DNA of 64,000 bases from Faecalibacterium sp. An122 (GTDB lineage Bacteria > Bacillota > Clostridia > Oscillospirales > Ruminococcaceae): the NCBI RefSeq assembly GCF_002160895.1, contig NZ_NFLL01000013.1:1-64000 (forward strand), read 5' to 3'. The notes below the pieces were generated by a model. It saw only the letters and a program-made list of their open reading frames with translations, had not been told where the DNA came from and did not search any database. This document shows positions 1 through 64,000 of this stretch, piece after piece. Each line of letters starts with the position of its first letter. Position 1 is the first letter of the stretch. Position numbers and translations under genes: made by a program.

Positions 1-78
1 CCGGGTCGCTCCTGCCTCTCGCAAGGCTAGAATTTCTTCCTCTTTCACTTGGATATGTGTGTATTTTTGTCTGGACAT
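1..78 (-). CDS. IS3-family transposase OrfA, N-terminal 26 codons only
   Basis: The minus-strand reading frame starts at ATG 78 and runs off the window. It begins MSRQKYTHIQVKEEEILALR, the typical start of the helix-turn-helix OrfA of Firmicutes IS3 elements, whose usual continuation recognises the element ends. In IS3 elements OrfA and OrfB are joined by a programmed frameshift to make the transposase. Only the start is visible, so integrity cannot be judged. The family call rests on similarity of these 26 residues to remembered relatives. Confidence 0.6.
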   Translation of the reverse strand, partial: MSRQKYTHIQVKEEEILALREAGATR

Positions 79-81
79 ACG

Positions 82-123
82 AACACCCCCTGTATAGGTT
101 TATTTTCCTACACAGGGGGTGTT
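82..123. repeat. Inverted repeat / hairpin in front of the transposase start
   Basis: AACACCCCCTGT (82-93) and ACAGGGGGTGTT (112-123) are perfect 12-bp inverted copies. The inner TAGG/CCTA extends the stem past one mismatch. The hairpin ends four bases before the OrfA ATG on the minus strand, so it would fold in the transposase leader. On the plus strand it is followed by TTTTG, so it could also stop transcription entering the element. Leader hairpins that limit transposase expression are common in insertion sequences; that role is inferred here. Confidence 0.6.
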
Positions 124-199
124 TTGTCTATTGTCCGTTTTTACTGGTTCAGTTCACTCTCGGGGGCATTTTGATGCGTTTTCGGAACGCGCCGCCTGG

Positions 200-664
200 T
201 TACTCAATCTCGATCAGATTCTGCTGAGCGGCGGGCAGCTGCTGCTGGACCTGGGGATGGGGCAGGGAGAATTTCAGCACGCCATCCTCAAATTTCGCGT
301 GGATGTCCTCTTTCTTCACATCCTCGCCCACATAGAAGCTGCGGGCGCAGGTGCCGGAGAAGCTCTCCCGGCGGACATAGCGGCCATTCTGGTCGGTCTG
401 GTCGTTGCTGTGGCTGCGGACGGCCTGGATGGTCAGATAGCCGTTTTCCAGCTCCATCTTGACGTCCTCTTTCTTGCAGCCGGGCAGATCCACGGCCACC
501 TCATAGGCGCTGCCGGTGTCCCGGACGTCGGTCTTCATCATGTTCGCGCCGCGCTTGCCAAAAACCTGGTGGGATTCGCGGTTCAGTTCGCGATCCATAT
601 CATCGAAGAACGGATCAAACCAATCATCGAAAAGATTCTCATGAAAAACAGCAGGCAGAAGCAT
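200..664 (-). CDS. Small heat-shock protein, Hsp20/alpha-crystallin family
   Basis: A 154-residue cytoplasmic holdase chaperone that binds unfolding proteins during heat stress and passes them to ATP-dependent chaperones. The N-terminal region is rich in Phe and Asp around residues 8-22. The alpha-crystallin domain runs from about residue 42 to 140 and has the expected YEVAVDLPGCKKEDVKMELE strand pattern and the late GVLKFSLP motif. The length is normal for bacterial Hsp20. The start is fixed by GGAGGTT seven bases upstream. The gene is monocistronic, with a leader of about 100 nt that carries a CIRCE-like operator and an anti-Shine-Dalgarno sequence. No convincing intrinsic terminator was seen downstream. 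Confidence 0.93.
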   Translation of the reverse strand: MLLPAVFHENLFDDWFDPFFDDMDRELNRESHQVFGKRGANMMKTDVRDTGSAYEVAVDLPGCKKEDVKMELENGYLTIQAVRSHSNDQTDQNGRYVRRESFSGTCARSFYVGEDVKKEDIHAKFEDGVLKFSLPHPQVQQQLPAAQQNLIEIE

Positions 665-670
665 AAGTCA

Positions 671-736
671 AACCTCCAATCAAACAGCCCCGAAACGGGC
701 TGAGCTTTGCTCCCGGCGGAATGGGAACCGGAGGTT
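671..736 (-). promoter_or_regulatory. Candidate RNA thermometer in the hsp20 leader
   Basis: The ribosome site GGAGGTT (minus strand, 677-671) is perfectly complementary to AACCTCC located upstream in the same leader (736-730). The flanks extend the match, since CAAAC precedes the upstream copy and TTTG follows the ribosome site. Between them lies a GC hairpin, CAGCCC/GGGCTG on the plus strand at about 684-701. Pairing would hide the ribosome site at low temperature, as ROSE and fourU elements do upstream of other Hsp20 genes. The pairing is visible; temperature control is inference. Confidence 0.5.
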
Positions 737-775
737 GTTTGGATCTCTGGTGCCCTTCCTCCTGAGCACAGCTAT

Positions 776-804
776 ACTATAACACGGACTTTTAGCGCTG
801 TCAA
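776..804 (-). promoter_or_regulatory. hsp20 promoter, sigma-A type
   Basis: On the minus strand, TTGACA (804-799), a 17-bp spacer and TATAGT (781-776). The predicted start lies about 105 nt before the hsp20 ATG. The -35 box sits inside the CIRCE-like operator, so a bound repressor would block RNA polymerase. Confidence 0.8.
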
Positions 805-818
805 GCATTGACTGCTAA
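792..818 (-). promoter_or_regulatory. Degenerate CIRCE operator (HrcA site)
   Basis: On the minus strand, TTAGCAGTC, nine bases, then CAGCGCTAA. The CIRCE consensus is TTAGCACTC-N9-GAGTGCTAA, so the halves match at 8/9 and 7/9 positions with the exact spacer. It overlaps the -35 box of the hsp20 promoter. HrcA repression of this gene is therefore likely, although hrcA itself is not in the window. Confidence 0.7.
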
Positions 819-922
819 AATTCACTTTGTGGACACAGTTTGTTCACATCTCATGCAATCTCTCGCCGTTTTATACGCTATTCCGTGTTTTTGGCCCACT
901 CTGCCCGACCGCACCTGCTTCT

Positions 923-1342
923 TCAGAAAAATGCGTCGTAGCTGTCGTACTCCTCCGCCTGGGCTTTCATCTCCTCGATGACCGCCCCGGCCTGTTCCAG
1001 CTGGCTGGGCCCTGCCCCCGACTCGCTGACCAGGGCCCGCACCGCCGCCGCCAGATCCCCGCCGAACAGGGTGTCCAGCCGCTCCCGCATACAATAGACC
1101 CCATAGGCCCGCCGGGTGATGGTAGGGGTATAGATATTATAGTTGGCGTTCCGGGTGACCTTCACCCAGCCCTTGGCCTCCAGCCGGCTGAGAAAGGTCA
1201 GCAGGGTCCCGTCGGCCCAGCCCTTCTCTTTCAGCTTCCGGCCAATGTCCCGCCGGGAGGCGGGAGCCGCTTCCCAGAGGGCCAAAAGGACCTGTTCCTC
1301 CGCCGCTGAAAGCAGTTTGCAGTGCTCCGGTATGCCGTACAT
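923..1342 (-). CDS. BlaI/MecI/CopY-family transcriptional repressor
   Basis: A 139-residue winged-helix DNA-binding protein. Residues 11-70 carry the family pattern (LSAAEEQVLLALWEA, then ASRRDIGRKL and GTLLTFLSRLEAKGW). The rest forms the helical dimerisation tail. It lacks the CxC copper-binding motif of CopY at its C terminus, so it belongs with the BlaI/MecI type. No BlaR1/MecR1 sensor protease is next to it, so the inducer is unknown. Its promoter carries a perfect TACA-TT-TGTA site just after the -10 box, which indicates autorepression. Start chosen at ATG 1342, with GGGGG about nine bases upstream. Confidence 0.85.
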   Translation of the reverse strand: MYGIPEHCKLLSAAEEQVLLALWEAAPASRRDIGRKLKEKGWADGTLLTFLSRLEAKGWVKVTRNANYNIYTPTITRRAYGVYCMRERLDTLFGGDLAAAVRALVSESGAGPSQLEQAGAVIEEMKAQAEEYDSYDAFF

Positions 1343-1368
1343 CCCAAAATCCCCCTTTTTCTTGTCTC

Positions 1369-1378
1369 TACATTTGTA
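1369..1378. promoter_or_regulatory. BlaI/CopY-type operator 1
   Basis: TACATTTGTA is a perfect TACA-NN-TGTA palindrome, the half-site spacing used by BlaI, MecI and CopY repressors. It lies about 6-15 bp downstream of the predicted transcription start of the repressor gene, well placed for autoregulation. Confidence 0.75.
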
Positions 1379-1390
1379 TTAGTTTTACTC

Positions 1391-1419
1391 AGTATAGCAG
1401 ACCTCAGCCCGGGTGGCAA
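1391..1419 (-). promoter_or_regulatory. Promoter of the BlaI-family repressor gene
   Basis: On the minus strand, TTGCCA (1419-1414), 17 bp, TATACT (1396-1391). Operator 1 follows immediately downstream. Confidence 0.75.
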
Positions 1420-1462
1420 GGGGTGTTTTTAGGCCTGGAATGGGCATTTTAGGTCATTCTAC

Positions 1463-1507
1463 TACATTTGTATTTGTTTTTGTCCTTGTATGGCACACAT
1501 TTGTGTG
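1463..1507. promoter_or_regulatory. BlaI/CopY-type operators 2 and 3, upstream of serC
   Basis: A second perfect TACATTTGTA lies at 1463-1472. A third, related palindrome, CACACA-TT-TGTGTG, lies at 1494-1507 and shares the ACATTTGT core. They sit 90-125 bp before the best serC promoter. Together with operator 1 they make the 308-bp gap between the repressor gene and serC a three-operator region. Apart from promoters and operators, no other feature was seen in this gap. Confidence 0.6.
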
Positions 1508-1559
1508 TTCTGCGCTTTCACTGCTTGTCTGCACCGGTCTTTTTTGTGCAAAAGAGCTC

Positions 1560-1589
1560 TTGTTTTTGCCGTCCCAAAACCTTTATACT
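1560..1589 (+). promoter_or_regulatory. Probable serC-serA promoter
   Basis: TTGTTT (1560-1565), an 18-bp spacer, TATACT (1584-1589). The -10 is good and the -35 is weak. No other pair in the gap fits better. Confidence 0.5.
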
Positions 1590-1650
1590 TTGTACCATCA
1601 AACACGCCAACACAGAGCAATCTGAATCATACAGACGGAGGGAATTCATC

Positions 1651-2733
1651 ATGGCAAGAGTTTACAATTTCAGCGCCGGGCCCAGCATGCTGCCTGAGGC
1701 AGTCCTGAAAAAAGCACAGGCCGAAATGCTCGACTACCACGGCAGCGGCCAGAGCGTCATGGAGATGAGCCACCGCAGCAAGTGGTTTGACGACATCATC
1801 CAGAACACCGAGGCCTCCCTGCGCCGCCTGATGCAGATTCCTGACAACTATAAGGTGGGCTTTTTCCAGGGCGGCGCCACCCAGCAGTTCGCCATGGTGC
1901 CCCTGAACTTCATGACCACCGGCAAGGCCGACTACATCGTCACCGGCAACTTCTCCAACCTGGCCGCCAAAGAGGCCGCCAAGTTCGGCGAGGCCCGCAT
2001 CATCGCCTCCAGCAAGGACAAGAACTTCACCTATATTCCGGACGTCAAGGCCATCCCCTATAACCCCGACGCCAGCTACATCCACATCTGCCAGAACAAC
2101 ACCATTTTCGGCACCCAGTATGTGGAGATCCCCCAGGTGGAGAACATTCCCCTGGTGGCGGACATGAGCTCGATGATCCTGTCCCGCCCGGTGGATGTGA
2201 GCCAGTACGGCTGCATCTACTTCGGCGTTCAGAAGAACGTCGCCCCCGCCGGCATGGCCATCGCCATCATCCGGGAGGACCTGCTGGGCCACGCCGCCGA
2301 CACCGTCCCCACCATGATGAACTACACCACCATCATCGGCAAGGACAGCATGTACAACACCCCGCCCTGCTGGTGCATCTATATGACCGGCCTGGTGCTG
2401 GATTATCTGGAGAACGAAGTGGGCGGCCTGGCTGAGATGCAGAAGATCAACGAGGCCAAAGCCAAGGTCCTGTACGACTATCTGGACAGCCAGGACTTCT
2501 ACACCAACCCTGTGGAGCACCGCTACCGCAGCACCATGAACGTCACTTTCACCAGCCCCAACCCCGACATGGACAAGAAATTCTGCGCTGAGGCCACCGA
2601 GGCAGGCTTTGTCAACCTGAAGGGCCATCGCCTGGTGGGCGGCATGCGCGCCTCCATCTACAACGCGATGCCGGCCGAGGGCATCGACAAGCTGGTCGCC
2701 TTTATGGAGACCTTCCGCAAGAACAACGCCTGA
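1651..2733 (+). CDS. serC: Phosphoserine aminotransferase
   Basis: Converts 3-phosphohydroxypyruvate and glutamate to O-phosphoserine, the second step of serine synthesis, and can also serve pyridoxine synthesis. The 360 residues are standard for SerC. Visible are the NFSAGPSMLP start, the HRSKWF and FFQGGATQQF motifs, and the PLP lysine K195 within GVQKNVAPAG. I start at ATG 1651, where ACGGAGGG precedes it; an upstream in-frame extension has no ribosome site. It is followed 24 bp later by serA, so the two consecutive pathway enzymes form one operon. Confidence 0.95.
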   Translation: MARVYNFSAGPSMLPEAVLKKAQAEMLDYHGSGQSVMEMSHRSKWFDDIIQNTEASLRRLMQIPDNYKVGFFQGGATQQFAMVPLNFMTTGKADYIVTGNFSNLAAKEAAKFGEARIIASSKDKNFTYIPDVKAIPYNPDASYIHICQNNTIFGTQYVEIPQVENIPLVADMSSMILSRPVDVSQYGCIYFGVQKNVAPAGMAIAIIREDLLGHAADTVPTMMNYTTIIGKDSMYNTPPCWCIYMTGLVLDYLENEVGGLAEMQKINEAKAKVLYDYLDSQDFYTNPVEHRYRSTMNVTFTSPNPDMDKKFCAEATEAGFVNLKGHRLVGGMRASIYNAMPAEGIDKLVAFMETFRKNNA

Positions 2734-2757
2734 GCTTTTCCAGGGAGGAATACACCC

Positions 2758-3918
2758 ATGTTTACGATTCAGACTCTCAACGCCATCAGCCCGGTGGGCC
2801 TGGCCAAACTGCCCAAGAACCTGTTTGAGGTGTCGGTGAACGCCGAGGACCCCGAAGGCATTCTGGTGCGGAGCGCCGACCTGCTGAACACCGAGTTCAA
2901 GCCCAACCTGCTGGCCATCGCCCGGGCGGGCGCCGGCGTCAACAACATTCCCCTGGACCGCTGCAGTGAGCAGGGCATCGTGGTGTTCAACACCCCCGGC
3001 GCCAACGCCAACGCGGTGGCCGAGCTGGTGGTGGGCATGCTGATTGCGGGCAGCCGCAATGTTCCGGCGGCCTCGGCCTGGGCCCAGGACCTGGCCGGCG
3101 ACCCCAACCTGAAGAAGGACGTGGAAAAGGGCAAAAAGCAGTTTGTCGGCAATGAAATCTCGGGCAAGGTGCTGGGCGTCATCGGTCTGGGCGCCATCGG
3201 TTCCCGGGTGGCCAACTGCGCCATCGAGCTGGGCATGGAGGTCTACGGCTACGACCCCTATATCTCCATCGACGCCGCATGGAATCTGAGCAGCCGCGTG
3301 CAGCACTGCGTCAACCTGAACGACATGCTGCCTCTGTGCGACTACCTGACCATCCATGTTCCCTACCTGCCCACCACCAAGGACACCATCAACGCCCAGA
3401 CCCTGGCTCTGTGCAAGGACGGCGTCAAGGTCCTGAACTACGCCCGGGGCGAGTTGGTGAACAATGCCGCCATGCTGGAAGCTCTGGAGAGCGGCAAGGT
3501 GGCCCAGTACATGACCGACTTCCCCGCCGAGGAGCTGCTGAACAATCCCGGCGTCATCTGCACTCCCCACCTGGGCGCCTCCACCCCGGAGGCCGAGGAC
3601 AACTGCGCCATCATGGCCGCCCAGGAGCTGAGCGACTATCTGCGCAACGGCAACATCACCCATTCGGTGAATATGCCCGACGTCCAGCAGCCCCGCGCCG
3701 GCGGCAAGCGGGTCTGCATCATCCACAAGAACGAGCCGGGCGTCATCAGCCAGATCACGGCTCTGACCACCGCCGCCGGTCTGAACATCGAGAACATGGT
3801 GAACAAGAGCAAAAAGAACATGGCTTACACCATGCTGGATGTCACCGGTCCCATGGATAACGGTCTGAAAGAAAAGCTGGATGAAATCCCGGCCGTCATC
3901 CGGGTTCGCATCCTGTGA
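2758..3918 (+). CDS. serA: D-3-phosphoglycerate dehydrogenase (ACT-domain form)
   Basis: Oxidises 3-phosphoglycerate to 3-phosphohydroxypyruvate with NAD, the first step of serine synthesis. At 386 residues it is the short form with one C-terminal ACT domain (about 315-386) that usually binds serine for feedback inhibition. The Rossmann motif is GLGAIG at 143-148. The D-2-hydroxyacid dehydrogenase catalytic residues are R230, E259 and H271 (in TPHLGAST). AGGGAGG precedes the start. It is the last gene of the serC-serA unit and is closed by a strong terminator shared with murE. Confidence 0.94.
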   Translation: MFTIQTLNAISPVGLAKLPKNLFEVSVNAEDPEGILVRSADLLNTEFKPNLLAIARAGAGVNNIPLDRCSEQGIVVFNTPGANANAVAELVVGMLIAGSRNVPAASAWAQDLAGDPNLKKDVEKGKKQFVGNEISGKVLGVIGLGAIGSRVANCAIELGMEVYGYDPYISIDAAWNLSSRVQHCVNLNDMLPLCDYLTIHVPYLPTTKDTINAQTLALCKDGVKVLNYARGELVNNAAMLEALESGKVAQYMTDFPAEELLNNPGVICTPHLGASTPEAEDNCAIMAAQELSDYLRNGNITHSVNMPDVQQPRAGGKRVCIIHKNEPGVISQITALTTAAGLNIENMVNKSKKNMAYTMLDVTGPMDNGLKEKLDEIPAVIRVRIL

Positions 3919-3950
3919 TAAATCTCACCATCCTCCATTACCCAAAAAAG

Positions 3951-3993
3951 CCCCCGGGCTGTCTGCACACTGCAGCAGCCCGGGGGTATTTTT
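3951..3993. terminator. Bidirectional terminator between serA and murE
   Basis: An 11-bp perfect stem, CCCCCGGGCTG (3951-3961) with CAGCCCGGGGG (3976-3986). It is followed on the plus strand by TATTTTT and on the minus strand by a TTTTTT run. It serves the convergent serA and murE genes. Confidence 0.9.
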
Positions 3994-3999
3994 ATGGGA

Positions 4000-5478
4000 T
4001 TATTCCAGCCCGATTTCCTTGGCGTACTCTTCCAGCAGCTCCCGCTCCAGGAAGGGGGTCTTGACGCCCATCCGGTCGCGGTAGGTCTCGTGGCCCTTGC
4101 CGATGACGGCGATCAGGTCGCCGGGCTGGGCGTGGTCCACCGCATAGTGGAGGGCGTCCAGACGGTCGGGGATCTCCACAAACTTGGCGTCGGGGTTACC
4201 CTTGACCATGCCCTGACGGATGTCGGCCAGGATGTCCTCCACCTTTTCAAAGCGGTTGTTATCCTCGGTGAGGATGGAGAAATCCGCCATCTTGGCGCAG
4301 ATTTCGCCCATGCCGTAGCGGCGCAGCTTGGAGCGGTTGCCGCCGCAGCCGAACACCACCACCAGACGGTGGGGCTGATAGGCCCGCAGGGTGGTCAGCA
4401 GGCTCTCGGTGGAGACCTCGTTGTGGGCGTAGTCCAGCAGGATGGTGAACTTTTTGCTGATGGGCACCAGCTCCACCCGGCCCTTGACCACACAGCGGGC
4501 CAGGCCGTCGTGGATGGCCTGGTCGGGCACACCCAGCTCCTTGCCCACCGCCAGGGCGGCCAGGGCGTTGTAGACGCTGAATGCGCCCGGCATATTGACC
4601 CGGACGTCCATCTCGTCTTTGCCGCTGACGTGGAAGGTCACGCCCAGGAAGTCGTGGGTCCGCAGCAGCTGGCATTCCCCGGCCCGGTAGTCGTCCTTCT
4701 CCCCCATGCCGTAGGTCACCAGGCGGCAGGTATGGCCCTCCAGCAGGGCCTCGGCGTTGGGGTCGTCGGCGTTTACAATGCCCACGTCGCACCGCTGGAA
4801 CAGTTTGCCCTTCCAGCTGCGGTACTCCTCAAAGCTGGCGTGCTCGCCGGGGCCGATGTGGTCGGGGGAAAGGTTGGTAAAGACGCCCACGTTGTAGTGG
4901 ATGCCTCCCACACGGTCCATCATCAGGCCCTGGCTGGAAACCTCCATCACCACCGTGTCGCAGCCCGCATCCACAAAGGTGCGGAAAATCTTCTGCAGCT
5001 CGTAGCTCTCAGGGGTGGTGTTGGCGGTGTCCTCATGGCGGCCCATATAGGACACGCCGTTGGTGCCGATCATGCCCACCTTGCGGCCCGCCGCCTCCAG
5101 CACGCTGCGGATCATGTGGGCGGTGGTGGTCTTGCCCTTGGTGCCGGTGACGCCGATCATGGTCATCCGGCGGGCCGGGTTGCCAAAGAGGTTGGCGCTC
5201 ATCCGGGCCATGGCATAGCGGCTGCTGTCCACCTTCAGGACGGTGACCCCGTCCATTCCGGTCAGGTCGATGTCGTGCTGGATGACGATGGCCGCCGCGC
5301 CCTTGGCGGCGCAGTCGGCGGCAAAGTCATGGCTGTCCCGCTGGGTGCCCACAATGCAGACAAACAGCACGCCGGGGGCGGCCCTTCGGCTGTCATAGAC
5401 GATATCGGTGATTTCGGTGTCCATGCTGCCCTGGACCAGGGTGCAGGCGACGCCTTCCGTCAATGCAGATAATTTCAT
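4000..5478 (-). CDS. murE: UDP-N-acetylmuramoyl-tripeptide synthetase MurE
   Basis: ATP-dependent ligase that adds the third amino acid (meso-diaminopimelate or lysine) to UDP-MurNAc-L-Ala-D-Glu in the cytoplasm. The 492 residues include the P-loop TGTKGKTTT at 111-119 and the C-terminal GKGHE motif. The substrate-selecting motif, usually DNPR in diaminopimelate enzymes, reads DNNR at 406-409. I choose ATG 5478, with GAGGAG at proper spacing; an earlier ATG overlaps the ftsQ stop but lacks a good site. It is the last gene of the minus-strand cell-wall cluster, displaced from its usual place between the PBP gene and murF. Confidence 0.93.
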   Translation of the reverse strand: MKLSALTEGVACTLVQGSMDTEITDIVYDSRRAAPGVLFVCIVGTQRDSHDFAADCAAKGAAAIVIQHDIDLTGMDGVTVLKVDSSRYAMARMSANLFGNPARRMTMIGVTGTKGKTTTAHMIRSVLEAAGRKVGMIGTNGVSYMGRHEDTANTTPESYELQKIFRTFVDAGCDTVVMEVSSQGLMMDRVGGIHYNVGVFTNLSPDHIGPGEHASFEEYRSWKGKLFQRCDVGIVNADDPNAEALLEGHTCRLVTYGMGEKDDYRAGECQLLRTHDFLGVTFHVSGKDEMDVRVNMPGAFSVYNALAALAVGKELGVPDQAIHDGLARCVVKGRVELVPISKKFTILLDYAHNEVSTESLLTTLRAYQPHRLVVVFGCGGNRSKLRRYGMGEICAKMADFSILTEDNNRFEKVEDILADIRQGMVKGNPDAKFVEIPDRLDALHYAVDHAQPGDLIAVIGKGHETYRDRMGVKTPFLERELLEEYAKEIGLE

Positions 5479-5492
5479 AGCGGATTCACTCC

Positions 5493-6938
5493 TCATTGGT
5501 CTGTCCCCTCAGCGGGGGTCTCTGGGGCCGTTCCGTCTCCGGCGGCCTGGTTTTCCGCGGCGGGGTCCGCCGGCTGGGCAGACGGATCTGCCGCCGGGTC
5601 TGCACCGGTCTCTCCTGCCGGCGCCCCCTCTGCGGCGGTTTCACCGGTCAGGGCGGGGTCTGTGGTTTCGGTGTCCGGTACAGGCACCTCCTCCGGCACA
5701 ACATAGCCCGAGGGCAGTTCGGGCACGCCCTGGGCAAAGATGGCCTGCAGGGTGCCGTCGGTCTTGACGTGGCTGCAGTCCAGCTGACCGGTATCGGTCT
5801 CGGCGCAGCCCTTGCCCTCTTTGTTCAGCAGCATGTACTCGGCATAGTCCAGTTTATAGTCCAGCTCGTTCAAGGTGCCCAGCAGGACGCTGATCCGGTC
5901 CTGATACAGGAAGGCGATCTCCTCCACATCGGCGTATTCGATGCGGGTCACGTCCCCCAGCAGGCCCCGCTCTTCCAGAGCGGTCAGCAGGGTGGTGAGG
6001 GCATCAATCCGCCCATCCTGAGCCAGCGCGGCGCTCTCGCTGTCCGCTGCACTGGACGCCTCTGCGGAGTCTGCCCCGCTCAGGGCGGGGTCCGCCAGAG
6101 CGTAGGCCAGCTGATCGCCGGGGGTCACGCTCACCGGGTCGCCGCCGTAGAGCACCAGCAGGTCGGGCTGCTGGGTCTCGGTGGACAAAATCTTGAGCCC
6201 TGCCGACAGGTTGATCCAGCCGGTGGAGGTCTGTATGGTATAGGCAGGGGTGGCCGGGGTCACCTGCACCACCACGGTGCTGGGATACACCCGCTTGACC
6301 TCGATCTGTTCCAGCAGCGGGAAGGTTTTCTCCAGCATGGCGGCCTTTTCGCCTGGGTCAAAGCTGAAGATGTTTTCCTCCACCTGCACCCCCAGGGTCT
6401 CCAGAATCTGGCTGCTGGTGTAGGGCCCCGCCTCGGTGAGGGTGGCCCCATCGGGGCCCGCCACCCGGATGGCGTTGATCTTAAACAGCATGGTGACGGT
6501 GAGGTAGACGCCCGCCGCCGCCACGCACAGCACCAGGAACACCGCAGTCAGGCGGCGCATCATCCGGCGGCGGCGCAGCATTTTGCGGGTCAGACGGCGA
6601 CGGCGGCGGCCCTCCCGCCGGGGCGCCGAGGCGGACGGACGGGCCTGTGCGGGCCGCCGGGCTCCATTGGCGCTGCGGCCCGGCCGCACCTGCTGGGGAC
6701 GGGCCCCGTTCCGGGTCCGCTGCTCCCCCGGGCGCTGGCTGGGCCGGGTCTGGCCGGTGGGGAATTCCACCAGGTTATCCTGGCGGCGGGCCCGGGGCGG
6801 ATGCTCATAAAAGAAGCTGTCCTCCACCCTCTGGTCACTCCCCGCCGCCGGGGCCGGACGCTGTCTGTTCTGCCCCTGCTGGGGCCGCTGCGGGGCGGAT
6901 CGCCCTGCCGGCCTCCGCCTGCGCTTTTTGGAAGGCAT
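5493..6938 (-). CDS. ftsQ: Cell-division protein FtsQ/DivIB (POTRA domain)
   Basis: Bitopic divisome protein that links FtsL/FtsB partners to septal synthesis. It has a cytoplasmic N-terminal tail of about 130 residues very rich in Arg, Pro and Gln. One membrane span follows at about 131-151, then the POTRA domain from about 153 (FKINAIRVAG) and a beta domain. The last 70 or so residues are an extracellular Pro/Ala/Glu-rich disordered tail. At 481 residues it is nearly double the usual length because of both tails. I prefer ATG 6938, with AAAGGAGG eight bases upstream, over a TTG 30 bp earlier. It lies between murG and murE. Confidence 0.85.
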   Translation of the reverse strand: MPSKKRRRRPAGRSAPQRPQQGQNRQRPAPAAGSDQRVEDSFFYEHPPRARRQDNLVEFPTGQTRPSQRPGEQRTRNGARPQQVRPGRSANGARRPAQARPSASAPRREGRRRRRLTRKMLRRRRMMRRLTAVFLVLCVAAAGVYLTVTMLFKINAIRVAGPDGATLTEAGPYTSSQILETLGVQVEENIFSFDPGEKAAMLEKTFPLLEQIEVKRVYPSTVVVQVTPATPAYTIQTSTGWINLSAGLKILSTETQQPDLLVLYGGDPVSVTPGDQLAYALADPALSGADSAEASSAADSESAALAQDGRIDALTTLLTALEERGLLGDVTRIEYADVEEIAFLYQDRISVLLGTLNELDYKLDYAEYMLLNKEGKGCAETDTGQLDCSHVKTDGTLQAIFAQGVPELPSGYVVPEEVPVPDTETTDPALTGETAAEGAPAGETGADPAADPSAQPADPAAENQAAGDGTAPETPAEGTDQ

Positions 6939-7091
6939 ACCGCTCCGCCTCCTTTCCTTCTCGTTCAAAAGCGCAATCCAATCTTTTTGGGGCCCTGCGG
7001 TCCGCAGAAGCCCGGGCGCTCCAAGAGAGAGGGCCTGCCCCTTGTGCGGGCGGCTCTCTCCTTGCGGCGCAGTCTTTGTGTTCTTTACGGC

Positions 7092-8219
7092 TTACGGCTC
7101 CCGCACCAGCTTTTGCAGCCGGTCCACAATCCGGTTCAGGCTGTCGTCCACCGACAGGGTGCGGGCATTGCGGCCCATCCGGGCCAATCTGGTGTCCTCG
7201 GCCAGCAGCTGCCGCACCTCCTCCACCAGCTTTTCACCGGTCAGGTCCTTTTCCTCAATGACCACCGCTGCGTCCACCTTGGCCAGCTCCAGGGCATTGT
7301 AGTACTGATGATTCTCGGCCACGTTGGGGCTGGGGATCAGGATGGCGGCCCGGCCGGCGGCCTCCAGCTCGGCCAGAGTCAGCGCGCCGGCCCGGCTGAT
7401 GACCAGGTCCGCCGCGGCCAGCAGCTCGGGCATATTGTCGATGTACTCCCGCACAATCAGGCTGTCCCCCCGGGCAAAGCCCTTCTCCTTTTCCAGGTTG
7501 CGGAACAGCTCCACGCCGTACTGGCCGGTGGCGTGGAGGTGCAGGGTGTTCAGGTGATTTTTCTGCTCCCAGGCGCACAGGTCGGCCACTACTTCATTGA
7601 TCCGGCGTGCCCCCAGGCTGCCGCCAAAGGACAGGATCACGGTGCGGTCTCCTGCATTGAGCTTGGCCCGGGCTTCGTCCCGGCGCTTGGTCCAGTCAAA
7701 GACCTCGGGACGGACCGGGTTGCCCACCACGAGGGTCTTGCCGGGTGCGCCCAGACGGTCGGCGCCGGCCTGCACCGCCGCAAAAACCACATCCACCTCG
7801 GGGGCCAGCAGCTTGTTGGTGACGCCGGGGAAGGCGTTCTGTTCATGGATGGCGGTCTTAATCCCCCGCTTGGCCGCCGCACGGACCACCGGGCCCGACA
7901 CATAGCCGCCGCAGCCGATGACCAGGTCGGGCTTCACCTCATTGAGGATGGCCTTGCAGCGGGGTCCCGAGCGGGCCAGATTCCAGACGGTGACAACATT
8001 CCGCCGCAGGTTTTCCAGGGACGGCCGCCGCTGAAAGCCGGTCACCTCGATGTGGTGGAAGGGGTAGCCCGCCTGGGTCACCAGACGGTACTCCATGCCC
8101 TCTTTCCGCCCCGCAAAGTGGATCTCGGCGGACGGGTCCGCCGCCCGCAGCGCCCCCGCAATGGCAAGGGCCGGGTTGATATGGCCGGCGGTGCCGCCGG
8201 CTGCGATCAATACGCGCAT
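7092..8219 (-). CDS. murG: UDP-GlcNAc:lipid I N-acetylglucosaminyltransferase
   Basis: Peripheral membrane GT28 enzyme that turns lipid I into lipid II on the inner face of the membrane. The 375 residues begin MRVLIAAGGTAGHINPALAI, the glycine-rich acceptor-site motif. The C-terminal half has the donor motifs, including ISRAGALTLAELEAAGRAA. ATG 8219 is chosen because GGAGGA lies seven bases upstream; the longer frame has no support. The gene sits between ftsW and ftsQ, a usual Firmicutes order. The 153 bp between murG and ftsQ hold nothing I recognise. Confidence 0.95.
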   Translation of the reverse strand: MRVLIAAGGTAGHINPALAIAGALRAADPSAEIHFAGRKEGMEYRLVTQAGYPFHHIEVTGFQRRPSLENLRRNVVTVWNLARSGPRCKAILNEVKPDLVIGCGGYVSGPVVRAAAKRGIKTAIHEQNAFPGVTNKLLAPEVDVVFAAVQAGADRLGAPGKTLVVGNPVRPEVFDWTKRRDEARAKLNAGDRTVILSFGGSLGARRINEVVADLCAWEQKNHLNTLHLHATGQYGVELFRNLEKEKGFARGDSLIVREYIDNMPELLAAADLVISRAGALTLAELEAAGRAAILIPSPNVAENHQYYNALELAKVDAAVVIEEKDLTGEKLVEEVRQLLAEDTRLARMGRNARTLSVDDSLNRIVDRLQKLVREP

Positions 8220-8316
8220 ATCCGATTCCTCCTGTCCGGTCTGGCCGGACGATTTCCATGAAAAACCCATCCGCCTGTTTGACGGACGGGAGAAACAGCA
8301 CAGATGCCGTCCGGAC

Positions 8317-9642
8317 TCACAGCCCGGGCTGATGCCCGGCGGACCGGCGGCCCAGGCCATTTAGAACAATGGGCGGCCGGGCCGATTCCTGACGGATTTT
8401 TTCCATTTGCGCAGCGCGGCGGGCTTCCGCAGCCCGGGCGCCGTTGCGGCCGATGTGGATCATAACGCCCATCTCAGCCATCAGAAGCAGCAGACTGGTG
8501 CCGCCGGAGGAGAAGAAGGGCAGACTGATGCCGGTGTTGGGCAGGGTGTTGGTGACCACCGCCACATTGCAGAACACCTGCCAGCCCACCTGGGCCATGA
8601 TGCCCACGCCCACCAGGGTGCTGAACCGGTCCGCGGCCTGGAATGCAATCCAGAAGCCCTGCACCAGCAGCAGCACAAACAGCAGGATAACCACCACAGC
8701 GCCCACAAAGCCCAGCTCCTCGCACACCACGCTGAAGATAAAGTCGTTGGTGCACTCGGGCAGCCAGAGCTGTTTTTCCACGCTGTTGCCCAGGCCCAGG
8801 CCGGTCAGGCCTCCCGAGCCGATGGCGTACAGGCTCTGGAGGGTCTGGTCGGTCATCTTGGTAAGGTCCTGGGTCCAGCCGTCCAGACGGGCCTGCAGGT
8901 AAGGGATGGAGTCAATATGGGACAGGATGCTCTCCAGCAGCAGGATGGCGGCCGCTGCGCCGCCGTAAGTAATGATGCCGCCGCTGCCGTTGAGCAGCAG
9001 GATGCTGCCCACGATGGCGCACATCAGGACGATGCCGGACATATGAGGTTCCAGAGCCAGCAGCACAATGATGGGCAGCAGAGGGATCAGCGGGACCATC
9101 AGTTCCCGCACCACCTTCTGGTACAGCCACCGGCCAAAGTTTTTCGCCACCCGCCGGGCCCCGGGCTCTCCCTGGAGGACCAGATGGGGGGTGCGGCTGG
9201 CCAGATGGGCCGTCAGCAGGATCATCTCGAACTTCACCAGCTCGGAAGCCTGCAAAGTGGGCAGGCCGCGGATGTTGATCCAGCGGCGGCAGCCGTTCAG
9301 CGGCTCACAGAACAGCACCAGCACCAGCAGAATCAGGCTGACGATGTAGCCAGCCCAGACAAATTTGCGGATGAACCGCAGGTCGATGTAGGAAAAGAGG
9401 AACATAACCCCCATTCCGATGGCGGCGTAGAGGGTCTGGGACTTGATGTAGTAGAAGCTGTCCCCCATCCGCAGGTAACCGGTGGTATAGCTGGCGCTGA
9501 ACAGCATCACCAGCCCAAAAATCACGATCAGGATAAGGGTCGCGAGCCAGCCGATGGTCAGCGGGGTCCACGGCCCGGGGTTGCGCTGAAACACCACCAC
9601 CGGCCCGTTGGGGTCGGGGCGTCGTCTTCTTGCAACAGCCAT
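8317..9642 (-). CDS. ftsW: SEDS-family septal peptidoglycan glycosyltransferase FtsW
   Basis: Polytopic membrane enzyme that polymerises lipid II together with the class B PBP of the divisome. Of 441 residues, ten hydrophobic segments can be counted. The signature loop GLGNSVEKQLWLPECTNDFI contains the conserved catalytic aspartate. The late motif NTLPNTGISLPFFSSGGTS is intact. ATG 9642 is preferred over the GTG at 9708. The last 40 residues are a charged cytoplasmic tail. The neighbouring PBP gene is its likely partner. RodA is the alternative, but the context is divisional. Confidence 0.9.
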   Translation of the reverse strand: MAVARRRRPDPNGPVVVFQRNPGPWTPLTIGWLATLILIVIFGLVMLFSASYTTGYLRMGDSFYYIKSQTLYAAIGMGVMFLFSYIDLRFIRKFVWAGYIVSLILLVLVLFCEPLNGCRRWINIRGLPTLQASELVKFEMILLTAHLASRTPHLVLQGEPGARRVAKNFGRWLYQKVVRELMVPLIPLLPIIVLLALEPHMSGIVLMCAIVGSILLLNGSGGIITYGGAAAAILLLESILSHIDSIPYLQARLDGWTQDLTKMTDQTLQSLYAIGSGGLTGLGLGNSVEKQLWLPECTNDFIFSVVCEELGFVGAVVVILLFVLLLVQGFWIAFQAADRFSTLVGVGIMAQVGWQVFCNVAVVTNTLPNTGISLPFFSSGGTSLLLLMAEMGVMIHIGRNGARAAEARRAAQMEKIRQESARPPIVLNGLGRRSAGHQPGL

Positions 9643-9708
9643 AGGAACATCTCTCTTTCGTTGGATTGGATGCCGTCCCGCCCGGTCAGGCGGAGACAGG
9701 CCGCACAC

Positions 9709-10734
9709 TCAGAGCTGTGCGGTGCGCAGGGCGGCCAGCGTTCCGGCCAGGGCCAGCGCACAGAATACATAAAACACCGTCACCGGGCCGCCCCGCCGGC
9801 ACAGCCAGGCGTCGAAGCTGCCCTCCCGAAAGAGAGGACGCCGCCGCACCCGGCGCCACAGAGCCTGCAGCAGGCCGGCCAGGCCCTCCACCCAGAAGGG
9901 CAGGGCCAGCGCCAGGGCGATGTCCGCCCGGCCAATGGACAGGGGGATGCCTCCCACCGCACCGGCCAGGAACATACTTCCCACCGAGCCCGGCAGCAGC
10001 CGCGCCGGGTAAAAGTTCCACAGCAGAAAAGCCATCAAAGCCCCTGCCAGGGCTGCAGGCAGCACCGCCAGGGGGAAAAATCCCAGGATGGTCTCGGCTC
10101 CCATCAGGCCCAGCATGGCCACAAAGGCCGCGCCGGCCGCCGCGCCGTCGGCGGGGCCGGACATCCGGGCCGACTCGCTGAGAGCCATCAGCATGACCGC
10201 CCAGAGGGGGGCTGCCGCGCCGCCCAGCTCCAGATACCCGACGCCGGGCAGGGTCAGACCGGTGGGCATGGCGCCGTTCAGGTAGAGGGCCGCCACCGTC
10301 ACCAGGGCGGCCGCCCCTTCCAGAGCCAGCCGGGGCCCCGTCCGCAGGCCCAGCACCTGGCGGGGCCGCAGCCGGGCCAGGTCGTCGGCCAGGCCCGCCG
10401 CTCCAAAGAGGAAGCCCGACCCCAGACCCAGCATCAGCCGGCCGGTGAGCCCGCCGCCCAGCAGTTCCGGCTGGACCAGGCAGACCACCACCCAGCCCAC
10501 GCCCACCGCCGCCAGGGTGCCAATGATAAAGCACAGGCCGCCCATGGTGGGCAGGCCCCTGGGCTCAGGCGGCTCCGGCTGGCGCTCCGATTCCGGCGAA
10601 TCCGGCTTTGCGCCGGCGCCGGTCTCTTTTTCGGGTGGGACAAGGGCCCGCAGCAGCGGGACCAACAGGTTCCCGACCGCGGTCGTCAGGGCAAATCCCA
10701 GCACCGACGCCACGATCAAGGCAAAACGTATCAT
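9709..10734 (-). CDS. MraY-like membrane protein with degenerate active site
   Basis: It occupies the mraY position between murF and ftsW and has the MraY fold: about ten membrane spans in 341 residues, the PTMGG motif at 62-66 and the first aspartate pair at D117-D118. The other catalytic motifs of phospho-MurNAc-pentapeptide transferase are lost. The NLTDGLDG box reads RMSGPADG (190-197). The conserved Asp of the GDTGS box is S250 in PGSVGS. The cytoplasmic histidine triad is replaced around 305-309 (EGSFD). The frame is open throughout, so it is a maintained gene and not a wreck. It may be a non-catalytic relative, or a very divergent enzyme. GGAG supports the start. Confidence 0.8.
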   Translation of the reverse strand: MIRFALIVASVLGFALTTAVGNLLVPLLRALVPPEKETGAGAKPDSPESERQPEPPEPRGLPTMGGLCFIIGTLAAVGVGWVVVCLVQPELLGGGLTGRLMLGLGSGFLFGAAGLADDLARLRPRQVLGLRTGPRLALEGAAALVTVAALYLNGAMPTGLTLPGVGYLELGGAAAPLWAVMLMALSESARMSGPADGAAAGAAFVAMLGLMGAETILGFFPLAVLPAALAGALMAFLLWNFYPARLLPGSVGSMFLAGAVGGIPLSIGRADIALALALPFWVEGLAGLLQALWRRVRRRPLFREGSFDAWLCRRGGPVTVFYVFCALALAGTLAALRTAQL

Positions 10735-10760
10735 GCTTTCTATCTCCGATCCGTTGGTTT

Positions 10761-12161
10761 TCAGTCGCTGTTTTCGCTCTCTGCTCTGGCCTCGGCGTCC
10801 TGCAGGGCGCTCAGCTTTTCGATGGCGTTTTCCAGCGCCATCCCGCGGCTGCCCTTAAAGAGGACCGCATCCCCCGGCGCAGCTGCCCGCGCCAGGAAAC
10901 CGGCAATTTCATCGTAGTTGTTGGCGTGGATGGTCCGCACCCCTTTGGCCGCGGCCACGGTGGCGGTACGGCGGGCCAGGTCGCCGTACGTAATCAGCAC
11001 GTCAATGTTGCTCTGGGCCACCAGGCGGCCCAGTTCTTCGTGGGCTTCACGGCCGTGCTCGCCCAGCTCCAGCATATCCGCCAGCACCGCAAAACGGCGC
11101 TTGCAGGGATATTCCTTGAACATCTCCAGGGCGGCCTTCATGCTGTTGGGGTTGGCGTTGTAGCAGTCCTTGATGATCCACACCCCGTGGCTGTCCAGCA
11201 TCTGCTGGCGCATCCCGGTCTGGCGGAATTCCTTCATCTGCTTCAGGGCGTCCCGGGGCTCCAGGCCGGCCTGGATGGCGGCGCAGTAGGCCGCCAGGGC
11301 GTTGGCCACATTGTGGCGGCCCAGCGCGCTGATGTGGACCATGAAACAGCCGTTCTCGGCGTCGTCCAGCAGGAAGCTCATGCCGTCGTCCTCCTGCCGG
11401 ATGGCGGAGGCGTAAACGTCGGCCTCCTGGCTGGTCATGCTGTACCAGACCGGGCGGACGTGGCTGGGCAGCTGGGCCTTGCGCAGGAATTCGTCGTCGT
11501 AGTTGAGGATCAGGGGCGCGCCCTCGGGCATCCCCTCACAGATTTCCAGCTTTGCCTTGCAGATATTCTCCTGGCTGCCCAGATTCCCGATGTGGGACAG
11601 GCCGATGCAGGTAATGATACCGATATCAGGTTTGGCGCAGCGGGACAGACGGCTGATCTCTCCGGCGTGGTTCATCCCCATCTCGATCACGGCGTATTCG
11701 GTGGAGGCGTCGATCCGGAACAGCGTCCGGGGCAGGCCCAGCTCGTTGTTCTGGTTGCCCTCGGTCTTGATGGTGTTGCCCAGGACCGACAGGGCGGTGG
11801 CGCAGAATTCCTTGGTGGTGGTCTTGCCCACGCTGCCGGTGACGCCGATCACCTTGGGCGAGAACTGGGCCCGGTAATTGGCGCCCATCTGCATCATGGC
11901 CTGATAGCTGTCGGGGCAAAGGATGGTCTTTTCCTCGGGGACTCCCTCAACCGGGTGGTTCAGCACCACCCATGCGGCTCCGTCTGCCAGCGCTTTGGCT
12001 GCAAAATTGTGTCCGTCAAAGTGCTCGCCCGGAAACGCCACAAAGACGCATCCCGGCACAACCTCTCGGCTGTCGGTGGTCACCAGAGTGACTTTTTCTT
12101 CACCGATCCGTTCCGCAGGCGCCAGGCCTGCCAGGAGGATGTTTGCTGCGATGTGTTCCAT
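10761..12161 (-). CDS. murF: UDP-N-acetylmuramoyl-tripeptide:D-Ala-D-Ala ligase
   Basis: Cytoplasmic ligase that completes the UDP-MurNAc-pentapeptide by adding D-Ala-D-Ala. The 466 residues show the Mur-ligase P-loop GVTGSVGKTTTKEF, the MurF-type EGNQNNELGLP and MGMNHAGEI motifs, and the C-terminal YNANPNSM box. The length is normal. It is first behind its own promoter at 12204-12233 and is followed by the MraY-like gene after 26 bp, so these two and ftsW, murG, ftsQ and murE probably share a transcript. Confidence 0.95.
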   Translation of the reverse strand: MEHIAANILLAGLAPAERIGEEKVTLVTTDSREVVPGCVFVAFPGEHFDGHNFAAKALADGAAWVVLNHPVEGVPEEKTILCPDSYQAMMQMGANYRAQFSPKVIGVTGSVGKTTTKEFCATALSVLGNTIKTEGNQNNELGLPRTLFRIDASTEYAVIEMGMNHAGEISRLSRCAKPDIGIITCIGLSHIGNLGSQENICKAKLEICEGMPEGAPLILNYDDEFLRKAQLPSHVRPVWYSMTSQEADVYASAIRQEDDGMSFLLDDAENGCFMVHISALGRHNVANALAAYCAAIQAGLEPRDALKQMKEFRQTGMRQQMLDSHGVWIIKDCYNANPNSMKAALEMFKEYPCKRRFAVLADMLELGEHGREAHEELGRLVAQSNIDVLITYGDLARRTATVAAAKGVRTIHANNYDEIAGFLARAAAPGDAVLFKGSRGMALENAIEKLSALQDAEARAESENSD

Positions 12162-12203
12162 ATCGTTCTGATCCCCTTTCCTGTTTCATTCTTATCTATA
12201 TGT

Positions 12204-12233
12204 ATTATAAATATAGCGTACCGCAGTTGGCAA
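12204..12233 (-). promoter_or_regulatory. murF promoter
   Basis: On the minus strand, TTGCCA (12233-12228), 18 bp, perfect TATAAT (12209-12204), in an AT-rich patch of an otherwise GC-rich region. It starts a second transcription unit inside the cell-wall cluster. Confidence 0.75.
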
Positions 12234-12297
12234 GTAAAGACCTTTTCTTTTCGCTTCGTTTTCACCTCTCGGGGCCTTCGGGCCGGGGAGCGCGGAC

Positions 12298-14790
12298 TCA
12301 TCCGCAGGTGATGGTGACGATGGTGCCCAGCTGAACGCTGCTGCCCGGCGCGGCGCTCTGGCTCTGGACCAGGCCTCCGGCGTTGCCCTCCACGGTGCAG
12401 TTCAGGCCCGCCGCCAGCAGCATCTGCCGCGCAAAGTCGGCGCTCTTGCCGGTGAGGTCGGGCACCTCGGTGGTCTTGCCGCCCGAGCCGTCGGTGTAGA
12501 GGTAGACGGTGGTGCCGCTGGGCACGGTGGACCCGGCGGTGGGATACTGCCAGGTGACCGGCGCGGCGGTGTTGTCGGCCTCGCTCTCCACCAGCTGGTG
12601 CTTGAGGCCCCGGATGTTCAGAGACACCTGGGCGTTGCTCCACTCGGTGCCGATCAGGTTGGGCACCTTGACGGTGGTGCCGCTGCGGTCGATGCCGTCG
12701 GTGGCCAGGCCCAGATAGGGGGCAATCTCACTGATGATATTGCCCACCACCGGCGCAGCCAGAACCGACGAGTAGTCACTGTTGGCGTTGTTGGGGTCGT
12801 CCAGCATCACATAGACCAGGATCTCCGGGTCGTCTGCCGGCAGGACCGCCACAAAGGAAGCCGCCTTCTTGTAGTCGCCGTCGGCGCGGCGGTCCATGTT
12901 CAGCAGCTCGGAGGTGCCCGACTTGCCGCCGATGCGGTAGCCGGCCACATAGGCACGGTAGCCGCCCACCTGCGTGGTGCCGTCGCCCACCTCATACTCC
13001 ATGATCTGGCGGATGGTCTCGCTGGCGCTCTCGCTGATGACCTGGCGGCGGACGTTGGCGCCGATCTGCTCCACCACGTTGCCGTTGGCGTCCACAATCT
13101 GGTCCACCACGTGGGGGGTCACCAGATAGCCGCCGTTGACCGAGGCCGCAATGGCAGTGCAGACCTGCAGCGGGGTCACCGCCATGGACTGGCCAAAGGC
13201 CGAGGAGGCCAGCTCCACTTCGCCCATGTTCTTGTCGGTGTAGTACTGCATGTAGGCGGTCTCGTTGGGCAGGTCCACGCCGGTCTGTTCGGTGAAGCCA
13301 AAGGCCTTAAAATACTGATAGAAGGACTGGACGCCGATCCGCTGGCCCAGCTGGATAAAGTAGATGTTGCAGCTGTTCTGCAGAGCCAGAGCCAGGTTCT
13401 GAACGCCGTGGCTGTGACGGCCGGCGCAGTGGTAGGTCTCCTTGGCCACCGCATAGGCGCCGGAGCAGTTGAAGGTGGTGTTGTAGGTGGCGTTGCCCGA
13501 GTCCAGGCCCATGGCCGCCGTAATCACCTTAAAGACGCTTCCGGGGTAGTACAGCTCGGTGATGTTCTTGTTTTTCCACATGATATCCCGGAAATAGCCC
13601 GAGTAGTCGGCCTCCGGGTCCAGGATCTTGTTGCCCTCCTCGTCGGTGACGTAGGAGCCGTCCTCGTTTTTCAGGTAGATGCCGTACAGTTCCGGCTCGG
13701 CCCGGACCAGTTCCTCCAGATAGGCCTGGTTGGCGGTGTAGTCGTTGGGGTTGTTGGGGTCAAAATCCGGCTTGGAGGCCATGGCCAGGATGCCGCCGGT
13801 CTTGACGTCCATCACAATGGCGCAGCCGCGGTTTTCCACCGTGTTGGCGGCGATGGCCTCGTTCAGATACCGCTCCACCACTTCCTGAATGGTGCTGTCC
13901 AGGGTCAGGATCAGGCTGTTGCCGTCCTTGGCGTCGTAGGTCACCGCGCCGCTGTCGGCGATGGCATTGCCCCGGGCATTGCGGATGGTGACGGTGCGGC
14001 CGTCGGTGCCGGCCAGCACGTCGTTATAGGACTTTTCCAGCCCGTAGAAGCCCTCGCCGTCGGCATTGGTGAAGCCCAGCACCGACGCCGCAAAGGCCCC
14101 GTAGGGATAGTTCCGCTGATAGGTGCGGGAGCTGGAAATGGACAGCCGGCCGGTGCCCTTTTTGGCGTTGCGGTCGGAGACGTAGCTCTCGATGGACTCC
14201 TTGACGGCGTTGTTCACCTTCTCGGCCAGCACCTGATAGGAGGAATCAATCTTGCTGAGGGCATTGTAAATCTTCTCGTACTGGGCCACATAGGCGTCGG
14301 AGGTGGTGTCCACCTTGTCCAGGCTAACGCCGTCCCCCGACAGCAGCCGGAGGGTCAGTTCCCGGCTGATTTCGGCGCAGGCCGCCGCATTCAGGTTGTG
14401 GGCGGTGGACTCCACTTCCTCCCCGGTTTCGGGGTCGGTGGAGGTGATGGTCTGGCTGTCGTAGAGGGCGGAGGAATAGCTGGGGTCGCACCAGATATCC
14501 CAGACCACGCTGGTGGAAGCCAGGACTTTGCCGGTGGCGTCGTAGATCTCGCCCCGGGTGGCCTGAATGGTGGTGTCCAGCAGCTGCTGGTCGCTGGCGT
14601 AGCGGGTAAACATCTCGCCATTGCGGATCTGAATATTATAAAGGCTGCCCACCACGATGAGGGTGGCCAGCGCCACCGCACCGATGGAAACGGCCATCCC
14701 AATGGTCCGGGTCCGGCGTGGAATGGGGGTGGCGTCGGGTTCCCGGCGGAGCATATAGTTCCGCCGGCGCCTGTTGTTTTCCTGATTCAT
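12298..14790 (-). CDS. Class B penicillin-binding protein with two PASTA domains (FtsI/PbpB/SpoVD type)
   Basis: DD-transpeptidase that cross-links septal peptidoglycan outside the membrane. The 830 residues comprise a short basic tail, one membrane span (about 31-52), the PBP dimerisation domain, and the transpeptidase with S418-x-x-K421, S473-x-N475 and K623-S-G-T. Two PASTA domains follow, about 705-768 and 770-830. The third box has Ser in the second place (KSG for KTG), as is common. It lies downstream of ftsL but is separated from it by an intrinsic terminator. PASTA modules suggest a PBP2x/PbpB or SpoVD role; the two cannot be told apart from sequence alone. Confidence 0.92.
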   Translation of the reverse strand: MNQENNRRRRNYMLRREPDATPIPRRTRTIGMAVSIGAVALATLIVVGSLYNIQIRNGEMFTRYASDQQLLDTTIQATRGEIYDATGKVLASTSVVWDIWCDPSYSSALYDSQTITSTDPETGEEVESTAHNLNAAACAEISRELTLRLLSGDGVSLDKVDTTSDAYVAQYEKIYNALSKIDSSYQVLAEKVNNAVKESIESYVSDRNAKKGTGRLSISSSRTYQRNYPYGAFAASVLGFTNADGEGFYGLEKSYNDVLAGTDGRTVTIRNARGNAIADSGAVTYDAKDGNSLILTLDSTIQEVVERYLNEAIAANTVENRGCAIVMDVKTGGILAMASKPDFDPNNPNDYTANQAYLEELVRAEPELYGIYLKNEDGSYVTDEEGNKILDPEADYSGYFRDIMWKNKNITELYYPGSVFKVITAAMGLDSGNATYNTTFNCSGAYAVAKETYHCAGRHSHGVQNLALALQNSCNIYFIQLGQRIGVQSFYQYFKAFGFTEQTGVDLPNETAYMQYYTDKNMGEVELASSAFGQSMAVTPLQVCTAIAASVNGGYLVTPHVVDQIVDANGNVVEQIGANVRRQVISESASETIRQIMEYEVGDGTTQVGGYRAYVAGYRIGGKSGTSELLNMDRRADGDYKKAASFVAVLPADDPEILVYVMLDDPNNANSDYSSVLAAPVVGNIISEIAPYLGLATDGIDRSGTTVKVPNLIGTEWSNAQVSLNIRGLKHQLVESEADNTAAPVTWQYPTAGSTVPSGTTVYLYTDGSGGKTTEVPDLTGKSADFARQMLLAAGLNCTVEGNAGGLVQSQSAAPGSSVQLGTIVTITCG

Positions 14791-14835
14791 CTGCTTCTCC
14801 TGACGGCGCCCGGTCTGAGCTCACAGGCGCCAAAA

Positions 14836-14864
14836 ACCGAAAAAGCGTGCGCTGCCGCACGCTT
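14836..14864 (-). terminator. Intrinsic terminator between ftsL and the PBP gene
   Basis: On the minus strand, AAGCGTGCG, loop GCAG, CGCACGCTT, then TTTCGGTTTTT. The 9-bp perfect stem lies inside the division cluster, so it probably reduces PBP expression relative to mraZ-rsmH-ftsL. Confidence 0.75.
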
Positions 14865-14908
14865 CTCCGGGTAGTTTGTCTGTACAGGCCGTCTCAGCCG
14901 GCCGCAGG

Positions 14909-15430
14909 TCACTGCGCAACGCTGGACGGCGGATTGATGGTCCGCAGCAGGGACGAGACCCCTGCCTCCAGGGTATCGGTCCACTTTTCCACCGCGCTCT
15001 CGCGGCGGGTCAGGACGCTCTGGTCGTCCAGACGGATGTAAGTAATCTGACTGTCGTCAATCTTCATCAGACCCAGACGTCCGGCCACATCCTCTACATT
15101 GCTGATGCTGGACTGAACGTTCAGGGTGGTGTTGTAGTAGTCGTTCTGGCTCTGGGCCGACACCAGCTCTGCCTTGGCCTGGCGGATGTCGCCGCTGAGC
15201 TCCACGATGCGCGCCTCGCTGAACAGCAGCGCCACCGAAAGTCCTGCCAGAATCCCCAGCGCCAGGATTTGCACCCCGTGCTGCATCATCGCGCGGAGCG
15301 GCGAAATGGCCGCTTTGCCGCCCTGCTCAACACGCAGGTTTACCCGCCGCTCGGGCTGGGGAGCCGGGCGGCGGACAGTCTGTGCATAGGCAGTTCCGGA
15401 ATAATGAATATCGTATGCAGGCTGACCCAT
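14909..15430 (-). CDS. ftsL: FtsL-like cell-division protein
   Basis: A 173-residue bitopic protein. A basic cytoplasmic tail of about 50 residues is followed by one membrane span (about 53-72) and a heptad-rich coiled coil (EARIVELSGDIRQAKAELVS) typical of FtsL/DivIC. The final 60 residues include the usual DVAGRLGLMKI motif. FtsL bridges FtsQ and the FtsW/PBP pair in the divisome. Sequence conservation of this family is low, and the call relies on topology plus its place between rsmH and the PBP gene. Confidence 0.8.
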   Translation of the reverse strand: MGQPAYDIHYSGTAYAQTVRRPAPQPERRVNLRVEQGGKAAISPLRAMMQHGVQILALGILAGLSVALLFSEARIVELSGDIRQAKAELVSAQSQNDYYNTTLNVQSSISNVEDVAGRLGLMKIDDSQITYIRLDDQSVLTRRESAVEKWTDTLEAGVSSLLRTINPPSSVAQ

Positions 15431-15469
15431 GATCTATCTCTCCTTCTACGCACCAAACGGAGCGCTTGC

Positions 15470-16438
15470 TTACAGTTTTTCGAGGACCCGCAGCCGGGCC
15501 GAACGGCTGCGCCGGTTGTCGGCCAGCTCGTCGGGTTTCGCCTCAATGGGCTTGCGGGTGATCAGTTTTGCCTTGGCCTTGCCGCCGCACACGCAGACCG
15601 GAAATTCCGGCGGGCAGGTGCAGGCTGTGGCCCAGCGGCGGAACTTGTTTTTCACCAGCCTGTCCTCCAGAGAGTGGAAGGTGATGACACACAGCCGTCC
15701 GCCGGGCGCCAGGGCTCCGAAAATCGCATCCAATCCTTCTTCCAGTGCATCCAGCTCATGATTCACCGCAATGCGCAATGCCTGGAAACTGCGGCGCGCC
15801 GGGTTTTTATCCTTGCGCCGCACCGCCGGGGGAACCGCCGAAGCGATCAGCCCGGACAGCTGAAGGGTGGTTTCAATGGGGGTTTCCTGCCGTGCCTCGA
15901 CGATCCGTCCGGCAATCTGCCAGGCGTAGGGTTCCTCGCCGTAGTCGCGGAGGATGCGGGCCAGTTCTTCCCGGTCCAGGGTGTTCACCAGGTCGGCGGC
16001 GCTTGTCCCCTCCTGGCTCATCCGCATATCCAGCGGAGCGTCCGCCCGATAGGAGAAGCCCCGCTCTGCGTCGTCCAGCTGATGGCTGGAGACGCCCAGA
16101 TCCAGCAGCGCGCCGTCGATCTGGGCCACGCCCAGACCCGCCAGCGCGTCGGCTGCATAGCGGAAGTTGGTCTGTACCACTGTGGCGGGCAGGCCTGCCA
16201 GCCGCTGCCGTGCGGTCTGGACCGCGTCGGGGTCCTGGTCCAGCGCAATCAGCCGTCCGCCTGCCGCGGCGTCCAGCCGGCTCGCAATGGCCCGGGAATG
16301 TCCTGCCCCTCCGGCGGTGCCGTCCAGATAGGTGCCGTCGGGGCGGATGGCCAGCCCTTCCAGACACTCCTCCAGCAGCACCGGCACGTGTTCAAACGAG
16401 GCCGGGTCAAATGCCTGCTGTTCCTGTTCTGCTTCCAT
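15470..16438 (-). CDS. rsmH: 16S rRNA (cytosine-1402-N4) methyltransferase
   Basis: SAM-dependent enzyme (also called MraW) that methylates C1402 in the ribosomal P site. The 322 residues have HVPVLLEE near the N terminus, the SAM motif DGTAGGAGHS, LDLGVSSHQLD and the late RRSRSARLRVLEK. ATG 16438 is taken because AAAGGAGG lies upstream; the frame could extend 31 codons further without a ribosome site. The gene follows mraZ, as in most bacteria. The 215 bp between them contain GC-rich inverted segments but no gene. Confidence 0.95.
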   Translation of the reverse strand: MEAEQEQQAFDPASFEHVPVLLEECLEGLAIRPDGTYLDGTAGGAGHSRAIASRLDAAAGGRLIALDQDPDAVQTARQRLAGLPATVVQTNFRYAADALAGLGVAQIDGALLDLGVSSHQLDDAERGFSYRADAPLDMRMSQEGTSAADLVNTLDREELARILRDYGEEPYAWQIAGRIVEARQETPIETTLQLSGLIASAVPPAVRRKDKNPARRSFQALRIAVNHELDALEEGLDAIFGALAPGGRLCVITFHSLEDRLVKNKFRRWATACTCPPEFPVCVCGGKAKAKLITRKPIEAKPDELADNRRSRSARLRVLEKL

Positions 16439-16653
16439 TGGGCCCGCCTCCTTTCTCAAATCATTCATTCGCGTTGTTCCAGCGGCCCGGGCCCGGCGCA
16501 GAGGGCCTGTCCGCCATGGTTGAAAAGACAAGGGACGGCGCAGCCTGTCCCCTGACCCCGCCCGGGCAGGCAGGGACGGGGCTCAGGCGCCGTCACGAAG
16601 CCCGGTTTTTCTCATCTCCACAGGCTGCATCCTGCGCTCCCTCTGCAGCCGTG

Positions 16654-17073
16654 TCAGATGTGCAGTTCCCGCAGACGGGCGGCCCGCTGTTCGTTGGTGA
16701 TGGCGGCCCGGCGGGCGTCCCAGCGGGCGGCGTCCCAGATCTCAGCATGGTTGCGGTTGCCGATGACGGCCACCGTCTTGCCCAGGCCCGCATACTGGCG
16801 CAGGCTGGCCGGCAGGAGGATTCGCCCCTGCTTGTCCAGCGTCACCTCGCAGGCGGTGCTGAACAGGTCGCCGGTGATCTCCCAGCTGTCCATCAGCTCG
16901 TCCGCTCCCATCCGTTCGGAGATGCGCTCCACCTCCGACATGGGCAGTGCGAACAGGCATTGGTCCAGCCATTCCATCACCACAAAGCTGTCGCCCATTC
17001 CGTCCCGGAACTTGGCCGGGAAATTCAGGCGGCCCTTGGCGTCAATGGTACAGTCGTAACGTCCAAAGAACAC
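16654..17073 (-). CDS. mraZ: Transcriptional regulator MraZ
   Basis: A 139-residue protein with two SpoVT/AbrB-like domains that binds repeats in front of the division cluster and tunes its transcription. Both halves show the DxKGR motif: YDCTIDAKGRLNFPAKFRD and TLDKQGRILLPASLRQYAGL. The start is GTG 17073, eight bases after AGGAGG; an ATG farther upstream would add 15 atypical residues. It heads the minus-strand cell-wall cluster and has its own promoter. Confidence 0.93.
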   Translation of the reverse strand: MFFGRYDCTIDAKGRLNFPAKFRDGMGDSFVVMEWLDQCLFALPMSEVERISERMGADELMDSWEITGDLFSTACEVTLDKQGRILLPASLRQYAGLGKTVAVIGNRNHAEIWDAARWDARRAAITNEQRAARLRELHI

Positions 17074-17150
17074 CCTGACCGCCTCCTTTTGTGGAGCTGT
17101 GTGGGGCGCGTTCCCCACTTCTCTCTACTTTACTCCACTGATATGGTTTT

Positions 17151-17179
17151 ATTGTAACAAAACGGACCTTTGAATGCAA
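17151..17179 (-). promoter_or_regulatory. Promoter of the mraZ-rsmH-ftsL unit
   Basis: On the minus strand, TTGCAT (17179-17174), 17 bp, TACAAT (17156-17151). The leader downstream has GTGGAG and GTGGGG about 20 bp apart, which resemble the TGGG-type repeats bound by MraZ; that assignment is tentative. Confidence 0.7.
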
Positions 17180-17375
17180 TAGTTTTCGCCCGACTTTTTC
17201 CATTAATTTTCCGCAGGATATCCAAAACATCGTCCGTTTCCGCAATAAAGTTGATCTCTTTGTATCCCAGTTTAAGCTTTTCGGGAGATGTGCACCGGGG
17301 GCGGAATAACTCCCCGTGTTTCTGCGTTCCGGCCGGCCCAAAAATCCTTTTTCTGGCAATTTTGCCCCGGCACGG

Positions 17376-17415
17376 AAAAAGCCCCCTCCGCCGCAGGGGC
17401 GGAAGGGGCTTTGGG
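17376..17415 (-). terminator. Terminator after the coiled-coil gene, upstream of mraZ
   Basis: On the minus strand, AAGCCCCTTCCGCC, loop, GGCGGAGGGGGCTTTTTCC. A long GC stem with a T run directly follows the 17426 stop codon and separates this gene from the mraZ promoter. The remaining gap to 17150 shows no gene. Confidence 0.85.
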
Positions 17416-17425
17416 ACCCATGTAA

Positions 17426-17884
17426 TTACTGTTTTCTGGGCGGGGTGCGCAGGCTGGCGCGGACGCTCTTGACCTGGGCGGCGTTGGACAGCATGACTTC
17501 CTCGGTGTTCTTGAGCATGTTGTCACAGTAGTCGGCGGTGGTCTGGCGCAGGGTGCGGCTCTCGGCCTGGGCCTGGGCCATGATCTCGGAGGCCCGCTGC
17601 TGGGCGTTCTTGACGATCTCCGACTCGCTGACCAGGATGCGGGCCCGCTCCTCGGCCTTGCGGACGATGGCCTGGGCCTGGGCGTTGGCCGAGTCCACAA
17701 TCTGGGCCCGGTCGTTCACGATGGCCTGGGCCTGGCGCAGTTCGCCGGGCAGGTTGGCCCGGACTTCATCCAGATAATCCCGTATCTGGTCTACATCCAC
17801 GATCCGTTTGCCCCCCGACAGCGGCATATTGGCGCTCTCCTCCAGGGCATCCTCGATGGTATCCAACAGTTCATTGATGTTCAT
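17426..17884 (-). CDS. Conserved coiled-coil protein of the clostridial 'ATPase-like' (ATP synthase subunit B/H-like) type
   Basis: A 152-residue soluble protein, nearly all predicted helix. It starts MNINELLDTIEDALEESANM and has long Ala/Gln/Glu heptads (about 45-125), which resemble stalk subunits of ATP synthases and DivIVA. Homologues next to rsmD or coaD in clostridia are annotated as ATPase, but there is no nucleotide-binding motif, so that name is misleading. The ATG at 17884 overlaps the rsmD stop (ATGA), indicating translational coupling. Function unknown; a structural role in the cell envelope or division is possible. Confidence 0.7.
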   Translation of the reverse strand: MNINELLDTIEDALEESANMPLSGGKRIVDVDQIRDYLDEVRANLPGELRQAQAIVNDRAQIVDSANAQAQAIVRKAEERARILVSESEIVKNAQQRASEIMAQAQAESRTLRQTTADYCDNMLKNTEEVMLSNAAQVKSVRASLRTPPRKQ

Positions 17885-18453
17885 ACGGTGTCTCTCCCTT
17901 CCAGTTCGCCGGCGTGGGGCTTGGTGTAGCGCCACAGCAGCACACGGCCATAGCGGTACTGCTTGCGCAGGGTCAGGCCCCCCACCTCGGCGGGCAGGAC
18001 CAGCTTTGCCTCGCTCTCACACAGGACGATGCCGCCGGGCGCCACCACCTTGTCCACCGCGGGCAAAATCTCCTCCAGGGTTCCCTGGCCGAAGGGCGGG
18101 TCCAGCAATACCAGATCAAACTGCTCATGGCAGGCCGACAGCCAGCGTGCGGCTTCGCCCACGCTGACCCGGCTGCGGTCAAACAGGCCGCAGGCCTTGC
18201 AGTTGCGCATCACCACGGCGGCTGCATCCCGGTTCTGGTCCAGGAACACGCACCGCGCCGCCCCGCGGGACAGCGCCTCGATGCCCAGCTGGCCGCTGCC
18301 GGCAAAAAGATCCAGCACCCGGGCGCCAGGCAGGTCAAACTGGACGATGCTGAACATCGCCTCCTTGACCTGGTCCAGGGTGGGCCGGGTCACGTCTGTT
18401 CCGGGCAGCGCCTCCAGACGGCGGCCCCGTGCTTCACCTGCGATCACACGCAT
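17881..18453 (-). CDS. rsmD: 16S rRNA (guanine-966-N2) methyltransferase
   Basis: Methylates G966 of 16S rRNA using SAM. The 190 residues start MRVIAGEARGRRL and carry RPTLDQVKEAMFSI, the SAM-binding DLFAGSGQLGIEALSRGA and the catalytic DPPF. ATG 18453 is preferred because it lies eight bases after AGGAG; an ATG two codons upstream is too close. coaD, the usual next gene, is absent; the coiled-coil gene takes its place. Confidence 0.93.
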   Translation of the reverse strand: MRVIAGEARGRRLEALPGTDVTRPTLDQVKEAMFSIVQFDLPGARVLDLFAGSGQLGIEALSRGAARCVFLDQNRDAAAVVMRNCKACGLFDRSRVSVGEAARWLSACHEQFDLVLLDPPFGQGTLEEILPAVDKVVAPGGIVLCESEAKLVLPAEVGGLTLRKQYRYGRVLLWRYTKPHAGELEGRDTV

Positions 18454-18490
18454 CTGCATCCGCTCCTTTCAGTGGTACGTTGTTCCCTTC

Positions 18491-18519
18491 ATTATTACAG
18501 AGCAGGCCGGACTTGTCAA
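18491..18519 (-). promoter_or_regulatory. rsmD promoter
   Basis: On the minus strand, TTGACA (18519-18514), 17 bp, AATAAT (18496-18491), about 35 bp before the start codon. The other half of this 225-bp divergent gap is AT-rich and must drive the glycosidase-like gene, but no clear promoter could be chosen there. Confidence 0.7.
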
Positions 18520-18678
18520 GCCTTGGCGGGGGGTGGTGCGGATTTGTCCCCGTTTTCGCCAAAAAATCTTGCTCCTGGGGATTTACATTCTTTATTCGTT
18601 CATATCTTTGTGTTAAGATAAAAATGAATTTTTGTGCTAAATTTGGTCTATCCTGACCGGTCAAGGAGTCTGCAACAG

Positions 18679-21087
18679 ATGGAACGCATCGAACATTACG
18701 ACTGGAACGACGGTTGGTTTTTCACCCCCCGCTATGACCCGGCCCTGCTGGGGCCGGAGATCGGCGGCCTGGATCTGGAGCCGGTACGGCTGCCCCACAC
18801 CGTCAAAGTGCTGCCCTTCAATTACTGCAACGAGAACGACTACCAGCTGGTCAGCGGCTACCGGCGTGTGTTCACTGCGCCCAAGAGCTGGGAGGGCCGC
18901 ACCCTGCTTTTGACCTTCGGCGCGGCGGCCCACGACGCCACCGTCTACTGCAACGGCCAGCGGGTGGGGCATCACGCCTGCGGATACACCGCCTTCACCG
19001 TCAACCTCACCAATGCGGTCCGGCTGGGACAGGAAAACATTCTGGTGGTCCGGTGCGACAGCCGGGAAACGCTGGACATTCCCCCCTTCGGCGGCCAGAC
19101 CGAGACCCTGACCTACGGCGGCCTCTACCGCGGGGTGTCCCTGGACGTCAAGGAAAACGCCTGGCTGCGGGATGTGTTCATCCAGGCGGGGGCCGACGGG
19201 TCTTTCCGCATTTACTCCGCCGCCGAGGGCGAGACGGTGGGCTGCACCCTGGAGGCCGAAATCCGCTCCCCGTCGGGGCGGCGGGCCGCCTATGTGGGCG
19301 AGCTCTCCCTGCCCATCAACGGCACCCTGAACGGGGTCCAGCCCTGGAGCTGTGAGCACCCCACCCGTTATACCCTCACGGTGCGGCTGATCCGCCCCGG
19401 CACCAGCGGCCTGCCCGACCGGGCTTTGGACCAGAAGGTGATCCGGTTTGGCTTCCGCACCATCCAGTTTGTGGCGGGCGGGCTGTACCTCAACGGGGTC
19501 CGCACCCATCTGCGGGGACTGGTCCGTCCCCAGAGTTATCCCTACCAGGGCTACGCCATGCCCGACAGCATCCAGCGCCTGGACGCCCAGATTCTCCGCA
19601 AGGAGCTGGGTTGCAATGCGGTGCGGTGTGTCTGCCCGCCCAGCCCGGCTTTCCTGGATGCCTGCGACGAGCTGGGCCTGCTGGCCTTTGTGGAAATGCC
19701 GGGCCAGCAGCACATCGGCGGCCCCGCCTGGAAAGCCCAGGCCCTTCAGAACTGCCGCGAGATGGTCTGCCAGTACCGCAATCACCCCAGCGTCTTTTTG
19801 TGGGGCGTGCGGGTGCCGGGCAGCGCCGACGACGAAGCTTTCTATAAAAAGACCAACGAGGCGGCACGCCGCCTGGACCCCACCCGCCCCACGGCGGGCA
19901 CCCACCGGGCCAAAAAGGGCCAGCTGCTGGAGGACGTCTACGCCTACGACGACTTTTCCTTTGCCGGGGCAGGGCCGGGCTGTCTGCCCCGGGCCTCGGT
20001 CACCCCGGACCTGCGCCGCGGCTACCTCATCAGCGGCTACGGCGGAATGATGTACCCCACCAAGAGTTTTGACGGCAACGCCCAGCGGCTGAGCCAGGCC
20101 CTGCGCTACGGCGCCGTCCTCAACGATGCCGCCGCCCAGCAGGGGGTGGCCGGCAGCTTTGGCTGGTGCATGACCGACTACAACACCCACCCGGCCTACG
20201 GCAGCGGGGACCGGGTCAGCTATCAGGGGGTGCTGGACCTGTTCCGCAACCCCAAACTGGCCGCCGCCGTCTTTGCCAGCCAGAAGCCGCCCCGGGTCCC
20301 CTCCGACATTGTGCTGGAGGTATCCCCGGCGGCCGCCTTCGGGGATATGCCCGCCGGCTATCCCGGCGGATGCTGGGCTTTCACCAACGCCGACACGGTG
20401 CGGGTGTACCGCAACGGGGATTTCATCGCCGAATTCTCCCCCGACCGTCAGGGCCGGTTTGCCGCCCTGCCCTATCCGCCCATCCAGATCGACGACTTTG
20501 TAGGCCCCTTGCTGGAAAAATACGAGGGCATCGCCCACAGCGAGGCGGTCCAGCTGGCCGGCTGTCTCAACGCCATGCGCCGGGACCCCAACATTCCCTC
20601 TCCCCTGCTGCGGGCCCGTCTGGGCCGGCTGCTGCGGGCTCTGCGGATGGACGAATCCAACCTGATCCGGCTGTACCAGACCTATATCGGGGTGCTGGGC
20701 GGCCCCACCGCCTCCTACCGGTTTGATGCGGTGTGGAAGGGCCGTGTGGCCCGCACGGTGGTGCAGGAACCCGCCCAGCGGGTCCGCCTGGAATGCACCG
20801 TCCGCAACGCCATCCTCACCGACGGCCCCACCTGGGACTGCGCCGCAGTGTCCCTCCGGGCCATCGACCAGAACGGCAGCCTTCTGCCCTACTGCAGCGA
20901 GGCGGTCCAGCTGTCGGTGGAGGGCCCCGCCAAGCTGATCGGCCCCTCGGTGGTTCCCCTGCGGGGCGGCATGGCGGGCACCTATCTGGCCACCGACGGG
21001 GTGGCCGGCCGGGCCACCCTCCACTGCAAAATGGAGGGCGCCCTGGACACCGAGGTCTCGGTCATCATCCGGCGGCGTGAAGCCTGA
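18679..21087 (+). CDS. Glycoside hydrolase family 2 protein lacking both catalytic glutamates
   Basis: An 802-residue protein with the GH2 layout: jelly-roll sugar-binding domain (about 1-170), Ig-like domain, TIM barrel (about 280-560) and C-terminal Ig-like region. No signal peptide is seen, so it is cytoplasmic. The acid/base motif, normally WGVRINES, reads WGVRVPGS, with G381 in place of Glu. The nucleophile motif, normally SE(F/Y)GGHMYPTK, reads SGYGGMMYPTK, with G453 in place of Glu. The surrounding scaffold (GWCMTDYNTH, GSGDRVSYQGVLDLFRNPK) is well kept. AAGGAG ten bases upstream supports ATG 18679. Probably a non-hydrolytic glycan-binding or regulatory relative; the true function is unknown. 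Confidence 0.85.
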   Translation: MERIEHYDWNDGWFFTPRYDPALLGPEIGGLDLEPVRLPHTVKVLPFNYCNENDYQLVSGYRRVFTAPKSWEGRTLLLTFGAAAHDATVYCNGQRVGHHACGYTAFTVNLTNAVRLGQENILVVRCDSRETLDIPPFGGQTETLTYGGLYRGVSLDVKENAWLRDVFIQAGADGSFRIYSAAEGETVGCTLEAEIRSPSGRRAAYVGELSLPINGTLNGVQPWSCEHPTRYTLTVRLIRPGTSGLPDRALDQKVIRFGFRTIQFVAGGLYLNGVRTHLRGLVRPQSYPYQGYAMPDSIQRLDAQILRKELGCNAVRCVCPPSPAFLDACDELGLLAFVEMPGQQHIGGPAWKAQALQNCREMVCQYRNHPSVFLWGVRVPGSADDEAFYKKTNEAARRLDPTRPTAGTHRAKKGQLLEDVYAYDDFSFAGAGPGCLPRASVTPDLRRGYLISGYGGMMYPTKSFDGNAQRLSQALRYGAVLNDAAAQQGVAGSFGWCMTDYNTHPAYGSGDRVSYQGVLDLFRNPKLAAAVFASQKPPRVPSDIVLEVSPAAAFGDMPAGYPGGCWAFTNADTVRVYRNGDFIAEFSPDRQGRFAALPYPPIQIDDFVGPLLEKYEGIAHSEAVQLAGCLNAMRRDPNIPSPLLRARLGRLLRALRMDESNLIRLYQTYIGVLGGPTASYRFDAVWKGRVARTVVQEPAQRVRLECTVRNAILTDGPTWDCAAVSLRAIDQNGSLLPYCSEAVQLSVEGPAKLIGPSVVPLRGGMAGTYLATDGVAGRATLHCKMEGALDTEVSVIIRRREA

Positions 21088-21182
21088 TAAAAACCCAGAC
21101 TCCGCCCGCTTTTTACGTTTGCTTTGCAGTCTGTTCAAAATTTGATCATTTCCAGCTGGCATACTAAATTTAACAGGCATTC

Positions 21183-21239
21183 CTCTGCGCATCCAGTGCG
21201 CGGAGGGCCCTGGGGCGGTGCAGATCTGTGCCGCCCCAG
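21183..21239 (+). terminator. Tandem GC hairpins between the GH2 gene and the zinc-ribbon gene
   Basis: Two inverted repeats lie in the gap: CTCTGCGC with GCGCGGAG (21183-21205), then CTGGGGCGG (21210-21218) with CCGCCCCAG (21231-21239), a 9-bp perfect stem followed by CTTTCCGGTTT. The T run is weak, so this may be a terminator for the GH2 gene or a structured leader of the next operon. Confidence 0.4.
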
Positions 21240-21302
21240 CTTTCCGGTTTGGATTCCGACGTTCACAATTTATTTTTCAAAGACATGGGGGCTTATACAC
21301 AT

Positions 21303-21698
21303 ATGCGTGAGAAAATCCGTCAATTTATGGCCGGCCGCTACGGCACCGATGCGCTCAATCAGTTCCTGAGCATTCTGGCCGTGGTCCTGCTGCTGCTCTC
21401 GCTGGTCACCGGCTGGGGCATCTTCACCTGGCTGGGCCTGGCCGCGCTGATCTACTGCTATTTCCGCACCTTCAGCCGCAACATCTCCCGCCGCACCGAG
21501 GAGAACTACCGCTTCTACAACCTGAAAGAGCGGGTGGCCGGCAAGTTCCGCGGCATCAAGCGCCGCTGGGACGACCGCAAGACCTACCGCTATTTCCGGT
21601 GCCCCAAGTGCCGCCAGATGCTGCGCGTGCCCAAGGGCCGGGGCCGGATCGAAATTTCCTGCCCCCGGTGCGGCACCCAGTTCATCAAGAAGAGCTGA
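21303..21698 (+). CDS. Membrane protein with C-terminal zinc ribbon
   Basis: A 131-residue protein with two adjacent membrane spans (about 20-55), a basic linker rich in Arg and Tyr, and a C-terminal zinc ribbon CPKC-x(16)-CPRCG. Related small proteins are found in clostridia directly before DUF5685 and J-domain genes, as here. The next gene begins one base after its stop. Function unknown; a membrane-attached chaperone or folding accessory is suggested only by context. An alternative ATG at 21285 would add six residues. Confidence 0.7.
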   Translation: MREKIRQFMAGRYGTDALNQFLSILAVVLLLLSLVTGWGIFTWLGLAALIYCYFRTFSRNISRRTEENYRFYNLKERVAGKFRGIKRRWDDRKTYRYFRCPKCRQMLRVPKGRGRIEISCPRCGTQFIKKS

Positions 21699-21699
21699 T

Positions 21700-22533
21700 A
21701 TGTTCGGCTATATCATTCCCGACCAGCAGGCCATGACCCCCGAAGCCCGGGACCGCTACCGCACCGCCTATTGCGGGCTGTGCCGCCGGGCTGCGGCCCT
21801 CCATGGCATGGCTGGCCGGATGACCTTGAGCTACGACCTGACCTTTTTGAACCTGCTGCTGTCCAGCCTGTACGAGGGCGAGACGCCGGCGGTGGCCGAG
21901 ACCGGCCGCTGTCCGGTGCATCCCATCCGGCCCATCCACTGGCGGTACAGCGGCCCCACCGAGTACTGTGCCGACATCGGCCTGGCCCTTCATTATTACA
22001 GCGCCAAGGACAAATGGGAGGACGACCGCAGCCCTCTGGGCCTTGGGTATATGAAGCTGCTGGACCAGCGCCGCCGGGACGCCGAGGCCCGCTGGCCCCG
22101 GGCCTGCCAGGCCATCACCACCGGCCTGGCCCAGCTGGCCGCCTATGAGGCCGACGGCTGCGAGGACCTGGACCTGGTGTCGGGGTCCTTCGGGGGTCTG
22201 ATGGCCGAGCTGTTCGACTACAAGCAGGACCGCTGGTCCGGCGAGCTGCGCACCATCGGCTACAGCATCGGCAAATATATCTATCTCCTGGACGCCTGGG
22301 ACGACCTGGAGCGGGACAAGCGGAAGGGTTCCTACAATCCCCTGCGCAGCCTGTCCGCCGAGCCGGACTATGAAAACCAGATGCGGGAGATTTTCGAGCT
22401 GCTTCTGGCCCAGGCCGCGGCCGCCTTCCGGCGGCTGCCCTGCGTCGAAGACGTCGATCTGCTGGAAAATATCCTGTACTCCGGCATCTGGCTCAAATAC
22501 AACGTGAAAAACAGCCGAAAACAGCCCCGCTGA
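21700..22533 (+). CDS. DUF5685 family protein
   Basis: A 277-residue soluble protein. It opens MFGYIIPDQQAM and has the family's YRTAYCGLCRRAAALHG and RMTLSYDLTFLNLLLSS blocks. Further Cys residues (C91, C110) may complete a metal or disulfide site. A DAWDDLERDKRKGSYNPL segment near residue 195 resembles the Asp-rich motif of polyprenyl-binding helical proteins, although no such activity is established. It is tightly coupled to the zinc-ribbon gene before it and is followed by a J-domain gene, a trio that recurs in clostridia. Function unknown. Confidence 0.75.
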   Translation: MFGYIIPDQQAMTPEARDRYRTAYCGLCRRAAALHGMAGRMTLSYDLTFLNLLLSSLYEGETPAVAETGRCPVHPIRPIHWRYSGPTEYCADIGLALHYYSAKDKWEDDRSPLGLGYMKLLDQRRRDAEARWPRACQAITTGLAQLAAYEADGCEDLDLVSGSFGGLMAELFDYKQDRWSGELRTIGYSIGKYIYLLDAWDDLERDKRKGSYNPLRSLSAEPDYENQMREIFELLLAQAAAAFRRLPCVEDVDLLENILYSGIWLKYNVKNSRKQPR

Positions 22534-22565
22534 GCCTTCTTGTGCGGTGTGGGGCTTGCTTTTTG
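22523..22565 (+). terminator. Probable terminator overlapping the DUF5685 stop codon
   Basis: AGCCCC (22523-22528) pairs with GGGGCT (22551-22556), and CCGC/GCGG extends the stem; TGCTTTTTG follows. It overlaps the -35 box of the next promoter. Confidence 0.5.
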
Positions 22566-22584
22566 AGCCTGTATACGATAAAAT
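22556..22584 (+). promoter_or_regulatory. Promoter of the J-domain gene
   Basis: TTGCTT (22556-22561), 17 bp, TAAAAT (22579-22584). Confidence 0.6.
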
Positions 22585-22606
22585 AGATGAGATTGTGAAG
22601 ACCTTT

Positions 22607-22657
22607 CCGGGAGCGCGGGTGTTTCCCGCTCATGGGCGGCGGCCTGCGCGCTCCTTT
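22607..22657 (+). promoter_or_regulatory. Structured leader / possible attenuator before the J-domain gene
   Basis: GGAGCGCG pairs with CGCGCTCC to close a loop of about 30 nt, and TTTTCC follows. Inside, GCGGG/CCCGC and CCGC/GGCGG pairings are mutually exclusive. The fold could terminate early transcripts; no ligand is known. Confidence 0.4.
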
Positions 22658-22694
22658 TCCACATTGCGATAGAGAGTTGTGAGGAAGTTATTCG

Positions 22695-23429
22695 ATGAAA
22701 GATCCCTATGAGGTTCTTGGCGTCCAGCGCGGCGCCAGTGATGAAGAGATCAAGAAAGCCTACCGCGCCAAGTGCAAGCGCTGGCACCCCGACCTGAACC
22801 CCGACGACCCCACCGCCGAGGAACACTTCAAAGAGGTGCAGGCCGCCTACGACGCCATCATGAAGGGGGATACCGGCCCCCAGAGCGCCGGCGGCTACAG
22901 CCAGCAGGGCTATGGCGGATACAGTCAGCAGAGTTATCAGCAGGGCTACCAGCAGGGCGGCTTTGAGGATGGCTTCTATGGGTTTGACCCCTTCGGCTTT
23001 GGGTTTGGCGGATACGGCTACACCCAGCAGCAGCGGGGCCCCAGCAGTTCCAGCAGCGACCCGGCTGAGATCCAGGCGGCCCGCAACTTCATCGTCAACG
23101 GCCGCTACGCCGAGGCCCGCCGGGTGCTGGACTCCCAGCGGGACCGGAACGCCCGCTGGTACTATCTGTCCAGCCTGGCCAACCAGGGCCTGGGCCGCAG
23201 CATCGACGCTCTGCAGGACGCCCGCCGGGCCGTCCAGCTGGACCCCAACAATACCGAGTACCGCTCTCACCTGAACCGGCTGCAGAATCCGGGCCAGACC
23301 TACCGGACCCAGACCACCTACACCAACGCCGGCGGCGGCATCATGCGGTGGTGCTGGTCCATGATCCTGTTGAACCTGCTGTGCAACTGCTGCTGCGGCA
23401 ACCGCTGGTTCTTCTACCGGCCCTTCTGA
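22695..23429 (+). CDS. J-domain (DnaJ-like) protein with TPR-like region and Cys-rich hydrophobic tail
   Basis: A 244-residue Hsp70 co-chaperone candidate. The J domain occupies residues 1-58 with the HPD motif at 31-33. It is followed by a Gly/Gln/Tyr/Ser-rich low-complexity linker (about 62-120), a TPR-like helical repeat (about 125-195, [14 protein letters not shown]) and a hydrophobic tail with a CNCCCG cluster that may insert in the membrane. It lacks the DnaJ zinc-finger and C-terminal substrate domains, so it is not the main DnaJ. It is probably specialised to bring DnaK to a membrane site. Confidence 0.85.
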
Positions 23430-23455
23430 TGTTCCCCGTTTTTTCGCGCAGTTTC

Positions 23456-23489
23456 GCCCCTGTCCCGCCCGGACAGGGGCTTTCTTCTT
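23456..23489 (+). terminator. Terminator after the J-domain gene
   Basis: GCCCCTGTCC (23456-23465), a 5-base loop, GGACAGGGGC (23471-23480), then TTTCTTCTT. Confidence 0.9.
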
Positions 23490-23592
23490 GCCGCTGGATA
23501 TAGACCTTTCCCACAAATTATGTTAATATATTATTAATGTGACCGGGCGGCCCTACCCCCGGCCTGGATCAACTGGAAAGGATGCTTAACGT

Positions 23593-24969
23593 ATGAAAAT
23601 CATACTTGTGGGCGGCGGCAAAGTGGGCACGGCCCTGGCCCGTCAGCTCAGCGAGGAAGGCCACAGCGTCACGGTGGTGGACACCAACAAGGCCCGCGTG
23701 GAACAAATCGTCCAGAACTACGATGTTTTGGGCGTGGTGGGCAACGGTTCCTCCATTGCCACCCTGTCCGAGGCCGGCATCGAGGACAACGACGTCTTTA
23801 TCGCCATCACCGGCTCGGACGAGCTGAATCTGCTGTGCTGCATGTTCGCCAAAAAGGCGGGCAGCCGCCACACCATCGCCCGGGTCCGCAACCCGTCCTA
23901 CAGCCACGAGCTGGACTTTATCCGCCAGCAGACCGGCATCTCGGCCATCATCAACCCCGAGATGGCCGCCGCCGCTGAGATTTCGCGGCTGCTGCGGTTC
24001 CCCGGCGCCACCAAGATCGACACCTTCGCCGACGGCCGGGTCCGCCTGATCAAGTTCGCCCTGCTGGAACCCCACGGCCTGGACGGCATGCCCATCCGGG
24101 ACATCCCCTCCCGGCTGGGCTGCGACATTCTGGTCTGCGCAGTGGAACGGGGCAAGACGGTGACCATTCCCGACGGCAGCTTTGTGCTGCGCAGCGGCGA
24201 CCTGGTCACCTTCCTGGCCACCCAGGAAAAAGCCCACCAGTTCTTCCTCAAGCTGGGCATCCCGGTCAAGCCGGTGAAAAACGCCATGATCGTGGGCGGC
24301 GGCGCCATCGCCTTCTACCTGAGCAAGTCCCTGCTGGCGGACAACGTCAAGGTCCGCATCATCGAGCGGGATCTGAACCGCTGCGACTATCTGGCCGAGG
24401 AACTGCCCCAGGCCCAGATTCTCTGTGCCGACGGCTCCAACCGCAGTTTCCTGCTGTCCGAGGGCCTGGACTCCACCGAGGCCTTTGTCTCCCTCACCAA
24501 CATGGACGAGGAAAACATCCTGCTGTCCCTCTTTGCCAGCAACCACTCCCGCGCCAAGCGGGTCACCAAGATCAACCGGCTGGAATTCGACGATATGCTC
24601 TCCAGCTTTGACCTGGGCAGCATCATCTATCCCAAGTACATGACCTGCGACTTCATCGTCCAGTACGTCCGCGCCCTCCAGAACGAGGCCGGCAGCAACA
24701 TCAAAACCCTCTACCGCATTCTGGACGACCGGGTGGAGGCGCTGGAATTCACCGTCCACGAAAACAGCGCCGTCACCGGCGTCCCCCTGAGCAGCCTGTC
24801 CCTGAAACCCAATCTGCTGCTGTGCTGCATCGCCCGGGGCGACCGGATCATCATTCCCCGGGGCGGCGACACCATCCAGGTGGGCGACACCGTCATCGTG
24901 GTGACCCTGCAGCATGGCCTCCATGACCTGCGGGACATCGCGGCCGGACAAGGGAGCGCACGCCGATGA
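23593..24969 (+). CDS. trkA: Trk potassium-uptake regulatory subunit TrkA
   Basis: Cytoplasmic NAD-binding ring protein that gates the TrkH channel. The 458 residues contain two RCK units, each with RCK_N (first motif VGGGKVGTALA at about 5, second VGGGAIAFYLS at about 235) and RCK_C. Both NAD motifs are intact. The final codons overlap the trkH start by four bases, which suggests coupled translation of the two subunits. The region upstream is AT-rich, but I could not choose a promoter with confidence. Confidence 0.95.
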   Translation: MKIILVGGGKVGTALARQLSEEGHSVTVVDTNKARVEQIVQNYDVLGVVGNGSSIATLSEAGIEDNDVFIAITGSDELNLLCCMFAKKAGSRHTIARVRNPSYSHELDFIRQQTGISAIINPEMAAAAEISRLLRFPGATKIDTFADGRVRLIKFALLEPHGLDGMPIRDIPSRLGCDILVCAVERGKTVTIPDGSFVLRSGDLVTFLATQEKAHQFFLKLGIPVKPVKNAMIVGGGAIAFYLSKSLLADNVKVRIIERDLNRCDYLAEELPQAQILCADGSNRSFLLSEGLDSTEAFVSLTNMDEENILLSLFASNHSRAKRVTKINRLEFDDMLSSFDLGSIIYPKYMTCDFIVQYVRALQNEAGSNIKTLYRILDDRVEALEFTVHENSAVTGVPLSSLSLKPNLLLCCIARGDRIIIPRGGDTIQVGDTVIVVTLQHGLHDLRDIAAGQGSARR

Positions 24970-26408
24970 ATTATGCTGTTGTTTTCCGGCTTTTGGGCTA
25001 TATTCTGCTGTGCGAGGGCGGCCTGCTGTGCCTGCCGGCCCTGGTCAGCGCCCTGTACGGCGAATGGGATATCCTGTGGATTTTCCTTTTCACCGTGGCC
25101 CTCTGCTTTGTGATCGGCCTTTCCCTCACCTTCCTGAAACCCCGCAGCAAGATCTTCCATATGCGGGAGAGCTGCGCCACCGCCGCCCTGACCTGGATTG
25201 TCATCAGTATCATGGGCGCCATTCCCTTTGTCCTGTCGGGGGCCATCCCCAACCCCATCGAGGCTCTGTTTGAGACGGTGTCGGGCTTTACCACCACCGG
25301 CGCGTCGGTGCTGGCCGACGTGGAGAGCCTGCCCATGGGTATTTTGTTCTGGCGCAGCTTCACCCACTGGATCGGCGGCATGGGCATTCTGGTGTTTCTG
25401 CTGGCGGTGATGCCCCTGACCGGCGGCAGCCACGTCAACCTGATGAAGGCCGAAAGCCCCGGCCCCCAGGTGGAAAAGATGGTGCCCTCGGTCCAGGCCA
25501 CCGCCAAGATCCTCTACACCATCTACCTGGGCATGACCGTTCTCCAGATTCTGTTCATGCTGGCGGGCGGCTGTCCCCTGATGGACTCCCTGCTGCTGAC
25601 CTTCGGCACCGCAGGCACCGGCGGCTTCGGTGTCCTGAACGACAGCCTGGGCAGCTACTCCACCTATATCCAGGTGGTGGTCACCATCTTTATGATCCTG
25701 TTCGGCGTCAACTTCAGCGTCTATTTCTATCTGACCCGCCGCAAGTTCAAAAAGGCCCTCGCCATCGAGGAAGTCCGGTGGTATCTGGCGGTCATCGCCG
25801 CCTCCATCCTGCTCATCAGCTGGAACATCCGGGACCTGTTCCCCAACTTCCTCACCGCGATGCAGCAGGCCGCCTTCCAGGTGGCCTCCATCATCACCAC
25901 CACCGGCTTCTCCAGCTGCGACTTTGACCTGTGGCCCTCCTTCTCCAAGAGCATCCTGGTGGCCCTGATGTTCATTGGCGCCTGCGCCGGCAGTACCGGC
26001 GGCGGCATGAAGATCAGCCGTCTGATGGTCCTGGCCAAGAGTATCCGCAAAGAGGTGTTCCAAACCGTTCATCCCAACGCGGTCACCCCCATCCGGGTGG
26101 ACGGCAAGCCCATCAACCACGAGACCCTCCGGTCCATCAACGTGTTCATGGCGGCTTACATCATCCTGTTTGCGTCGTCGGTGCTGCTGATCAGCCTGGA
26201 CGGCTACGACTTCACCACCAACTTCACCGCCGTGGCCGCCACCTTCAACAACATCGGCCCCGGCCTGGCGGCCGTAGGTCCCACCGCCAACTTCTCCATC
26301 TACTCCGGCTTTTCCAAGCTGGTGCTGACCTTCGACATGCTGGCCGGACGTCTGGAGCTGTTCCCCCTGCTGCTCCTGTTCGCCCCCGAGACCTGGAAGA
26401 AATTCTAA
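24966..26408 (+). CDS. trkH: Trk potassium-uptake channel subunit TrkH
   Basis: Membrane pore of the Trk K+ uptake system, 480 residues with about ten spans arranged as four pore repeats. Selectivity-loop glycines are visible in TVSGFTTTGAS (about residue 105), FGTAGTGGFG (about 215), IITTTGFSSCD (about 310) and NNIGPGL (about 430). It starts at ATG 24966 inside the end of trkA and is followed by a strong terminator, so trkA-trkH forms a closed two-gene operon for potassium and osmotic homeostasis. Confidence 0.95.
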   Translation: MNYAVVFRLLGYILLCEGGLLCLPALVSALYGEWDILWIFLFTVALCFVIGLSLTFLKPRSKIFHMRESCATAALTWIVISIMGAIPFVLSGAIPNPIEALFETVSGFTTTGASVLADVESLPMGILFWRSFTHWIGGMGILVFLLAVMPLTGGSHVNLMKAESPGPQVEKMVPSVQATAKILYTIYLGMTVLQILFMLAGGCPLMDSLLLTFGTAGTGGFGVLNDSLGSYSTYIQVVVTIFMILFGVNFSVYFYLTRRKFKKALAIEEVRWYLAVIAASILLISWNIRDLFPNFLTAMQQAAFQVASIITTTGFSSCDFDLWPSFSKSILVALMFIGACAGSTGGGMKISRLMVLAKSIRKEVFQTVHPNAVTPIRVDGKPINHETLRSINVFMAAYIILFASSVLLISLDGYDFTTNFTAVAATFNNIGPGLAAVGPTANFSIYSGFSKLVLTFDMLAGRLELFPLLLLFAPETWKKF

Positions 26409-26421
26409 TTCGCTTTTCTGC

Positions 26422-26455
26422 GCCCTCTGCCCGCCGGCAGGGGGCTTTTTTGGGC
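26422..26455 (+). terminator. trkH terminator
   Basis: GCCCTCTGCC, loop CGCC, GGCAGGGGGC, then TTTTTT. Confidence 0.9.
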
Positions 26456-26462
26456 CCAAAAC

Positions 26463-26518
26463 AAAAAATCCGCCCATTCCTGCCGATATCCGGCACGGAA
26501 CAGCGGATTTTTTTCAGA
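26463..26518 (-). terminator. Terminator of the CinA-like gene (works in either direction)
   Basis: AAAAAATCCGC pairs with GCGGATTTTTT across a loop that itself contains TGCCG/CGGCA. On the minus strand it lies directly after the 26520 stop codon. Confidence 0.75.
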
Positions 26519-26519
26519 T

Positions 26520-27497
26520 TCAGATCAGGGCCGCCCCCGAATGGGCCGGCAGCTGGCTCCCCTCCATCATGCTCTGCACCAGGCTGGGCAGGGCGGTCAG
26601 GTCTCCGTCGGTCACCCGCAGGGCGGCCGCCAGACCTGCCAGAGCCACCACCCCCAGCACAAAGGCCAGGCGCGCCGGCCAGCGGCGGCGATGCGTCTGC
26701 GGCGCCGGGAGGCTTGTCTCTGCTGAGGCAGGGTTTTCCGGCGTTTCGTCCTCCTCAGGGGCAGCGGATTCGGCGGGGGCCGCCTGGGCCTCCCACAGGG
26801 GGCCGGGCCGTTTGCCCCGGGGCACAAAGCATACTTCCGGGGACTGGCGGCGGCCTTCGGCGGCACGGCGCAGGATATCCAGCAGCCAGAGGGCGGGATT
26901 TTCCCCCGCGCCGGCCAGATAGAACCAGCTGCCCTTCCGGCCGGCCACCGCCACCAGGGTGCGCTCCTCCATCGAAAGAGCCCCCGCCGCCAGATCGGCC
27001 TTTGTCACCTTGAGGGTTGCCCGCAGGCGGTCCAGCTCCCGGGCCACCGGGCCGGCGGTTCCCTTTTTGTCCCGCCGGAGGACCAGGGCCTCGATTCGCG
27101 CGGCGGCATCGGGGTCCTCACAGCTGCCCGCCCCAAAATCAAAGACGCGGTCCACCCCGTCCCGGCCTTCCAGCCGGGGGGCCAGCAGTTCCAAGGCCAG
27201 CTTGTCCCCGCAGGCCAGCAGACGGTCCCGCTTCACCAGGGCCCGGGCGGCACAATCGGCCAGGGTCTGTTCCCCTGTGCCGTACAGCCCCGCCCGAAAG
27301 GTCCGGCGCAGCCGTCCCTCCGCCTTGTGCAGCGCGGGGGCCGGGGCCGTCAGGGCCAGAAGGGTTTCGGGCCCCTGGGACCGGCTCTCCACCTGGGTCA
27401 GGCCATACCGGCCCGCCAGTCCGGAGGCGGCCCGGCACACCTCCGCCTCCTGTACACCAAAAAACCGGAGCACCCAGCTCTCATTTGCCCCATCCAT
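26520..27497 (-). CDS. Degenerate CinA paralogue with C-terminal membrane anchor
   Basis: A 325-residue protein with no obvious name at first sight. Residues 8-210 can be aligned by eye with the KH-like middle and C-terminal domain of the adjacent CinA: WVLRFFGVQEAEV with TLRVLGGESEIEY, RAGLYGTGEQTLAD with GDAVYDEDVPGLAH, GVDRVFDFGAG with ASHVFGYGFVT, and GPVARELDRLR with GPVAAQMALGA. The N-terminal MoaB-like domain is missing, and the AESCTGG amidohydrolase motif is gone (CGDKLAL at 96-102). A Pro/Glu/Ala linker leads to one membrane span at 275-293. It is probably a catalytically inactive tandem duplicate that became tail-anchored. Function unknown. Confidence 0.6.
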   Translation of the reverse strand: MDGANESWVLRFFGVQEAEVCRAASGLAGRYGLTQVESRSQGPETLLALTAPAPALHKAEGRLRRTFRAGLYGTGEQTLADCAARALVKRDRLLACGDKLALELLAPRLEGRDGVDRVFDFGAGSCEDPDAAARIEALVLRRDKKGTAGPVARELDRLRATLKVTKADLAAGALSMEERTLVAVAGRKGSWFYLAGAGENPALWLLDILRRAAEGRRQSPEVCFVPRGKRPGPLWEAQAAPAESAAPEEDETPENPASAETSLPAPQTHRRRWPARLAFVLGVVALAGLAAALRVTDGDLTALPSLVQSMMEGSQLPAHSGAALI

Positions 27498-27584
27498 CCT
27501 TGCATTCCTCCTGTCGCTTTCTGCGGTGCATCTGAAAGCCGGTCCGGCAAGGGTGATGGCGCGCTGAAGGGTTTCAGATGGACC

Positions 27585-28901
27585 TTATAAGATCAACGCC
27601 TGGTCCAGTGCCTCCAGCGCCTCAGGCCGGGTGCAGTCCTCGGCCGTCAGGCGGCAGCAGCCCGCCGGGGCCTTGCCCTGCATCAGCCGCAGGGCCAGCT
27701 CCAGGGCCGCATGGGCCGCCCGGGCCCGGACATTTTCCCGCCCCGAACGGACGTAGTGGAATTTTTCCACCCAAACGCCGTCCTCCGTGGCACCGGCAAT
27801 ATAGACGGTGCCCACCGGGCGCACTTGGTCGCCGCCCCCCGGGCCTGCCAGCCCGGTGACCGAGACCGCTAGGTCCGCGCCGGCAGCCCGCCGGGCGCCC
27901 AGCGCCATCTGGGCCGCCACCGGTCCCGACACCACGTTGTAGCGCTCAATCACCGCCGGGTCCACCCCCAGCAGCCGGGCCTTGGCCTGTTCCCAATAGG
28001 TCACAAAGCCATAGCCGAACACATGGCTTGCCCCCGGCACTGCGGTGAGCTGCTGGGCGATGAGGCCGCCGGTGCAGCTCTCGGCGGTGGCCAGGGTCAT
28101 GCCCTTGGCCTCCAGGGTGTGGATCACGGTATGCGCCAAACCAGGTACATCTTCATCATACACCGCGTCGCCAAGAATATCATAGAACTTTTTGGCATAT
28201 GCCCGGCACATGGCCTCCCCGTCCTGGTCGCTGGCGGCCCGGGCGGTGATGCGGATTTCGCTCTCGCCGGTCTTGCAGTAGATGGCCGCGGTGGGGTTGG
28301 GGCTGCTGAGCAGGTGCCGCACACGGTACTCGATCTCGCTCTCGCCCCCCAGAACCCGCAGCGTCAGGGAGTGAAGGGTGCAGTTCTGCCGGGCCAGCAG
28401 CCAGGGCCGGACCTGTTCCGCCCACATGGCTTTCATCTCGGCCGGCACCCCCGGCATCAGGACGGCGCAGCGGCCGTCCTGCTCAAACCAGGCCCCCGGC
28501 GCGGTGCCGTGGGCGTTGGGGATTTTCCGGCCGTGAACCGGCACCATGGCCTGTTTGCGGTTGTTGGGGGTGGTCTGACGGCCCATCCGGGTGAAAAAGC
28601 TCACGATCTTCTCCCACTCCTCGGGGTCAAAGACCAGCGTATCCCCGTAGCAGGCCGCCACCGTCTCCTTGGTCAGGTCGTCGTCGGTGGGCCCCAGCCC
28701 GCCGGTGAAAACCAGCAGGTCGCAGCGGTCCTTGGCCTCCCGCACCCAGTCGGCCAGCCGCTCATGGTTATCCCCCACGGTGCTCTGGCGCTGAACGGTA
28801 ATGCCCAGCTGGGCCAGCTCCTGGCTGAGGAACTGGGCATTGGTATTCAAGATATTCCCCAGCAGCAGCTCGGTGCCCACGCTGATGATTTCTGCCGTCA
28901 T
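27585..28901 (-). CDS. cinA: CinA: nicotinamide-nucleotide amidohydrolase / ADP-ribose pyrophosphatase family
   Basis: A 438-residue two-function protein of NAD salvage. The N-terminal MoaB-like domain begins MTAEIISVGTELLLGNILNT and carries GGLGPTDDDLT. The KH-like middle spans about 175-255. The C-terminal PncC-type domain has TLATAESCTGGLIAQQL and GLAGPGG. The C-terminal domain deamidates NMN to nicotinate mononucleotide in characterised relatives. The gene lies 14 bp after thiI on the same strand, and a truncated paralogue follows. Expression is probably from upstream in the thiI unit. Confidence 0.93.
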   Translation of the reverse strand: MTAEIISVGTELLLGNILNTNAQFLSQELAQLGITVQRQSTVGDNHERLADWVREAKDRCDLLVFTGGLGPTDDDLTKETVAACYGDTLVFDPEEWEKIVSFFTRMGRQTTPNNRKQAMVPVHGRKIPNAHGTAPGAWFEQDGRCAVLMPGVPAEMKAMWAEQVRPWLLARQNCTLHSLTLRVLGGESEIEYRVRHLLSSPNPTAAIYCKTGESEIRITARAASDQDGEAMCRAYAKKFYDILGDAVYDEDVPGLAHTVIHTLEAKGMTLATAESCTGGLIAQQLTAVPGASHVFGYGFVTYWEQAKARLLGVDPAVIERYNVVSGPVAAQMALGARRAAGADLAVSVTGLAGPGGGDQVRPVGTVYIAGATEDGVWVEKFHYVRSGRENVRARAAHAALELALRLMQGKAPAGCCRLTAEDCTRPEALEALDQALIL

Positions 28902-28915
28902 GGCTCGGCCTCCCC

Positions 28916-30115
28916 TCAGTCTTCCAGCTCCAGCTCGTCATTGATGCGGATGCGCAGCCGCTCGGTCTGGGCCGCTGCCTCGGCCTCCAGCTGGACCAGG
29001 CCGGGCATGGCGGCCTCCGCCTCCAGAATCTCCTCCAGGGTGGGGCGGAGTTTGGGGTGGGGCGGGGTGAAGATGGTGCAGCAGTCCTCATAGGGCAGGA
29101 TGCTGGTCTCAAAGGTGCCGATGTGCCGGGCAGTCTCCACAATCTCGGTCTTGTCCATGCCGATCAGGGGGCGCAGAACCGGCAGGTCCTGGGCTGCATC
29201 GGTGCAGCGGAGGGCGTGGACGGTCTGGCTGGCCACCTGGGCCAGGCTCTCGCCGGTGATGAGGGCCTCGCAGCCCTGGCGCTGGGCGATCTGGCCCGCA
29301 ATCCGCATCATGCTGCGGCGCATCAGAACGGTGAACAGCATGGCGGGGGCATTGTCTCGGATATACTCCTGAGGACGGGTATAGGGCACCACAAACAGGT
29401 TGCAGCTGCCGGTGTAGACGGTGGTGCGCTGGGCCAGGGCAATCACCTTGCGGCGGGCCCGCTCAGAGGTATAGGGAGGCGAGGCGAAGTGGATGTGATC
29501 CAGCGCCAGGCCCCGCTTGGCCATACGGTAGGCCGCCACCGGGCTGTCAATGCCGCCCGACAGCATATTCAGGGCGCGGCCGCTGGTGCCCACCGGCAGA
29601 CCGCCCTCGCCGGGGGTCTTGGGGCCGTGGACGTAGGCCCCGCGGTCCCGGATTTCCACAATCACCTTGCAGTCCGGGTTGTGGACGTCCACCTTCAGCC
29701 GGGGATGACGCTCCAGCAGATAGGCGCCCAGCTCCCGCATCAGGGCGGGGCTGTCCATGGGGAAGGTCTTGTCCGAACGGCGGGCCTCCACCTTAAAGGT
29801 GACGGCATGGCGCAGGCTGTCTCCCAGATAGGACTCGGCGGTGCGGCAGATGGCGTCAAAGTCCTTTTCACAGACGGCGCTGCGGCTGACTGCCGCCAGG
29901 CCGAACACCTTGCTCACCCGCTCAAAGGCCAGGTCCAGGTCGGCCCCGTCCTCCTCCGGCTCCATGTAAAAGGTGGACTGGGCGCACCAGACGTTGAACT
30001 TGCCGGCGTCCTTCAGCCGGAAGCGCAGAATTTTCATGAGGGCGGACTCAAACTGATTCCGGTTGAGGCCCTTGAGGGACATTTCGCCCTGGTAGCCAAT
30101 GATTACTTCCTGCAT
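28916..30115 (-). CDS. thiI: tRNA 4-thiouridine synthase ThiI, short form without rhodanese domain
   Basis: Activates U8 of tRNA with ATP and inserts sulfur to make s4U. The 399 residues contain an N-terminal ferredoxin-like region, a THUMP domain (about 60-165) and a PP-loop ATP pyrophosphatase with SGGIDS at 186-191. The C-terminal rhodanese domain of the E. coli protein is missing, as in Bacillus, where a dedicated desulfurase supplies the sulfur. The adjacent cysteine desulfurase gene fits that scheme. ATG 30115 is chosen because AGGAG is seven bases upstream. Confidence 0.93.
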   Translation of the reverse strand: MQEVIIGYQGEMSLKGLNRNQFESALMKILRFRLKDAGKFNVWCAQSTFYMEPEEDGADLDLAFERVSKVFGLAAVSRSAVCEKDFDAICRTAESYLGDSLRHAVTFKVEARRSDKTFPMDSPALMRELGAYLLERHPRLKVDVHNPDCKVIVEIRDRGAYVHGPKTPGEGGLPVGTSGRALNMLSGGIDSPVAAYRMAKRGLALDHIHFASPPYTSERARRKVIALAQRTTVYTGSCNLFVVPYTRPQEYIRDNAPAMLFTVLMRRSMMRIAGQIAQRQGCEALITGESLAQVASQTVHALRCTDAAQDLPVLRPLIGMDKTEIVETARHIGTFETSILPYEDCCTIFTPPHPKLRPTLEEILEAEAAMPGLVQLEAEAAAQTERLRIRINDELELED

Positions 30116-30139
30116 ATACATTCTCCTACTATAACAATC

Positions 30140-30178
30140 TGTCAAAACAAAAGCCAGTCCGGCCCGGGCCGGACCGGC
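30140..30178 (-). terminator. Terminator between the desulfurase gene and thiI
   Basis: On the minus strand, GCCGGTCCGGCC with GGCCGGACTGGC (one G-U pair), then TTTTGTTTTG. The core is the 18-bp palindrome at 30157-30174. Termination here would lower thiI relative to the desulfurase. Confidence 0.65.
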
Positions 30179-30192
30179 CGTTTCCGGTTCCT

Positions 30193-31344
30193 TTAAAAGG
30201 ACGCCAGGGTTTTCATGCCGGCCTCAAACCGCTCCAGGAAGGCGTCCACATCCTCGGGGGTGTTGTCAGCGCAGAAGGACACCCGGATGGCGGTGTCGAT
30301 GGCCCGATCGCTGCGGCCCATGACCGCCAATGTATGGCTGGGCTCACCCCGGCCGCAGGCCGACGCCGAGGAGACATATACCTTCGCCTCGGCCAGCCAG
30401 GCCAGCATGGTCTCGCTCTTGATCCGGTTCTGGCTGAAATTCAGGATTTCAGGCACGCCGTCGGCGGGGCTGTTGATCTCCACCGTGGGGAAGGCCGCCA
30501 GCCCGGCCCGCAGCCGGTCATTCAGCTCCCGCACACGGGCGGTGCGCTCCCGCAGGGTGGGGGCCAGCTTTTGGGCAGCGGCCGCCAGGCCCAGGGCATA
30601 GGGCAGGTTCTCGGTGCCGGGCCGGATGCCCCGCTCCTGCTCGCCTCCCAGATAGGGCGGCCGGAAGCTCTGGATCAGCTTGTCGCTGAGGAACAGGCCG
30701 CCCACCCCCTTGGGGGCGTGAATCTTGTGGCCGCTGACGGTAAAGCTGTCGATGCCGCTGTCCGCCAGCTTGACCGGCAGCCGCATCCAGGCCTGGACGC
30801 CGTCCACATGGACCATCACCCGGGAGTTGATCTTTTTGGCCTCCCGGGCCAGGCGCTCCACGTCGCAGCGGGCGCCGGTCTCGTTGTTCACCATCATGCA
30901 GGCCACCAGGACGGTGGAACGATCCACCTGTTCCAGCATCCGGTCCACATCCAGCCGGCCATCGGCCTCAGGGTCCACAAACACCACCTGCCAGCCGCTG
31001 GAAGCCAGCTGCTCCAGAGGACGGCGGACGCTGGGATGCTCAAACCCCGAGCAGATGATCTTTTTGCCAAAGGTCTTGGTGAGAGCGCCGCCCAGCAGGG
31101 CCAGGTTGTTTCCCTCGCTGCCGCAGGAGGTGAAGTAAAACTCCTTGCTCTTGCAGCCGATGGTGCGGGCCAGAGCGGCCCGGGCATGGCCGAGGGCCGC
31201 CTCGCTCTCGGCGCCGGGCCGGTAAAGGGAGGAGGGATTGGCCCAGTGCTCCAGCATGGCGGTATGGATGACATCGGCCACCGCGGGGTCCACGATGGTG
31301 GTGGCCGCGTTGTCCAGATAATGCAGCGAAGGGTCTGTGCGCAT
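30193..31344 (-). CDS. Cysteine desulfurase (NifS/IscS family, NifZ-like)
   Basis: PLP enzyme that takes sulfur from cysteine as a persulfide. The 383 residues start HYLDNAATT and include the NNETG motif, PLP lysine K207 in SGHKIHAPKG and the persulfide cysteine C330 in SSASACGRG. There is no iscU or iscR beside it; thiI is next, so its main job is probably sulfur supply for tRNA thiolation, as for Bacillus NifZ-ThiI. The start is ATG 31344; a TTG codon directly before it is in frame. Confidence 0.93.
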   Translation of the reverse strand: MRTDPSLHYLDNAATTIVDPAVADVIHTAMLEHWANPSSLYRPGAESEAALGHARAALARTIGCKSKEFYFTSCGSEGNNLALLGGALTKTFGKKIICSGFEHPSVRRPLEQLASSGWQVVFVDPEADGRLDVDRMLEQVDRSTVLVACMMVNNETGARCDVERLAREAKKINSRVMVHVDGVQAWMRLPVKLADSGIDSFTVSGHKIHAPKGVGGLFLSDKLIQSFRPPYLGGEQERGIRPGTENLPYALGLAAAAQKLAPTLRERTARVRELNDRLRAGLAAFPTVEINSPADGVPEILNFSQNRIKSETMLAWLAEAKVYVSSASACGRGEPSHTLAVMGRSDRAIDTAIRVSFCADNTPEDVDAFLERFEAGMKTLASF

Positions 31345-31447
31345 CAAATTACCTGCTTTCTGTCAAGAATTCCTATTTTATAAGTATAGCATAAATCAAG
31401 CCAGGAAGAAAGGCCCCGCCGCCCCCTGGCAAAATTCACCTGCCGCC

Positions 31448-31476
31448 TTGCGCGGCGGTGGCGGGCGCTGTATAAT
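31448..31476 (+). promoter_or_regulatory. Promoter of the SGNH hydrolase gene
   Basis: TTGCGC (31448-31453), 17 bp, TATAAT (31471-31476), about 50 bp before the start codon. Confidence 0.75.
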
Positions 31477-31524
31477 AGAATCAATCATCAAAAGTCCCCG
31501 GGAAACCGGGGCAAGGAGGACCCT

Positions 31525-32523
31525 ATGGCAGACTATCAGGAATACCGCCGCCATGTTCTGCACAGGCGGTGGCGCAGGACGTTTTCCACCGTGCTGGCGT
31601 TTCTGATGCTGGTGCTGCTGTGCGGCGTATGGGTGCTGTGGCGTCAGCTCTACCCCACCCGCCGCGAAAACAAAACGCCCCAGGTCACCCTGCTGGAACA
31701 GACCCTGCCCAGCACCGAATGGCGTACCCTCAGCTACACCCGTCAGACCAGCCTCACCGTCCAGAAACTGACCGACGGCATCACCACCGCCATGGATTTC
31801 CGGCTGGCGTCCATGCCCGAAACCCAGACCGCGCCGGTGGATCTGAGCTATTTTGACAACGCCGTCTTTCTGGGAGACAGCCTGACCCAGGGCCTGCAGA
31901 TCTACGACACCGGCCTTCCCAACGCCCACTATTGTGCTTACCGCGGGGTAGGCCCCAGCGCGGTGGTCAACGGCACCACCTGCACCCGGGTGGACGGCAT
32001 CCAGGAAGTGCCGCTGGATGCAATGGTATCTTATGCCCCCGAATCCGTGTACATTCTGCTGGGCACCAACGTCCTGACCCAGGACACCGACTACACCAGT
32101 TTCCTCAACTACTACAGCCTGATGCTGGACCGCATCCGGAACCTTTTGCCGGACGCGGACATCTATGTCCAGTCCATCACGCCGGTGCGCCCCGAAGTCA
32201 GCGCCGACGCCAAGCACGCCGGCATGTATGCCGAGCGGTTCATCCGGGTCAACAATGACCTGGCGGCCCTGGCCGTGGAAAAGGGCTGCTACTTCCTGGA
32301 TCTTTGGGAGGTGCTGGCGGACGAAAACGGCGACCTGAAAGCCGAATACGCCCAACCCGACGGCTACCATCTGTTGCCTGCGGGCTATACCGCCTGGGTG
32401 GAGTACCTGCGCACCCATGTGGCCCACAACGACATTGTGAACCCCACCGAAGAACAGGTCCAGACCGCTGAGGCCGGCGTCCAGACCGAAAGTCTCCCCG
32501 CCGCAGCCAGCATCCCGGCCTGA
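31525..32523 (+). CDS. Membrane-anchored SGNH/GDSL hydrolase
   Basis: A 332-residue protein. A basic N terminus and one membrane span (about 20-42) anchor an outward-facing SGNH esterase domain. The nucleophile is S119 in GDSL (117-120), the block III motif is GTN (180-182), and the Asp-His pair is D279/H282 in DGYHLLPAGY. A Glu/Ala-rich tail follows. Such enzymes often remove or add acetyl groups on cell-wall polymers; the substrate here is not predictable. It is monocistronic, between its own promoter and a terminator shared with ridA. Confidence 0.85.
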   Translation: MADYQEYRRHVLHRRWRRTFSTVLAFLMLVLLCGVWVLWRQLYPTRRENKTPQVTLLEQTLPSTEWRTLSYTRQTSLTVQKLTDGITTAMDFRLASMPETQTAPVDLSYFDNAVFLGDSLTQGLQIYDTGLPNAHYCAYRGVGPSAVVNGTTCTRVDGIQEVPLDAMVSYAPESVYILLGTNVLTQDTDYTSFLNYYSLMLDRIRNLLPDADIYVQSITPVRPEVSADAKHAGMYAERFIRVNNDLAALAVEKGCYFLDLWEVLADENGDLKAEYAQPDGYHLLPAGYTAWVEYLRTHVAHNDIVNPTEEQVQTAEAGVQTESLPAAASIPA

Positions 32524-32543
32524 TTTCCCCTCAAAACACAAAC

Positions 32544-32585
32544 AAAAAGGACAGCGCGTCATCCGACCGCTGTCCCTTTTCTTTT
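32544..32585. terminator. Bidirectional terminator between the SGNH hydrolase gene and ridA
   Basis: GGACAGCG (32549-32556) and CGCTGTCC (32568-32575), preceded by AAAAA and followed by CTTTTCTTTTTT, so it works for both convergent genes. Confidence 0.85.
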
Positions 32586-32595
32586 TTGGTTCTTG

Positions 32596-32967
32596 TTACC
32601 GCTTGGCGATGCACTCGATCTCCAGCTTGGCGCCCTTGGGGATGGCGGCCACCTGCACGCAGCTGCGGGCGGGATACGGCTCGCTGAAAGCCTGGGCGTA
32701 GACCTGGTTCACTGCGGCGAAATCGTTGATGTCGGCCAGGAAAATCACCGTCTTGACCACGTTGGCCATGGTGAGGCCGGCCTGGGCCAGAATGGCCTTG
32801 ATGTTGGCCAGGCTCTGGGCGGCCTGCTCCTCCACGGTGTCAGCCATCAGGCCGGTGGCAGGGTTCACAGGAATCTGACCCGACACAAAGACCAGATCCC
32901 CCAGGTCCAGAGCCTGGCTGTAGGGACCGATGGCGGCGGGTGCGTTGGAAGTGGAAACAACGTTCAT
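32596..32967 (-). CDS. ridA: Reactive intermediate deaminase RidA
   Basis: A 123-residue trimeric enzyme of the YjgF/YER057c family that hydrolyses the 2-aminoacrylate/enamine produced by PLP dehydratases. Signature IGPYSQA near the N terminus, the active-site arginine in YPARSCVQV, and the final glutamate in KLEIECIAK are all present. AAAGGAG supports ATG 32967. The threonine ammonia-lyase gene, a source of the enamine substrate, is the next gene upstream on the same strand, a functionally sensible pairing. Confidence 0.95.
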   Translation of the reverse strand: MNVVSTSNAPAAIGPYSQALDLGDLVFVSGQIPVNPATGLMADTVEEQAAQSLANIKAILAQAGLTMANVVKTVIFLADINDFAAVNQVYAQAFSEPYPARSCVQVAAIPKGAKLEIECIAKR

Positions 32968-33339
32968 GGTAAGTTCTCCTTTTGCGGCAGGCTTGCGCCT
33001 GGGTGATGTATATTCGTCGAATGAAAGCCCCTGTCGAAGCGGAACGGCCCGGCCCATCACGCTGGGCTCACAGGGCCGCAGGCCGGGAGCCTTATAAAGC
33101 TGCCGGGAAACTGTCCCCTTTCGCCTGACCTGCTTCTGCGGCTGTCTGCCCATTTTTCTCTCAAAAGCAGGCGTAAAGACCGAAAAATCAGACTGGCACG
33201 ACGCTGGACTCACAGGGCCGCAGGCCGGGAACCTCCTAAAGCGGCTGGAACCTTATCGCCGGCAGGGCCTTGTGAGGACCACAGCAGTCAGCGGTACCAG
33301 GTGAAGCTTTTTGCCAAGCTTTTTCTCGAAAAAGCGGGG
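32968..33339. other. Intergenic repeat-rich region between ilvA and ridA
   Basis: These 372 bp hold no credible gene. They are built from dispersed pieces also found at 39746-40683: two copies of CACAGGGCCGC-type units (33068-33100 and 33208-33242), a CCGGCAGG...GTGAGGAC unit (33258-33290), and a solo copy of the 47-bp element end (33293-33337) that abuts the ilvA stop codon. The rest is C/T-rich and unassigned. Short frames here encode MKLFAKLF-type peptides that I treat as spurious. Confidence 0.7.
33068..33337 (+). repeat. Dispersed intergenic repeats, copy near ilvA
   Basis: CACAGGGCCGCAGGCCGGG followed by (A/G)(G/A)CC and TAAAGC occurs at 33068-33100 and 33208-33242, and again at 40248-40282 with one change. 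The solo end 33293-33337 is almost identical to 40639-40683, sharing the run from AAGCTTTTTGCCAAGC to GAAAAAGCGG. No inverted partner end was found in this gap, so it looks like a degraded or one-ended copy. Confidence 0.7.
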
Positions 33340-34545
33340 TCAGGTGCGTTCGGCGACCAGCTGGAAACCGGCTTTGGCCAGCTCGGTGCGGATCTGCTCG
33401 ATCTGGGCGGCGTCGCGGGTCTCCATGCCCAGCTTGAGGAAACAGCTGGAGATGGGCATGTCGGGATCGGAACCGTCGTACTGAACCGATACCACGTTGC
33501 CACCGCACTCGGCCACAATCCGGGACACTTTGGTCAGCTGGCCCGGCTTGTCCTCCAGGGCAATGGTCAGATTGGACTTCCGCCCGCTCATCACCAGACC
33601 GCGGGTGATGACACGGCTGAGGATGTTGACGTCAATGTTGCCGCCCGACACCACACAGACCACCTTCTTGCCCTGAATGGGCAGCTTGTGGAACAGGGCC
33701 GCCGCCACCGGCACCGCGCCGGCTCCCTCGGCCACCAGCTTCTGGTTCTCCATCAGGGAGAGGATGGCCGCTGCGATTTCGTCCTCGCTGACGGTGACCA
33801 CCTCGTCCACGTACTTTTCGCACATTTCATAGGTCAGCTCGCCGGGGGTCTTGACCTGGATGCCGTCCGCAAAGGTGGAAGCGGTGTCCAGGGTCTGGTA
33901 CTTGTGCTGCTTCACCGACTGGTACATGCTGGGCGCACCCGCCGCCTGGACACCGTAGACCTTTACCTCAGGCCGCAGGGACTTGATGGTGAAGGCAATG
34001 CCGGCGATCAGGCCGCCGCCGCCGATGGGCACAATCACTGCGTCCAGGTCGGGCAGCTGGTCCAGAATCTCCAGACCGATGGTGCCCTGCCCTGCGATGA
34101 CCAGCTCATCGTCGTAGGGATGAATGAAGGTCATGCCGGTCTCGGCCTGGAGCTCCACCGCCTTGTCGTGGGCGTCGTCGTAGGTGCCCGGCACCAGACA
34201 GACCTCAGCGCCCAGGTTCTTGGTGTTCTCCACCTTCATGATGGGGGCGCCGTCCGGCATGCAGACAATGCTCTTGATCCCCCGGCGGGTGGCGGACAGG
34301 GCCACGCCCTGGGCGTGGTTGCCCGCCGAACATGCAATGACACCCCGGCTGCGCTCCTCCTCCGACAGCTGGCTGATCTTATAATAGGCGCCCCGCACCT
34401 TGAAACTGCCGGTCACCTGGAGATTCTCGGTTTTCAGGTAGATATGGCAGTCCTTGGACAGCAGGGGTGCCTCGATCAGGTCGGTGCGGCGGGCGATGTC
34501 CTTCAGCACAAAGGCAGCGTGGTAGATTTTATCCAGTGTAAGCAT
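33340..34545 (-). CDS. ilvA: Threonine ammonia-lyase with ACT domain
   Basis: PLP enzyme converting threonine to 2-oxobutyrate and ammonia, the entry to isoleucine synthesis. The 401 residues show the PLP lysine K49 in GSFKVRGA, the tetraglycine loop in PIGGGGLIAG, SGGNIDV, and a single C-terminal ACT domain (about 325-401). This short architecture is shared by catabolic TdcB-like and some biosynthetic enzymes. GGGAGAGGG precedes ATG 34545. It has its own strong promoter and lies beside the leucine operon and ridA. Confidence 0.92.
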   Translation of the reverse strand: MLTLDKIYHAAFVLKDIARRTDLIEAPLLSKDCHIYLKTENLQVTGSFKVRGAYYKISQLSEEERSRGVIACSAGNHAQGVALSATRRGIKSIVCMPDGAPIMKVENTKNLGAEVCLVPGTYDDAHDKAVELQAETGMTFIHPYDDELVIAGQGTIGLEILDQLPDLDAVIVPIGGGGLIAGIAFTIKSLRPEVKVYGVQAAGAPSMYQSVKQHKYQTLDTASTFADGIQVKTPGELTYEMCEKYVDEVVTVSEDEIAAAILSLMENQKLVAEGAGAVPVAAALFHKLPIQGKKVVCVVSGGNIDVNILSRVITRGLVMSGRKSNLTIALEDKPGQLTKVSRIVAECGGNVVSVQYDGSDPDMPISSCFLKLGMETRDAAQIEQIRTELAKAGFQLVAERT

Positions 34546-34564
34546 AATCCCTCTCCCAACAAAA

Positions 34565-34585
34565 TACAGGGCCGGGACGCCCTGT
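34565..34585 (-). terminator. Small leader hairpin before ilvA, possible attenuator
   Basis: On the minus strand, ACAGGGC (34585-34579), loop, GCCCTGT (34572-34566), then ATTTTGTT. A 7-bp stem plus a short T run lies between promoter and start codon. It may stop part of the transcripts; no leader peptide or antiterminator could be identified. Confidence 0.4.
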
Positions 34586-34617
34586 GTCTCTTTCTGTAAA
34601 AAGATCTGATAGACACC

Positions 34618-34646
34618 AGTATAGATTACATAAACTGTTTTGTCAA
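34618..34646 (-). promoter_or_regulatory. ilvA promoter
   Basis: On the minus strand, perfect TTGACA (34646-34641), 17 bp, TATACT (34623-34618). Confidence 0.85.
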
Positions 34647-34710
34647 ATGAAATCCTTTCACGACGCATTCCGGCTACCGTCGCCGGGGGCGCAGACCGGC
34701 CCCTCCAAAC

Positions 34711-34754
34711 GACAAAGACCCCCATCCGAGCCGCATCGGACAGGGGCCTTTGTC
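34711..34754 (-). terminator. Terminator of the leucine operon
   Basis: GACAAAGACCCCC and CCGA pair with TCGG and GGGGCCTTTGTC across a GCCGCA loop, 25 bp after the leuB stop. The T tract on the minus strand is short. Confidence 0.6.
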
Positions 34755-34778
34755 TCAAATAACAGGAAATCGCAGCGT

Positions 34779-35855
34779 TCAGTCCATCGCCTGAAGGATG
34801 GCGTCGCCCATGGCGGCGCAGCCCAGGCAGGTGCAGCCTTCGCTCATGTTGTCGGCGGTGCGCAGGCCGGCATCCAGCACCTTGCCCACGGCCGCCTCAA
34901 TGCAGTCGGCCTCGGCCGCCATCCCGAAGCTGTAGCGCAGCATCATGGCTGCCGACAGGATGCAGGCGGTGGGGTTGACCACGTCTTTGCCGGCAATGTC
35001 GGGGGCCGAGCCGTGGATGGGCTCATAGAGGCCCCGGGTCCCCTCGCCCAGCGAGGAGGAGGGAATCATGCCGATGGAACCGGTAATCATGGAAGCCTCA
35101 TCCGACAGGATGTCGCCGAACATATTCTCGGTGACGATGACGTCGAACTGGGCGGGATTCTTGACGATCTGCATGGCGCAGTTGTCCACGAACATCTCGC
35201 TGTACTCCACATCGGGATACTCGGCCTGGAGGCGGTGCATCACCGCACGCCACAGGCGGCTGGTGTCCAGAACGTTGGCCTTATCCACACAGCACAGCTT
35301 CTTGCGGCGCTTCTGAGCCGTCTCAAAGCCGATGCGGCCGATCCGCTCGATCTCATGCTCGGAATAGGGCATCAGGTCCACCGCCTGCTTTTCGCCGCTG
35401 GGCAGGGTGTCGGTGCGGTGCTCGCCGAAATAGACGCCGCCGGTCAGTTCCCGCACAATGATGAAGTCAATCCCCTGGGCCACAATCTCAGGCTTGAGGG
35501 GGCTGGCCGGGGCCAGCTGGGGCCAGATTTTGGCCGGGCGGCTGTTGGAGTACAGGCCCATGCCGGCCCGCAGGCGCAGCAGGCCCTTTTCGGGGCGCTT
35601 GTCGCCGGGCATCCCCTCCCACTTGGGGCCGCCCACCGCGCCCAGCAGAACGCTGTCGGCGGCCAGGCATTTGTCCAGCTCGTGCTGGGGCAGCGGGTCG
35701 CCGTATTTGTCGATGGCCTCGCCGCCCATGGCGGTGTCAATGTAGTGGAAGGTGTGGCCGTATTTCTCGGCCACCTTATCCAGCACCCGCAGGGCCTGGC
35801 GGACAATCTCGGGGCTGGCGCAGTCGCCCCAGATGACGGCAATGTTCTTTTCCAT
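34779..35855 (-). CDS. leuB: 3-Isopropylmalate dehydrogenase
   Basis: Oxidative decarboxylation of 3-isopropylmalate to 2-oxoisocaproate with NAD, the third leucine step. The 358 residues show LLGAVGGPKWE, YSNSRPAKIWP, the VRELTGGVYFGEHR block and EPIHGSAPDIAGK. The N-terminal motif, normally GDGIGPE, reads GDCASPE here, a substitution in a very conserved loop. It is the last gene of leuA-leuC-leuD-leuB, 15 bp after leuD. Confidence 0.93.
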   Translation of the reverse strand: MEKNIAVIWGDCASPEIVRQALRVLDKVAEKYGHTFHYIDTAMGGEAIDKYGDPLPQHELDKCLAADSVLLGAVGGPKWEGMPGDKRPEKGLLRLRAGMGLYSNSRPAKIWPQLAPASPLKPEIVAQGIDFIIVRELTGGVYFGEHRTDTLPSGEKQAVDLMPYSEHEIERIGRIGFETAQKRRKKLCCVDKANVLDTSRLWRAVMHRLQAEYPDVEYSEMFVDNCAMQIVKNPAQFDVIVTENMFGDILSDEASMITGSIGMIPSSSLGEGTRGLYEPIHGSAPDIAGKDVVNPTACILSAAMMLRYSFGMAAEADCIEAAVGKVLDAGLRTADNMSEGCTCLGCAAMGDAILQAMD

Positions 35856-35870
35856 GGCGGTATCCCTTTC

Positions 35871-36365
35871 TTACTTGGCGTTCTTGGCCTGGATGGAGTT
35901 CATCAGGCCGCCGGCGGCGATGATCTCCTGGATGAAGGGCGGGAACGGCTCGGCCTGAAAGACCGCGCCGGTGGTCTCGTCGGTGATGACGCCGGTGTCA
36001 AAGTCCACGCTCACCAGGTCGCCGGCCTCGATGGCCTCGGCGGCTGCCTCACACTCCAGGATGGGCAGGCCGATGTTGATGCTGTTGCGGTAGAAAATCC
36101 GTGCAAAGCTCTTGGCGATGACCACCGAGATGCCGCTGGTCTTGATGCACAGGGGTGCGTGCTCCCGGGAGGAGCCGCAGCCGAAGTTCCAGCCGCCCAC
36201 CATCACGTCCCCGGGCTGGACCTTGGCGACAAATTCCTTGTCGATGTCCTCCATGCAGTGGGAGGCCAGCTCTTTGGCGTCCTGGGTGTTCAGGTAGCGG
36301 GCCGGGATGATGACGTCGGTGTCCACGTTGTCGGGATATTTAAAAACATGACCTTTCGCGTTCAT
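35871..36365 (-). CDS. leuD: 3-Isopropylmalate dehydratase small subunit
   Basis: A 164-residue swivelling subunit of isopropylmalate isomerase. It begins with [22 protein letters not shown] and includes the substrate-contacting [12 protein letters not shown] motif. The length and motifs are those of the archaeal/clostridial LeuD type, shorter than the E. coli protein. It lies 21 bp after leuC, its partner. Confidence 0.95.
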
Positions 36366-36386
36366 TGCAGTGTGCTCCTTTCGTCG

Positions 36387-37646
36387 TCAGACCGTGCGGG
36401 GGTCGGTGATATAGCCGGTGAGGGCCGAGGCGGCTGCCGTGGCCGGGCTGGCCAGGTAGACCTCGCTCTTGACGTGGCCCATGCGGCCCACGAAGTTGCG
36501 GTTGGTGGTGGAGACGCAGCGCTCGCCCTCGGCCAGGATGCCCATGTAGCCGCCCAGGCAGGGGCCGCAGGTGGGGGTGGAGACGATGCAGCCTGCATCG
36601 ATGAAGGCCTCGGCCCAGCCGCGGCGGATGCACTCTTTATAGACTGCCATGGTGGCCGGAATGATGATGCCCCGGACGCCCTTGGCGATGTGCTTGCCCT
36701 TGAGGATGTTGTAGGCGGCCTCCATGTCCTCCAGACGGCCGTTGGTGCAGCTGCCGATCACCACCTGATCGATCTTGATGTCGCCGCCCTCGCTGGCGGG
36801 GTGGGTGTTCTCGGGCAGGTGGGGATAGCTGACGGTGGGCACCAGGGCGGACAGGTCAATCTCGATGGTCTGCTCGTACTCGGCGTCGGGGTCAGCCTCG
36901 TAATAGACGGGGGTGCGCTGGCTGCGGCCGGCCAGATAGGCCTTGGTCACCTCGTCCACCGGGAAGATGCCGTTCTTGGCGCCGGCCTCAATGGCCATGT
37001 TGCAGACGCACAGACGGTCCTCCATGGTGAGGCTGGCCACGCCGGGGCCGGTGAACTCCATGGACTTGTACAGAGCGCCGTCCACGCCGATCTGGCCGAT
37101 GATGGAGAGGATCAGGTCCTTGCCCGAGACCCGCTCGGGCAGCGAGCCGGTGAGGACGAACCGGATGGCGGCGGGCACCTTGAACCATGCCATGCCGGTG
37201 GCCATACCGGCGGCCATGTCGGTGGAGCCCACGCCGGTGGAAAAGGCGCCCAGAGCGCCGTAGGTGCAGGTGTGGCTGTCGGCGCCGATGATGCAGTCGC
37301 CGGCGGTGACGATGCCTTTTTCAGGCAGGAGGGCGTGTTCAATGCCCATTTCGCCCACGTCGTAGAAGTTGAGGATGTCGTATTTGTTGGCGAAGGTGCG
37401 GCACTGCTTGGACTGGGTGGCGCTCTTGATGTCCTTGTTGGGGACGAAGTGGTCCAGGACGATGGCGATGTGCTCCTTGTCGAACACGCTGTCAAAGCCG
37501 GCCTTCTCAAACTCGTTGATGGCCACCGGGGTGGTGATGTCGTTGCCCAGGACGATGTCCAGCTTGGCGTTGATGAGCTGGCCGGCCTTGACCTGGTCCA
37601 GGCCCGCGTGAGCGGCCAGAATCTTCTGCGTCAGAGTCATTCCCAT
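36387..37646 (-). CDS. leuC: 3-Isopropylmalate dehydratase large subunit
   Basis: Aconitase-family [4Fe-4S] subunit that isomerises 2- to 3-isopropylmalate with LeuD. The 419 residues include [21 protein letters not shown], and the cluster cysteines in GSCTNGR and TCGPCLGG. The length fits the HacA/LeuC2 clade. Gap to leuA is 25 bp. GGGAG lies upstream of ATG 37646; a second ATG two codons later is also possible. Confidence 0.95.
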
Positions 37647-37671
37647 GATATGGTTCTCCCTTCATCCATTC

Positions 37672-39324
37672 TCACTTGTTGTTGATGGCCGACACCAGCG
37701 CCCGGATACCGGCCACAATGATGTCGGTGTCGGTGCCGGCGCCCCAGGTGGTGGTGCCGTCGCCCCAGACCAGGCCCACATAGGAGGCGGCGCGGGAAGT
37801 GGAGCCGCCGTCCAGGCTGTGCTCAGAGTACTGCTCCAGGTGGAAGTCCATGCCGGTGGCGGTCTGGATGGCGTTGGCCACAGCGTCCAGACGGCCGTTG
37901 CCGATGGCCACCACTTCGCGGGTGGAGCCGTTCATCTCCAGGGTGACCGATGCGGTGATGCCGCTCTTCTGGATGAAGTGGGCCTCGGCCACGTTGAGGG
38001 GTTTCTGCTTGTTGAGGTATTCCTGCTCAAAGATACGGCAGACCTCGGCGGCGGACAGTTCCTTGTGGCTGTGGTCGGACACGGCCTTGACCTTGTAGCC
38101 CAGATCCTCCCGCATTTTGGCGGGCAGGTTGTAGCCGAAGTTCTGTTCCAGCACAAAGCCGATGCCGCCCTTGCCGCTCTGGCTGTTGATGCGGATGACG
38201 TCGGCGTCGTAGGTACGGCCGATGTCGTGGGGATCGATGGGGATATAGGGGCAGGTCCAGCGGTGCTCGCCGTTGGCCTTGCGGTAGTTCATGCCCTTGG
38301 CGATGGCGTCCTGATGGCTGCCCGAGAAGGCGGCGAACACCAGCTGGCCGGCGTAGGGGCTGCGCTCATAGACATGCATCCGGGTGACCCGCTCGTAGGT
38401 CTCGCAGATGGCGGGCAGGTCGGAGAAGTCCAGCTTGGGATCTACGCCATGGCTGTACATATTCAGGGCCAGAGTGATGGCGTCCACATTGCCGGTGCGC
38501 TCGCCGTTGCCGAACAGGCAGCACTCAATTCGCTGTGCGCCCGCCAGGACGGCCAGCTCGGCGCAGGCCACGCCGGTGCCGCGGTCGTTGTGGGGATGGG
38601 TGGAGAGGATGACGCTGTCCCGGTTGTGGAGGTGGGCCGAGCAGTACTCGATCTGGCTGGCGTAGATGTGGGGCATGCTCATCTCCACCGTGACCGGCAG
38701 GTTGATGATCATGGGACGGTCGGGGGTGGGCTCCATGATGTCGATGACGGCGTTGCAGACTTCCAGAGCGTAGTCGGGCTCGGTGCCGGTGAAGCTCTCG
38801 GGGCTGTACTCAAACAGGAAGTTGCCCTCATATTCCTCGCTCAGCTGTTTGACCAGCTTGGCGCCGTCGATGGCGATCTGTTTGATCTCGTCCTTGGACT
38901 TGTGGAACACCTGTTCCCGCTGGGCCACCGAGGTGGAGTTGTAGAAGTGGATGACGGCCCGGGGAGCGCCCTTGACGGCCTCGAAGGTACGGCGGATGAT
39001 GTGGTCGCGGCACTGGGTCAGAACCTGGACGGTAACGTCCTCGGGGATCATGTTCTGCTCGATCAAAGTCCGCAGGAACTCATACTCGGTCTCGCTGGCG
39101 GCGGGGAAACCCACTTCGATCTCCTTGAAGCCGATCTTGACCAGCATCTGGAAGAACTCGATTTTTTCCTCCAGGCTCATGGGGACGATCAGAGCCTGGT
39201 TGCCGTCCCGCAGGTCCACGCTGCAGAAGGCGGGAGCGGTCTCGATGTGGTCTTTCTTGACCCAGCTGTCATAGCCGGCGGGTGCGGGGTAGTATCCGGG
39301 TGCGTACTTGGTGGCGTCCATCAT
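37672..39324 (-). CDS. leuA: 2-Isopropylmalate synthase
   Basis: Condenses acetyl-CoA with 2-oxoisovalerate, the committed step of leucine synthesis, in the cytoplasm. The 550 residues carry SVDLRDGNQAL, the GFKEIEVGFPAAS segment, the metal-binding HPHNDRG and the GNGERTGN loop, followed by the C-terminal LeuA allosteric domain (about 440-550) that binds leucine. Length matches the long class II enzymes. TAGGAGG eight bases upstream supports ATG 39324. It is the first gene of the operon and is controlled by the T-box leader upstream. Confidence 0.95.
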   Translation of the reverse strand: MMDATKYAPGYYPAPAGYDSWVKKDHIETAPAFCSVDLRDGNQALIVPMSLEEKIEFFQMLVKIGFKEIEVGFPAASETEYEFLRTLIEQNMIPEDVTVQVLTQCRDHIIRRTFEAVKGAPRAVIHFYNSTSVAQREQVFHKSKDEIKQIAIDGAKLVKQLSEEYEGNFLFEYSPESFTGTEPDYALEVCNAVIDIMEPTPDRPMIINLPVTVEMSMPHIYASQIEYCSAHLHNRDSVILSTHPHNDRGTGVACAELAVLAGAQRIECCLFGNGERTGNVDAITLALNMYSHGVDPKLDFSDLPAICETYERVTRMHVYERSPYAGQLVFAAFSGSHQDAIAKGMNYRKANGEHRWTCPYIPIDPHDIGRTYDADVIRINSQSGKGGIGFVLEQNFGYNLPAKMREDLGYKVKAVSDHSHKELSAAEVCRIFEQEYLNKQKPLNVAEAHFIQKSGITASVTLEMNGSTREVVAIGNGRLDAVANAIQTATGMDFHLEQYSEHSLDGGSTSRAASYVGLVWGDGTTTWGAGTDTDIIVAGIRALVSAINNK

Positions 39325-39383
39325 AGCGGTATCCTCCTAAACGATGCGTAAAATACGTCGAATCCCTGGCTGCGCATACAAAA

Positions 39384-39430
39384 AGGCCCTCGTCGCTCAG
39401 GGGGCGAAAGCCCTGAGAGACGAGAGCCTG
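39384..39430 (-). terminator. T-box terminator hairpin
   Basis: On the minus strand, AGGCTCTCGTCTCTCAGGG pairs with CCCTGAGCGACGAGGGCCT, then TTTTG. It competes with an antiterminator that uses the T-box bases. Confidence 0.85.
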
Positions 39431-39699
39431 TAAGTTCTTTTACAGGGCACCCGTGGTACCACTCTCTTTGCCGCAGATGATGCGGCCGCTCGACACGATC
39501 AGCCAGCCACTGGCGGCGAATCGCTGCCCCAATAACGGTGGGCATCCGTCGAAGCCTACTGGAAATGATCGTTCAGCTTCGCTGCTCAGGGGCCAGTAGC
39601 CGAAAGTTCCCACACCGCCTTACACCACCCGGCGGCTCTCTGCAAGCGGGACATCCTTCGATTTTTCCCCGTCAGCGCATTTGGTTGATTGCTAACATT
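39384..39699 (-). promoter_or_regulatory. Leucine T-box riboswitch controlling leuA-leuC-leuD-leuB
   Basis: On the minus strand the T-box sequence AGAGTGGTACCACGGGTGCC is at 39465-39446. Upstream is Stem I with the AG-bulge and terminal-loop features CAGAGAGCCGCCGGG and GGTGTAAGGCGG. In the specifier loop, by analogy with the glyQS T-box (codon, purine, about nine bases ending UGAGC), the codon is CTG (39596-39594) before GCCCCTGAGC; an overlapping CTA also reads leucine. Uncharged tRNA-Leu should stabilise the antiterminator and allow operon transcription. Confidence 0.9.
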
Positions 39700-39705
39700 G
39701 CGCTT

Positions 39706-39734
39706 ATTTTATCACTCTACGCTCCTAAAGTCAA
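39706..39734 (-). promoter_or_regulatory. leuA promoter
   Basis: On the minus strand, TTGACT (39734-39729), 17 bp, TAAAAT (39711-39706). It lies only 12 bp from the end of the repeat element at 39746. Confidence 0.8.
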
Positions 39735-39745
39735 CCCCGACTTTT

Positions 39746-39792
39746 CCGCTTTTTTGAAAAAAAGCTTGGCAAAAAACTTCACTGGGTACCAT
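39746..39792 (+). repeat. Left inverted end of the intergenic element
   Basis: 47 bp; inverted relative to 40637-40683 with four mismatches. A third copy, in the right-end orientation, lies at 33293-33337. Confidence 0.8.
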
Positions 39793-39840
39793 ACACTTTC
39801 CGGGTCTCCGACACTTCCGCGGGGCCTCTACGCCCAGGCT

Positions 39841-40143
39841 CGCACCCGGCGTTTGGGGCTGCGCCCCGGTTCGATGCAAACGGACTCAAAACCTGATTTT
39901 ACAGGTCAAGCATTGTCATCCGCTCTAGAAGGCTCCCGGCGTCTGGGGCTGTGCCCCGGTTCGATGCAAACGGACTCAAAACCTGATTTTACAAGTCAAG
40001 CATTGTCATCCGCTTTAGAAGGCTCCCGGCGTCTGGGGCTGTGCCCCGGTTCGATGCAAACGGACTCAAAACCTGATTTTACAGGTCAAGCATTGTCATC
40101 CGCTTTAGAAGGCTCCCGGCGTTTGCGTCTGTGGCGCGATGCG
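39841..40143 (+). repeat. 90-bp tandem direct repeat, three copies plus a partial fourth
   Basis: Copies at 39841-39930, 39931-40020 and 40021-40110, then about 33 bp of a fourth. Copies two and three differ at one base; copy one differs from copy three at five. Each unit contains GGGGCTGTGCCCC, GGTTCGATGCAAACGGAC and CATTGTCATCCGCTTTAGAA. Because 90 is a multiple of three, one frame stays open through all copies, but there is no ribosome site or credible start. Confidence 0.95.
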
Positions 40144-40306
40144 ATATAAGGTTTTCCCTGGCCTCATTTCATCGTACCGTCGACTTTTGTGATCCGCCCA
40201 GGGCCCTGCCGATGGTTCCCCAAAAGATCGGCCTGCACAGTTCCCGGACACACAGGGCCGCCGGCCGGGAACCTCATAAAGCGATAAAGTGTCTGAACCC
40301 CGACCT

Positions 40307-40643
40307 CCGGCAGGACTTGGTGAGGACTGCAGCAGTCAGCGCAGTACCAGATGAATCAGTCTCCACAAAACCATGCATCGTACCGCGCCGCAGGCGCAAA
40401 CGTCGTGTGAGCAAGGCGTGTTTGCCGCCGGCGGGAGTGTATAAAGAGCGGCCAGAGTTCATGGTACGCTGAAACCAGGCCGCCGGCAGGACTTGGTGAG
40501 GACTGCAGCAGTCAGCGCGGCACCAGATGAATCAGCCTCCACAAAACCATGCATCGTACCGCGCCGCAGGCGCAAACGTCGTGTGAGTAAGGTGTGTTTG
40601 CCGCCGGCAGGGGTGTATAAAGAGCGGCCAGAGTTCATGGTAC
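40307..40643 (+). repeat. Tandem pair of 161-bp units (176-bp period)
   Basis: CCGGCAGGACTTGGTGAGG begins copies at 40307 and 40483; both end in GAGTTCATGGTAC (40467 and 40643). They are nearly identical over 161 bp and are joined by a 15-bp spacer. A partial third copy of the first 30 bp lies at 33258-33290. Confidence 0.9.
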
Positions 40644-40683
40644 CCAGTAAAGCTTTTTGCCAAGCTTTTTCTCGAAAAAGCGG
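40637..40683 (-). repeat. Right inverted end of the intergenic element
   Basis: 47 bp, contains the palindrome CTTTTTCTCGAAAAAG-like hairpin; partner of 39746-39792. Confidence 0.8.
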
Positions 40684-40723
40684 GGTGATTTGTAAAGTTT
40701 GCATTAAAACAACCGGCTTAGCC

Positions 40724-40753
40724 TTGCATCTGCAGGTCAGTTTGTTGTACTAT
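40724..40753 (+). promoter_or_regulatory. Probable promoter of the ABC transporter operon
   Basis: TTGCAT (40724-40729), 18 bp, TACTAT (40748-40753), just outside the element. Confidence 0.5.
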
Positions 40754-40816
40754 TAGAGTAGCAAAAGAAACGCTCCTGCGCGGCGCGCAAAGATACGGAA
40801 AGCGAAGGTGGTATCC

Positions 40817-41521
40817 ATGGATGCATTTGTCAGTTTTTCGGACGTGTCGAAATACTACCAGACCGGCGACGTCCGGGTCGCCGCGGCGGATCACATGACC
40901 TTTCATGTCAACAAGGGGGAGTTCTGCGTCATCGTGGGCCCCTCCGGCGCTGGCAAGACCACCCTGCTGAATATGCTGGGCGGCATGGACCGCTGCGACG
41001 AGGGCCGTATTGTCCTGGACGGCGCCGAGGTCAGCCGCTTTGACGAAAAAGAGCTCACCGCCTACCGCCGGTACGACGTGGGGTTTGTGTTCCAGTTCTA
41101 TAACCTGGTACAGAACCTCACCGCCCTGGAAAACGTGGAACTGGCCATCGAGATCTGCCGCAATCCCCTGGACCCCGCCGAAACCCTGAAAAGCGTGGGC
41201 CTGGGCCAGCGGCTCAATAACTTCCCCGCCCAGCTGTCGGGCGGTGAACAGCAGCGCGTGGCCATCGCTCGCGCCCTGGCCAAAAACCCCAAGATCCTTC
41301 TGTGTGACGAGCCCACCGGCGCTCTGGACTACAAGACCGGCAAGTCGGTGCTGGCTTTGCTGCAGGATACCTGCCGCAAGACTGGCCGTACCGTCATCGT
41401 CATCACTCACAACACAGCCTTAACCGGTATGGCCGACCGGATCGTACAGGTGCGAAGCGGCCAGATCATCTCCAACGAGGTGAACGAGCACCCTGTCCCG
41501 GTGGAAGAGATCGAGTGGTGA
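40817..41521 (+). CDS. ABC transporter ATP-binding protein, MacB/LolD type
   Basis: A 234-residue ATPase with Walker [10 protein letters not shown], signature LSGGEQQR, Walker B ILLCDEPT and the H-loop histidine in VITHN. The Q-loop reads VFQFYNL, the form found with FtsX/MacB-type permeases. The start is ATG 40817; a GTG three codons upstream is an alternative. It pairs with the large permease that begins six bases after its stop. These transporters work by mechanical coupling and export or sense peptides, antibiotics or lipids rather than import small molecules. Confidence 0.92.
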
Positions 41522-41527
41522 GCCAAC

Positions 41528-44500
41528 GTGAAAAAGACCTATCGGAAAAATATGTGGCGGGAACTTTCCGCCAGCAAAAGCCGCTTTGCCTCGGTGTTCG
41601 GCATCGTCCTGCTGGGTGTCATGATGCTGTCGGGCCTGCTCAGCGTCGCCCCCGGCATGCGCCGGGCCGGCAACACCTGGTACACCCAGCAGAATGTCTT
41701 TGATATCCGGGTGGTGTCCACCCTGGGCCTCAGCGAAAAGGACATCGAGGCCATCTCGGCGGTGGAAGGCGTGGACGCCGTCATGCCGGTGAAATCGGTG
41801 GACTGTGAGGCCAGCTACCGCAAGGGCAATACCCTGGCGGTGCGGGTGCAGCAGCTGCCGGTCTACCCCACCCTCACCGACGAGGCCACCATGAACCGCC
41901 TGGTGCTGGAATCGGGCCGGATGCCCGAGGCCTCCGGCGAGTGCGTGGTCCAGGTACTGGACCCCGGCGCGGCCTCCAGCATCCGGCTGGGGGACGTCAT
42001 CACCCTGTCGGGCGCGTCCGACGTGGCGACCGATACTTTGACGGTGGTGGGCTTTGTAAAAGACCCGCTCTACTTCTCCAATGAGACCGAGAGCACCACC
42101 GCCGGCAACGGCGCTCTGGGGATGGCCATTTACACCCCCGACGGCAGTCTGACCATGGACTACTACGCCTCCTGCTACATCAAGGTGGCAGACGCCGCCC
42201 CGTACGACAACTATTCCGACGAATACCAGGCCGCCGTGGACACCGTCATGGACGGGCTGGAAGCCATCAGCGCCCAGCAGTCGGACCAGCGGCGGAACGA
42301 CCTGATTGACTCTGCCCAGGCCCAGCTGGATGACGCCCGGGTCGAGTTTGAGGCCAAGGAAGCGGAAGCCCAGGCCCAGCTGGCTGAGGCCCAGCAGCAG
42401 CTGGACGACGCCAAAGCCCAGCTGGATCAGGGCGAGGCCGAATACGCCAGCGGGCTGGCCCAGCTGGAAGCCCAGAAGGCCGCCCTGCCCGACTCCATGG
42501 CTAGCGGCGCCGACCAGCTGGTGGACGCCCAGGCGCAGGTGCTGGACTTTGAGGCCCAGCTGGAACAGATCAAGCAGCTGGTTACCCTGAAAAGCGTGGC
42601 CGACCCCATGCTGGGCTACGCCGAGGACATTCTGGCCAATGCCGAGGCCGCCCTGGAGGAGGCCGAGCCCGACGACGTCAACTATGTGGAGCTGCGGGAC
42701 CTGCTGGCCCGTGCCCAGGCCCTCTATGACTCCACCTATCAGCAGCTGGCCGACTACCAGGCCCAGCTGGACGAGGGCAAGCGCCAGATGTACCAGCAGG
42801 GTCTGATCTCCTCCCCCAACCTCTCCAACGAGGAACTGGTGACCGAGGCGGAAGCCGCCCTGCGGCAGATGAAACTGGATCTTCTCTCGGGCCAGCTGGC
42901 CCTGAACACCGGCAACGCCCAGGCGTGGACCGCCTTTGACGCCGCCGAAAAGCAGCTGGAATCCGCCCGTGCCCAGCTGGACCAGGGCTGGACCGAGTAC
43001 AACGAGGGCGCCGCGGAATTCGCCCAGCAGAAGGCCGACGCCGAGGCCCAGCTGGCCGACGCCCGCCAGCAGCTGAACGACGCCCAGGAGCAGGTGGACG
43101 ACATCACCAGCGGCGAATGGTACGTCCTGGACCGGGGCAGCGTGGTTTCGATGGTCATGTTCGAGCAGAACGCCGACCGCATTGAGTCCATCGCCCGGGT
43201 GTTCCCCATCTTCTTCTTCCTGGTGGCGGCCCTGGTGGCCAGCACCACCATGACCCGGATGGTGGAGGAAAACCGCACCCAGATGGGCACCTTCAAGGCC
43301 TTGGGCTACAGCGACCGGGAGATCACCGCCAAGTACCTGGTCTACGGCATCACCGCCGGGCTGCTGGGCTGTGCCGGCGGCATGATACTGGGCTTCTACG
43401 GCCTGCCCGCCGTCATCTGGTTCGCCTACTCCACCGTCTTTGACCTGCCCACCTTCCAGCTGCGGATCTATCCCGGCCTGGCAGTCATGAGCATCCTCAT
43501 CAGCACCGGCGTGGTGGGCCTCACCACCCTGGCGGCCTGCCGGGTTTCCCTGCGGGAGAAACCCGCCGCCCTGCTGCTGCCCCGGGCTCCTGCCGCCGGC
43601 AAACGGATTTTCCTGGAGCGCATCCGCCCCCTGTGGCGCAGGATGACCTTCTCCCAGAAGACCACCGCCCGCAACCTGTTCCGCTACAAAAAGCGGTTCT
43701 ATATGACGGTGCTGGGCGTGGCGGGCTGCACCGCCCTGCTGCTGATCGGCTTTGGCCTGCAGGACTCCATTGTGGAGATCGTCACCCGGCAGTATGACAC
43801 CATCCAGAAGGCCGACCTGACCATCTCCCTGTCCAGCGACAAGGCTCTGGAAGTGGAGGGCGGCCTCACCGAGGCCCTCACCTCCCGGGATGAGGTGGAG
43901 AGCTGGGGCGCCTTCTACACCCGCACCGTCTCGGTGTCGGACACCAAGGACGGCAGCAACGAGCTGAGCGTCACCCTGGTGGCCGCCGAGGCCCCCCAGA
44001 AGCTGACCGAATACTTCACCCTGGAGAGCCGCACGGGCAATGAGCTGCCCTTCACCGACGGCAGCGTGGTGCTGAGCGAAAAGACCGCCGAGCTGCTGGG
44101 CCTGTCGGCCGGAGATACCTTCTGGGTGCAGGGCACCAACGGTTCCTATGTGGAGCTGACCCTCACCGGCGTGGCCAAGAACTATCTGGGAGCCTACCTC
44201 TATGTGACCCAGAAGACCCTGGACCGCCTGGTGGCCGATCCCGCATGGAACACCGTCTATGTGTCCACCTCCTGTGAGACCGACTCGGACCGGGAGAACC
44301 TGAGCACCATCCTGCTGGGCTGCAACTATGTGGCCAGCACCTCCTTCACCGCCGACACCGCCGCCATGTACGACAGCACCATCACCTGCATCAACTATGT
44401 GGTTCTGCTGATCATCGCCTGTGCGGCAGCTCTGGCCGCGGTGGTGCTGTACAACCTCATCAGCGTCAACATCGGCGAGCGGAAAAAGGAGCTGGCCACC

Positions 44501-44791
44501 ATCAAGGTGCTGGGCTTCTTTGACAAGGAAGTCTACCGCTATATCTTCCGGGAGATTGAGCTGCTGAGCGTCATCGGCGCCGTGGTGGGCCTGCTCATCG
44601 GCGCCCCCATGCACCAGTTTGTCATCCGCACCGTGGAGTCGGAACAGATGATGTTCATTCGCGCTCTGGAACCCACCAGCTTCCTGTACAGCGTGGCCCT
44701 GACCCTGCTGTTCACGGTGGCGGTCTGTCGGATGATGCGCCGTCAGGTGCGGAACATCAGCATGGTGGAGAGCATGAAGGCTCCCGAATAA
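41528..44791 (+). CDS. ABC transporter permease with two FtsX domains and a long extracellular coiled coil
   Basis: A 1087-residue protein. One N-terminal membrane span (about 20-43) is followed by an outside region to about residue 545 that includes a long coiled coil rich in AQLDDA and QAQLAEAQQQLDD heptads (about 260-540). Three spans follow (about 548-570, 600-632, 660-685). The second half repeats the plan: a span at about 720-745, an outside domain, and three spans near 955-980, 1015-1040 and 1050-1070. Each three-span group is an FtsX domain. The coiled coil could reach through the cell wall. Start GTG 41528. Substrate unknown. Confidence 0.88.
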   Translation: MKKTYRKNMWRELSASKSRFASVFGIVLLGVMMLSGLLSVAPGMRRAGNTWYTQQNVFDIRVVSTLGLSEKDIEAISAVEGVDAVMPVKSVDCEASYRKGNTLAVRVQQLPVYPTLTDEATMNRLVLESGRMPEASGECVVQVLDPGAASSIRLGDVITLSGASDVATDTLTVVGFVKDPLYFSNETESTTAGNGALGMAIYTPDGSLTMDYYASCYIKVADAAPYDNYSDEYQAAVDTVMDGLEAISAQQSDQRRNDLIDSAQAQLDDARVEFEAKEAEAQAQLAEAQQQLDDAKAQLDQGEAEYASGLAQLEAQKAALPDSMASGADQLVDAQAQVLDFEAQLEQIKQLVTLKSVADPMLGYAEDILANAEAALEEAEPDDVNYVELRDLLARAQALYDSTYQQLADYQAQLDEGKRQMYQQGLISSPNLSNEELVTEAEAALRQMKLDLLSGQLALNTGNAQAWTAFDAAEKQLESARAQLDQGWTEYNEGAAEFAQQKADAEAQLADARQQLNDAQEQVDDITSGEWYVLDRGSVVSMVMFEQNADRIESIARVFPIFFFLVAALVASTTMTRMVEENRTQMGTFKALGYSDREITAKYLVYGITAGLLGCAGGMILGFYGLPAVIWFAYSTVFDLPTFQLRIYPGLAVMSILISTGVVGLTTLAACRVSLREKPAALLLPRAPAAGKRIFLERIRPLWRRMTFSQKTTARNLFRYKKRFYMTVLGVAGCTALLLIGFGLQDSIVEIVTRQYDTIQKADLTISLSSDKALEVEGGLTEALTSRDEVESWGAFYTRTVSVSDTKDGSNELSVTLVAAEAPQKLTEYFTLESRTGNELPFTDGSVVLSEKTAELLGLSAGDTFWVQGTNGSYVELTLTGVAKNYLGAYLYVTQKTLDRLVADPAWNTVYVSTSCETDSDRENLSTILLGCNYVASTSFTADTAAMYDSTITCINYVVLLIIACAAALAAVVLYNLISVNIGERKKELATIKVLGFFDKEVYRYIFREIELLSVIGAVVGLLIGAPMHQFVIRTVESEQMMFIRALEPTSFLYSVALTLLFTVAVCRMMRRQVRNISMVESMKAPE

Positions 44792-44885
44792 CCCCAGTTC
44801 TCCCTGCGGCGGGCCAATGGGGAAAAAGATGGTTAGAGTTTACAAAAGATTCATAGATTCAAAACAGTTTATGTATAAATCTTTG

Positions 44886-45013
44886 GTATCTTATAGACAC
44901 AGGGACGGCGGGGCCGCAACCGCTACCTGTAACACATGATTCCTCCTCATACCAAACCGAATACCGCAATGAACCGTCCCGTGCAGCCGCAAGCGCGGGA
45001 CGGTTTCCTTTTT
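44886..45013 (+). ncRNA. Candidate small RNA with orphan terminator and CU-rich single-stranded segment
   Basis: A -10-like TATAAA (44874-44879) preceded at 18 bp by TTCATA, or TTTATG with TTATAG (44868-44896), would start a transcript of about 110-125 nt that ends at a strong terminator. GGGACGG occurs both at 44902-44908 and in the terminator's 3' arm, so the 5' arm CCGTCCC could pair with either, giving two alternative folds. Between them lies ATTCCTCCTCAT, complementary to Shine-Dalgarno sequences. No frame with a ribosome site is present. Confidence 0.35.
44972..45013 (+). terminator. Strong orphan terminator
   Basis: AACCGTCCCG (44972-44981), 14-base loop, CGGGACGGTT (44996-45005), then TCCTTTTT. 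It is about 180 bp after the permease gene and follows no recognisable frame. Confidence 0.85.
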
Positions 45014-45135
45014 CGCCTCTTTTCACCCGCGGATTTACCGTCCGCACCGGCCCGGGCAAAGCCCCGGACATCGGTTTTTTCCATCGAAGATGCGTCCAAT
45101 CTGCGGCGCTGCGGAGGCATTCGCAAATTTATCAT

Positions 45136-45164
45136 TTGTAAAGCCTTTGCTTTTATGTTATACT
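45136..45164 (+). promoter_or_regulatory. Promoter of the 45243 gene
   Basis: TTGTAA (45136-45141), 17 bp, TATACT (45159-45164). Confidence 0.75.
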
Positions 45165-45242
45165 AAGAGAGAGTTTTTTATAATCAGCCCAGCTGTGCGG
45201 CTGCGCCGGGCAGCGGGCTTCAAAGATAAGGGAGGCTTTGGA

Positions 45243-45533
45243 ATGTCCTATAAACCCAAAATGACCTATAAAGGCAAGCCCCTCGTCCGCAAGGACAATG
45301 AGCTCTACTACGGCTGGATGACCGACCCCTATGTGCTTTATCTCCAGATCCTGACCACCGCCCCGGTGGACGGCAACGAGACCCCCGACAAGGTCCAGGT
45401 CACCCTCCTGTCCACCGACCTGTCCAAGCCCATCAAGGAGCGCACTGCCCGTCAGTCGGTCCGCCACGGGCTGTACAATGCCCTGGACATCGGTTCCATC
45501 TGGCTGGAAAAGGCCCTGGCCGCCACCCGCTGA
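45243..45533 (+). CDS. Conserved small protein of unknown function
   Basis: A 96-residue soluble protein, MSYKPKMTYKGKPLVRKDNE onward, with a hydrophobic YYGWMTDPYVLYLQIL stretch and a basic C-terminal helix. There is no signal peptide, metal motif or repeat. GGGAGG lies eight bases before ATG 45243, and the gene has its own promoter and terminator, so it is clearly expressed as a unit. I do not recognise the family. Similar short genes occur in Oscillospiraceae, as far as I can recall. Function unknown. Confidence 0.75.
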   Translation: MSYKPKMTYKGKPLVRKDNELYYGWMTDPYVLYLQILTTAPVDGNETPDKVQVTLLSTDLSKPIKERTARQSVRHGLYNALDIGSIWLEKALAATR

Positions 45534-45575
45534 TGACCTGCTGCATGGAGAAGCTCTTCAGGTTTTCGTAAGCGC

Positions 45576-45620
45576 AAAAAAATCCCCCGTCCCGGCGTTT
45601 GACCGGGCGGGGGTTTTTTG
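45576..45620. terminator. Bidirectional terminator between the 45243 and 45660 genes
   Basis: AAAAAATCCCCC with GGGGGTTTTTT around an inner CCCGG/CCGGG stem; T runs on both strands for the two convergent genes. Confidence 0.9.
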
Positions 45621-45659
45621 TTTGGGTTTTGCCTGCGGGGGGGCACGCCGGGGGGAGTT

Positions 45660-46208
45660 TTACTCCTCTGCCGGCAGATCAATCTCCAGAGGCTTGCCGC
45701 AGCCTGCGCAGCGGGCCTTGCCCGACAGCAGCTCGTCCTCGCTCAGCACGGTCACAGCGCCGCACAGCGGGCAGGTGACCTCATAGCTGGCGTCCTCGGC
45801 CTCCAGATCTTCCTGGGCCTGGTCGTCGTCTTCCTCTGCGTCGTCCAGGGCCACCTCAAAGGTGCAGCCGCAGTTGGCGCAGAAGGCCTCGCCGGCGTCT
45901 AGATCTTCCTCGGTGACGTAGACCGTCTCACCGCAGTTGGGGCAATCCACCTCATAGCAGGGGGCCTCGGAGTCGTCCTCCTCGTCGTCCTCGTAGACGT
46001 CGGCCTGCAGCTCCTCAACGTCGCCGCGCAGGGCTTCCAGATGGTCCTCCGCCTGGGTGATGTCCTGCTCCAGGGCCTTGATGGTGGCGGCCATATCGGC
46101 CAGCAGATCGCTCATTGCGTGAAAAACTTTGCCTTCCTTGGTGGACTCGTCCAGCTCCAGGCCTTCCAGCAAGCCCTGAAGATAGGCAGCTTTTTCGATC
46201 AGTTCCAT
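45660..46208 (-). CDS. CD1247-type N-terminal domain protein with two zinc ribbons
   Basis: A 182-residue acidic protein. Residues 1-70 form the helical CD1247 N-terminal domain (MELIEKAAYLQGLLEGLELD). Two zinc ribbons follow: CPNCG...CANCG (about 89-113) and CPLCG...CAGCG (about 147-171), joined by very acidic linkers. It may bind RNA polymerase or another basic partner, but no activity is established. GGGAGGG supports ATG 46208. It lies downstream of efp but is separated from it by a terminator. Confidence 0.8.
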   Translation of the reverse strand: MELIEKAAYLQGLLEGLELDESTKEGKVFHAMSDLLADMAATIKALEQDITQAEDHLEALRGDVEELQADVYEDDEEDDSEAPCYEVDCPNCGETVYVTEEDLDAGEAFCANCGCTFEVALDDAEEDDDQAQEDLEAEDASYEVTCPLCGAVTVLSEDELLSGKARCAGCGKPLEIDLPAEE

Positions 46209-46231
46209 AGTCTATCCCTCCCTGTGAAAAT

Positions 46232-46270
46232 CAAAAAGCCGGACCGGCGGTCAGCCCGCAAGCCCGGCTT
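46232..46270 (-). terminator. efp terminator
   Basis: On the minus strand, AAGCCGG (46270-region), a 20-base loop, CCGGCTT, then TTTGATTTTC. Confidence 0.65.
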
Positions 46271-46279
46271 GGTGTCAGA

Positions 46280-46837
46280 TTAGACGCGCTCCATATACTC
46301 GCCGGTGCGGGTATCGATGCGGATCACATCGCCCTCGTTGATGAACAGAGGCACACGGATGGTGGCGCCAGTCTCCAGAGTAGCGGGCTTCAGGGTGTTG
46401 GTGGCAGTGTTGCCGCGGATGCCCGGCTCGGTCTCAGAGACGGTCAGCTCGATGAAGTTGGGGATTTCGACGCTGAAAACCTTGCCCTTGTAGGACAGCA
46501 GCTTGCAGACTTCGTTCTCCTTGCAGAACTTGAAGTTATCGGGGACATCGCTGGCGTTGACGGGGATATCGTCGTAGGTCTCGTTGTCCATGAAGTGGTA
46601 CAGGTCGCCGTCCTGGTAGCTATAGGTCACCTCACGGCGCTCGATGAAGGCCTGAGGGAACTTGGCGGTGGGGTTGTAGCTGGTCTCGATGACAGCGCCG
46701 GTGATGACGTTCTTGGTCTTGGTGCGGACAAAGGCAGCGCCCTTGCCGGGCTTGACGTGCTGGAACTCAACGACCTGGAGAACCTGGCCGTCCTGCTCAA
46801 AGGTCACGCCATTGCGAAATTCGCCTGCAGAAATCAT
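46280..46837 (-). CDS. efp: Translation elongation factor P
   Basis: A 185-residue three-domain protein that enters the ribosomal E site and relieves stalling at polyproline. The KOW-like domain I carries the tip lysine in [12 protein letters not shown]. The EF-P signature lies near residue 150 ([15 protein letters not shown]). Proline-rich tails in the local FtsQ and LCP proteins are plausible EF-P clients. ATG 46837 is chosen, with GGAGG eight bases upstream. It is monocistronic, from its own promoter. Confidence 0.96.
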
Positions 46838-46888
46838 AAGGAATTCCTCCATTAATTTAGTATCTCATGCTCGCGCATATCTAAGAAT

Positions 46889-46917
46889 ATTGTACCCAAT
46901 TGCGCATTGTTTGGCAA
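46889..46917 (-). promoter_or_regulatory. efp promoter
   Basis: On the minus strand, TTGCCA (46917-46912), 17 bp, TACAAT (46894-46889). Confidence 0.8.
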
Positions 46918-46950
46918 GGGGTTTCGGCAAAAAAGGGGCAAAAAGGCGGC

Positions 46951-47820
46951 TTAAACAGCGCCTTGTGCGGCTTTCCACATCTGCTGCATGGCCCGGGCGT
47001 CCTCCGCCTGGGTGCCTGCGCTCTCGCAGATGATGACGGGGGCCAGCTTTCGCTGGGCCACCAGTTCCAGCAGAGGCTGGGGTTCGGGGCCGTACTGAGT
47101 CTCGGCAAAAGTCCAGTGGCGTTTTTCCCCGCCGGCGGAAAACTCGATGCGGGAAAAATGGACGTGGAACTGCCGCGCACGGTCATCGGCCAGTGCCTCA
47201 CCCAGCCGGTCGAGAATGGCGGCATAGTCCTCCCTGCCCTGGATGCCGCCCAGGGTGCGGGCGTTCAGGTGGCCGAAGTCGATGCAGGGCACCAGGCGCT
47301 TGTCCACCTGGCACAGGGCCAGCACTTCTTCCAGGTCGCCCAACTGGCCGATCTTGCCCAGAGTTTCGGGGCAGAGGGTCATGTCGCCATAACCGGCCTC
47401 GTCCAGAGCCTCCATGGCCCGGCGCAGGGTGTCCAGGGCTTTTTCCAGGGCGGCGGCGCGGCTCTGTTTGCCGCAGCTGCCGGGGTGAAAGATCACCCTC
47501 TGTCCGCCCAGCGCCCGGCAGAGGGCGCAGCTCTGGAGCAGATAGCGGATGCTGCCCAGACGCTTTTCCTCGTCCAGGCTGGACATGCTGATATAATAGG
47601 GGGCGTGGACGCTGAACACCACCCCTTTTTCCGCCGCCAGGGCGGCCATTTTGCGGGCCTTGTCCTCGGCCAGGCGGACGCCGTGGCCGCACTGGTATTC
47701 AAAGGCGTTCAGGCCCATGCCGGCGGTATAGGCGGGGATATCCAGGCTGGTCTTGTAGCCCTGGGCGGCGAAGCTGTCTCCCATGCCGGCAGGGCCGAAA
47801 CGGATCTGCGGCTCGGTCAC
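46951..47820 (-). CDS. TIM-barrel protein of the AP endonuclease 2 / endonuclease IV superfamily
   Basis: A 289-residue single TIM barrel. Metal-ligand motifs of the Nfo/xylose-isomerase-like fold are visible: VFSVHAPYYIS (His), VIFHPGS (His), CPETLGK (Glu), CIDFGHLNA (Asp, His), FHVHFSRIEF (His) and ICES (Glu). It could be a DNA-repair endonuclease IV homologue or a sugar-phosphate isomerase/epimerase; the retained His/Glu set favours the former. The start is GTG 47820, which overlaps the yqeG stop (GTGA), so translation is coupled. Confidence 0.75.
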   Translation of the reverse strand: MTEPQIRFGPAGMGDSFAAQGYKTSLDIPAYTAGMGLNAFEYQCGHGVRLAEDKARKMAALAAEKGVVFSVHAPYYISMSSLDEEKRLGSIRYLLQSCALCRALGGQRVIFHPGSCGKQSRAAALEKALDTLRRAMEALDEAGYGDMTLCPETLGKIGQLGDLEEVLALCQVDKRLVPCIDFGHLNARTLGGIQGREDYAAILDRLGEALADDRARQFHVHFSRIEFSAGGEKRHWTFAETQYGPEPQPLLELVAQRKLAPVIICESAGTQAEDARAMQQMWKAAQGAV

Positions 47821-48320
47821 AGCAGCTTCCCTCCCCGGTCATAATAGGCCTGCCAGTGGCTGCGCTCCCATTTGCGCTTCATCTTGACCTGGGCGCCCCG
47901 GTCGGGGCCGCGGGGCACCACCATGAAGGCCGGGATGCCATAGAGGGCGGCGGCCATCCGGTCGGCGTAGAGCTGATCCCCCACCATGGCCATCCGGCTC
48001 CGGGGAACCCCCAGACGCCGCCGGGCCACCGACAACCCCAAGGTCAGGGGCTTGGCCGCCCAGCAGACATAGTCCAGGCCGATTTTCTCGGCGAAGGGCC
48101 GCACCCGCCGGGGGGTGCCGTTGGACACGATGGTCAGCCCGATGCCGGCCCGGCGCATGGTGTCCAGCCAGGCTGCTACATCCTCGCTCAGCTCCTGGCT
48201 GCCGTCGTCGGTCAGGGTGTTGTCGATATCCAGAACCAGGGCGGTGATCCCCTTGCCGGCCAGGAAGGCCGGCGTGATGTGGGTCACGTCCTGAAAGACA
48301 TATTCCGGGGTGATGAGCAT
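47817..48320 (-). CDS. yqeG: YqeG-family HAD phosphatase (class IIIA)
   Basis: A 167-residue HAD-superfamily enzyme with motif I DIDNTLTDD (nucleophile Asp), motif II SNGT, lysine in AAKP and motif IV GDQLYAD. YqeG of Bacillus sits in the yqeG-yqeH-aroE-yhbY-nadD-yqeK cluster. Here it stands apart from yhbY, nadD and yqeK, which are about 6 kb away. The substrate is uncertain; a phosphatidylglycerophosphate phosphatase-like role has been proposed for relatives. It is coupled to the TIM-barrel gene. Confidence 0.88.
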   Translation of the reverse strand: MLITPEYVFQDVTHITPAFLAGKGITALVLDIDNTLTDDGSQELSEDVAAWLDTMRRAGIGLTIVSNGTPRRVRPFAEKIGLDYVCWAAKPLTLGLSVARRRLGVPRSRMAMVGDQLYADRMAAALYGIPAFMVVPRGPDRGAQVKMKRKWERSHWQAYYDRGGKLL

Positions 48321-48353
48321 AAAGGCAAAACTCCTTTGCAGAGCAGCAGGTCA

Positions 48354-48388
48354 ACAAAAATGGGAGAACCCCAAACAGGGTTCTCCCA
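48354..48388 (-). terminator. rpsU terminator
   Basis: On the minus strand, TGGGAGAACCC, loop TGTTTG, GGGTTCTCCCA, then TTTTTG. An 11-bp perfect stem. Confidence 0.92.
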
Positions 48389-48437
48389 CATCGGCGTTAG
48401 CAACGCAGCGGTCATCAGGACCGTGGGCAAGGCTCAA

Positions 48438-48614
48438 TTACTTGTACTTGCGCTTGCGGGCCGCTTCCGACTTCTTCTTGCGGCGAACAGAGGGCTTCTC
48501 GTAAGCCTCGCGCTTACGAACCTCTGCGAGCACGCCGCTGCGGGCAGTGCTCCGCTTAAAGCGACGCAGTGCGCTTTCCAGCGACTCGCCCTCTTTAACA
48601 CGAATTTCCGACAT
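48438..48614 (-). CDS. rpsU: 30S ribosomal protein bS21
   Basis: A 58-residue basic protein, too short for many ORF filters. Translation begins [20 protein letters not shown] and ends in Lys/Arg-rich helix ARKRKYK, as in all bS21 proteins, which sit near the 3' end of 16S rRNA and help initiation. It is flanked by its own promoter and a perfect terminator, so it is a monocistronic unit between leuS and yqeG. Confidence 0.96.
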
Positions 48615-48675
48615 CTTATCCCTCCCTTGGACCGTGAGGCGGGAATTTCGTTGTTACATGGTAACTAACAGAGAC

Positions 48676-48704
48676 AGTATAACGCATTTTTGCGTTTCAG
48701 TCAA
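48676..48704 (-). promoter_or_regulatory. rpsU promoter
   Basis: On the minus strand, TTGACT (48704-48699), 17 bp, TATACT (48681-48676). Confidence 0.85.
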
Positions 48705-48776
48705 CCTTTTTGGCGAAGTTTTTCCGCTCCACTTTCTGAACAAATCGTGAAAAGAGTCCTTCAGGGGTCTGTAGGA

Positions 48777-51326
48777 TCAGCCTTTGACGGCCAGATTGAC
48801 CAGGCGGCCCTTGACGTAGATCTCTTTCACCAGGGTTTTGCCGGCCAGGGCCTCGGCCACAGCGGGCTCGGCCTTGGCGGTGGCGATGGCGTCCTCGGCG
48901 GTGATGTCAGCGGGGACGCTCAGGCGGGCGCGGACCTTGCCGTTGACCTGCACAGCGATCTCCACGGTGGACTCCACGCACTTGGCCTCGTCGTAGCTGG
49001 GCCAGGGATAATAAGCCAGCTGCTGGTCGTGGCTGTGGCCCAGCTTCTCCCACAGCTCCTCGGTCATGTGGGGAGCGAAGGGGTTCAGCAGCTGCACCAG
49101 AGTCTCGAACTCGGCCTTGGTGGCGCCGCCGTTGTCGTACAGGGCGTTCACCAGGGTCATCAGCTGAGCGATGGCGGTATTCATCTTGAGGCCCTCGATA
49201 TCTGCGCCCACCTTCTTGATGGTCTGGTGCATCAGGGTCTCGACGGCGGGACGGTAGCCCTCGCCTTCCACCCGCTTGTCCATCAGGCCCCAGACGCGGT
49301 CCAGGAAGCGGTTGCAGCCGGCGATGGCCGAGGTCTGCCAGGGGGCAGCCTGCTCAAAGTCGCCCATGAACATCTCATACAGACGCATGGTGTCAGCGCC
49401 GTAGGCGTCCACCACGTCGTCGGGGTTGACCACGTTGCCCAGAGACTTGGACATCTTGACCACGGGGTGACGGCTCATCTCGCCGTACTTCTCCTCCAGA
49501 GCCTTCTCGGCGGCCTTCTGGCTGCCGTACTCCTCCAGCAGCTTCTTCTGCTCCTCAGCGGGCAGGTTGGCGAAGTTGTGGGGGTTCAGACCCAGGATCA
49601 TGCCGTGGGAAGTGCGCTTCTGGTAGGGCTCGGCGGTGGGCACCACGCCGATGTCGTACAGGAACTTATGCCAGAACCGGCTGTACAGCAGGTGCAGGGT
49701 GGTGTGCTCCATGCCGCCGTTGTACCAGTCCACCGGAGACCAGTACTCCAGGGCCTCCTTGGAGGCGATGGCGTCCTTGCAGTGGGGGTCCATATACCGC
49801 AGGAAGTACCAGGACGAGCCAGCCCACTGGGGCATGGTGTCGGTCTCACGGACGGCGGGACCGCCGCAGCAGGGGCAGGTGGTCTTGACCCAGTCGGTGT
49901 GGCGGGCCAGGGGGCTCTCGCCGTCGGGGCCCGGCTCAAAGTCCACGATGTCGGGCAGGGTCAGGGGCAGGCTGCTCTCGGGCAGAGGCTGCCAGCCGCA
50001 CTTCTCGCACTTGACCATGGGGATGGGCTCGCCCCAGTAGCGCTGACGGCTGAACACCCAGTCGCGCAGCTTGTAGTTGACCTTCTTGTGGCCCTTGCCG
50101 TTTTCTTCCAGCCAGGCGGCCATCTTCTCTTTGGCGTCGGTGACCGACAGGCCGTCCAGGAAGCCGGAGTTCACCAGGGTGCCGGTGGCCACGTCGGTGA
50201 AGGCCTCCTTGTCCAGGTTGGACTCGGTCTTGCCCTTGACCACCTCCACGATGGGCAGGCCAAACTTCTTGGCGAACTCCCAGTCGCGGCTGTCGTGGGC
50301 GGGCACGGCCATGATGGCGCCGGTGCCGTAGGTGGCCAGGACGTAGTCCGAGATGAAGATGGGAATCTCCTGGTTGTTCACCGGGTTGATGCCCATGACG
50401 CCCTCCAGGCGGACGCCGGTCTTTTCCTTGTTGATCTCGGTGCGCTCAAAGTCGCTCTTGCGGGCGGCCTCGGCCTGGTAGGCCTTGACGGCGTCGGCAT
50501 TCTGGATGATGCCCTCCTCCATCCAGCGGCCCAGCAGGGCGTTCTCGGGGGAGAGGACCATGTAGGTGGCGCCGAACAGGGTGTCGCACCGGGTGGTGTA
50601 GACGGTCACGGTGTCGCCGGTGGTGGTGCCGAAGTCGATCTCAGCGCCGTAGCTGCGGCCGATCCAGTTCTTCTGCTGAGCCACAACGCGGTCGATGTAG
50701 TCCAGGCCGTCCAGGCCGTCGATCAGCTTGTCGGCGTACTCGGTGATCTTGAGCATCCACTGGCTCTTGACCCGGTGAACCACCTCGCTGCCGCACCGCT
50801 CGCAGACGCCGTTGACCACTTCCTCGTTGGCCAGGACGCACTTGCAGCCGGTGCACCAGTTGACGTTCATTTCCTTCTTGTAGGCCAGGCCGTGCTTGTA
50901 CAGCTGGAGGAAAATCCACTGGGTCCACTTGTAGTACTCAGGGTCGGTGGTGTTGATCTCGCGGTCCCAGTCAAACGAGAAGCCCAGGGACTTGAGCTGT
51001 GCCCGGAAGCGGTCCACATTGTTCTTGGTCACGATGGCCGGGTGAATGTGGTTCTTCATGGCGTAGTTTTCCGTGGGCAGGCCGAAGGCGTCCCAGCCCA
51101 TGGGGTAGAGAACGTTGTAGCCGCACTGACGGCGGCGGCGTGCCACCACGTCCAGGGCGGTGTAGCTGCGGGGATGGCCCACGTGCAGGCCGGCAGCCGA
51201 CGGGTACGGGAACTCCACCAGCGCATAGAACTTGGGTTTGGAATGGTCCACTTCAGCGTGGAAGGTCTTTTCGTCCTCCCACACCTTCTGCCATTTGGCC
51301 TCGACGGCCTTGTAATCATACTTCAT
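48777..51326 (-). CDS. leuS: Leucyl-tRNA synthetase
   Basis: Class I synthetase that charges tRNA-Leu, the tRNA sensed by the leuA T-box in this same window. The 849 residues contain the HIGH-equivalent [12 protein letters not shown] near residue 49, the CP1 editing domain (about 220-420), a zinc-binding CTGCKC/CERCG pair and KMSKSLGN in the last third. Length is standard. It is the last gene of the LCP-rsfS-leuS unit. No T-box or terminator was seen near it. Confidence 0.97.
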
Positions 51327-51397
51327 CTCGTATCAGCTCCAGACTTTTGACTTACTTGGTGTTGCTTTATATTGCTTCCCTCTCGGGTTGGGGCTTG

Positions 51398-51784
51398 TTA
51401 CTGGGCGTCCTCGCCGGCCTGGTCCAGCCACTCGGACACGTCCACCGTCTCGGCGTCGGCCCACAGGTGCTCCAGGTCGTAATAGGTGCGGGTACCCGGG
51501 ACAAAGACGTGCACCATCACCCCCGAGTAGTCCAGCAGAATCCAGTTCTTGGAGTCAAAGCCCTCGGTGTGATAGGGCTCAACCCCTTCCTGGGAGAGCT
51601 GGAACTGGACCTCGTCGGCCAGGGCCGCCACCTGGGTGGTGGAGGTACCGGAGGCGATGACGAAATAATCGGTCAGAACGGTCAGATCCTGCACCTTCAG
51701 CACACGGATCTGCTGTGCCTTTTTCTTATCCAGGATCTTTGCGATGCGGATGGCAAGAGTCTTGCTGTCGTTCAGATTTTCCAT
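51398..51784 (-). CDS. rsfS: Ribosomal silencing factor RsfS
   Basis: A 128-residue protein that binds uL14 and blocks subunit joining in starvation. Conserved LTDYFVIASGTSTTQVAALAD and the late WILLDYSGVMVHVF block are present. It lies 22 bp after the LCP gene, in the common nadD-yqeK-(LCP)-rsfS order of Firmicutes. Confidence 0.95.
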   Translation of the reverse strand: MENLNDSKTLAIRIAKILDKKKAQQIRVLKVQDLTVLTDYFVIASGTSTTQVAALADEVQFQLSQEGVEPYHTEGFDSKNWILLDYSGVMVHVFVPGTRTYYDLEHLWADAETVDVSEWLDQAGEDAQ

Positions 51785-51806
51785 AGGAACCCTTTCTCTT
51801 GAGATT

Positions 51807-53303
51807 TTATTGAGCGGCCTGCCCGCCTGCGGGCTGACCGTCGGTGGTCACTGCGCCCTGCACGTCGGTGTCGCCTTCCAGAATGGCGTCGTCCGACTCC
51901 TTGTCCAGCTGGCCCATAAACTGAATGTTGGCGCTGGTGGACATCGACCCGTGGGGCCAATGGTCGGTGGTCAGGTTGAGTTCATCCTCGCTGACCGGGC
52001 CGGTGTAGGTGCGGAAATAGGTGTTGAGCAGCTCTGCGATGGAGCCGGCATCCGGCACCACGCAGGAGTAGCCTGCAAAGCTGTCGGTGGCACCGATATA
52101 GGGCACCCCGCCCGAGAAGACGGGGGTCTGGGCGATCATGATGTTGGCGCTGTCCACCTTCATAAAGGAGACGGCCAGCTTGCCCAGGGTAATCAGATCC
52201 ATATCGGTCTGGATATAGTTGTTGAAGATGATGGGCATCTGGTTCAGGATGTCCTGAATGCCCATGGAGCGGGCCCGCTTGAACAGGGCGGCGTAGAAGT
52301 AGCGCTGCATGTTCAGGCGGTCGATGTCGGCGTTCTCATAGCCTGCGCCGTGGCGGTTGCGGACAAAGAACTCCGCCGATGCGCCGTCCAGGTTGCGGTA
52401 GCCCTTGGCCAGGTAGCTGCCGTTGTACTCAATATCCTGGGGGATATAGACCTCGATGCCGCCGAAGTTGTCCACCACCTCGGTGAGGGCCTCCATGTTG
52501 ATGGAGACGTAGTAGTCGATGGGCAGCTTGTACTGGTCGTAGATGACCTCGGCCAGGGCGGCGATGCTGCCGCCGTTGGACAGGGCCACCGAGTTAATCT
52601 GGTAGTTGGAGGCCTTGTAGGTCTTGCCGCTGGAGAGGGTGATGGTGCGGTTCTCGGTGGTAACCAGGGTGTTGCGGGGGATCTGCAGCATCCGCAGCGC
52701 GCCGTTCTTGATGTCGAACTGACAGTAGAGGATCATGTCGGTCATGCCGTCGTTGCTGCCGTCGCCGTAGGCCCGGCCTTCCTCATAGTCGATGCCGCAG
52801 ACCAGTATGTTGACCACATCCCCCTTGTACTCCTCCAGCGTCTGGATTTCCTCCACAATGGAGGGGGCGTCCGACTCGGGGCGGATGCTCTCCTGCACCC
52901 GGTTGACGTAATTCACCGCATAGACCACGCCGCAGCCGATCAGGGCCACCACGCCCAGCACCACCGCCAGCGGCAGCCAGATGGGAGAGAGGCGCTTGCG
53001 CTTCCGTCCGCCGCCATGGCCGCCCGAGCCGCCGGTGTGGCGGGGCGGCTCCTTGCCGCCACCATTGCCGCCGGCCGAATGGGCGGGACGGCTTTCGGTC
53101 CGCTCCTGGGGAACCGGACGGGCCGCCGGACGGCTGTCCTCCCCTGACTCCATCCGGAAGAAGCTCTGGCCGTCATCCTCCTGCGGCGCCGACCCCTGGG
53201 GCCGGACGGGCGGGCGGGGCGGAACGCTGCCCCCTGCGCCGCTCCCTGCAGTGGGAGTTCCCAGTGAACGGTCGGTATTGATGCGGCGAGGCGTTCCACT
53301 CAT
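51807..53303 (-). CDS. LytR-CpsA-Psr (LCP) family cell-wall glycopolymer ligase
   Basis: Transfers teichoic-acid-like polymers or capsule from lipid carriers to peptidoglycan. Of 498 residues the first 105 are a cytoplasmic, Pro/Gly/Arg-rich disordered region. A membrane span follows (about 109-132), then the LCP domain (about 160-400) with the conserved Asp/Arg motifs in NILVCGIDY, DMILYCQFD, LQIPRNT and RNRHGAGYENADIDR. The C-terminal tail is Gly/Gln-rich. Start ATG 53303 with AAGGAG. It has its own promoter and a leader of about 200 nt, and is followed by rsfS and leuS. Confidence 0.9.
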   Translation of the reverse strand: MSGTPRRINTDRSLGTPTAGSGAGGSVPPRPPVRPQGSAPQEDDGQSFFRMESGEDSRPAARPVPQERTESRPAHSAGGNGGGKEPPRHTGGSGGHGGGRKRKRLSPIWLPLAVVLGVVALIGCGVVYAVNYVNRVQESIRPESDAPSIVEEIQTLEEYKGDVVNILVCGIDYEEGRAYGDGSNDGMTDMILYCQFDIKNGALRMLQIPRNTLVTTENRTITLSSGKTYKASNYQINSVALSNGGSIAALAEVIYDQYKLPIDYYVSINMEALTEVVDNFGGIEVYIPQDIEYNGSYLAKGYRNLDGASAEFFVRNRHGAGYENADIDRLNMQRYFYAALFKRARSMGIQDILNQMPIIFNNYIQTDMDLITLGKLAVSFMKVDSANIMIAQTPVFSGGVPYIGATDSFAGYSCVVPDAGSIAELLNTYFRTYTGPVSEDELNLTTDHWPHGSMSTSANIQFMGQLDKESDDAILEGDTDVQGAVTTDGQPAGGQAAQ

Positions 53304-53505
53304 AGCTTGTCTCCTTCATCGGCCTGCCCGGGGCAGGCGATCACTTTCCTTCAAAATTCATCCATCCCGTGCCACCGGGAGGGGCACAGTCACTTTCTTT
53401 CTTCTTAACCTCTGGCCGGGGCGGCGCTGCGCCCCAAAACCAAAGCCGGTGCGCCGCAGCCTGGGGGAAGGGGTTTCCTGCATGCTGGCGGCGCAATCTC
53501 TTAGT

Positions 53506-53534
53506 AGTATAGCATTCTCGGGCAGAATCTGCAA
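53506..53534 (-). promoter_or_regulatory. Promoter of the LCP-rsfS-leuS unit
   Basis: On the minus strand, TTGCAG (53534-53529), 17 bp, TATACT (53511-53506), about 200 bp before the LCP start. The GC-rich leader contains inverted segments, for example CCTGCCC/GGGCAGG, but no recognised riboswitch. Confidence 0.7.
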
Positions 53535-53568
53535 TCCGTTTTGACAAACCTTCACGGATAGGTCAAAT

Positions 53569-54144
53569 TCAGGCCCGCTGGTCCAGAATCCTGCGGAAGT
53601 CTTCCCGGGCGGCGGCGGACATGGAGTCCAGGGGCCGGCCGCCCTTTTTCACAAAGGAGACCGACTGGTCCAGGGCCTGGTACATGGCCTGGTCGATGTC
53701 CTCCATCTCCAGTTTCCGCAGCTCCTCCACCCCGTCGAAGTCCCGCTCGGCGCTGGTCATGTCGGCCAGAAAGAGGATCTTGTCCAGCAGGGTCATCCCC
53801 GGCTTGCCCGCCGTGTGGCAGGCCACCGCCGAGAGAACCGCCTCGTCGGTGACGCCCCATTCGGTCTTGGCCAGGATGGCCGCGCAGACCCCATGCCAGA
53901 TGGGGGTGGGGCGGTTTTCGGTGTTCCCTGCCAGGTCGGGATGGGCCCGCAGCAGCGCCAGCTGGTCCGCCACCGGCATTTCCTTGGCGGTGTCGTGGAG
54001 CAGGGCCGCCAGCGCGGCCTGGTCACAGTCGGCGCCGTAGCGCTCGGCCAGTTTGACGGCCATTTTTTCCACGTTCAGGGTGTGACGGTAGCGCTTGTCC
54101 CCCAGGCGCTTGCGGGCCACATCTTTTGCTTCCTTCAGATCCAT
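53569..54144 (-). CDS. yqeK: YqeK family HD-domain symmetrical Ap4A hydrolase
   Basis: A 191-residue HD phosphohydrolase that splits diadenosine tetraphosphate in characterised Gram-positive members. Metal ligands are in RYRHTLNVEKMA, LLHDTAKE (HD pair), the H of PIWHGV and CHTAGKPGMTLLDKILFLADM. It follows nadD by 26 bp; the nadD-yqeK pair is conserved in Firmicutes. Confidence 0.93.
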   Translation of the reverse strand: MDLKEAKDVARKRLGDKRYRHTLNVEKMAVKLAERYGADCDQAALAALLHDTAKEMPVADQLALLRAHPDLAGNTENRPTPIWHGVCAAILAKTEWGVTDEAVLSAVACHTAGKPGMTLLDKILFLADMTSAERDFDGVEELRKLEMEDIDQAMYQALDQSVSFVKKGGRPLDSMSAAAREDFRRILDQRA

Positions 54145-54170
54145 AGAGCAGCCTTCCTTTCTTGATCCAA

Positions 54171-54836
54171 TCAGGGTTCCGGATGCTGGCAGGGGTGCGG
54201 GATGGCCTCATGGCCGGGGCCGGTGTACAGCCCCTCCCGCCGGATCACCTGCCGCACCTGCTCCGGCAGGGCGGCGGCACAGTCCTCCCCCGCTTCCAGC
54301 CGGCGCCGGATCTCCCGGCTGGCCATGGGCAGGGCCTCCACCTGGGTCATCAGGATGCGGCTGCCGGTGGGGTCCAGGGCCCGGGCGGCGCTGTGCAGGA
54401 CACAGTCGTCCCCGATTTCCCGGCTCACCACCACCAGCTGGGCCAGGCGGAGGATATCCTGCCAGCGGTACCACGCCTGGAAGGATTCCAGCATATCGCT
54501 GCCCACCGCCAGATACAGCCGGGCCTCCGGATAGGTCTGGCCCAGCATCTCGATGGTCCGAACGGTATAGTTGCGCTGTCCGGCGGCCGCCTGGCGGATT
54601 TCCCAGTCGCTGACCGTGATCCGGGGCAGATACGGTGTCCCTTCCAGGGCGTAAAAACAGCGGCACATTTCCAGGCGCAGGGCCGCCGGGGTGGAGCTGG
54701 CCGCCTTGTGCGGGGGCACCCCCGCCGGCATCACCACCACCTGGTCCGGCCTCACCCGCTCCGCCGCCGCCTGCAAATTGTTCAGGTGGCCGTTGTGGGG
54801 CGGGTCAAAGGTGCCGCCATACAGCAGGACCTTCAT
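54171..54836 (-). CDS. nadD: Nicotinate-nucleotide adenylyltransferase
   Basis: Makes deamido-NAD from nicotinate mononucleotide and ATP. The 221 residues show the YGGTFDPPHNGHL nucleotidyltransferase motif and the C-terminal PMASREIRRRLEAGE, where IS.(T/S)xxR-type residues bind ATP. With cinA in the same window, two steps of NAD salvage are represented. Its ATG overlaps the yhbY stop (ATGA). Confidence 0.95.
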   Translation of the reverse strand: MKVLLYGGTFDPPHNGHLNNLQAAAERVRPDQVVVMPAGVPPHKAASSTPAALRLEMCRCFYALEGTPYLPRITVSDWEIRQAAAGQRNYTVRTIEMLGQTYPEARLYLAVGSDMLESFQAWYRWQDILRLAQLVVVSREIGDDCVLHSAARALDPTGSRILMTQVEALPMASREIRRRLEAGEDCAAALPEQVRQVIRREGLYTGPGHEAIPHPCQHPEP

Positions 54837-55129
54837 TTCAGCAGGTCGGCGTAGGCGCTGTCCTTTTTCTTCTGAAGGTACAGCACAAACTTGGAACCGA
54901 TCACCTGCACGCAGTCGGCGCCGGTGGCCTCAGCCAGAACGATGGAGGCCTCCCGGGCATTGTACATACTGGTCTCCAGCACCTTCAGCTTGATGAGCTC
55001 CCGGGCGTCCAGGCAGGCCTTCACAGCGTCAATGAGGGTCTGGTCGATCTCGCCCTTGCCGATCTGAAAGACCGGGTCCATGGTGTTGGCCTTGCCGCGC
55101 AGAATGGCGCGCTGTTTACTTGTCAGCAT
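54833..55129 (-). CDS. yhbY: YhbY-family CRM-domain RNA-binding protein
   Basis: A 98-residue single CRM domain, which binds pre-50S ribosomes. It starts MLTSKQRAILRGKANTMDPV and has the conserved GKGEI loop (ordinarily GxxG) and the RELIKLKVL strand. AAAGGAG precedes ATG 55129; the longer frame is unlikely. It is coupled to nadD by a four-base overlap. Confidence 0.93.
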   Translation of the reverse strand: MLTSKQRAILRGKANTMDPVFQIGKGEIDQTLIDAVKACLDARELIKLKVLETSMYNAREASIVLAEATGADCVQVIGSKFVLYLQKKKDSAYADLLK

Positions 55130-55174
55130 ACGATTTCTCCTTTTATGTCCTCCGTCCTGGGCGGATCTCACACG

Positions 55175-55813
55175 TTACTTTTCCTGCAGGAACGCCTCCA
55201 GCCGGGCTTCCAGCGCCTCCAGGGCGCGGCCGCGGTGGCTGATGGCATCTTTTTCGTCGGGGGTGAGCTGGGCGTAGCTGTCCCGCTCGGTGTTGGGGCG
55301 CTTGCCGCCGTCGGCGGTACCCCGCTCGTCGGGGATGAACAGGGGATCATAGCCAAAGCCATAGTCCCCCGGCTGCCGGTCAAAGGCCACCTGGCCGGGG
55401 CACTCGCCCATACAGGTCAGGGTGCGGCCGTCCGGCATCCGGAAGCAGACCGCCGAGACAAACTTGGCGCCCCGCTTTCCCGCCGGGACATCCCGCATGG
55501 CCTCCAGCAGCTTGTCGTTGTTGGCCTCATCGTCCCCGTGATGGCCGCAGTAGCGGGCGCTGTAGACCCCCGGTGCGCCGTCCAGAGCCTCCACGCAGAG
55601 GCCCGAATCGTCCGCCACGGTGGGCAGGCCGCTGGCCGCCGCAAAGGCTGCCGCCTTGATGGCGGCGTTCTCGGCGAAGGTGGTGCCGGTCTCCTCGGGG
55701 TCCAGATCCAGGCCCAGCTCCTTCTGGCTCAGGACCTGATGGCCCTGGGCCTCCAGAATCCGGCGCAGCTCCTTGAGCTTGCCGGGATTGCCGGTTGCTG
55801 CACAAATTTTCAT
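55175..55813 (-). CDS. rdgB: XTP/dITP pyrophosphatase (RdgB/HAM1)
   Basis: House-cleaning enzyme that hydrolyses XTP, dITP and ITP to monophosphates. The 212 residues open MKICAATGNPGKLKELRRIL and include TTFAENAAIKA, ADDSGLCVEAL and the FGYDPLF motif. ATG 55813 is selected, with GGAGG eight bases upstream. It begins two bases before the ftsY stop region, so the two are in one transcript. Confidence 0.95.
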   Translation of the reverse strand: MKICAATGNPGKLKELRRILEAQGHQVLSQKELGLDLDPEETGTTFAENAAIKAAAFAAASGLPTVADDSGLCVEALDGAPGVYSARYCGHHGDDEANNDKLLEAMRDVPAGKRGAKFVSAVCFRMPDGRTLTCMGECPGQVAFDRQPGDYGFGYDPLFIPDERGTADGGKRPNTERDSYAQLTPDEKDAISHRGRALEALEARLEAFLQEK

Positions 55814-55815
55814 GG

Positions 55816-56748
55816 TCAGCTCCTCCATTTGCGGGGCAGCAGCTCCTCGACAAAGCCCGCTGCATCAAAGGGCAGCAGGTCGTCGATGGCCTCGCCCACG
55901 CCGATGAACCGCACCGGCAGGCCCAGCCGCCGCTTGACCGCCACCACGCAGCCGCCCTTGGCGGTGCCGTCCAGCTTGGTCAGGATGATGCCGCTGGCGT
56001 CGGCGGCCCGGCAGAATTCCCGGGCCTGGCTGATGGCGTTCTGGCCGGTGATGGCGTCCAGCACCAGCAGCGTTTCCAGGCTGGCGTCGGGGGCGGCCTT
56101 GCGGACGCTGCGGCTGATCTTGGACAGCTCGGCCATCAGGTTGGCCTTGTTGTGCAGACGGCCGGCGGTGTCGGCAATCACCATGTCATAGCCCCGGGCC
56201 TGGGCCGACTTGACGGTGTCGAAGATGACCGCCGCCGGGTCGGCGCCCTCGCCGGCCTTGACAATGGGCACCCCGGCCCGTCCGGCCCAGATGTCCAGCT
56301 GTTCGCTGGCCGCGGCACGGAAGGTATCGCCTGCCGCCAGCATGACGCGGCGGCCCTGCTCCCGGTAATAGTTGGCCAGCTTGGCGATGCTGGTGGTCTT
56401 GCCCACGCCGTTCACGCCGATCACCAGGATGACGGCGGGATGGCCGCTCAGGTCCATCTCGGTGCCCGGCTCCATCTCCTCCCGCAGGATTTCCCGCAGG
56501 GCGTCCATGGCCTGGTCGCCGGTCTTGAGGTGCTGGTTCTTCACTTCCTCACGCAGCCGTTCCACCAGGTGGAGCGCCACCTCGGCGCCCACGTCGGCCA
56601 GGATCAGCTGTTCCTCCAGGTCATCGTAGAGATCGTCGGTGATCTCGGCCCCGGTGAGGGTGTTGATGATGTTGCCCCAAAAGCCGGTGCGGGTCTTTTT
56701 GAGGCCGTTTTCCATCTTTTCCTTGTTTTTTCTTCCGAACAAACCCAT
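55816..56748 (-). CDS. ftsY: Signal recognition particle receptor FtsY
   Basis: SRP GTPase at the membrane that receives nascent membrane proteins from Ffh. The 310 residues have an N domain and a G domain with GVNGVGKTTSIAKLA, DTFRAAASEQL, DTAGRLHNKANLM, TKLDGTAKGG and the closing GVGE. The acidic A domain is missing, as in many Firmicutes. It follows smc by 45 bp, a conserved pair. Confidence 0.96.
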   Translation of the reverse strand: MGLFGRKNKEKMENGLKKTRTGFWGNIINTLTGAEITDDLYDDLEEQLILADVGAEVALHLVERLREEVKNQHLKTGDQAMDALREILREEMEPGTEMDLSGHPAVILVIGVNGVGKTTSIAKLANYYREQGRRVMLAAGDTFRAAASEQLDIWAGRAGVPIVKAGEGADPAAVIFDTVKSAQARGYDMVIADTAGRLHNKANLMAELSKISRSVRKAAPDASLETLLVLDAITGQNAISQAREFCRAADASGIILTKLDGTAKGGCVVAVKRRLGLPVRFIGVGEAIDDLLPFDAAGFVEELLPRKWRS

Positions 56749-56793
56749 AGGGGGAATCCTCCTGCTAGTATGTAAGTCTGTCTGGTCTGTATG

Positions 56794-59700
56794 TTATGAG
56801 ACGAGGGTGGCGTCCACCTGGTCCAGATCCAGCCGGAGCAGCTTGGACACCCCGTCTTCCTGCATGGTCACGCCATAGAGGACGTCGGCGGCCTCCATGG
56901 TGCCGCGGCGGTGGGTGATGACGATGAACTGGGTCTTTTCCCCGATCCGCCGCAGATACTGGGCGAACCGCACCACGTTGGCGTCGTCCAGGGCGGCCTC
57001 GATCTCGTCCAGGATGCAGAAGGGCGAGGGGTTCACCGCCAGGATGGCGAAGTAGATGCTGATGGCCACCAGGGCCCGCTCTCCGCCCGAGAGGGCTTCC
57101 AGATTGCGGATCACCTTGCCCGGGGGGCTGACCTGGATGTCGATGCCGCTGCCCAGAACGTCCTCGGGGTTTTCCAGGGATAGGGACGCCTCGCCTCCGC
57201 CGAACAATTCAGCAAAGACCCGGCCGAAATTCTGGTTGATGGCGGCAAAGTTGCGGCTGAACAGATCCCGCATCTGGCCGTTCAGCTCTCCGATCATCCG
57301 GATCAGCCGGCTGCGGCTCTCCTCCACGTCCTCCACCTGGGTTTTCAGGGTGTCGTAGCGGGTACGGACTTCCTGGTATTCCTCCACCGCCCCCACGTTG
57401 ACACTGCCCAGGGCGCGGATTTTTCCCCGCACCTCGGCCACCTGGGCCCGCAGAGCCACCATGGAAGTATACTCGACGCAGTATTTGGCCGCATCGGTGG
57501 GGGCCAGCTGGTATTCGTCCCAGAGCTTGGCCGCCAGCTGGTCGTACTCCCCTTCTGCGGCGCTCTTGCGCTCGGACAGGCGGGCCATCTCCCGGCCCGC
57601 CTCCTCCCGTTCCTCGGCGGCGGCCCGGGCGGCGGCCTGGGCTTTGGTCTCGGCGGCCTGCTGTTCCATCCGGGCATCGGCTGCCTTGCGGATGGCGGCC
57701 TCCTTCTCCTGAATGGTACGCCGGCCCTGTTCGGCCTCATCCTTTACCTGCTGGATGGCCCGGACCATCTCCTGGTCCTGGGCTTCCAGAACCCGGATGT
57801 TTTCCTCCAGGGTCTCTTTTCGGGCGCCGGCCTCGGCCAGCCGCTGTTCCCAGTCGGCCACCCGGCTGCGGCACAGCTCGGCATCCTTCTGCCGGGCCAG
57901 CTGGTCCAGCTGTTTCTGGGCCAGAGCCCCCGACAGACGGCTCTGCTGGGCTGCAAAGTCGTCCCCGCCCTGGGTCAGGCGGGCCAGCTCGCCGGTGAGC
58001 TGTTCGGCCTCTCCGGCCAGAGCTTCCCGCCGGGCGGCGGCCTGTTGGGCGGCCTGTTCCTGGGCGGCGGCTTCCGCCTCCAGGGCCTGGGCCTCGGCGG
58101 AACGCTGGCCGGCGTTCTCCCGGGCCTGTTCCACTGCCAGTTCCAGCCGCTTGCGCTCGGCCTCGGCCCGGACCCGGTCCTCTGCCGCGGTCCGCTCCTC
58201 GCTCTCCGTGGCGGTCAGGTCGGCGATCACTGCGTCGGCCTGGCTCTTGCACTGGGCGGTTTTCTGGCGGGCGGCGGCGCAGTCCTGTTCCAGCCGGGCC
58301 AGTTTTTCTTTCAGTTCCTGAATCTCCTGCCGGCGGGTGAACAGGCCCGCCGACCGCTGGACGCTGCCGCCGGTAAAGCTGCCGCCGGCGTTGACCACCT
58401 GGCCGTCCATGGTGACCACCCGGTTGCGGTACTGGAGGGCGCGGGCCACCTTGCCCGCGGCGTTGATGTCCTCCACCACCACAATCCGGCCCAGCAGGTT
58501 GGAGACAATGTTCTGATACCGACTGTCCGCCCGCACCAGGCTGCTGGCCAGCCGGGCCGACAGGGGCAATTCGCCCCGGAACAGTCCCGGCTGAACGGTG
58601 TCCAGGGGCAGGAAGGTGGCCCGGCCGGCGTTTTCCCGCCGCAGCAGGGCGATGCCCGCCTTGGCGGCGGCCTCGTTCTCCACCACAATGTTCTGCATGG
58701 CGGCGCCCAGGGCGGTTTCCACCGCCAGCTCACACCCGGCCTCCACCGTCAGGATGGAGGACACCGGCCCGATGATCCCCCGCAGGCGTCCTCCTGCGGC
58801 GGCCTGCATCACGGCACGGACCGAGTGCTGGTAGCCTTCCATGTTCTTTTCCAGCTCTTTCAGCACCGACAGCCGCTGCGCGGCGGCGTCCCGGCTGCGG
58901 GAGAGCTCCCGCTCCGCCTCCTCGGCGGCGGCCAGGGCCTTCCGGCGGCTGTTCAGCTTGAGGGTCAGGCCCGCCCTGACGTTGGCCAGCTGCTTTTCGC
59001 CGGCGGCCAGCATCTCCAGATACTTCCGGGTGTCGACCTGGTTTTCTTCCAGCTGGGCCAGCTGATCCATCTGGGCTTTCGCCCCTGCCTGGGCTTCAGG
59101 CAGGCGGCTGCGGGCCGATTCGGCGGCGGCATGGGCCGCGGCCTCCTCCACCCGGGCCGCCGTCTCCCGGGCGGTCACATCGCTGAGCCGGGCCCGCAGC
59201 TCTTCCTGGCGGGCGCTGGCCGCATCGGTGCGGCTCTGCAGGGCGGCCAGCTGACCGCTCAGCTCCTCCATCTCCCGGGCCAGGGCGGCGGCCTCCTGCT
59301 CCATCTGTGCGGCGGCGGCCTTCTGCCGGTCCAGTTCCGCAGCGGCGGCCTCCTGCTCGGTCTGGCCCTGGGCCAGCTCCTGGCGCAGGGCCTCGGCGCT
59401 CTGGCGGGCGTGAACCCGGTCGTTTTCCAGCACCGCAATCCGGCTGTCGCTGCCGCTGATCTGCTGGGTGATACTGCGGATATCCCCATTCAGGCGCTCG
59501 ATCTCCACCGTGAGACGCTGTGCCTGCATACGGATCTCCTCAGCCTCCTGCTGCAATGCCTTGTCCTTTTTGTCGTGGCGCTCCCAGGCGGCCTGGGCGG
59601 TGTCGTAGTCCCGCCGCAGCTGCTGCAGCGCGGCCCGGGCGGCCCGGATATTCTCCACCCAGAGGGTAATCTCCAGGCTTTTGCGCCGGTCCGCCAGAGC

Positions 59701-60351
59701 CAGATAGGCCTTGGCCTTTTCGGCTTCCTTGGCCAGGGGGCCCACCCGGCTTTCCAGCTCGGCCAGGATATCCCGCAGCCGTTCCAGATTGGCCTCGGCG
59801 GCGGCGAGGCGGTGTTCGGCCTCGTTTTTGCGGTAGCGGTACTTGGCGATGCCGCAGGCGTCCTCAAAAATTTCCCGCCGCTCGCTGCCCTTGGCCGCCA
59901 CAATCTCGGCGATCTGGCCCTGGCCGATGATGGAATAGCCATCCCGGCCGATGCCGGTGTCCAGCAGCAGTTCGTAGATGTCTTTCAGTCGGCAGACCTG
60001 GCCGTTGATGGTGTATTCGCTGTCTCCCGAGCGGTAGTACCGCCGGCCGATCACCACCTGGTCGGCCTCCAGGTCCAGGGTGTGGTCGGCATTGTCCAGC
60101 GTCAGCCGGACCGATGCGTAGCCCATGGCCCCCCGGCGCCGCGTTCCGCCGAAGATGACATCCTCCATCTTGCCGGCGCTGCGCAGCTGGCGGCTGCTGG
60201 TCTCGCCCAGCACCCAGCGGATCGCGTCGGACAGGTTGCTTTTGCCCGAGCCATTGGGCCCCACCACCCCGGTGACCCCCTTGTCAAAGGTGATCTTGAC
60301 CTTGTCCGGGAAGCTCTTGAAGCCCTGGATCTCCAGCTCTTTTAATACCAT
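56794..60351 (-). CDS. smc: Chromosome segregation protein SMC
   Basis: Structural maintenance of chromosomes ATPase, 1185 residues. The N-terminal head has Walker A GPNGSGKSNLSDAIR at about 32. Two long coiled coils flank the hinge (about 510-640, with GGRLRGIIGPV and GGSFTGGS). The C-terminal head carries the signature LSGGERALVAISI and Walker B FCILDEIEAALD. The coils are unusually rich in Ala, Gln and Glu, as expected for this GC content. Three bases separate its ATG from the rnc stop, giving the typical rnc-smc-ftsY order. Confidence 0.97.
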   Translation of the reverse strand: MVLKELEIQGFKSFPDKVKITFDKGVTGVVGPNGSGKSNLSDAIRWVLGETSSRQLRSAGKMEDVIFGGTRRRGAMGYASVRLTLDNADHTLDLEADQVVIGRRYYRSGDSEYTINGQVCRLKDIYELLLDTGIGRDGYSIIGQGQIAEIVAAKGSERREIFEDACGIAKYRYRKNEAEHRLAAAEANLERLRDILAELESRVGPLAKEAEKAKAYLALADRRKSLEITLWVENIRAARAALQQLRRDYDTAQAAWERHDKKDKALQQEAEEIRMQAQRLTVEIERLNGDIRSITQQISGSDSRIAVLENDRVHARQSAEALRQELAQGQTEQEAAAAELDRQKAAAAQMEQEAAALAREMEELSGQLAALQSRTDAASARQEELRARLSDVTARETAARVEEAAAHAAAESARSRLPEAQAGAKAQMDQLAQLEENQVDTRKYLEMLAAGEKQLANVRAGLTLKLNSRRKALAAAEEAERELSRSRDAAAQRLSVLKELEKNMEGYQHSVRAVMQAAAGGRLRGIIGPVSSILTVEAGCELAVETALGAAMQNIVVENEAAAKAGIALLRRENAGRATFLPLDTVQPGLFRGELPLSARLASSLVRADSRYQNIVSNLLGRIVVVEDINAAGKVARALQYRNRVVTMDGQVVNAGGSFTGGSVQRSAGLFTRRQEIQELKEKLARLEQDCAAARQKTAQCKSQADAVIADLTATESEERTAAEDRVRAEAERKRLELAVEQARENAGQRSAEAQALEAEAAAQEQAAQQAAARREALAGEAEQLTGELARLTQGGDDFAAQQSRLSGALAQKQLDQLARQKDAELCRSRVADWEQRLAEAGARKETLEENIRVLEAQDQEMVRAIQQVKDEAEQGRRTIQEKEAAIRKAADARMEQQAAETKAQAAARAAAEEREEAGREMARLSERKSAAEGEYDQLAAKLWDEYQLAPTDAAKYCVEYTSMVALRAQVAEVRGKIRALGSVNVGAVEEYQEVRTRYDTLKTQVEDVEESRSRLIRMIGELNGQMRDLFSRNFAAINQNFGRVFAELFGGGEASLSLENPEDVLGSGIDIQVSPPGKVIRNLEALSGGERALVAISIYFAILAVNPSPFCILDEIEAALDDANVVRFAQYLRRIGEKTQFIVITHRRGTMEAADVLYGVTMQEDGVSKLLRLDLDQVDATLVS

Positions 60352-60354
60352 CGG

Positions 60355-61029
60355 TCAGTTTTCTCCGAGGACGCCCAGCAGCTTGAGGGCCTCCCGGGCG
60401 GCGTGCTGCTCGGCGGCCTTTTTGCTCCGGCCCTCGCCCCGGGCCACGCAGTCCGAATTGAACCGCACCGCCACCACGAAATGCTTGTCGTGGTCGGGGC
60501 CGGTCTCCTTTTCCACAATATAGCTGAGGCGTTCCTCCGGGTTCTGCTGGACAATCTCCTGCAGGCGGGTCTTGTAGTCGGCCTCGGCGTGTTTGCCCTC
60601 GGTGATGAAGGGCAGGATGAACGCCCGGGCCACCTCCATGCCGCCGTCCAGATAGAGGGCGGCGATCAGGGCCTCAAAGGCGTCCGACACCACGCTGGGC
60701 CGCTCCCGGCCGCCGCAGCGCTCCTCGCCCTTGCCCAGACGCAGGTAATCTCCCAGGTGAATCTCCTGGGCGAACTGGAACAGTGCGCCCTCGCTGACCA
60801 GGCTGGACCGGATGCGGGTCAGATCGCCCTCGGGCCGGTCGGCGTAGGCGTGGAACAGGTAGTCGGCCGAGACAATCTGGAGGACGCTGTCCCCCAGAAA
60901 CTCCAGCCGCTCGTTGTGGGCCACCGGGACCCGGCTCTCGTTGGCGTAGCTGGTATGGGTCAGGGCGGTGGTGAGAAGGTCAGGATTTTTGAAGGTATGC
61001 CCGATGATTTTTTCGAGCGGATGCGCCAT
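60355..61029 (-). CDS. rnc: Ribonuclease III
   Basis: Double-stranded-RNA endonuclease for rRNA processing. The 224 residues contain the RNase III domain with the signature NERLEFLGDSVLQ and catalytic DAFEALIAALYLDGG, and a C-terminal dsRNA-binding domain (about 155-222). ATG 61029 is taken because AAAGGAGG lies nine bases upstream. It begins 17 bp after plsX. Confidence 0.96.
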   Translation of the reverse strand: MAHPLEKIIGHTFKNPDLLTTALTHTSYANESRVPVAHNERLEFLGDSVLQIVSADYLFHAYADRPEGDLTRIRSSLVSEGALFQFAQEIHLGDYLRLGKGEERCGGRERPSVVSDAFEALIAALYLDGGMEVARAFILPFITEGKHAEADYKTRLQEIVQQNPEERLSYIVEKETGPDHDKHFVVAVRFNSDCVARGEGRSKKAAEQHAAREALKLLGVLGEN

Positions 61030-61046
61030 AGGTTGCACCCTCCTTT

Positions 61047-62078
61047 TTATTCTTTTTCTGCGGCGTTGTCCGACGCATGGGCGGCGGCCGCGTCATCCAG
61101 AGCGGCCTGCATGGTGCCGCACAGATCGTTCTCCACGCACTTTTTGGCCTGGCGGATGGCGTTTTTGATGCCTCTGGCCTTGGAGGAGCCGTGGGCCTTG
61201 ATGACCGGCTGACGTGCGCCCAGGAAGGGTGCGCCGCCGTACTCCTCGCTGTCCATCTGCTTTTTCAGGTTGCCCACCTGGCCGCGGACCAGCAGGTAGG
61301 CCAGCTTGCCGGCCAGGCCGGACAGGAACATCCCCTTGACCATGCCCATAATCATCTTGGCCACGCCCTCGGTGAGCTTGAGGACCACGTTGCCGGTGAA
61401 GCCGTCGCAGACCACCACGTCCACGTTGCCGGTGGGCACGTCACGGGGCTCCACGTTGCCCACAAAGCGGATGCCGGGGGTCTTTTTCAGCATCTGGTGC
61501 ACCTCACGCAGCAGCGGGGTGCCCTTGGACTCCTCGGCGCCGTTGTTGACCAGGGCCACCGAGGGGTCCTGACGGCCTTCCACCCGCTGCATATAGCAGG
61601 TGCCCATGACGGCGAAGGCGATGAGCATGTCGGCGCGGCACTCCACGTTGGCGCCGCAGTCCAGCAGCAGATAGGCTTTCTTCTGGGCGGGGATCATGGT
61701 GGCCAGGGCGGGGCGCTTGATGCCGCGCAGAGCCCGGACAATGAGGCTGGTGCCCACATGGAGGGCGCCGGTGCTGCCGGCCGAGACAAAGGCGTCGCCC
61801 TTGCCGTCCTTCAGCATATTCAGGCCCACCACGATGGAGGAATCCTTCTTCTGGCGGACCGCCCGGGCCGGCTCGTCGCACATCTCGATGTTCTCGGTGC
61901 AGTTGACCAGCTGGATGCCGTCCAGAGAGATGTTGTTTTCGGCGGCGGTCTTGCGGATCAGGGCCTCATCGCCGAGGCCGATGATCTCCACGCCGTACTC
62001 CTTGACGGCCTGGGCTGCTCCGTCCAGAGGAGCCAGAGGGGCGTTGTCGCCGCCCATCAGATCCAGAATGATTTTCAT
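61047..62078 (-). CDS. plsX: Phosphate acyltransferase PlsX
   Basis: Makes acyl-phosphate from acyl-ACP, the first step of phospholipid synthesis in most Gram-positives. The 343 residues start MKIILDLMGGDNAPLAPLDG and include DGFTGNVVLKLTEG. AAGGAAG precedes ATG 62078. acpP, which commonly stands between plsX and rnc, is absent; the two genes are directly adjacent. The 85 bp upstream to trmFO hold no clear promoter. Confidence 0.95.
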   Translation of the reverse strand: MKIILDLMGGDNAPLAPLDGAAQAVKEYGVEIIGLGDEALIRKTAAENNISLDGIQLVNCTENIEMCDEPARAVRQKKDSSIVVGLNMLKDGKGDAFVSAGSTGALHVGTSLIVRALRGIKRPALATMIPAQKKAYLLLDCGANVECRADMLIAFAVMGTCYMQRVEGRQDPSVALVNNGAEESKGTPLLREVHQMLKKTPGIRFVGNVEPRDVPTGNVDVVVCDGFTGNVVLKLTEGVAKMIMGMVKGMFLSGLAGKLAYLLVRGQVGNLKKQMDSEEYGGAPFLGARQPVIKAHGSSKARGIKNAIRQAKKCVENDLCGTMQAALDDAAAAHASDNAAEKE

Positions 62079-62163
62079 AGCGTCTTCCTTTCTGCCTGTT
62101 GCAAGGCATCGCATCCGGCAGGCCGCGCGGGGCCGCCGGACTCAGGGGCAGAGGCACAGCGGC

Positions 62164-63528
62164 TCAGCAGCCGCCGTCCAGCCAGCGCTGGAAACTGGCC
62201 ACCGCCCGTTCCGCCTGGGCCATATAGCGCAGGCGCTTGTCCCGGGGACGGTCCTCCAGCGGAGGAAGAATCCCCATATTGGCCCCCATGGGCTGGAAAT
62301 GTTTATTTTCGGTGGTGAGATACCGCATCAGGGCCCCGCACATGGTGTCGGGGGGAGGCGGCATGTAGGCCCCGCCGGTGAGGCGGGCGTAGAGGCTGCG
62401 GGCGGCCAGCAGGCCGGAGGCCGCGCTCTCCATATATCCCTCAAAGCCGGTAATCTGGCCGGCAAAGAAGACGTTGGGGTGGTCCTTCAGGTACAGTCCC
62501 TCGCTGAGCACACGGGGCGCATCCAGGAAGGTGTTCCGGTGCATGACGCCGTAGCGGACAAACTCGGCGTTTTCCAGGCCCGGAATCATGGAGAAGACCC
62601 GCTTCTGCTCCCCCCACTTGAGGTTGGTCTGGAAGCCCACGATGTTGTAGAGGGTGCGCTCCCGGTTCTCGGCCCGCAGCTGGACATTGGCCCAGGGGCG
62701 GTGGCCGGTGCGGGGGTCGGTGAGGCCCACCGGGCGCAGCGGCCCGTACCGCATGGTATCCGCCCCGCGGGCGGCCATGATCTCGATGGGCATACAGCCC
62801 TCGTAGACGGTGACGGTGTCGGCCTTTTTGCCCACCGCATCGGGGTCGGGGGCCGCCTGGGCGTTCTGGTCAAACTCGTGGAGGGGCGCCCGCTCGGCGC
62901 TCACCAGGGCGGCGTGGAAGGCCTCATATTCGGCCTTGTTGAAGGGGCAGTTGAGGTAGTCGGCCTCTCCCCGGTCGTACCGGGACGCCGCAAATACCTT
63001 GTCGTAGTCCAGGCTCTCGGCGGTGACGATGGGGGCCACCGCGTCATAGAAGTGCAGGCGGCTGTCCCCGGTCAGGCGGGCGATTTCGGCCGCCAGGGCC
63101 CCTTCGGTCAGGGGACCGGTGGCCACCAGCACCGGCTGGCTCTCGTCAATGGCGGTCACTTCCTCCCGCCGGACGGTGATATGGGGGTTTTGCTCCACCA
63201 GTTCGGTGACCCGGGCGCTGAAGGCGTCCCGGTCCACCGCCAGGGCGCCGCCCGCCGCCACCCGCACCGACTTGGCCGCCGGCAGCAGGCTGCTGCCCAT
63301 CCGGCGCATCTCCTCTTTCAGCAGGCCGGAAGCCGAATCCAGCCGCTCGGCCTTGAGGCTGTTGGAGCAGATCAGCTCGGCAAAGCCGGCGCTCTTGTGG
63401 GCGGGGGAAAAATGGGCCGGCTTCTGTTCCCAGAGGGTGACTTCCACCCCCTGGCCGGCCAGCCAGAGGGCCGCCTCGCACCCGGCGAGGCCTGCCCCCA
63501 GAATGGTTGCATGCAGTGTATCTTTCAT
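62164..63528 (-). CDS. trmFO: Folate/FAD-dependent tRNA (uracil-54-C5) methyltransferase
   Basis: Forms ribothymidine at position 54 of tRNA using methylene-tetrahydrofolate and FADH2. The 454 residues begin with the FAD-binding ILGAGLAGCEAALWLA and have CSNSLK, the family-typical YDAVAPIV and the C-terminal GFEGYMESAASGLLAA. ATG 63528 is the proper start; the frame extends 44 codons upstream into topA. It follows topA by four bases, the usual Firmicutes order. Confidence 0.96.
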   Translation of the reverse strand: MKDTLHATILGAGLAGCEAALWLAGQGVEVTLWEQKPAHFSPAHKSAGFAELICSNSLKAERLDSASGLLKEEMRRMGSSLLPAAKSVRVAAGGALAVDRDAFSARVTELVEQNPHITVRREEVTAIDESQPVLVATGPLTEGALAAEIARLTGDSRLHFYDAVAPIVTAESLDYDKVFAASRYDRGEADYLNCPFNKAEYEAFHAALVSAERAPLHEFDQNAQAAPDPDAVGKKADTVTVYEGCMPIEIMAARGADTMRYGPLRPVGLTDPRTGHRPWANVQLRAENRERTLYNIVGFQTNLKWGEQKRVFSMIPGLENAEFVRYGVMHRNTFLDAPRVLSEGLYLKDHPNVFFAGQITGFEGYMESAASGLLAARSLYARLTGGAYMPPPPDTMCGALMRYLTTENKHFQPMGANMGILPPLEDRPRDKRLRYMAQAERAVASFQRWLDGGC

Positions 63529-63532
63529 TCCT

Positions 63533-64000
63533 TTATCCGTTTCCGTTGCCTTTGGGGACCGGCATCTCAAAGCCGCAGCCTTCCTTCGCACAGTACAGCT
63601 TGGAACCGTGGCGGAACAGGGTGGCGCCGCACTTTTCGCACTTGTTGGGCACCGGTACATCCCAGGTCATAAAATCGCAGTCGGGGTAGCGCTCGCAGCC
63701 GTAATAAATCCGGCCCTTGGCGCTCTTGCGCTCCAGCATGCGGCCCTGGCCGCACTTGGGGCAGATGCCGCCGGTGTCCTTCACCAGCCGCTTGGTGCCC
63801 CGGCAGTCGGGGAACCCGCTGCAGGCCAAAAACTTGCCGTACTTGCCCACCTTGATGACCATGGGCTTGCCGCACAGGGGGCACACCTCGCTGGAGGGCT
63901 CGTCGGGGACCTTGATCTTCTTGCCCTCCATGTTCTTTTCGGCGGCCTGGAGGCTGGCGTCAAAGCTCTTGTAGAACTCATCCACCGTCTGGCGCCAATC
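63533..64000 (-). CDS. topA: DNA topoisomerase I, C-terminal zinc-finger region (partial)
   Basis: The last 155 codons of topA; the 5' part lies beyond the window. Three tetracysteine zinc ribbons are visible: CPLCGKP...CSGFPDC, CPKCGQG...CERYPDC and CEKCGAT...CAKEGC. These bind single-stranded DNA behind the catalytic core. The protein is read from DWRQTVDEFYK at the window edge, so there is no internal start here. It is the first visible gene of the topA-trmFO pair. Confidence 0.95.
   Translation of the reverse strand, partial: DWRQTVDEFYKSFDASLQAAEKNMEGKKIKVPDEPSSEVCPLCGKPMVIKVGKYGKFLACSGFPDCRGTKRLVKDTGGICPKCGQGRMLERKSAKGRIYYGCERYPDCDFMTWDVPVPNKCEKCGATLFRHGSKLYCAKEGCGFEMPVPKGNGNG

Follow-up and report, generated by a model that had tools for sequence, protein, structure and literature searches.

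In Faecalibacterium the mraY gene that holds the syntenic position in the dcw cluster very probably does not encode the working enzyme. The sequence data instead indicate that lipid I is probably made by MraY2, a second member of the family encoded elsewhere in the genome, and that the dcw copy has been retained as a pseudoenzyme. The window, i.e. the whole 64,000-nucleotide stretch of Faecalibacterium sp. An122 DNA that we analysed, carries this degenerate copy (MraYd) on the minus strand at 9709..10734, as an open reading frame of 341 amino acids with an ATG start and, nine bases ahead of it, a GGAG that reads like a ribosome-binding site (10744..10747, minus strand). The cluster runs, on the same strand, in the order ftsI, murF, mraYd, ftsW, murG, ftsQ, murE, presumptive names that we assigned from the translations. 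Directly upstream in transcription lies murF (10761..12161, minus strand), with 26 bases from its stop to the MraYd ATG, and directly downstream lies ftsW (8317..9642, minus strand, the start taken as the ATG at 9642). They are accompanied by murG (7092..8219, minus strand, for which we took an ATG inside the listed ORF as the start) and by an ftsI-type penicillin-binding protein gene (12298..14790, minus strand). A minus-strand frame between murF and ftsW thus bears out the proposal of the first-pass annotation that a degenerate MraY occupies the usual locus. As to gene order, murE follows ftsQ here (window positions 4000-5496); an murE between ftsI and murF was seen in none of the Faecalibacterium clusters read and is there in most other genera read.

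Mutations in Bacillus subtilis MraY mark D98, D99, K116, N171, D174, D231, H289 and H290 as important (PMC5039524), and the same three-Asp motif and loop E histidines are given in PMC6606608. From the residues in PMC5039524 we mapped, by our own alignment, the Escherichia coli MraY positions D115, D116, K133, N192, D195, D267, H325 and H326, which served as the catalytic scoring set; D267 is the counterpart of the catalytic Asp near the Mg2+ site (PMC5039524). Aligned to E. coli MraY, the window protein reads DDRRGSDA at these eight positions, so that two of eight are kept. PTMGG and the DD pair (residues 117-118) are present, RMSGPADG stands in place of the NLTDGLDG box, GSVGS in place of GDTGS (Asp to Ser), and DAW in place of the HHH motif of loop E, just as had been read from the letters at first pass. 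The three-Asp set is therefore incomplete, D115 and D116 being kept while D267 is Ser; K133, N192, D195 and the histidine triad are also gone, and the last Asp-Gly of loop C remains. An alignment that recovered the catalytic residues had been named as the result that would overturn this reading, and realignment failed to recover them, whether against two reference MraYs or against sets of between 9 and 35 canonical relatives, so we reject misalignment. We also reject a frameshifted pseudogene as a description of the window copy.

By sequence and by predicted structure MraYd is a genuine MraY homologue. It scores 59.2 bits against Pfam Glycos_transf_4 (PF00953, cut-off 27) and 66.7 bits against TIGR00445, whose curated cut-off is 192.05. 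Its AlphaFold2 model (mean pLDDT 75.3, pTM 0.78) has MraY chains as all of its best 24 PDB matches, with TM scores, by query length, of 0.64-0.79, and the protein is accordingly predicted to retain the MraY fold. MraYd is thus like canonical MraY (TIGR00445; 4J72, 5JNQ, 8G01) in its predicted ten long helices and beta hairpin, in its place between murF and ftsW and in its PTMGG and DD, and unlike it in the lost residues and in a score below the curated cut-off. Among 14 named loci that matched MraYd, 13 were from Faecalibacterium (54-89% identity) and one was a Candidatus Obscuribacterales contig (28%).

The residue losses are recurrent across 27 full-length Faecalibacterium copies, and hence cannot be put down to chance or sequencing error. 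A dcw copy was present in 29 of 31 Faecalibacterium genomes, the two that miss it being G010 and G026 (80% and 89% complete); 27 of the 29 are full-length and open, the one in G024 is frameshifted and one is in contig-end pieces. K133, N192 and H326 are lost in all 27 full-length copies and D267 in 26 of them, N192 being replaced by Arg in 25 and by His in two, and on average 2.67 of the eight catalytic residues are kept. A milder case is G019, which keeps D116, D195, D267 and H325 and passes TIGR00445 (193.9 bits) despite having lost the other four, an example of how blunt a test of catalytic state this cut-off is; in the tree it groups with G020, outside the other Faecalibacterium species. 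Four species (G009, G014, G017 and G029) retain a single one of the eight residues, and their loop E carries a deletion. Conservation among the Faecalibacterium copies is good for the two Gly that follow PTM, the second Asp of the DD pair, the last Gly of loop C and both Gly residues of GDTGS, part of the cytoplasmic face, a pattern that would fit binding without catalysis.

The first-pass annotation had suggested searching the genome for a second mraY, and the genome does hold a second member of the family. A whole-genome profile search gave two PF00953 matches in all, MraYd and MraY2, the latter at G000:C78:57041-58009 on the plus strand. MraY2 reads DDKNDDHD at the eight catalytic positions, i.e. 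seven of eight, the exception being the middle His of HHH, here Asp. Where the first-pass annotation had asked for intact NLTDGLDG and HHH motifs, MraY2 reads NCTDGVDG and HDH. All 31 Faecalibacterium genomes have an MraY2, that of G018 as a contig-end fragment. DDKNDDHD is invariant in 61 of 61 aligned MraY2 sequences, and mean retention in MraY2 is 0.34 over 75 non-catalytic columns conserved in MraY versus 0.875 over the eight catalytic ones; on these figures MraY2 is only distantly related to MraY but has preserved most of the active site. Five MraY2 proteins tested against TIGR00445 gave 65.7-95.0 bits, below the cut-off. All five ranked bacterial MraY best among NCBIfam models, followed by archaeal MraY and then WecA, so that MraY2, while scoring weakly to both WecA and the archaeal pseudomurein MraY (TIGR02380, NF053644), differs from them in its best match. 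Inspection by eye of the gene neighbours at nine MraY2 loci revealed no recognisable shared operon. At two loci of genus g29 (L099 and L106), MraY2 adjoins an FtsI-like gene (97 and 104 bits) on the opposite strand.

Across the family, the presence of MraY2 goes together with a dcw copy that fails the MraY profile. The TIGR00445 cut-off was passed by 120 of 148 family genomes, and MraY2 was found in 21 of the 148, from 15 genera, a call that we read from a gap in scores (445-501 bits in the 21 genomes, 92 bits or less for the other matches listed). Where MraY2 is present, five genomes are over the cut-off and 16 are not; where it is absent, 115 are over it and 12 are not (Fisher p 3.6e-10 with no rows dropped, a nominal value, since the genomes are related; p 8.6e-15 in a second test with ten rows dropped, namely eight genomes with no match, G124, which is split, and G150, which is partial). 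The 12 genomes with neither comprise G095 and G132, with a degenerate copy, G124 and G150, with fragmentary ones, and the eight without a match. Two genomes, G127 and G149, had neither a PF00953 nor a murG match, and in them the cluster is therefore probably missing from the assembly. Copies from canonical-only genomes kept eight of eight residues in all 20 that we sampled of the 115.

Weak dcw copies outside Faecalibacterium came from 14 genomes of 11 genera (12 with MraY2, plus G095 and G132) and from ten further genomes of genus g66. All 24 lie between murF and ftsW and keep zero to four of the eight residues, with a mean of 2.5 (G095 and G132 included). Taking 12 genera together, 50 of 51 low-scoring dcw copies no longer carry D267. 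They were chosen by their low score, so that this is not the rate of loss for all dcw copies beside MraY2. In place of D267 stand Ser, Ala, Cys, Arg, Lys, Met, Gln, Glu or His, with Glu in six of the 24 copies from other genera. In 21 sampled g66 genomes a match of MraY2 strength was found in 20, a weak match in 20 and both in 19; besides the copy of G095, we read ten of the weak sequences and eight of the strong ones. The ten g66 dcw copies (L180-L189) mostly have in common a different stretch in loop C, where an insertion ends in DGL, and a TLHxHL-like loop E, as if reshaped rather than decayed. In the assemblies of G095 (99% complete) and G132 (88%) the dcw copy is degenerate and MraY2 was not found; the copy of G095 (L104) has Glu for Asp267 and HEH in loop E, and that of G132 is L141. 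For G095 an assembly gap is the likely reason, because all 20 other sampled g66 genomes have a match of MraY2 strength.

Two further situations complete the picture. In genera g19, g43 and g70 a canonical MraY accompanies MraY2, and six of seven such dcw copies keep eight of eight residues. The dcw MraY of G072 (L119), canonical and beside an intact MraY2, carries D267N (GNLGS) and is otherwise intact; this change was seen in a single draft among the four genomes of its genus, and it may possibly be an early step of the same loss. In genera g64 and g75, conversely, the dcw copy is gone: murF abuts ftsW in all four clusters read (three of g64, and G104 of g75), and murE, murF, murG, ftsW and ftsI are present in all four. 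In ten of ten g64 genomes, and in G104, no PF00953 match other than MraY2 rises above the cut-off. Seven of the ten g64 genomes have one extra match below the cut-off (10.5-21.7 bits), five of these in frames of about 940 residues, and at the one such locus read (L146, in G093) there was no cluster gene. As far as we have seen, MraY2 is thus the sole candidate for lipid I synthesis in the four genomes whose clusters were read and have no dcw copy. Read from these sequences, the genomes form a natural series, from canonical MraY only, through both, to a dead copy with MraY2, and finally MraY2 only.

We built a backbone tree from MurF, FtsW and MurG (79 rows, leaving out the near-identical Faecalibacterium rows L083, L084 and L085) by a quick search, and it has several long branches. 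Loss of dcw catalysis takes seven changes of state on this tree, a count that cannot separate gain from loss and that includes some weak placements. Faecalibacterium is nested among genera that bear a canonical copy (G050, G048, G163), and its loss therefore seems to have occurred separately from those in g66 and others. The link between MraY2 and loss gave five informative independent pairs, all in the same direction (sign test p 0.0625), drawn from ten pairs, or from eight without G095 and G132. A tree of MraY2 itself (38 rows) recovered several of the backbone groups. Genus g31 stands beside Faecalibacterium in the MraY2 tree (support 88/71) but in the opposite half of the backbone, and transfer of MraY2 between genera is therefore possible. 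Outside the family MraY2 is rare: a sample of 197 genomes of the order gave five matches, all within the family, and a sample of 398 genomes of the phylum gave three, one of them (G787, E 1e-40) in another family of the class. This last is a full MraY2 of 462 bits (L208, G787:C4:49524-50480).

If the dcw copy were simply a pseudogene, one would expect stops or frameshifts and a dN/dS near 1. Neither describes the 27 full-length Faecalibacterium copies, which we read as being under relaxed but real constraint. Pairwise median omega of the trimmed dcw gene was 0.24, 0.11, 0.31 and 0.27 in clades A (that of the window), B, C and D, with 45, 6, 15 and 6 pairs, 72 altogether, a highest value of 0.51, and codon-bootstrap upper limits of 0.27, 0.18, 0.36 and 0.32 (at most 15 pairs each). 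These values are near those of FtsW in the same clades (0.24, 0.06, 0.25 and 0.29), the FtsW estimates being from stop-to-stop frames and those of the trimmed dcw gene from the start codon. Genus-wide, over 25 species and with stop-to-stop frames, the dcw copy had a median omega of 0.46 versus 0.19-0.35 for FtsW, MurF, MurG and MraY2, and it has drifted to GC-rich codons (second-position GC 0.535 versus 0.397 in MraY2). The window copy is separated from its three nearest relatives by a dS of 0.51-0.54. When we simulated neutral evolution of the window gene in one lineage, 1-20% of runs still had an open frame at 0.25 substitutions per site and 0-9% at 0.5, the figure depending on base bias. 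Distances of the dcw copy co-varied with those of FtsW (partial r 0.64), and less with those of MraY2 (0.16), MurF (0.10) and MurG (-0.43), but this is a hint only, resting on 300 non-independent pairs, with FtsW being a neighbouring gene. Lost catalytic residues, a fold predicted to be kept in the window protein and purifying selection in four Faecalibacterium clades together are what one expects of a pseudoenzyme.

The explanation that we favour is that lipid I synthesis moved from the dcw-encoded MraY to its distant homologue MraY2. That MraY2 is the lipid I synthase we infer from its residues and from the genomes where no other family member is over the cut-off; the strongest argument for a working enzyme is that it is the only candidate where the peptidoglycan genes are present. 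The dcw copy would still have the membrane fold and some of the cytoplasmic face, and should neither bind Mg2+ nor carry out the transfer. Why it stays is a guess: it might be a structural, non-catalytic part of the septal wall-synthesis complex near FtsW, where it could, for instance, hold C55-P or partner proteins. We favour such a role in view of the neighbouring ftsW gene, the predicted fold and the co-variation with FtsW. Several observations run counter to a retained role, namely the faster evolution, the drift in composition, the one frameshifted copy and the two genera without the gene (four genomes read). The dcw copy is not indispensable everywhere, and since it was lost in g64 and g75 its role must be dispensable or replaced there. 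These same observations may also be taken to mean that, after the takeover by MraY2, an unused gene is being slowly removed, its frame kept by operon context. We consider such a decaying relic rather unlikely, given the within-clade median omega of 0.11-0.31, the 27 full-length copies that are still open at the dS seen between the window copy and its nearest relatives, and the rarity with which neutral simulation leaves the frame open; moreover, the clean deletions argue that operon polarity does not force retention.

Another way to account for retention is that the dead copy regulates or stabilises MraY2 in a mixed dimer. MraY is described as shifting between monomer and dimer in an equilibrium to which C55-P binding is coupled (PMC9046198), the trypanosome prozyme is a precedent for a dead paralogue that activates its live sister (PMC5201418), and the dead copy co-occurs with MraY2 in all genomes read except G095 and G132. 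As MraY2 appears to work without the dead copy in g64 and g75, and as the hint of co-evolution is weak with MraY2 compared with FtsW, such a partnership seems unlikely to us. Another reading, in which the dcw gene still encodes a working MraY whose active site is unusual and MraY2 serves another polymer, we regard as very improbable. It could appeal to the DD pair and the last Asp-Gly of loop C kept in the window copy, to the syntenic place, to the scores of MraY2 below the TIGR00445 cut-off and to the Glu that replaces Asp267 in some other genera, which might still bind metal; it would have to explain why the Mg2+-coordinating Asp is lost in nearly all low-scoring copies and why MraY2 alone is over the cut-off in genomes with murE, murF, murG, ftsW and ftsI. 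Equally hard to credit is a dcw copy specialised for sporulation, for which the Clostridia offer a precedent in the dcw SEDS and class B PBP genes of Clostridioides difficile (PMC10693644). Spo0A_C matches occurred in 22 of 22 genomes tested, but these include genomes where MraY is canonical (G048, G050, G072, G099), so that they do not discriminate. Faecalibacterium is not known to sporulate. Of the two alternatives raised at first pass, the sequences thus support a second mraY with a non-catalytic copy in the cluster, and the loss of the Mg2+-binding Asp together with the MraY2-only genera tells against a divergent active enzyme. More tentatively, the retained copies may reflect a conserved non-catalytic septal role of MraY, separable from lipid I synthesis, with several lineages having kept a dead copy in parallel as a divisome component.

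Parts of this arrangement have counterparts elsewhere. Planctopirus limnophila is described as having mraY1 and mraY2 in one genome, each single deletion being viable (PMC10632474); it shares with our case two mraY genes and the name mraY2, by which we imply no kinship, and, unlike the pair described here, the available part of that account does not speak of lost catalytic residues. Pairs of the prozyme type (PMC5201418; for pseudoenzymes, PMC5106787) likewise set a dead homologue beside a live one, but here the ancestral locus is held by the dead copy, and its live counterpart is only distantly homologous. In C. difficile and Bacilli, dcw-encoded SpoVE and SpoVD act in sporulation while the general division enzymes are encoded elsewhere (PMC10693644), so that again a wall gene of the cluster has acquired a new use and the general role has passed to another gene or enzyme; SpoVE and SpoVD are described there as enzymes of sporulation, in contrast to MraYd with its lost active site. 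Pseudoenzymes are thus well known, and repurposed dcw genes and a second mraY in a planctomycete are known as well. Our search of the open-access literature turned up neither a description of an MraY that has lost its catalytic residues nor one of a second MraY in Faecalibacterium and its relatives. As far as we found, it is new for a dead MraY to stay in its locus when the essential step has passed to a distant homologue.

MraY is regarded as an essential drug target, and its assignment makes use of dcw synteny; Faecalibacterium is a major human gut commensal. If, as is very probable, the syntenic gene does not encode the enzyme, annotation and metabolic models of Faecalibacterium would point to the wrong protein, as would predictions of how MraY-directed antibiotics act on this genus. 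The series from canonical-only to deleted constitutes a natural experiment on the roles of MraY besides catalysis, and, if a septal role separable from lipid I synthesis is real, the dead copies would be natural separation-of-function alleles.
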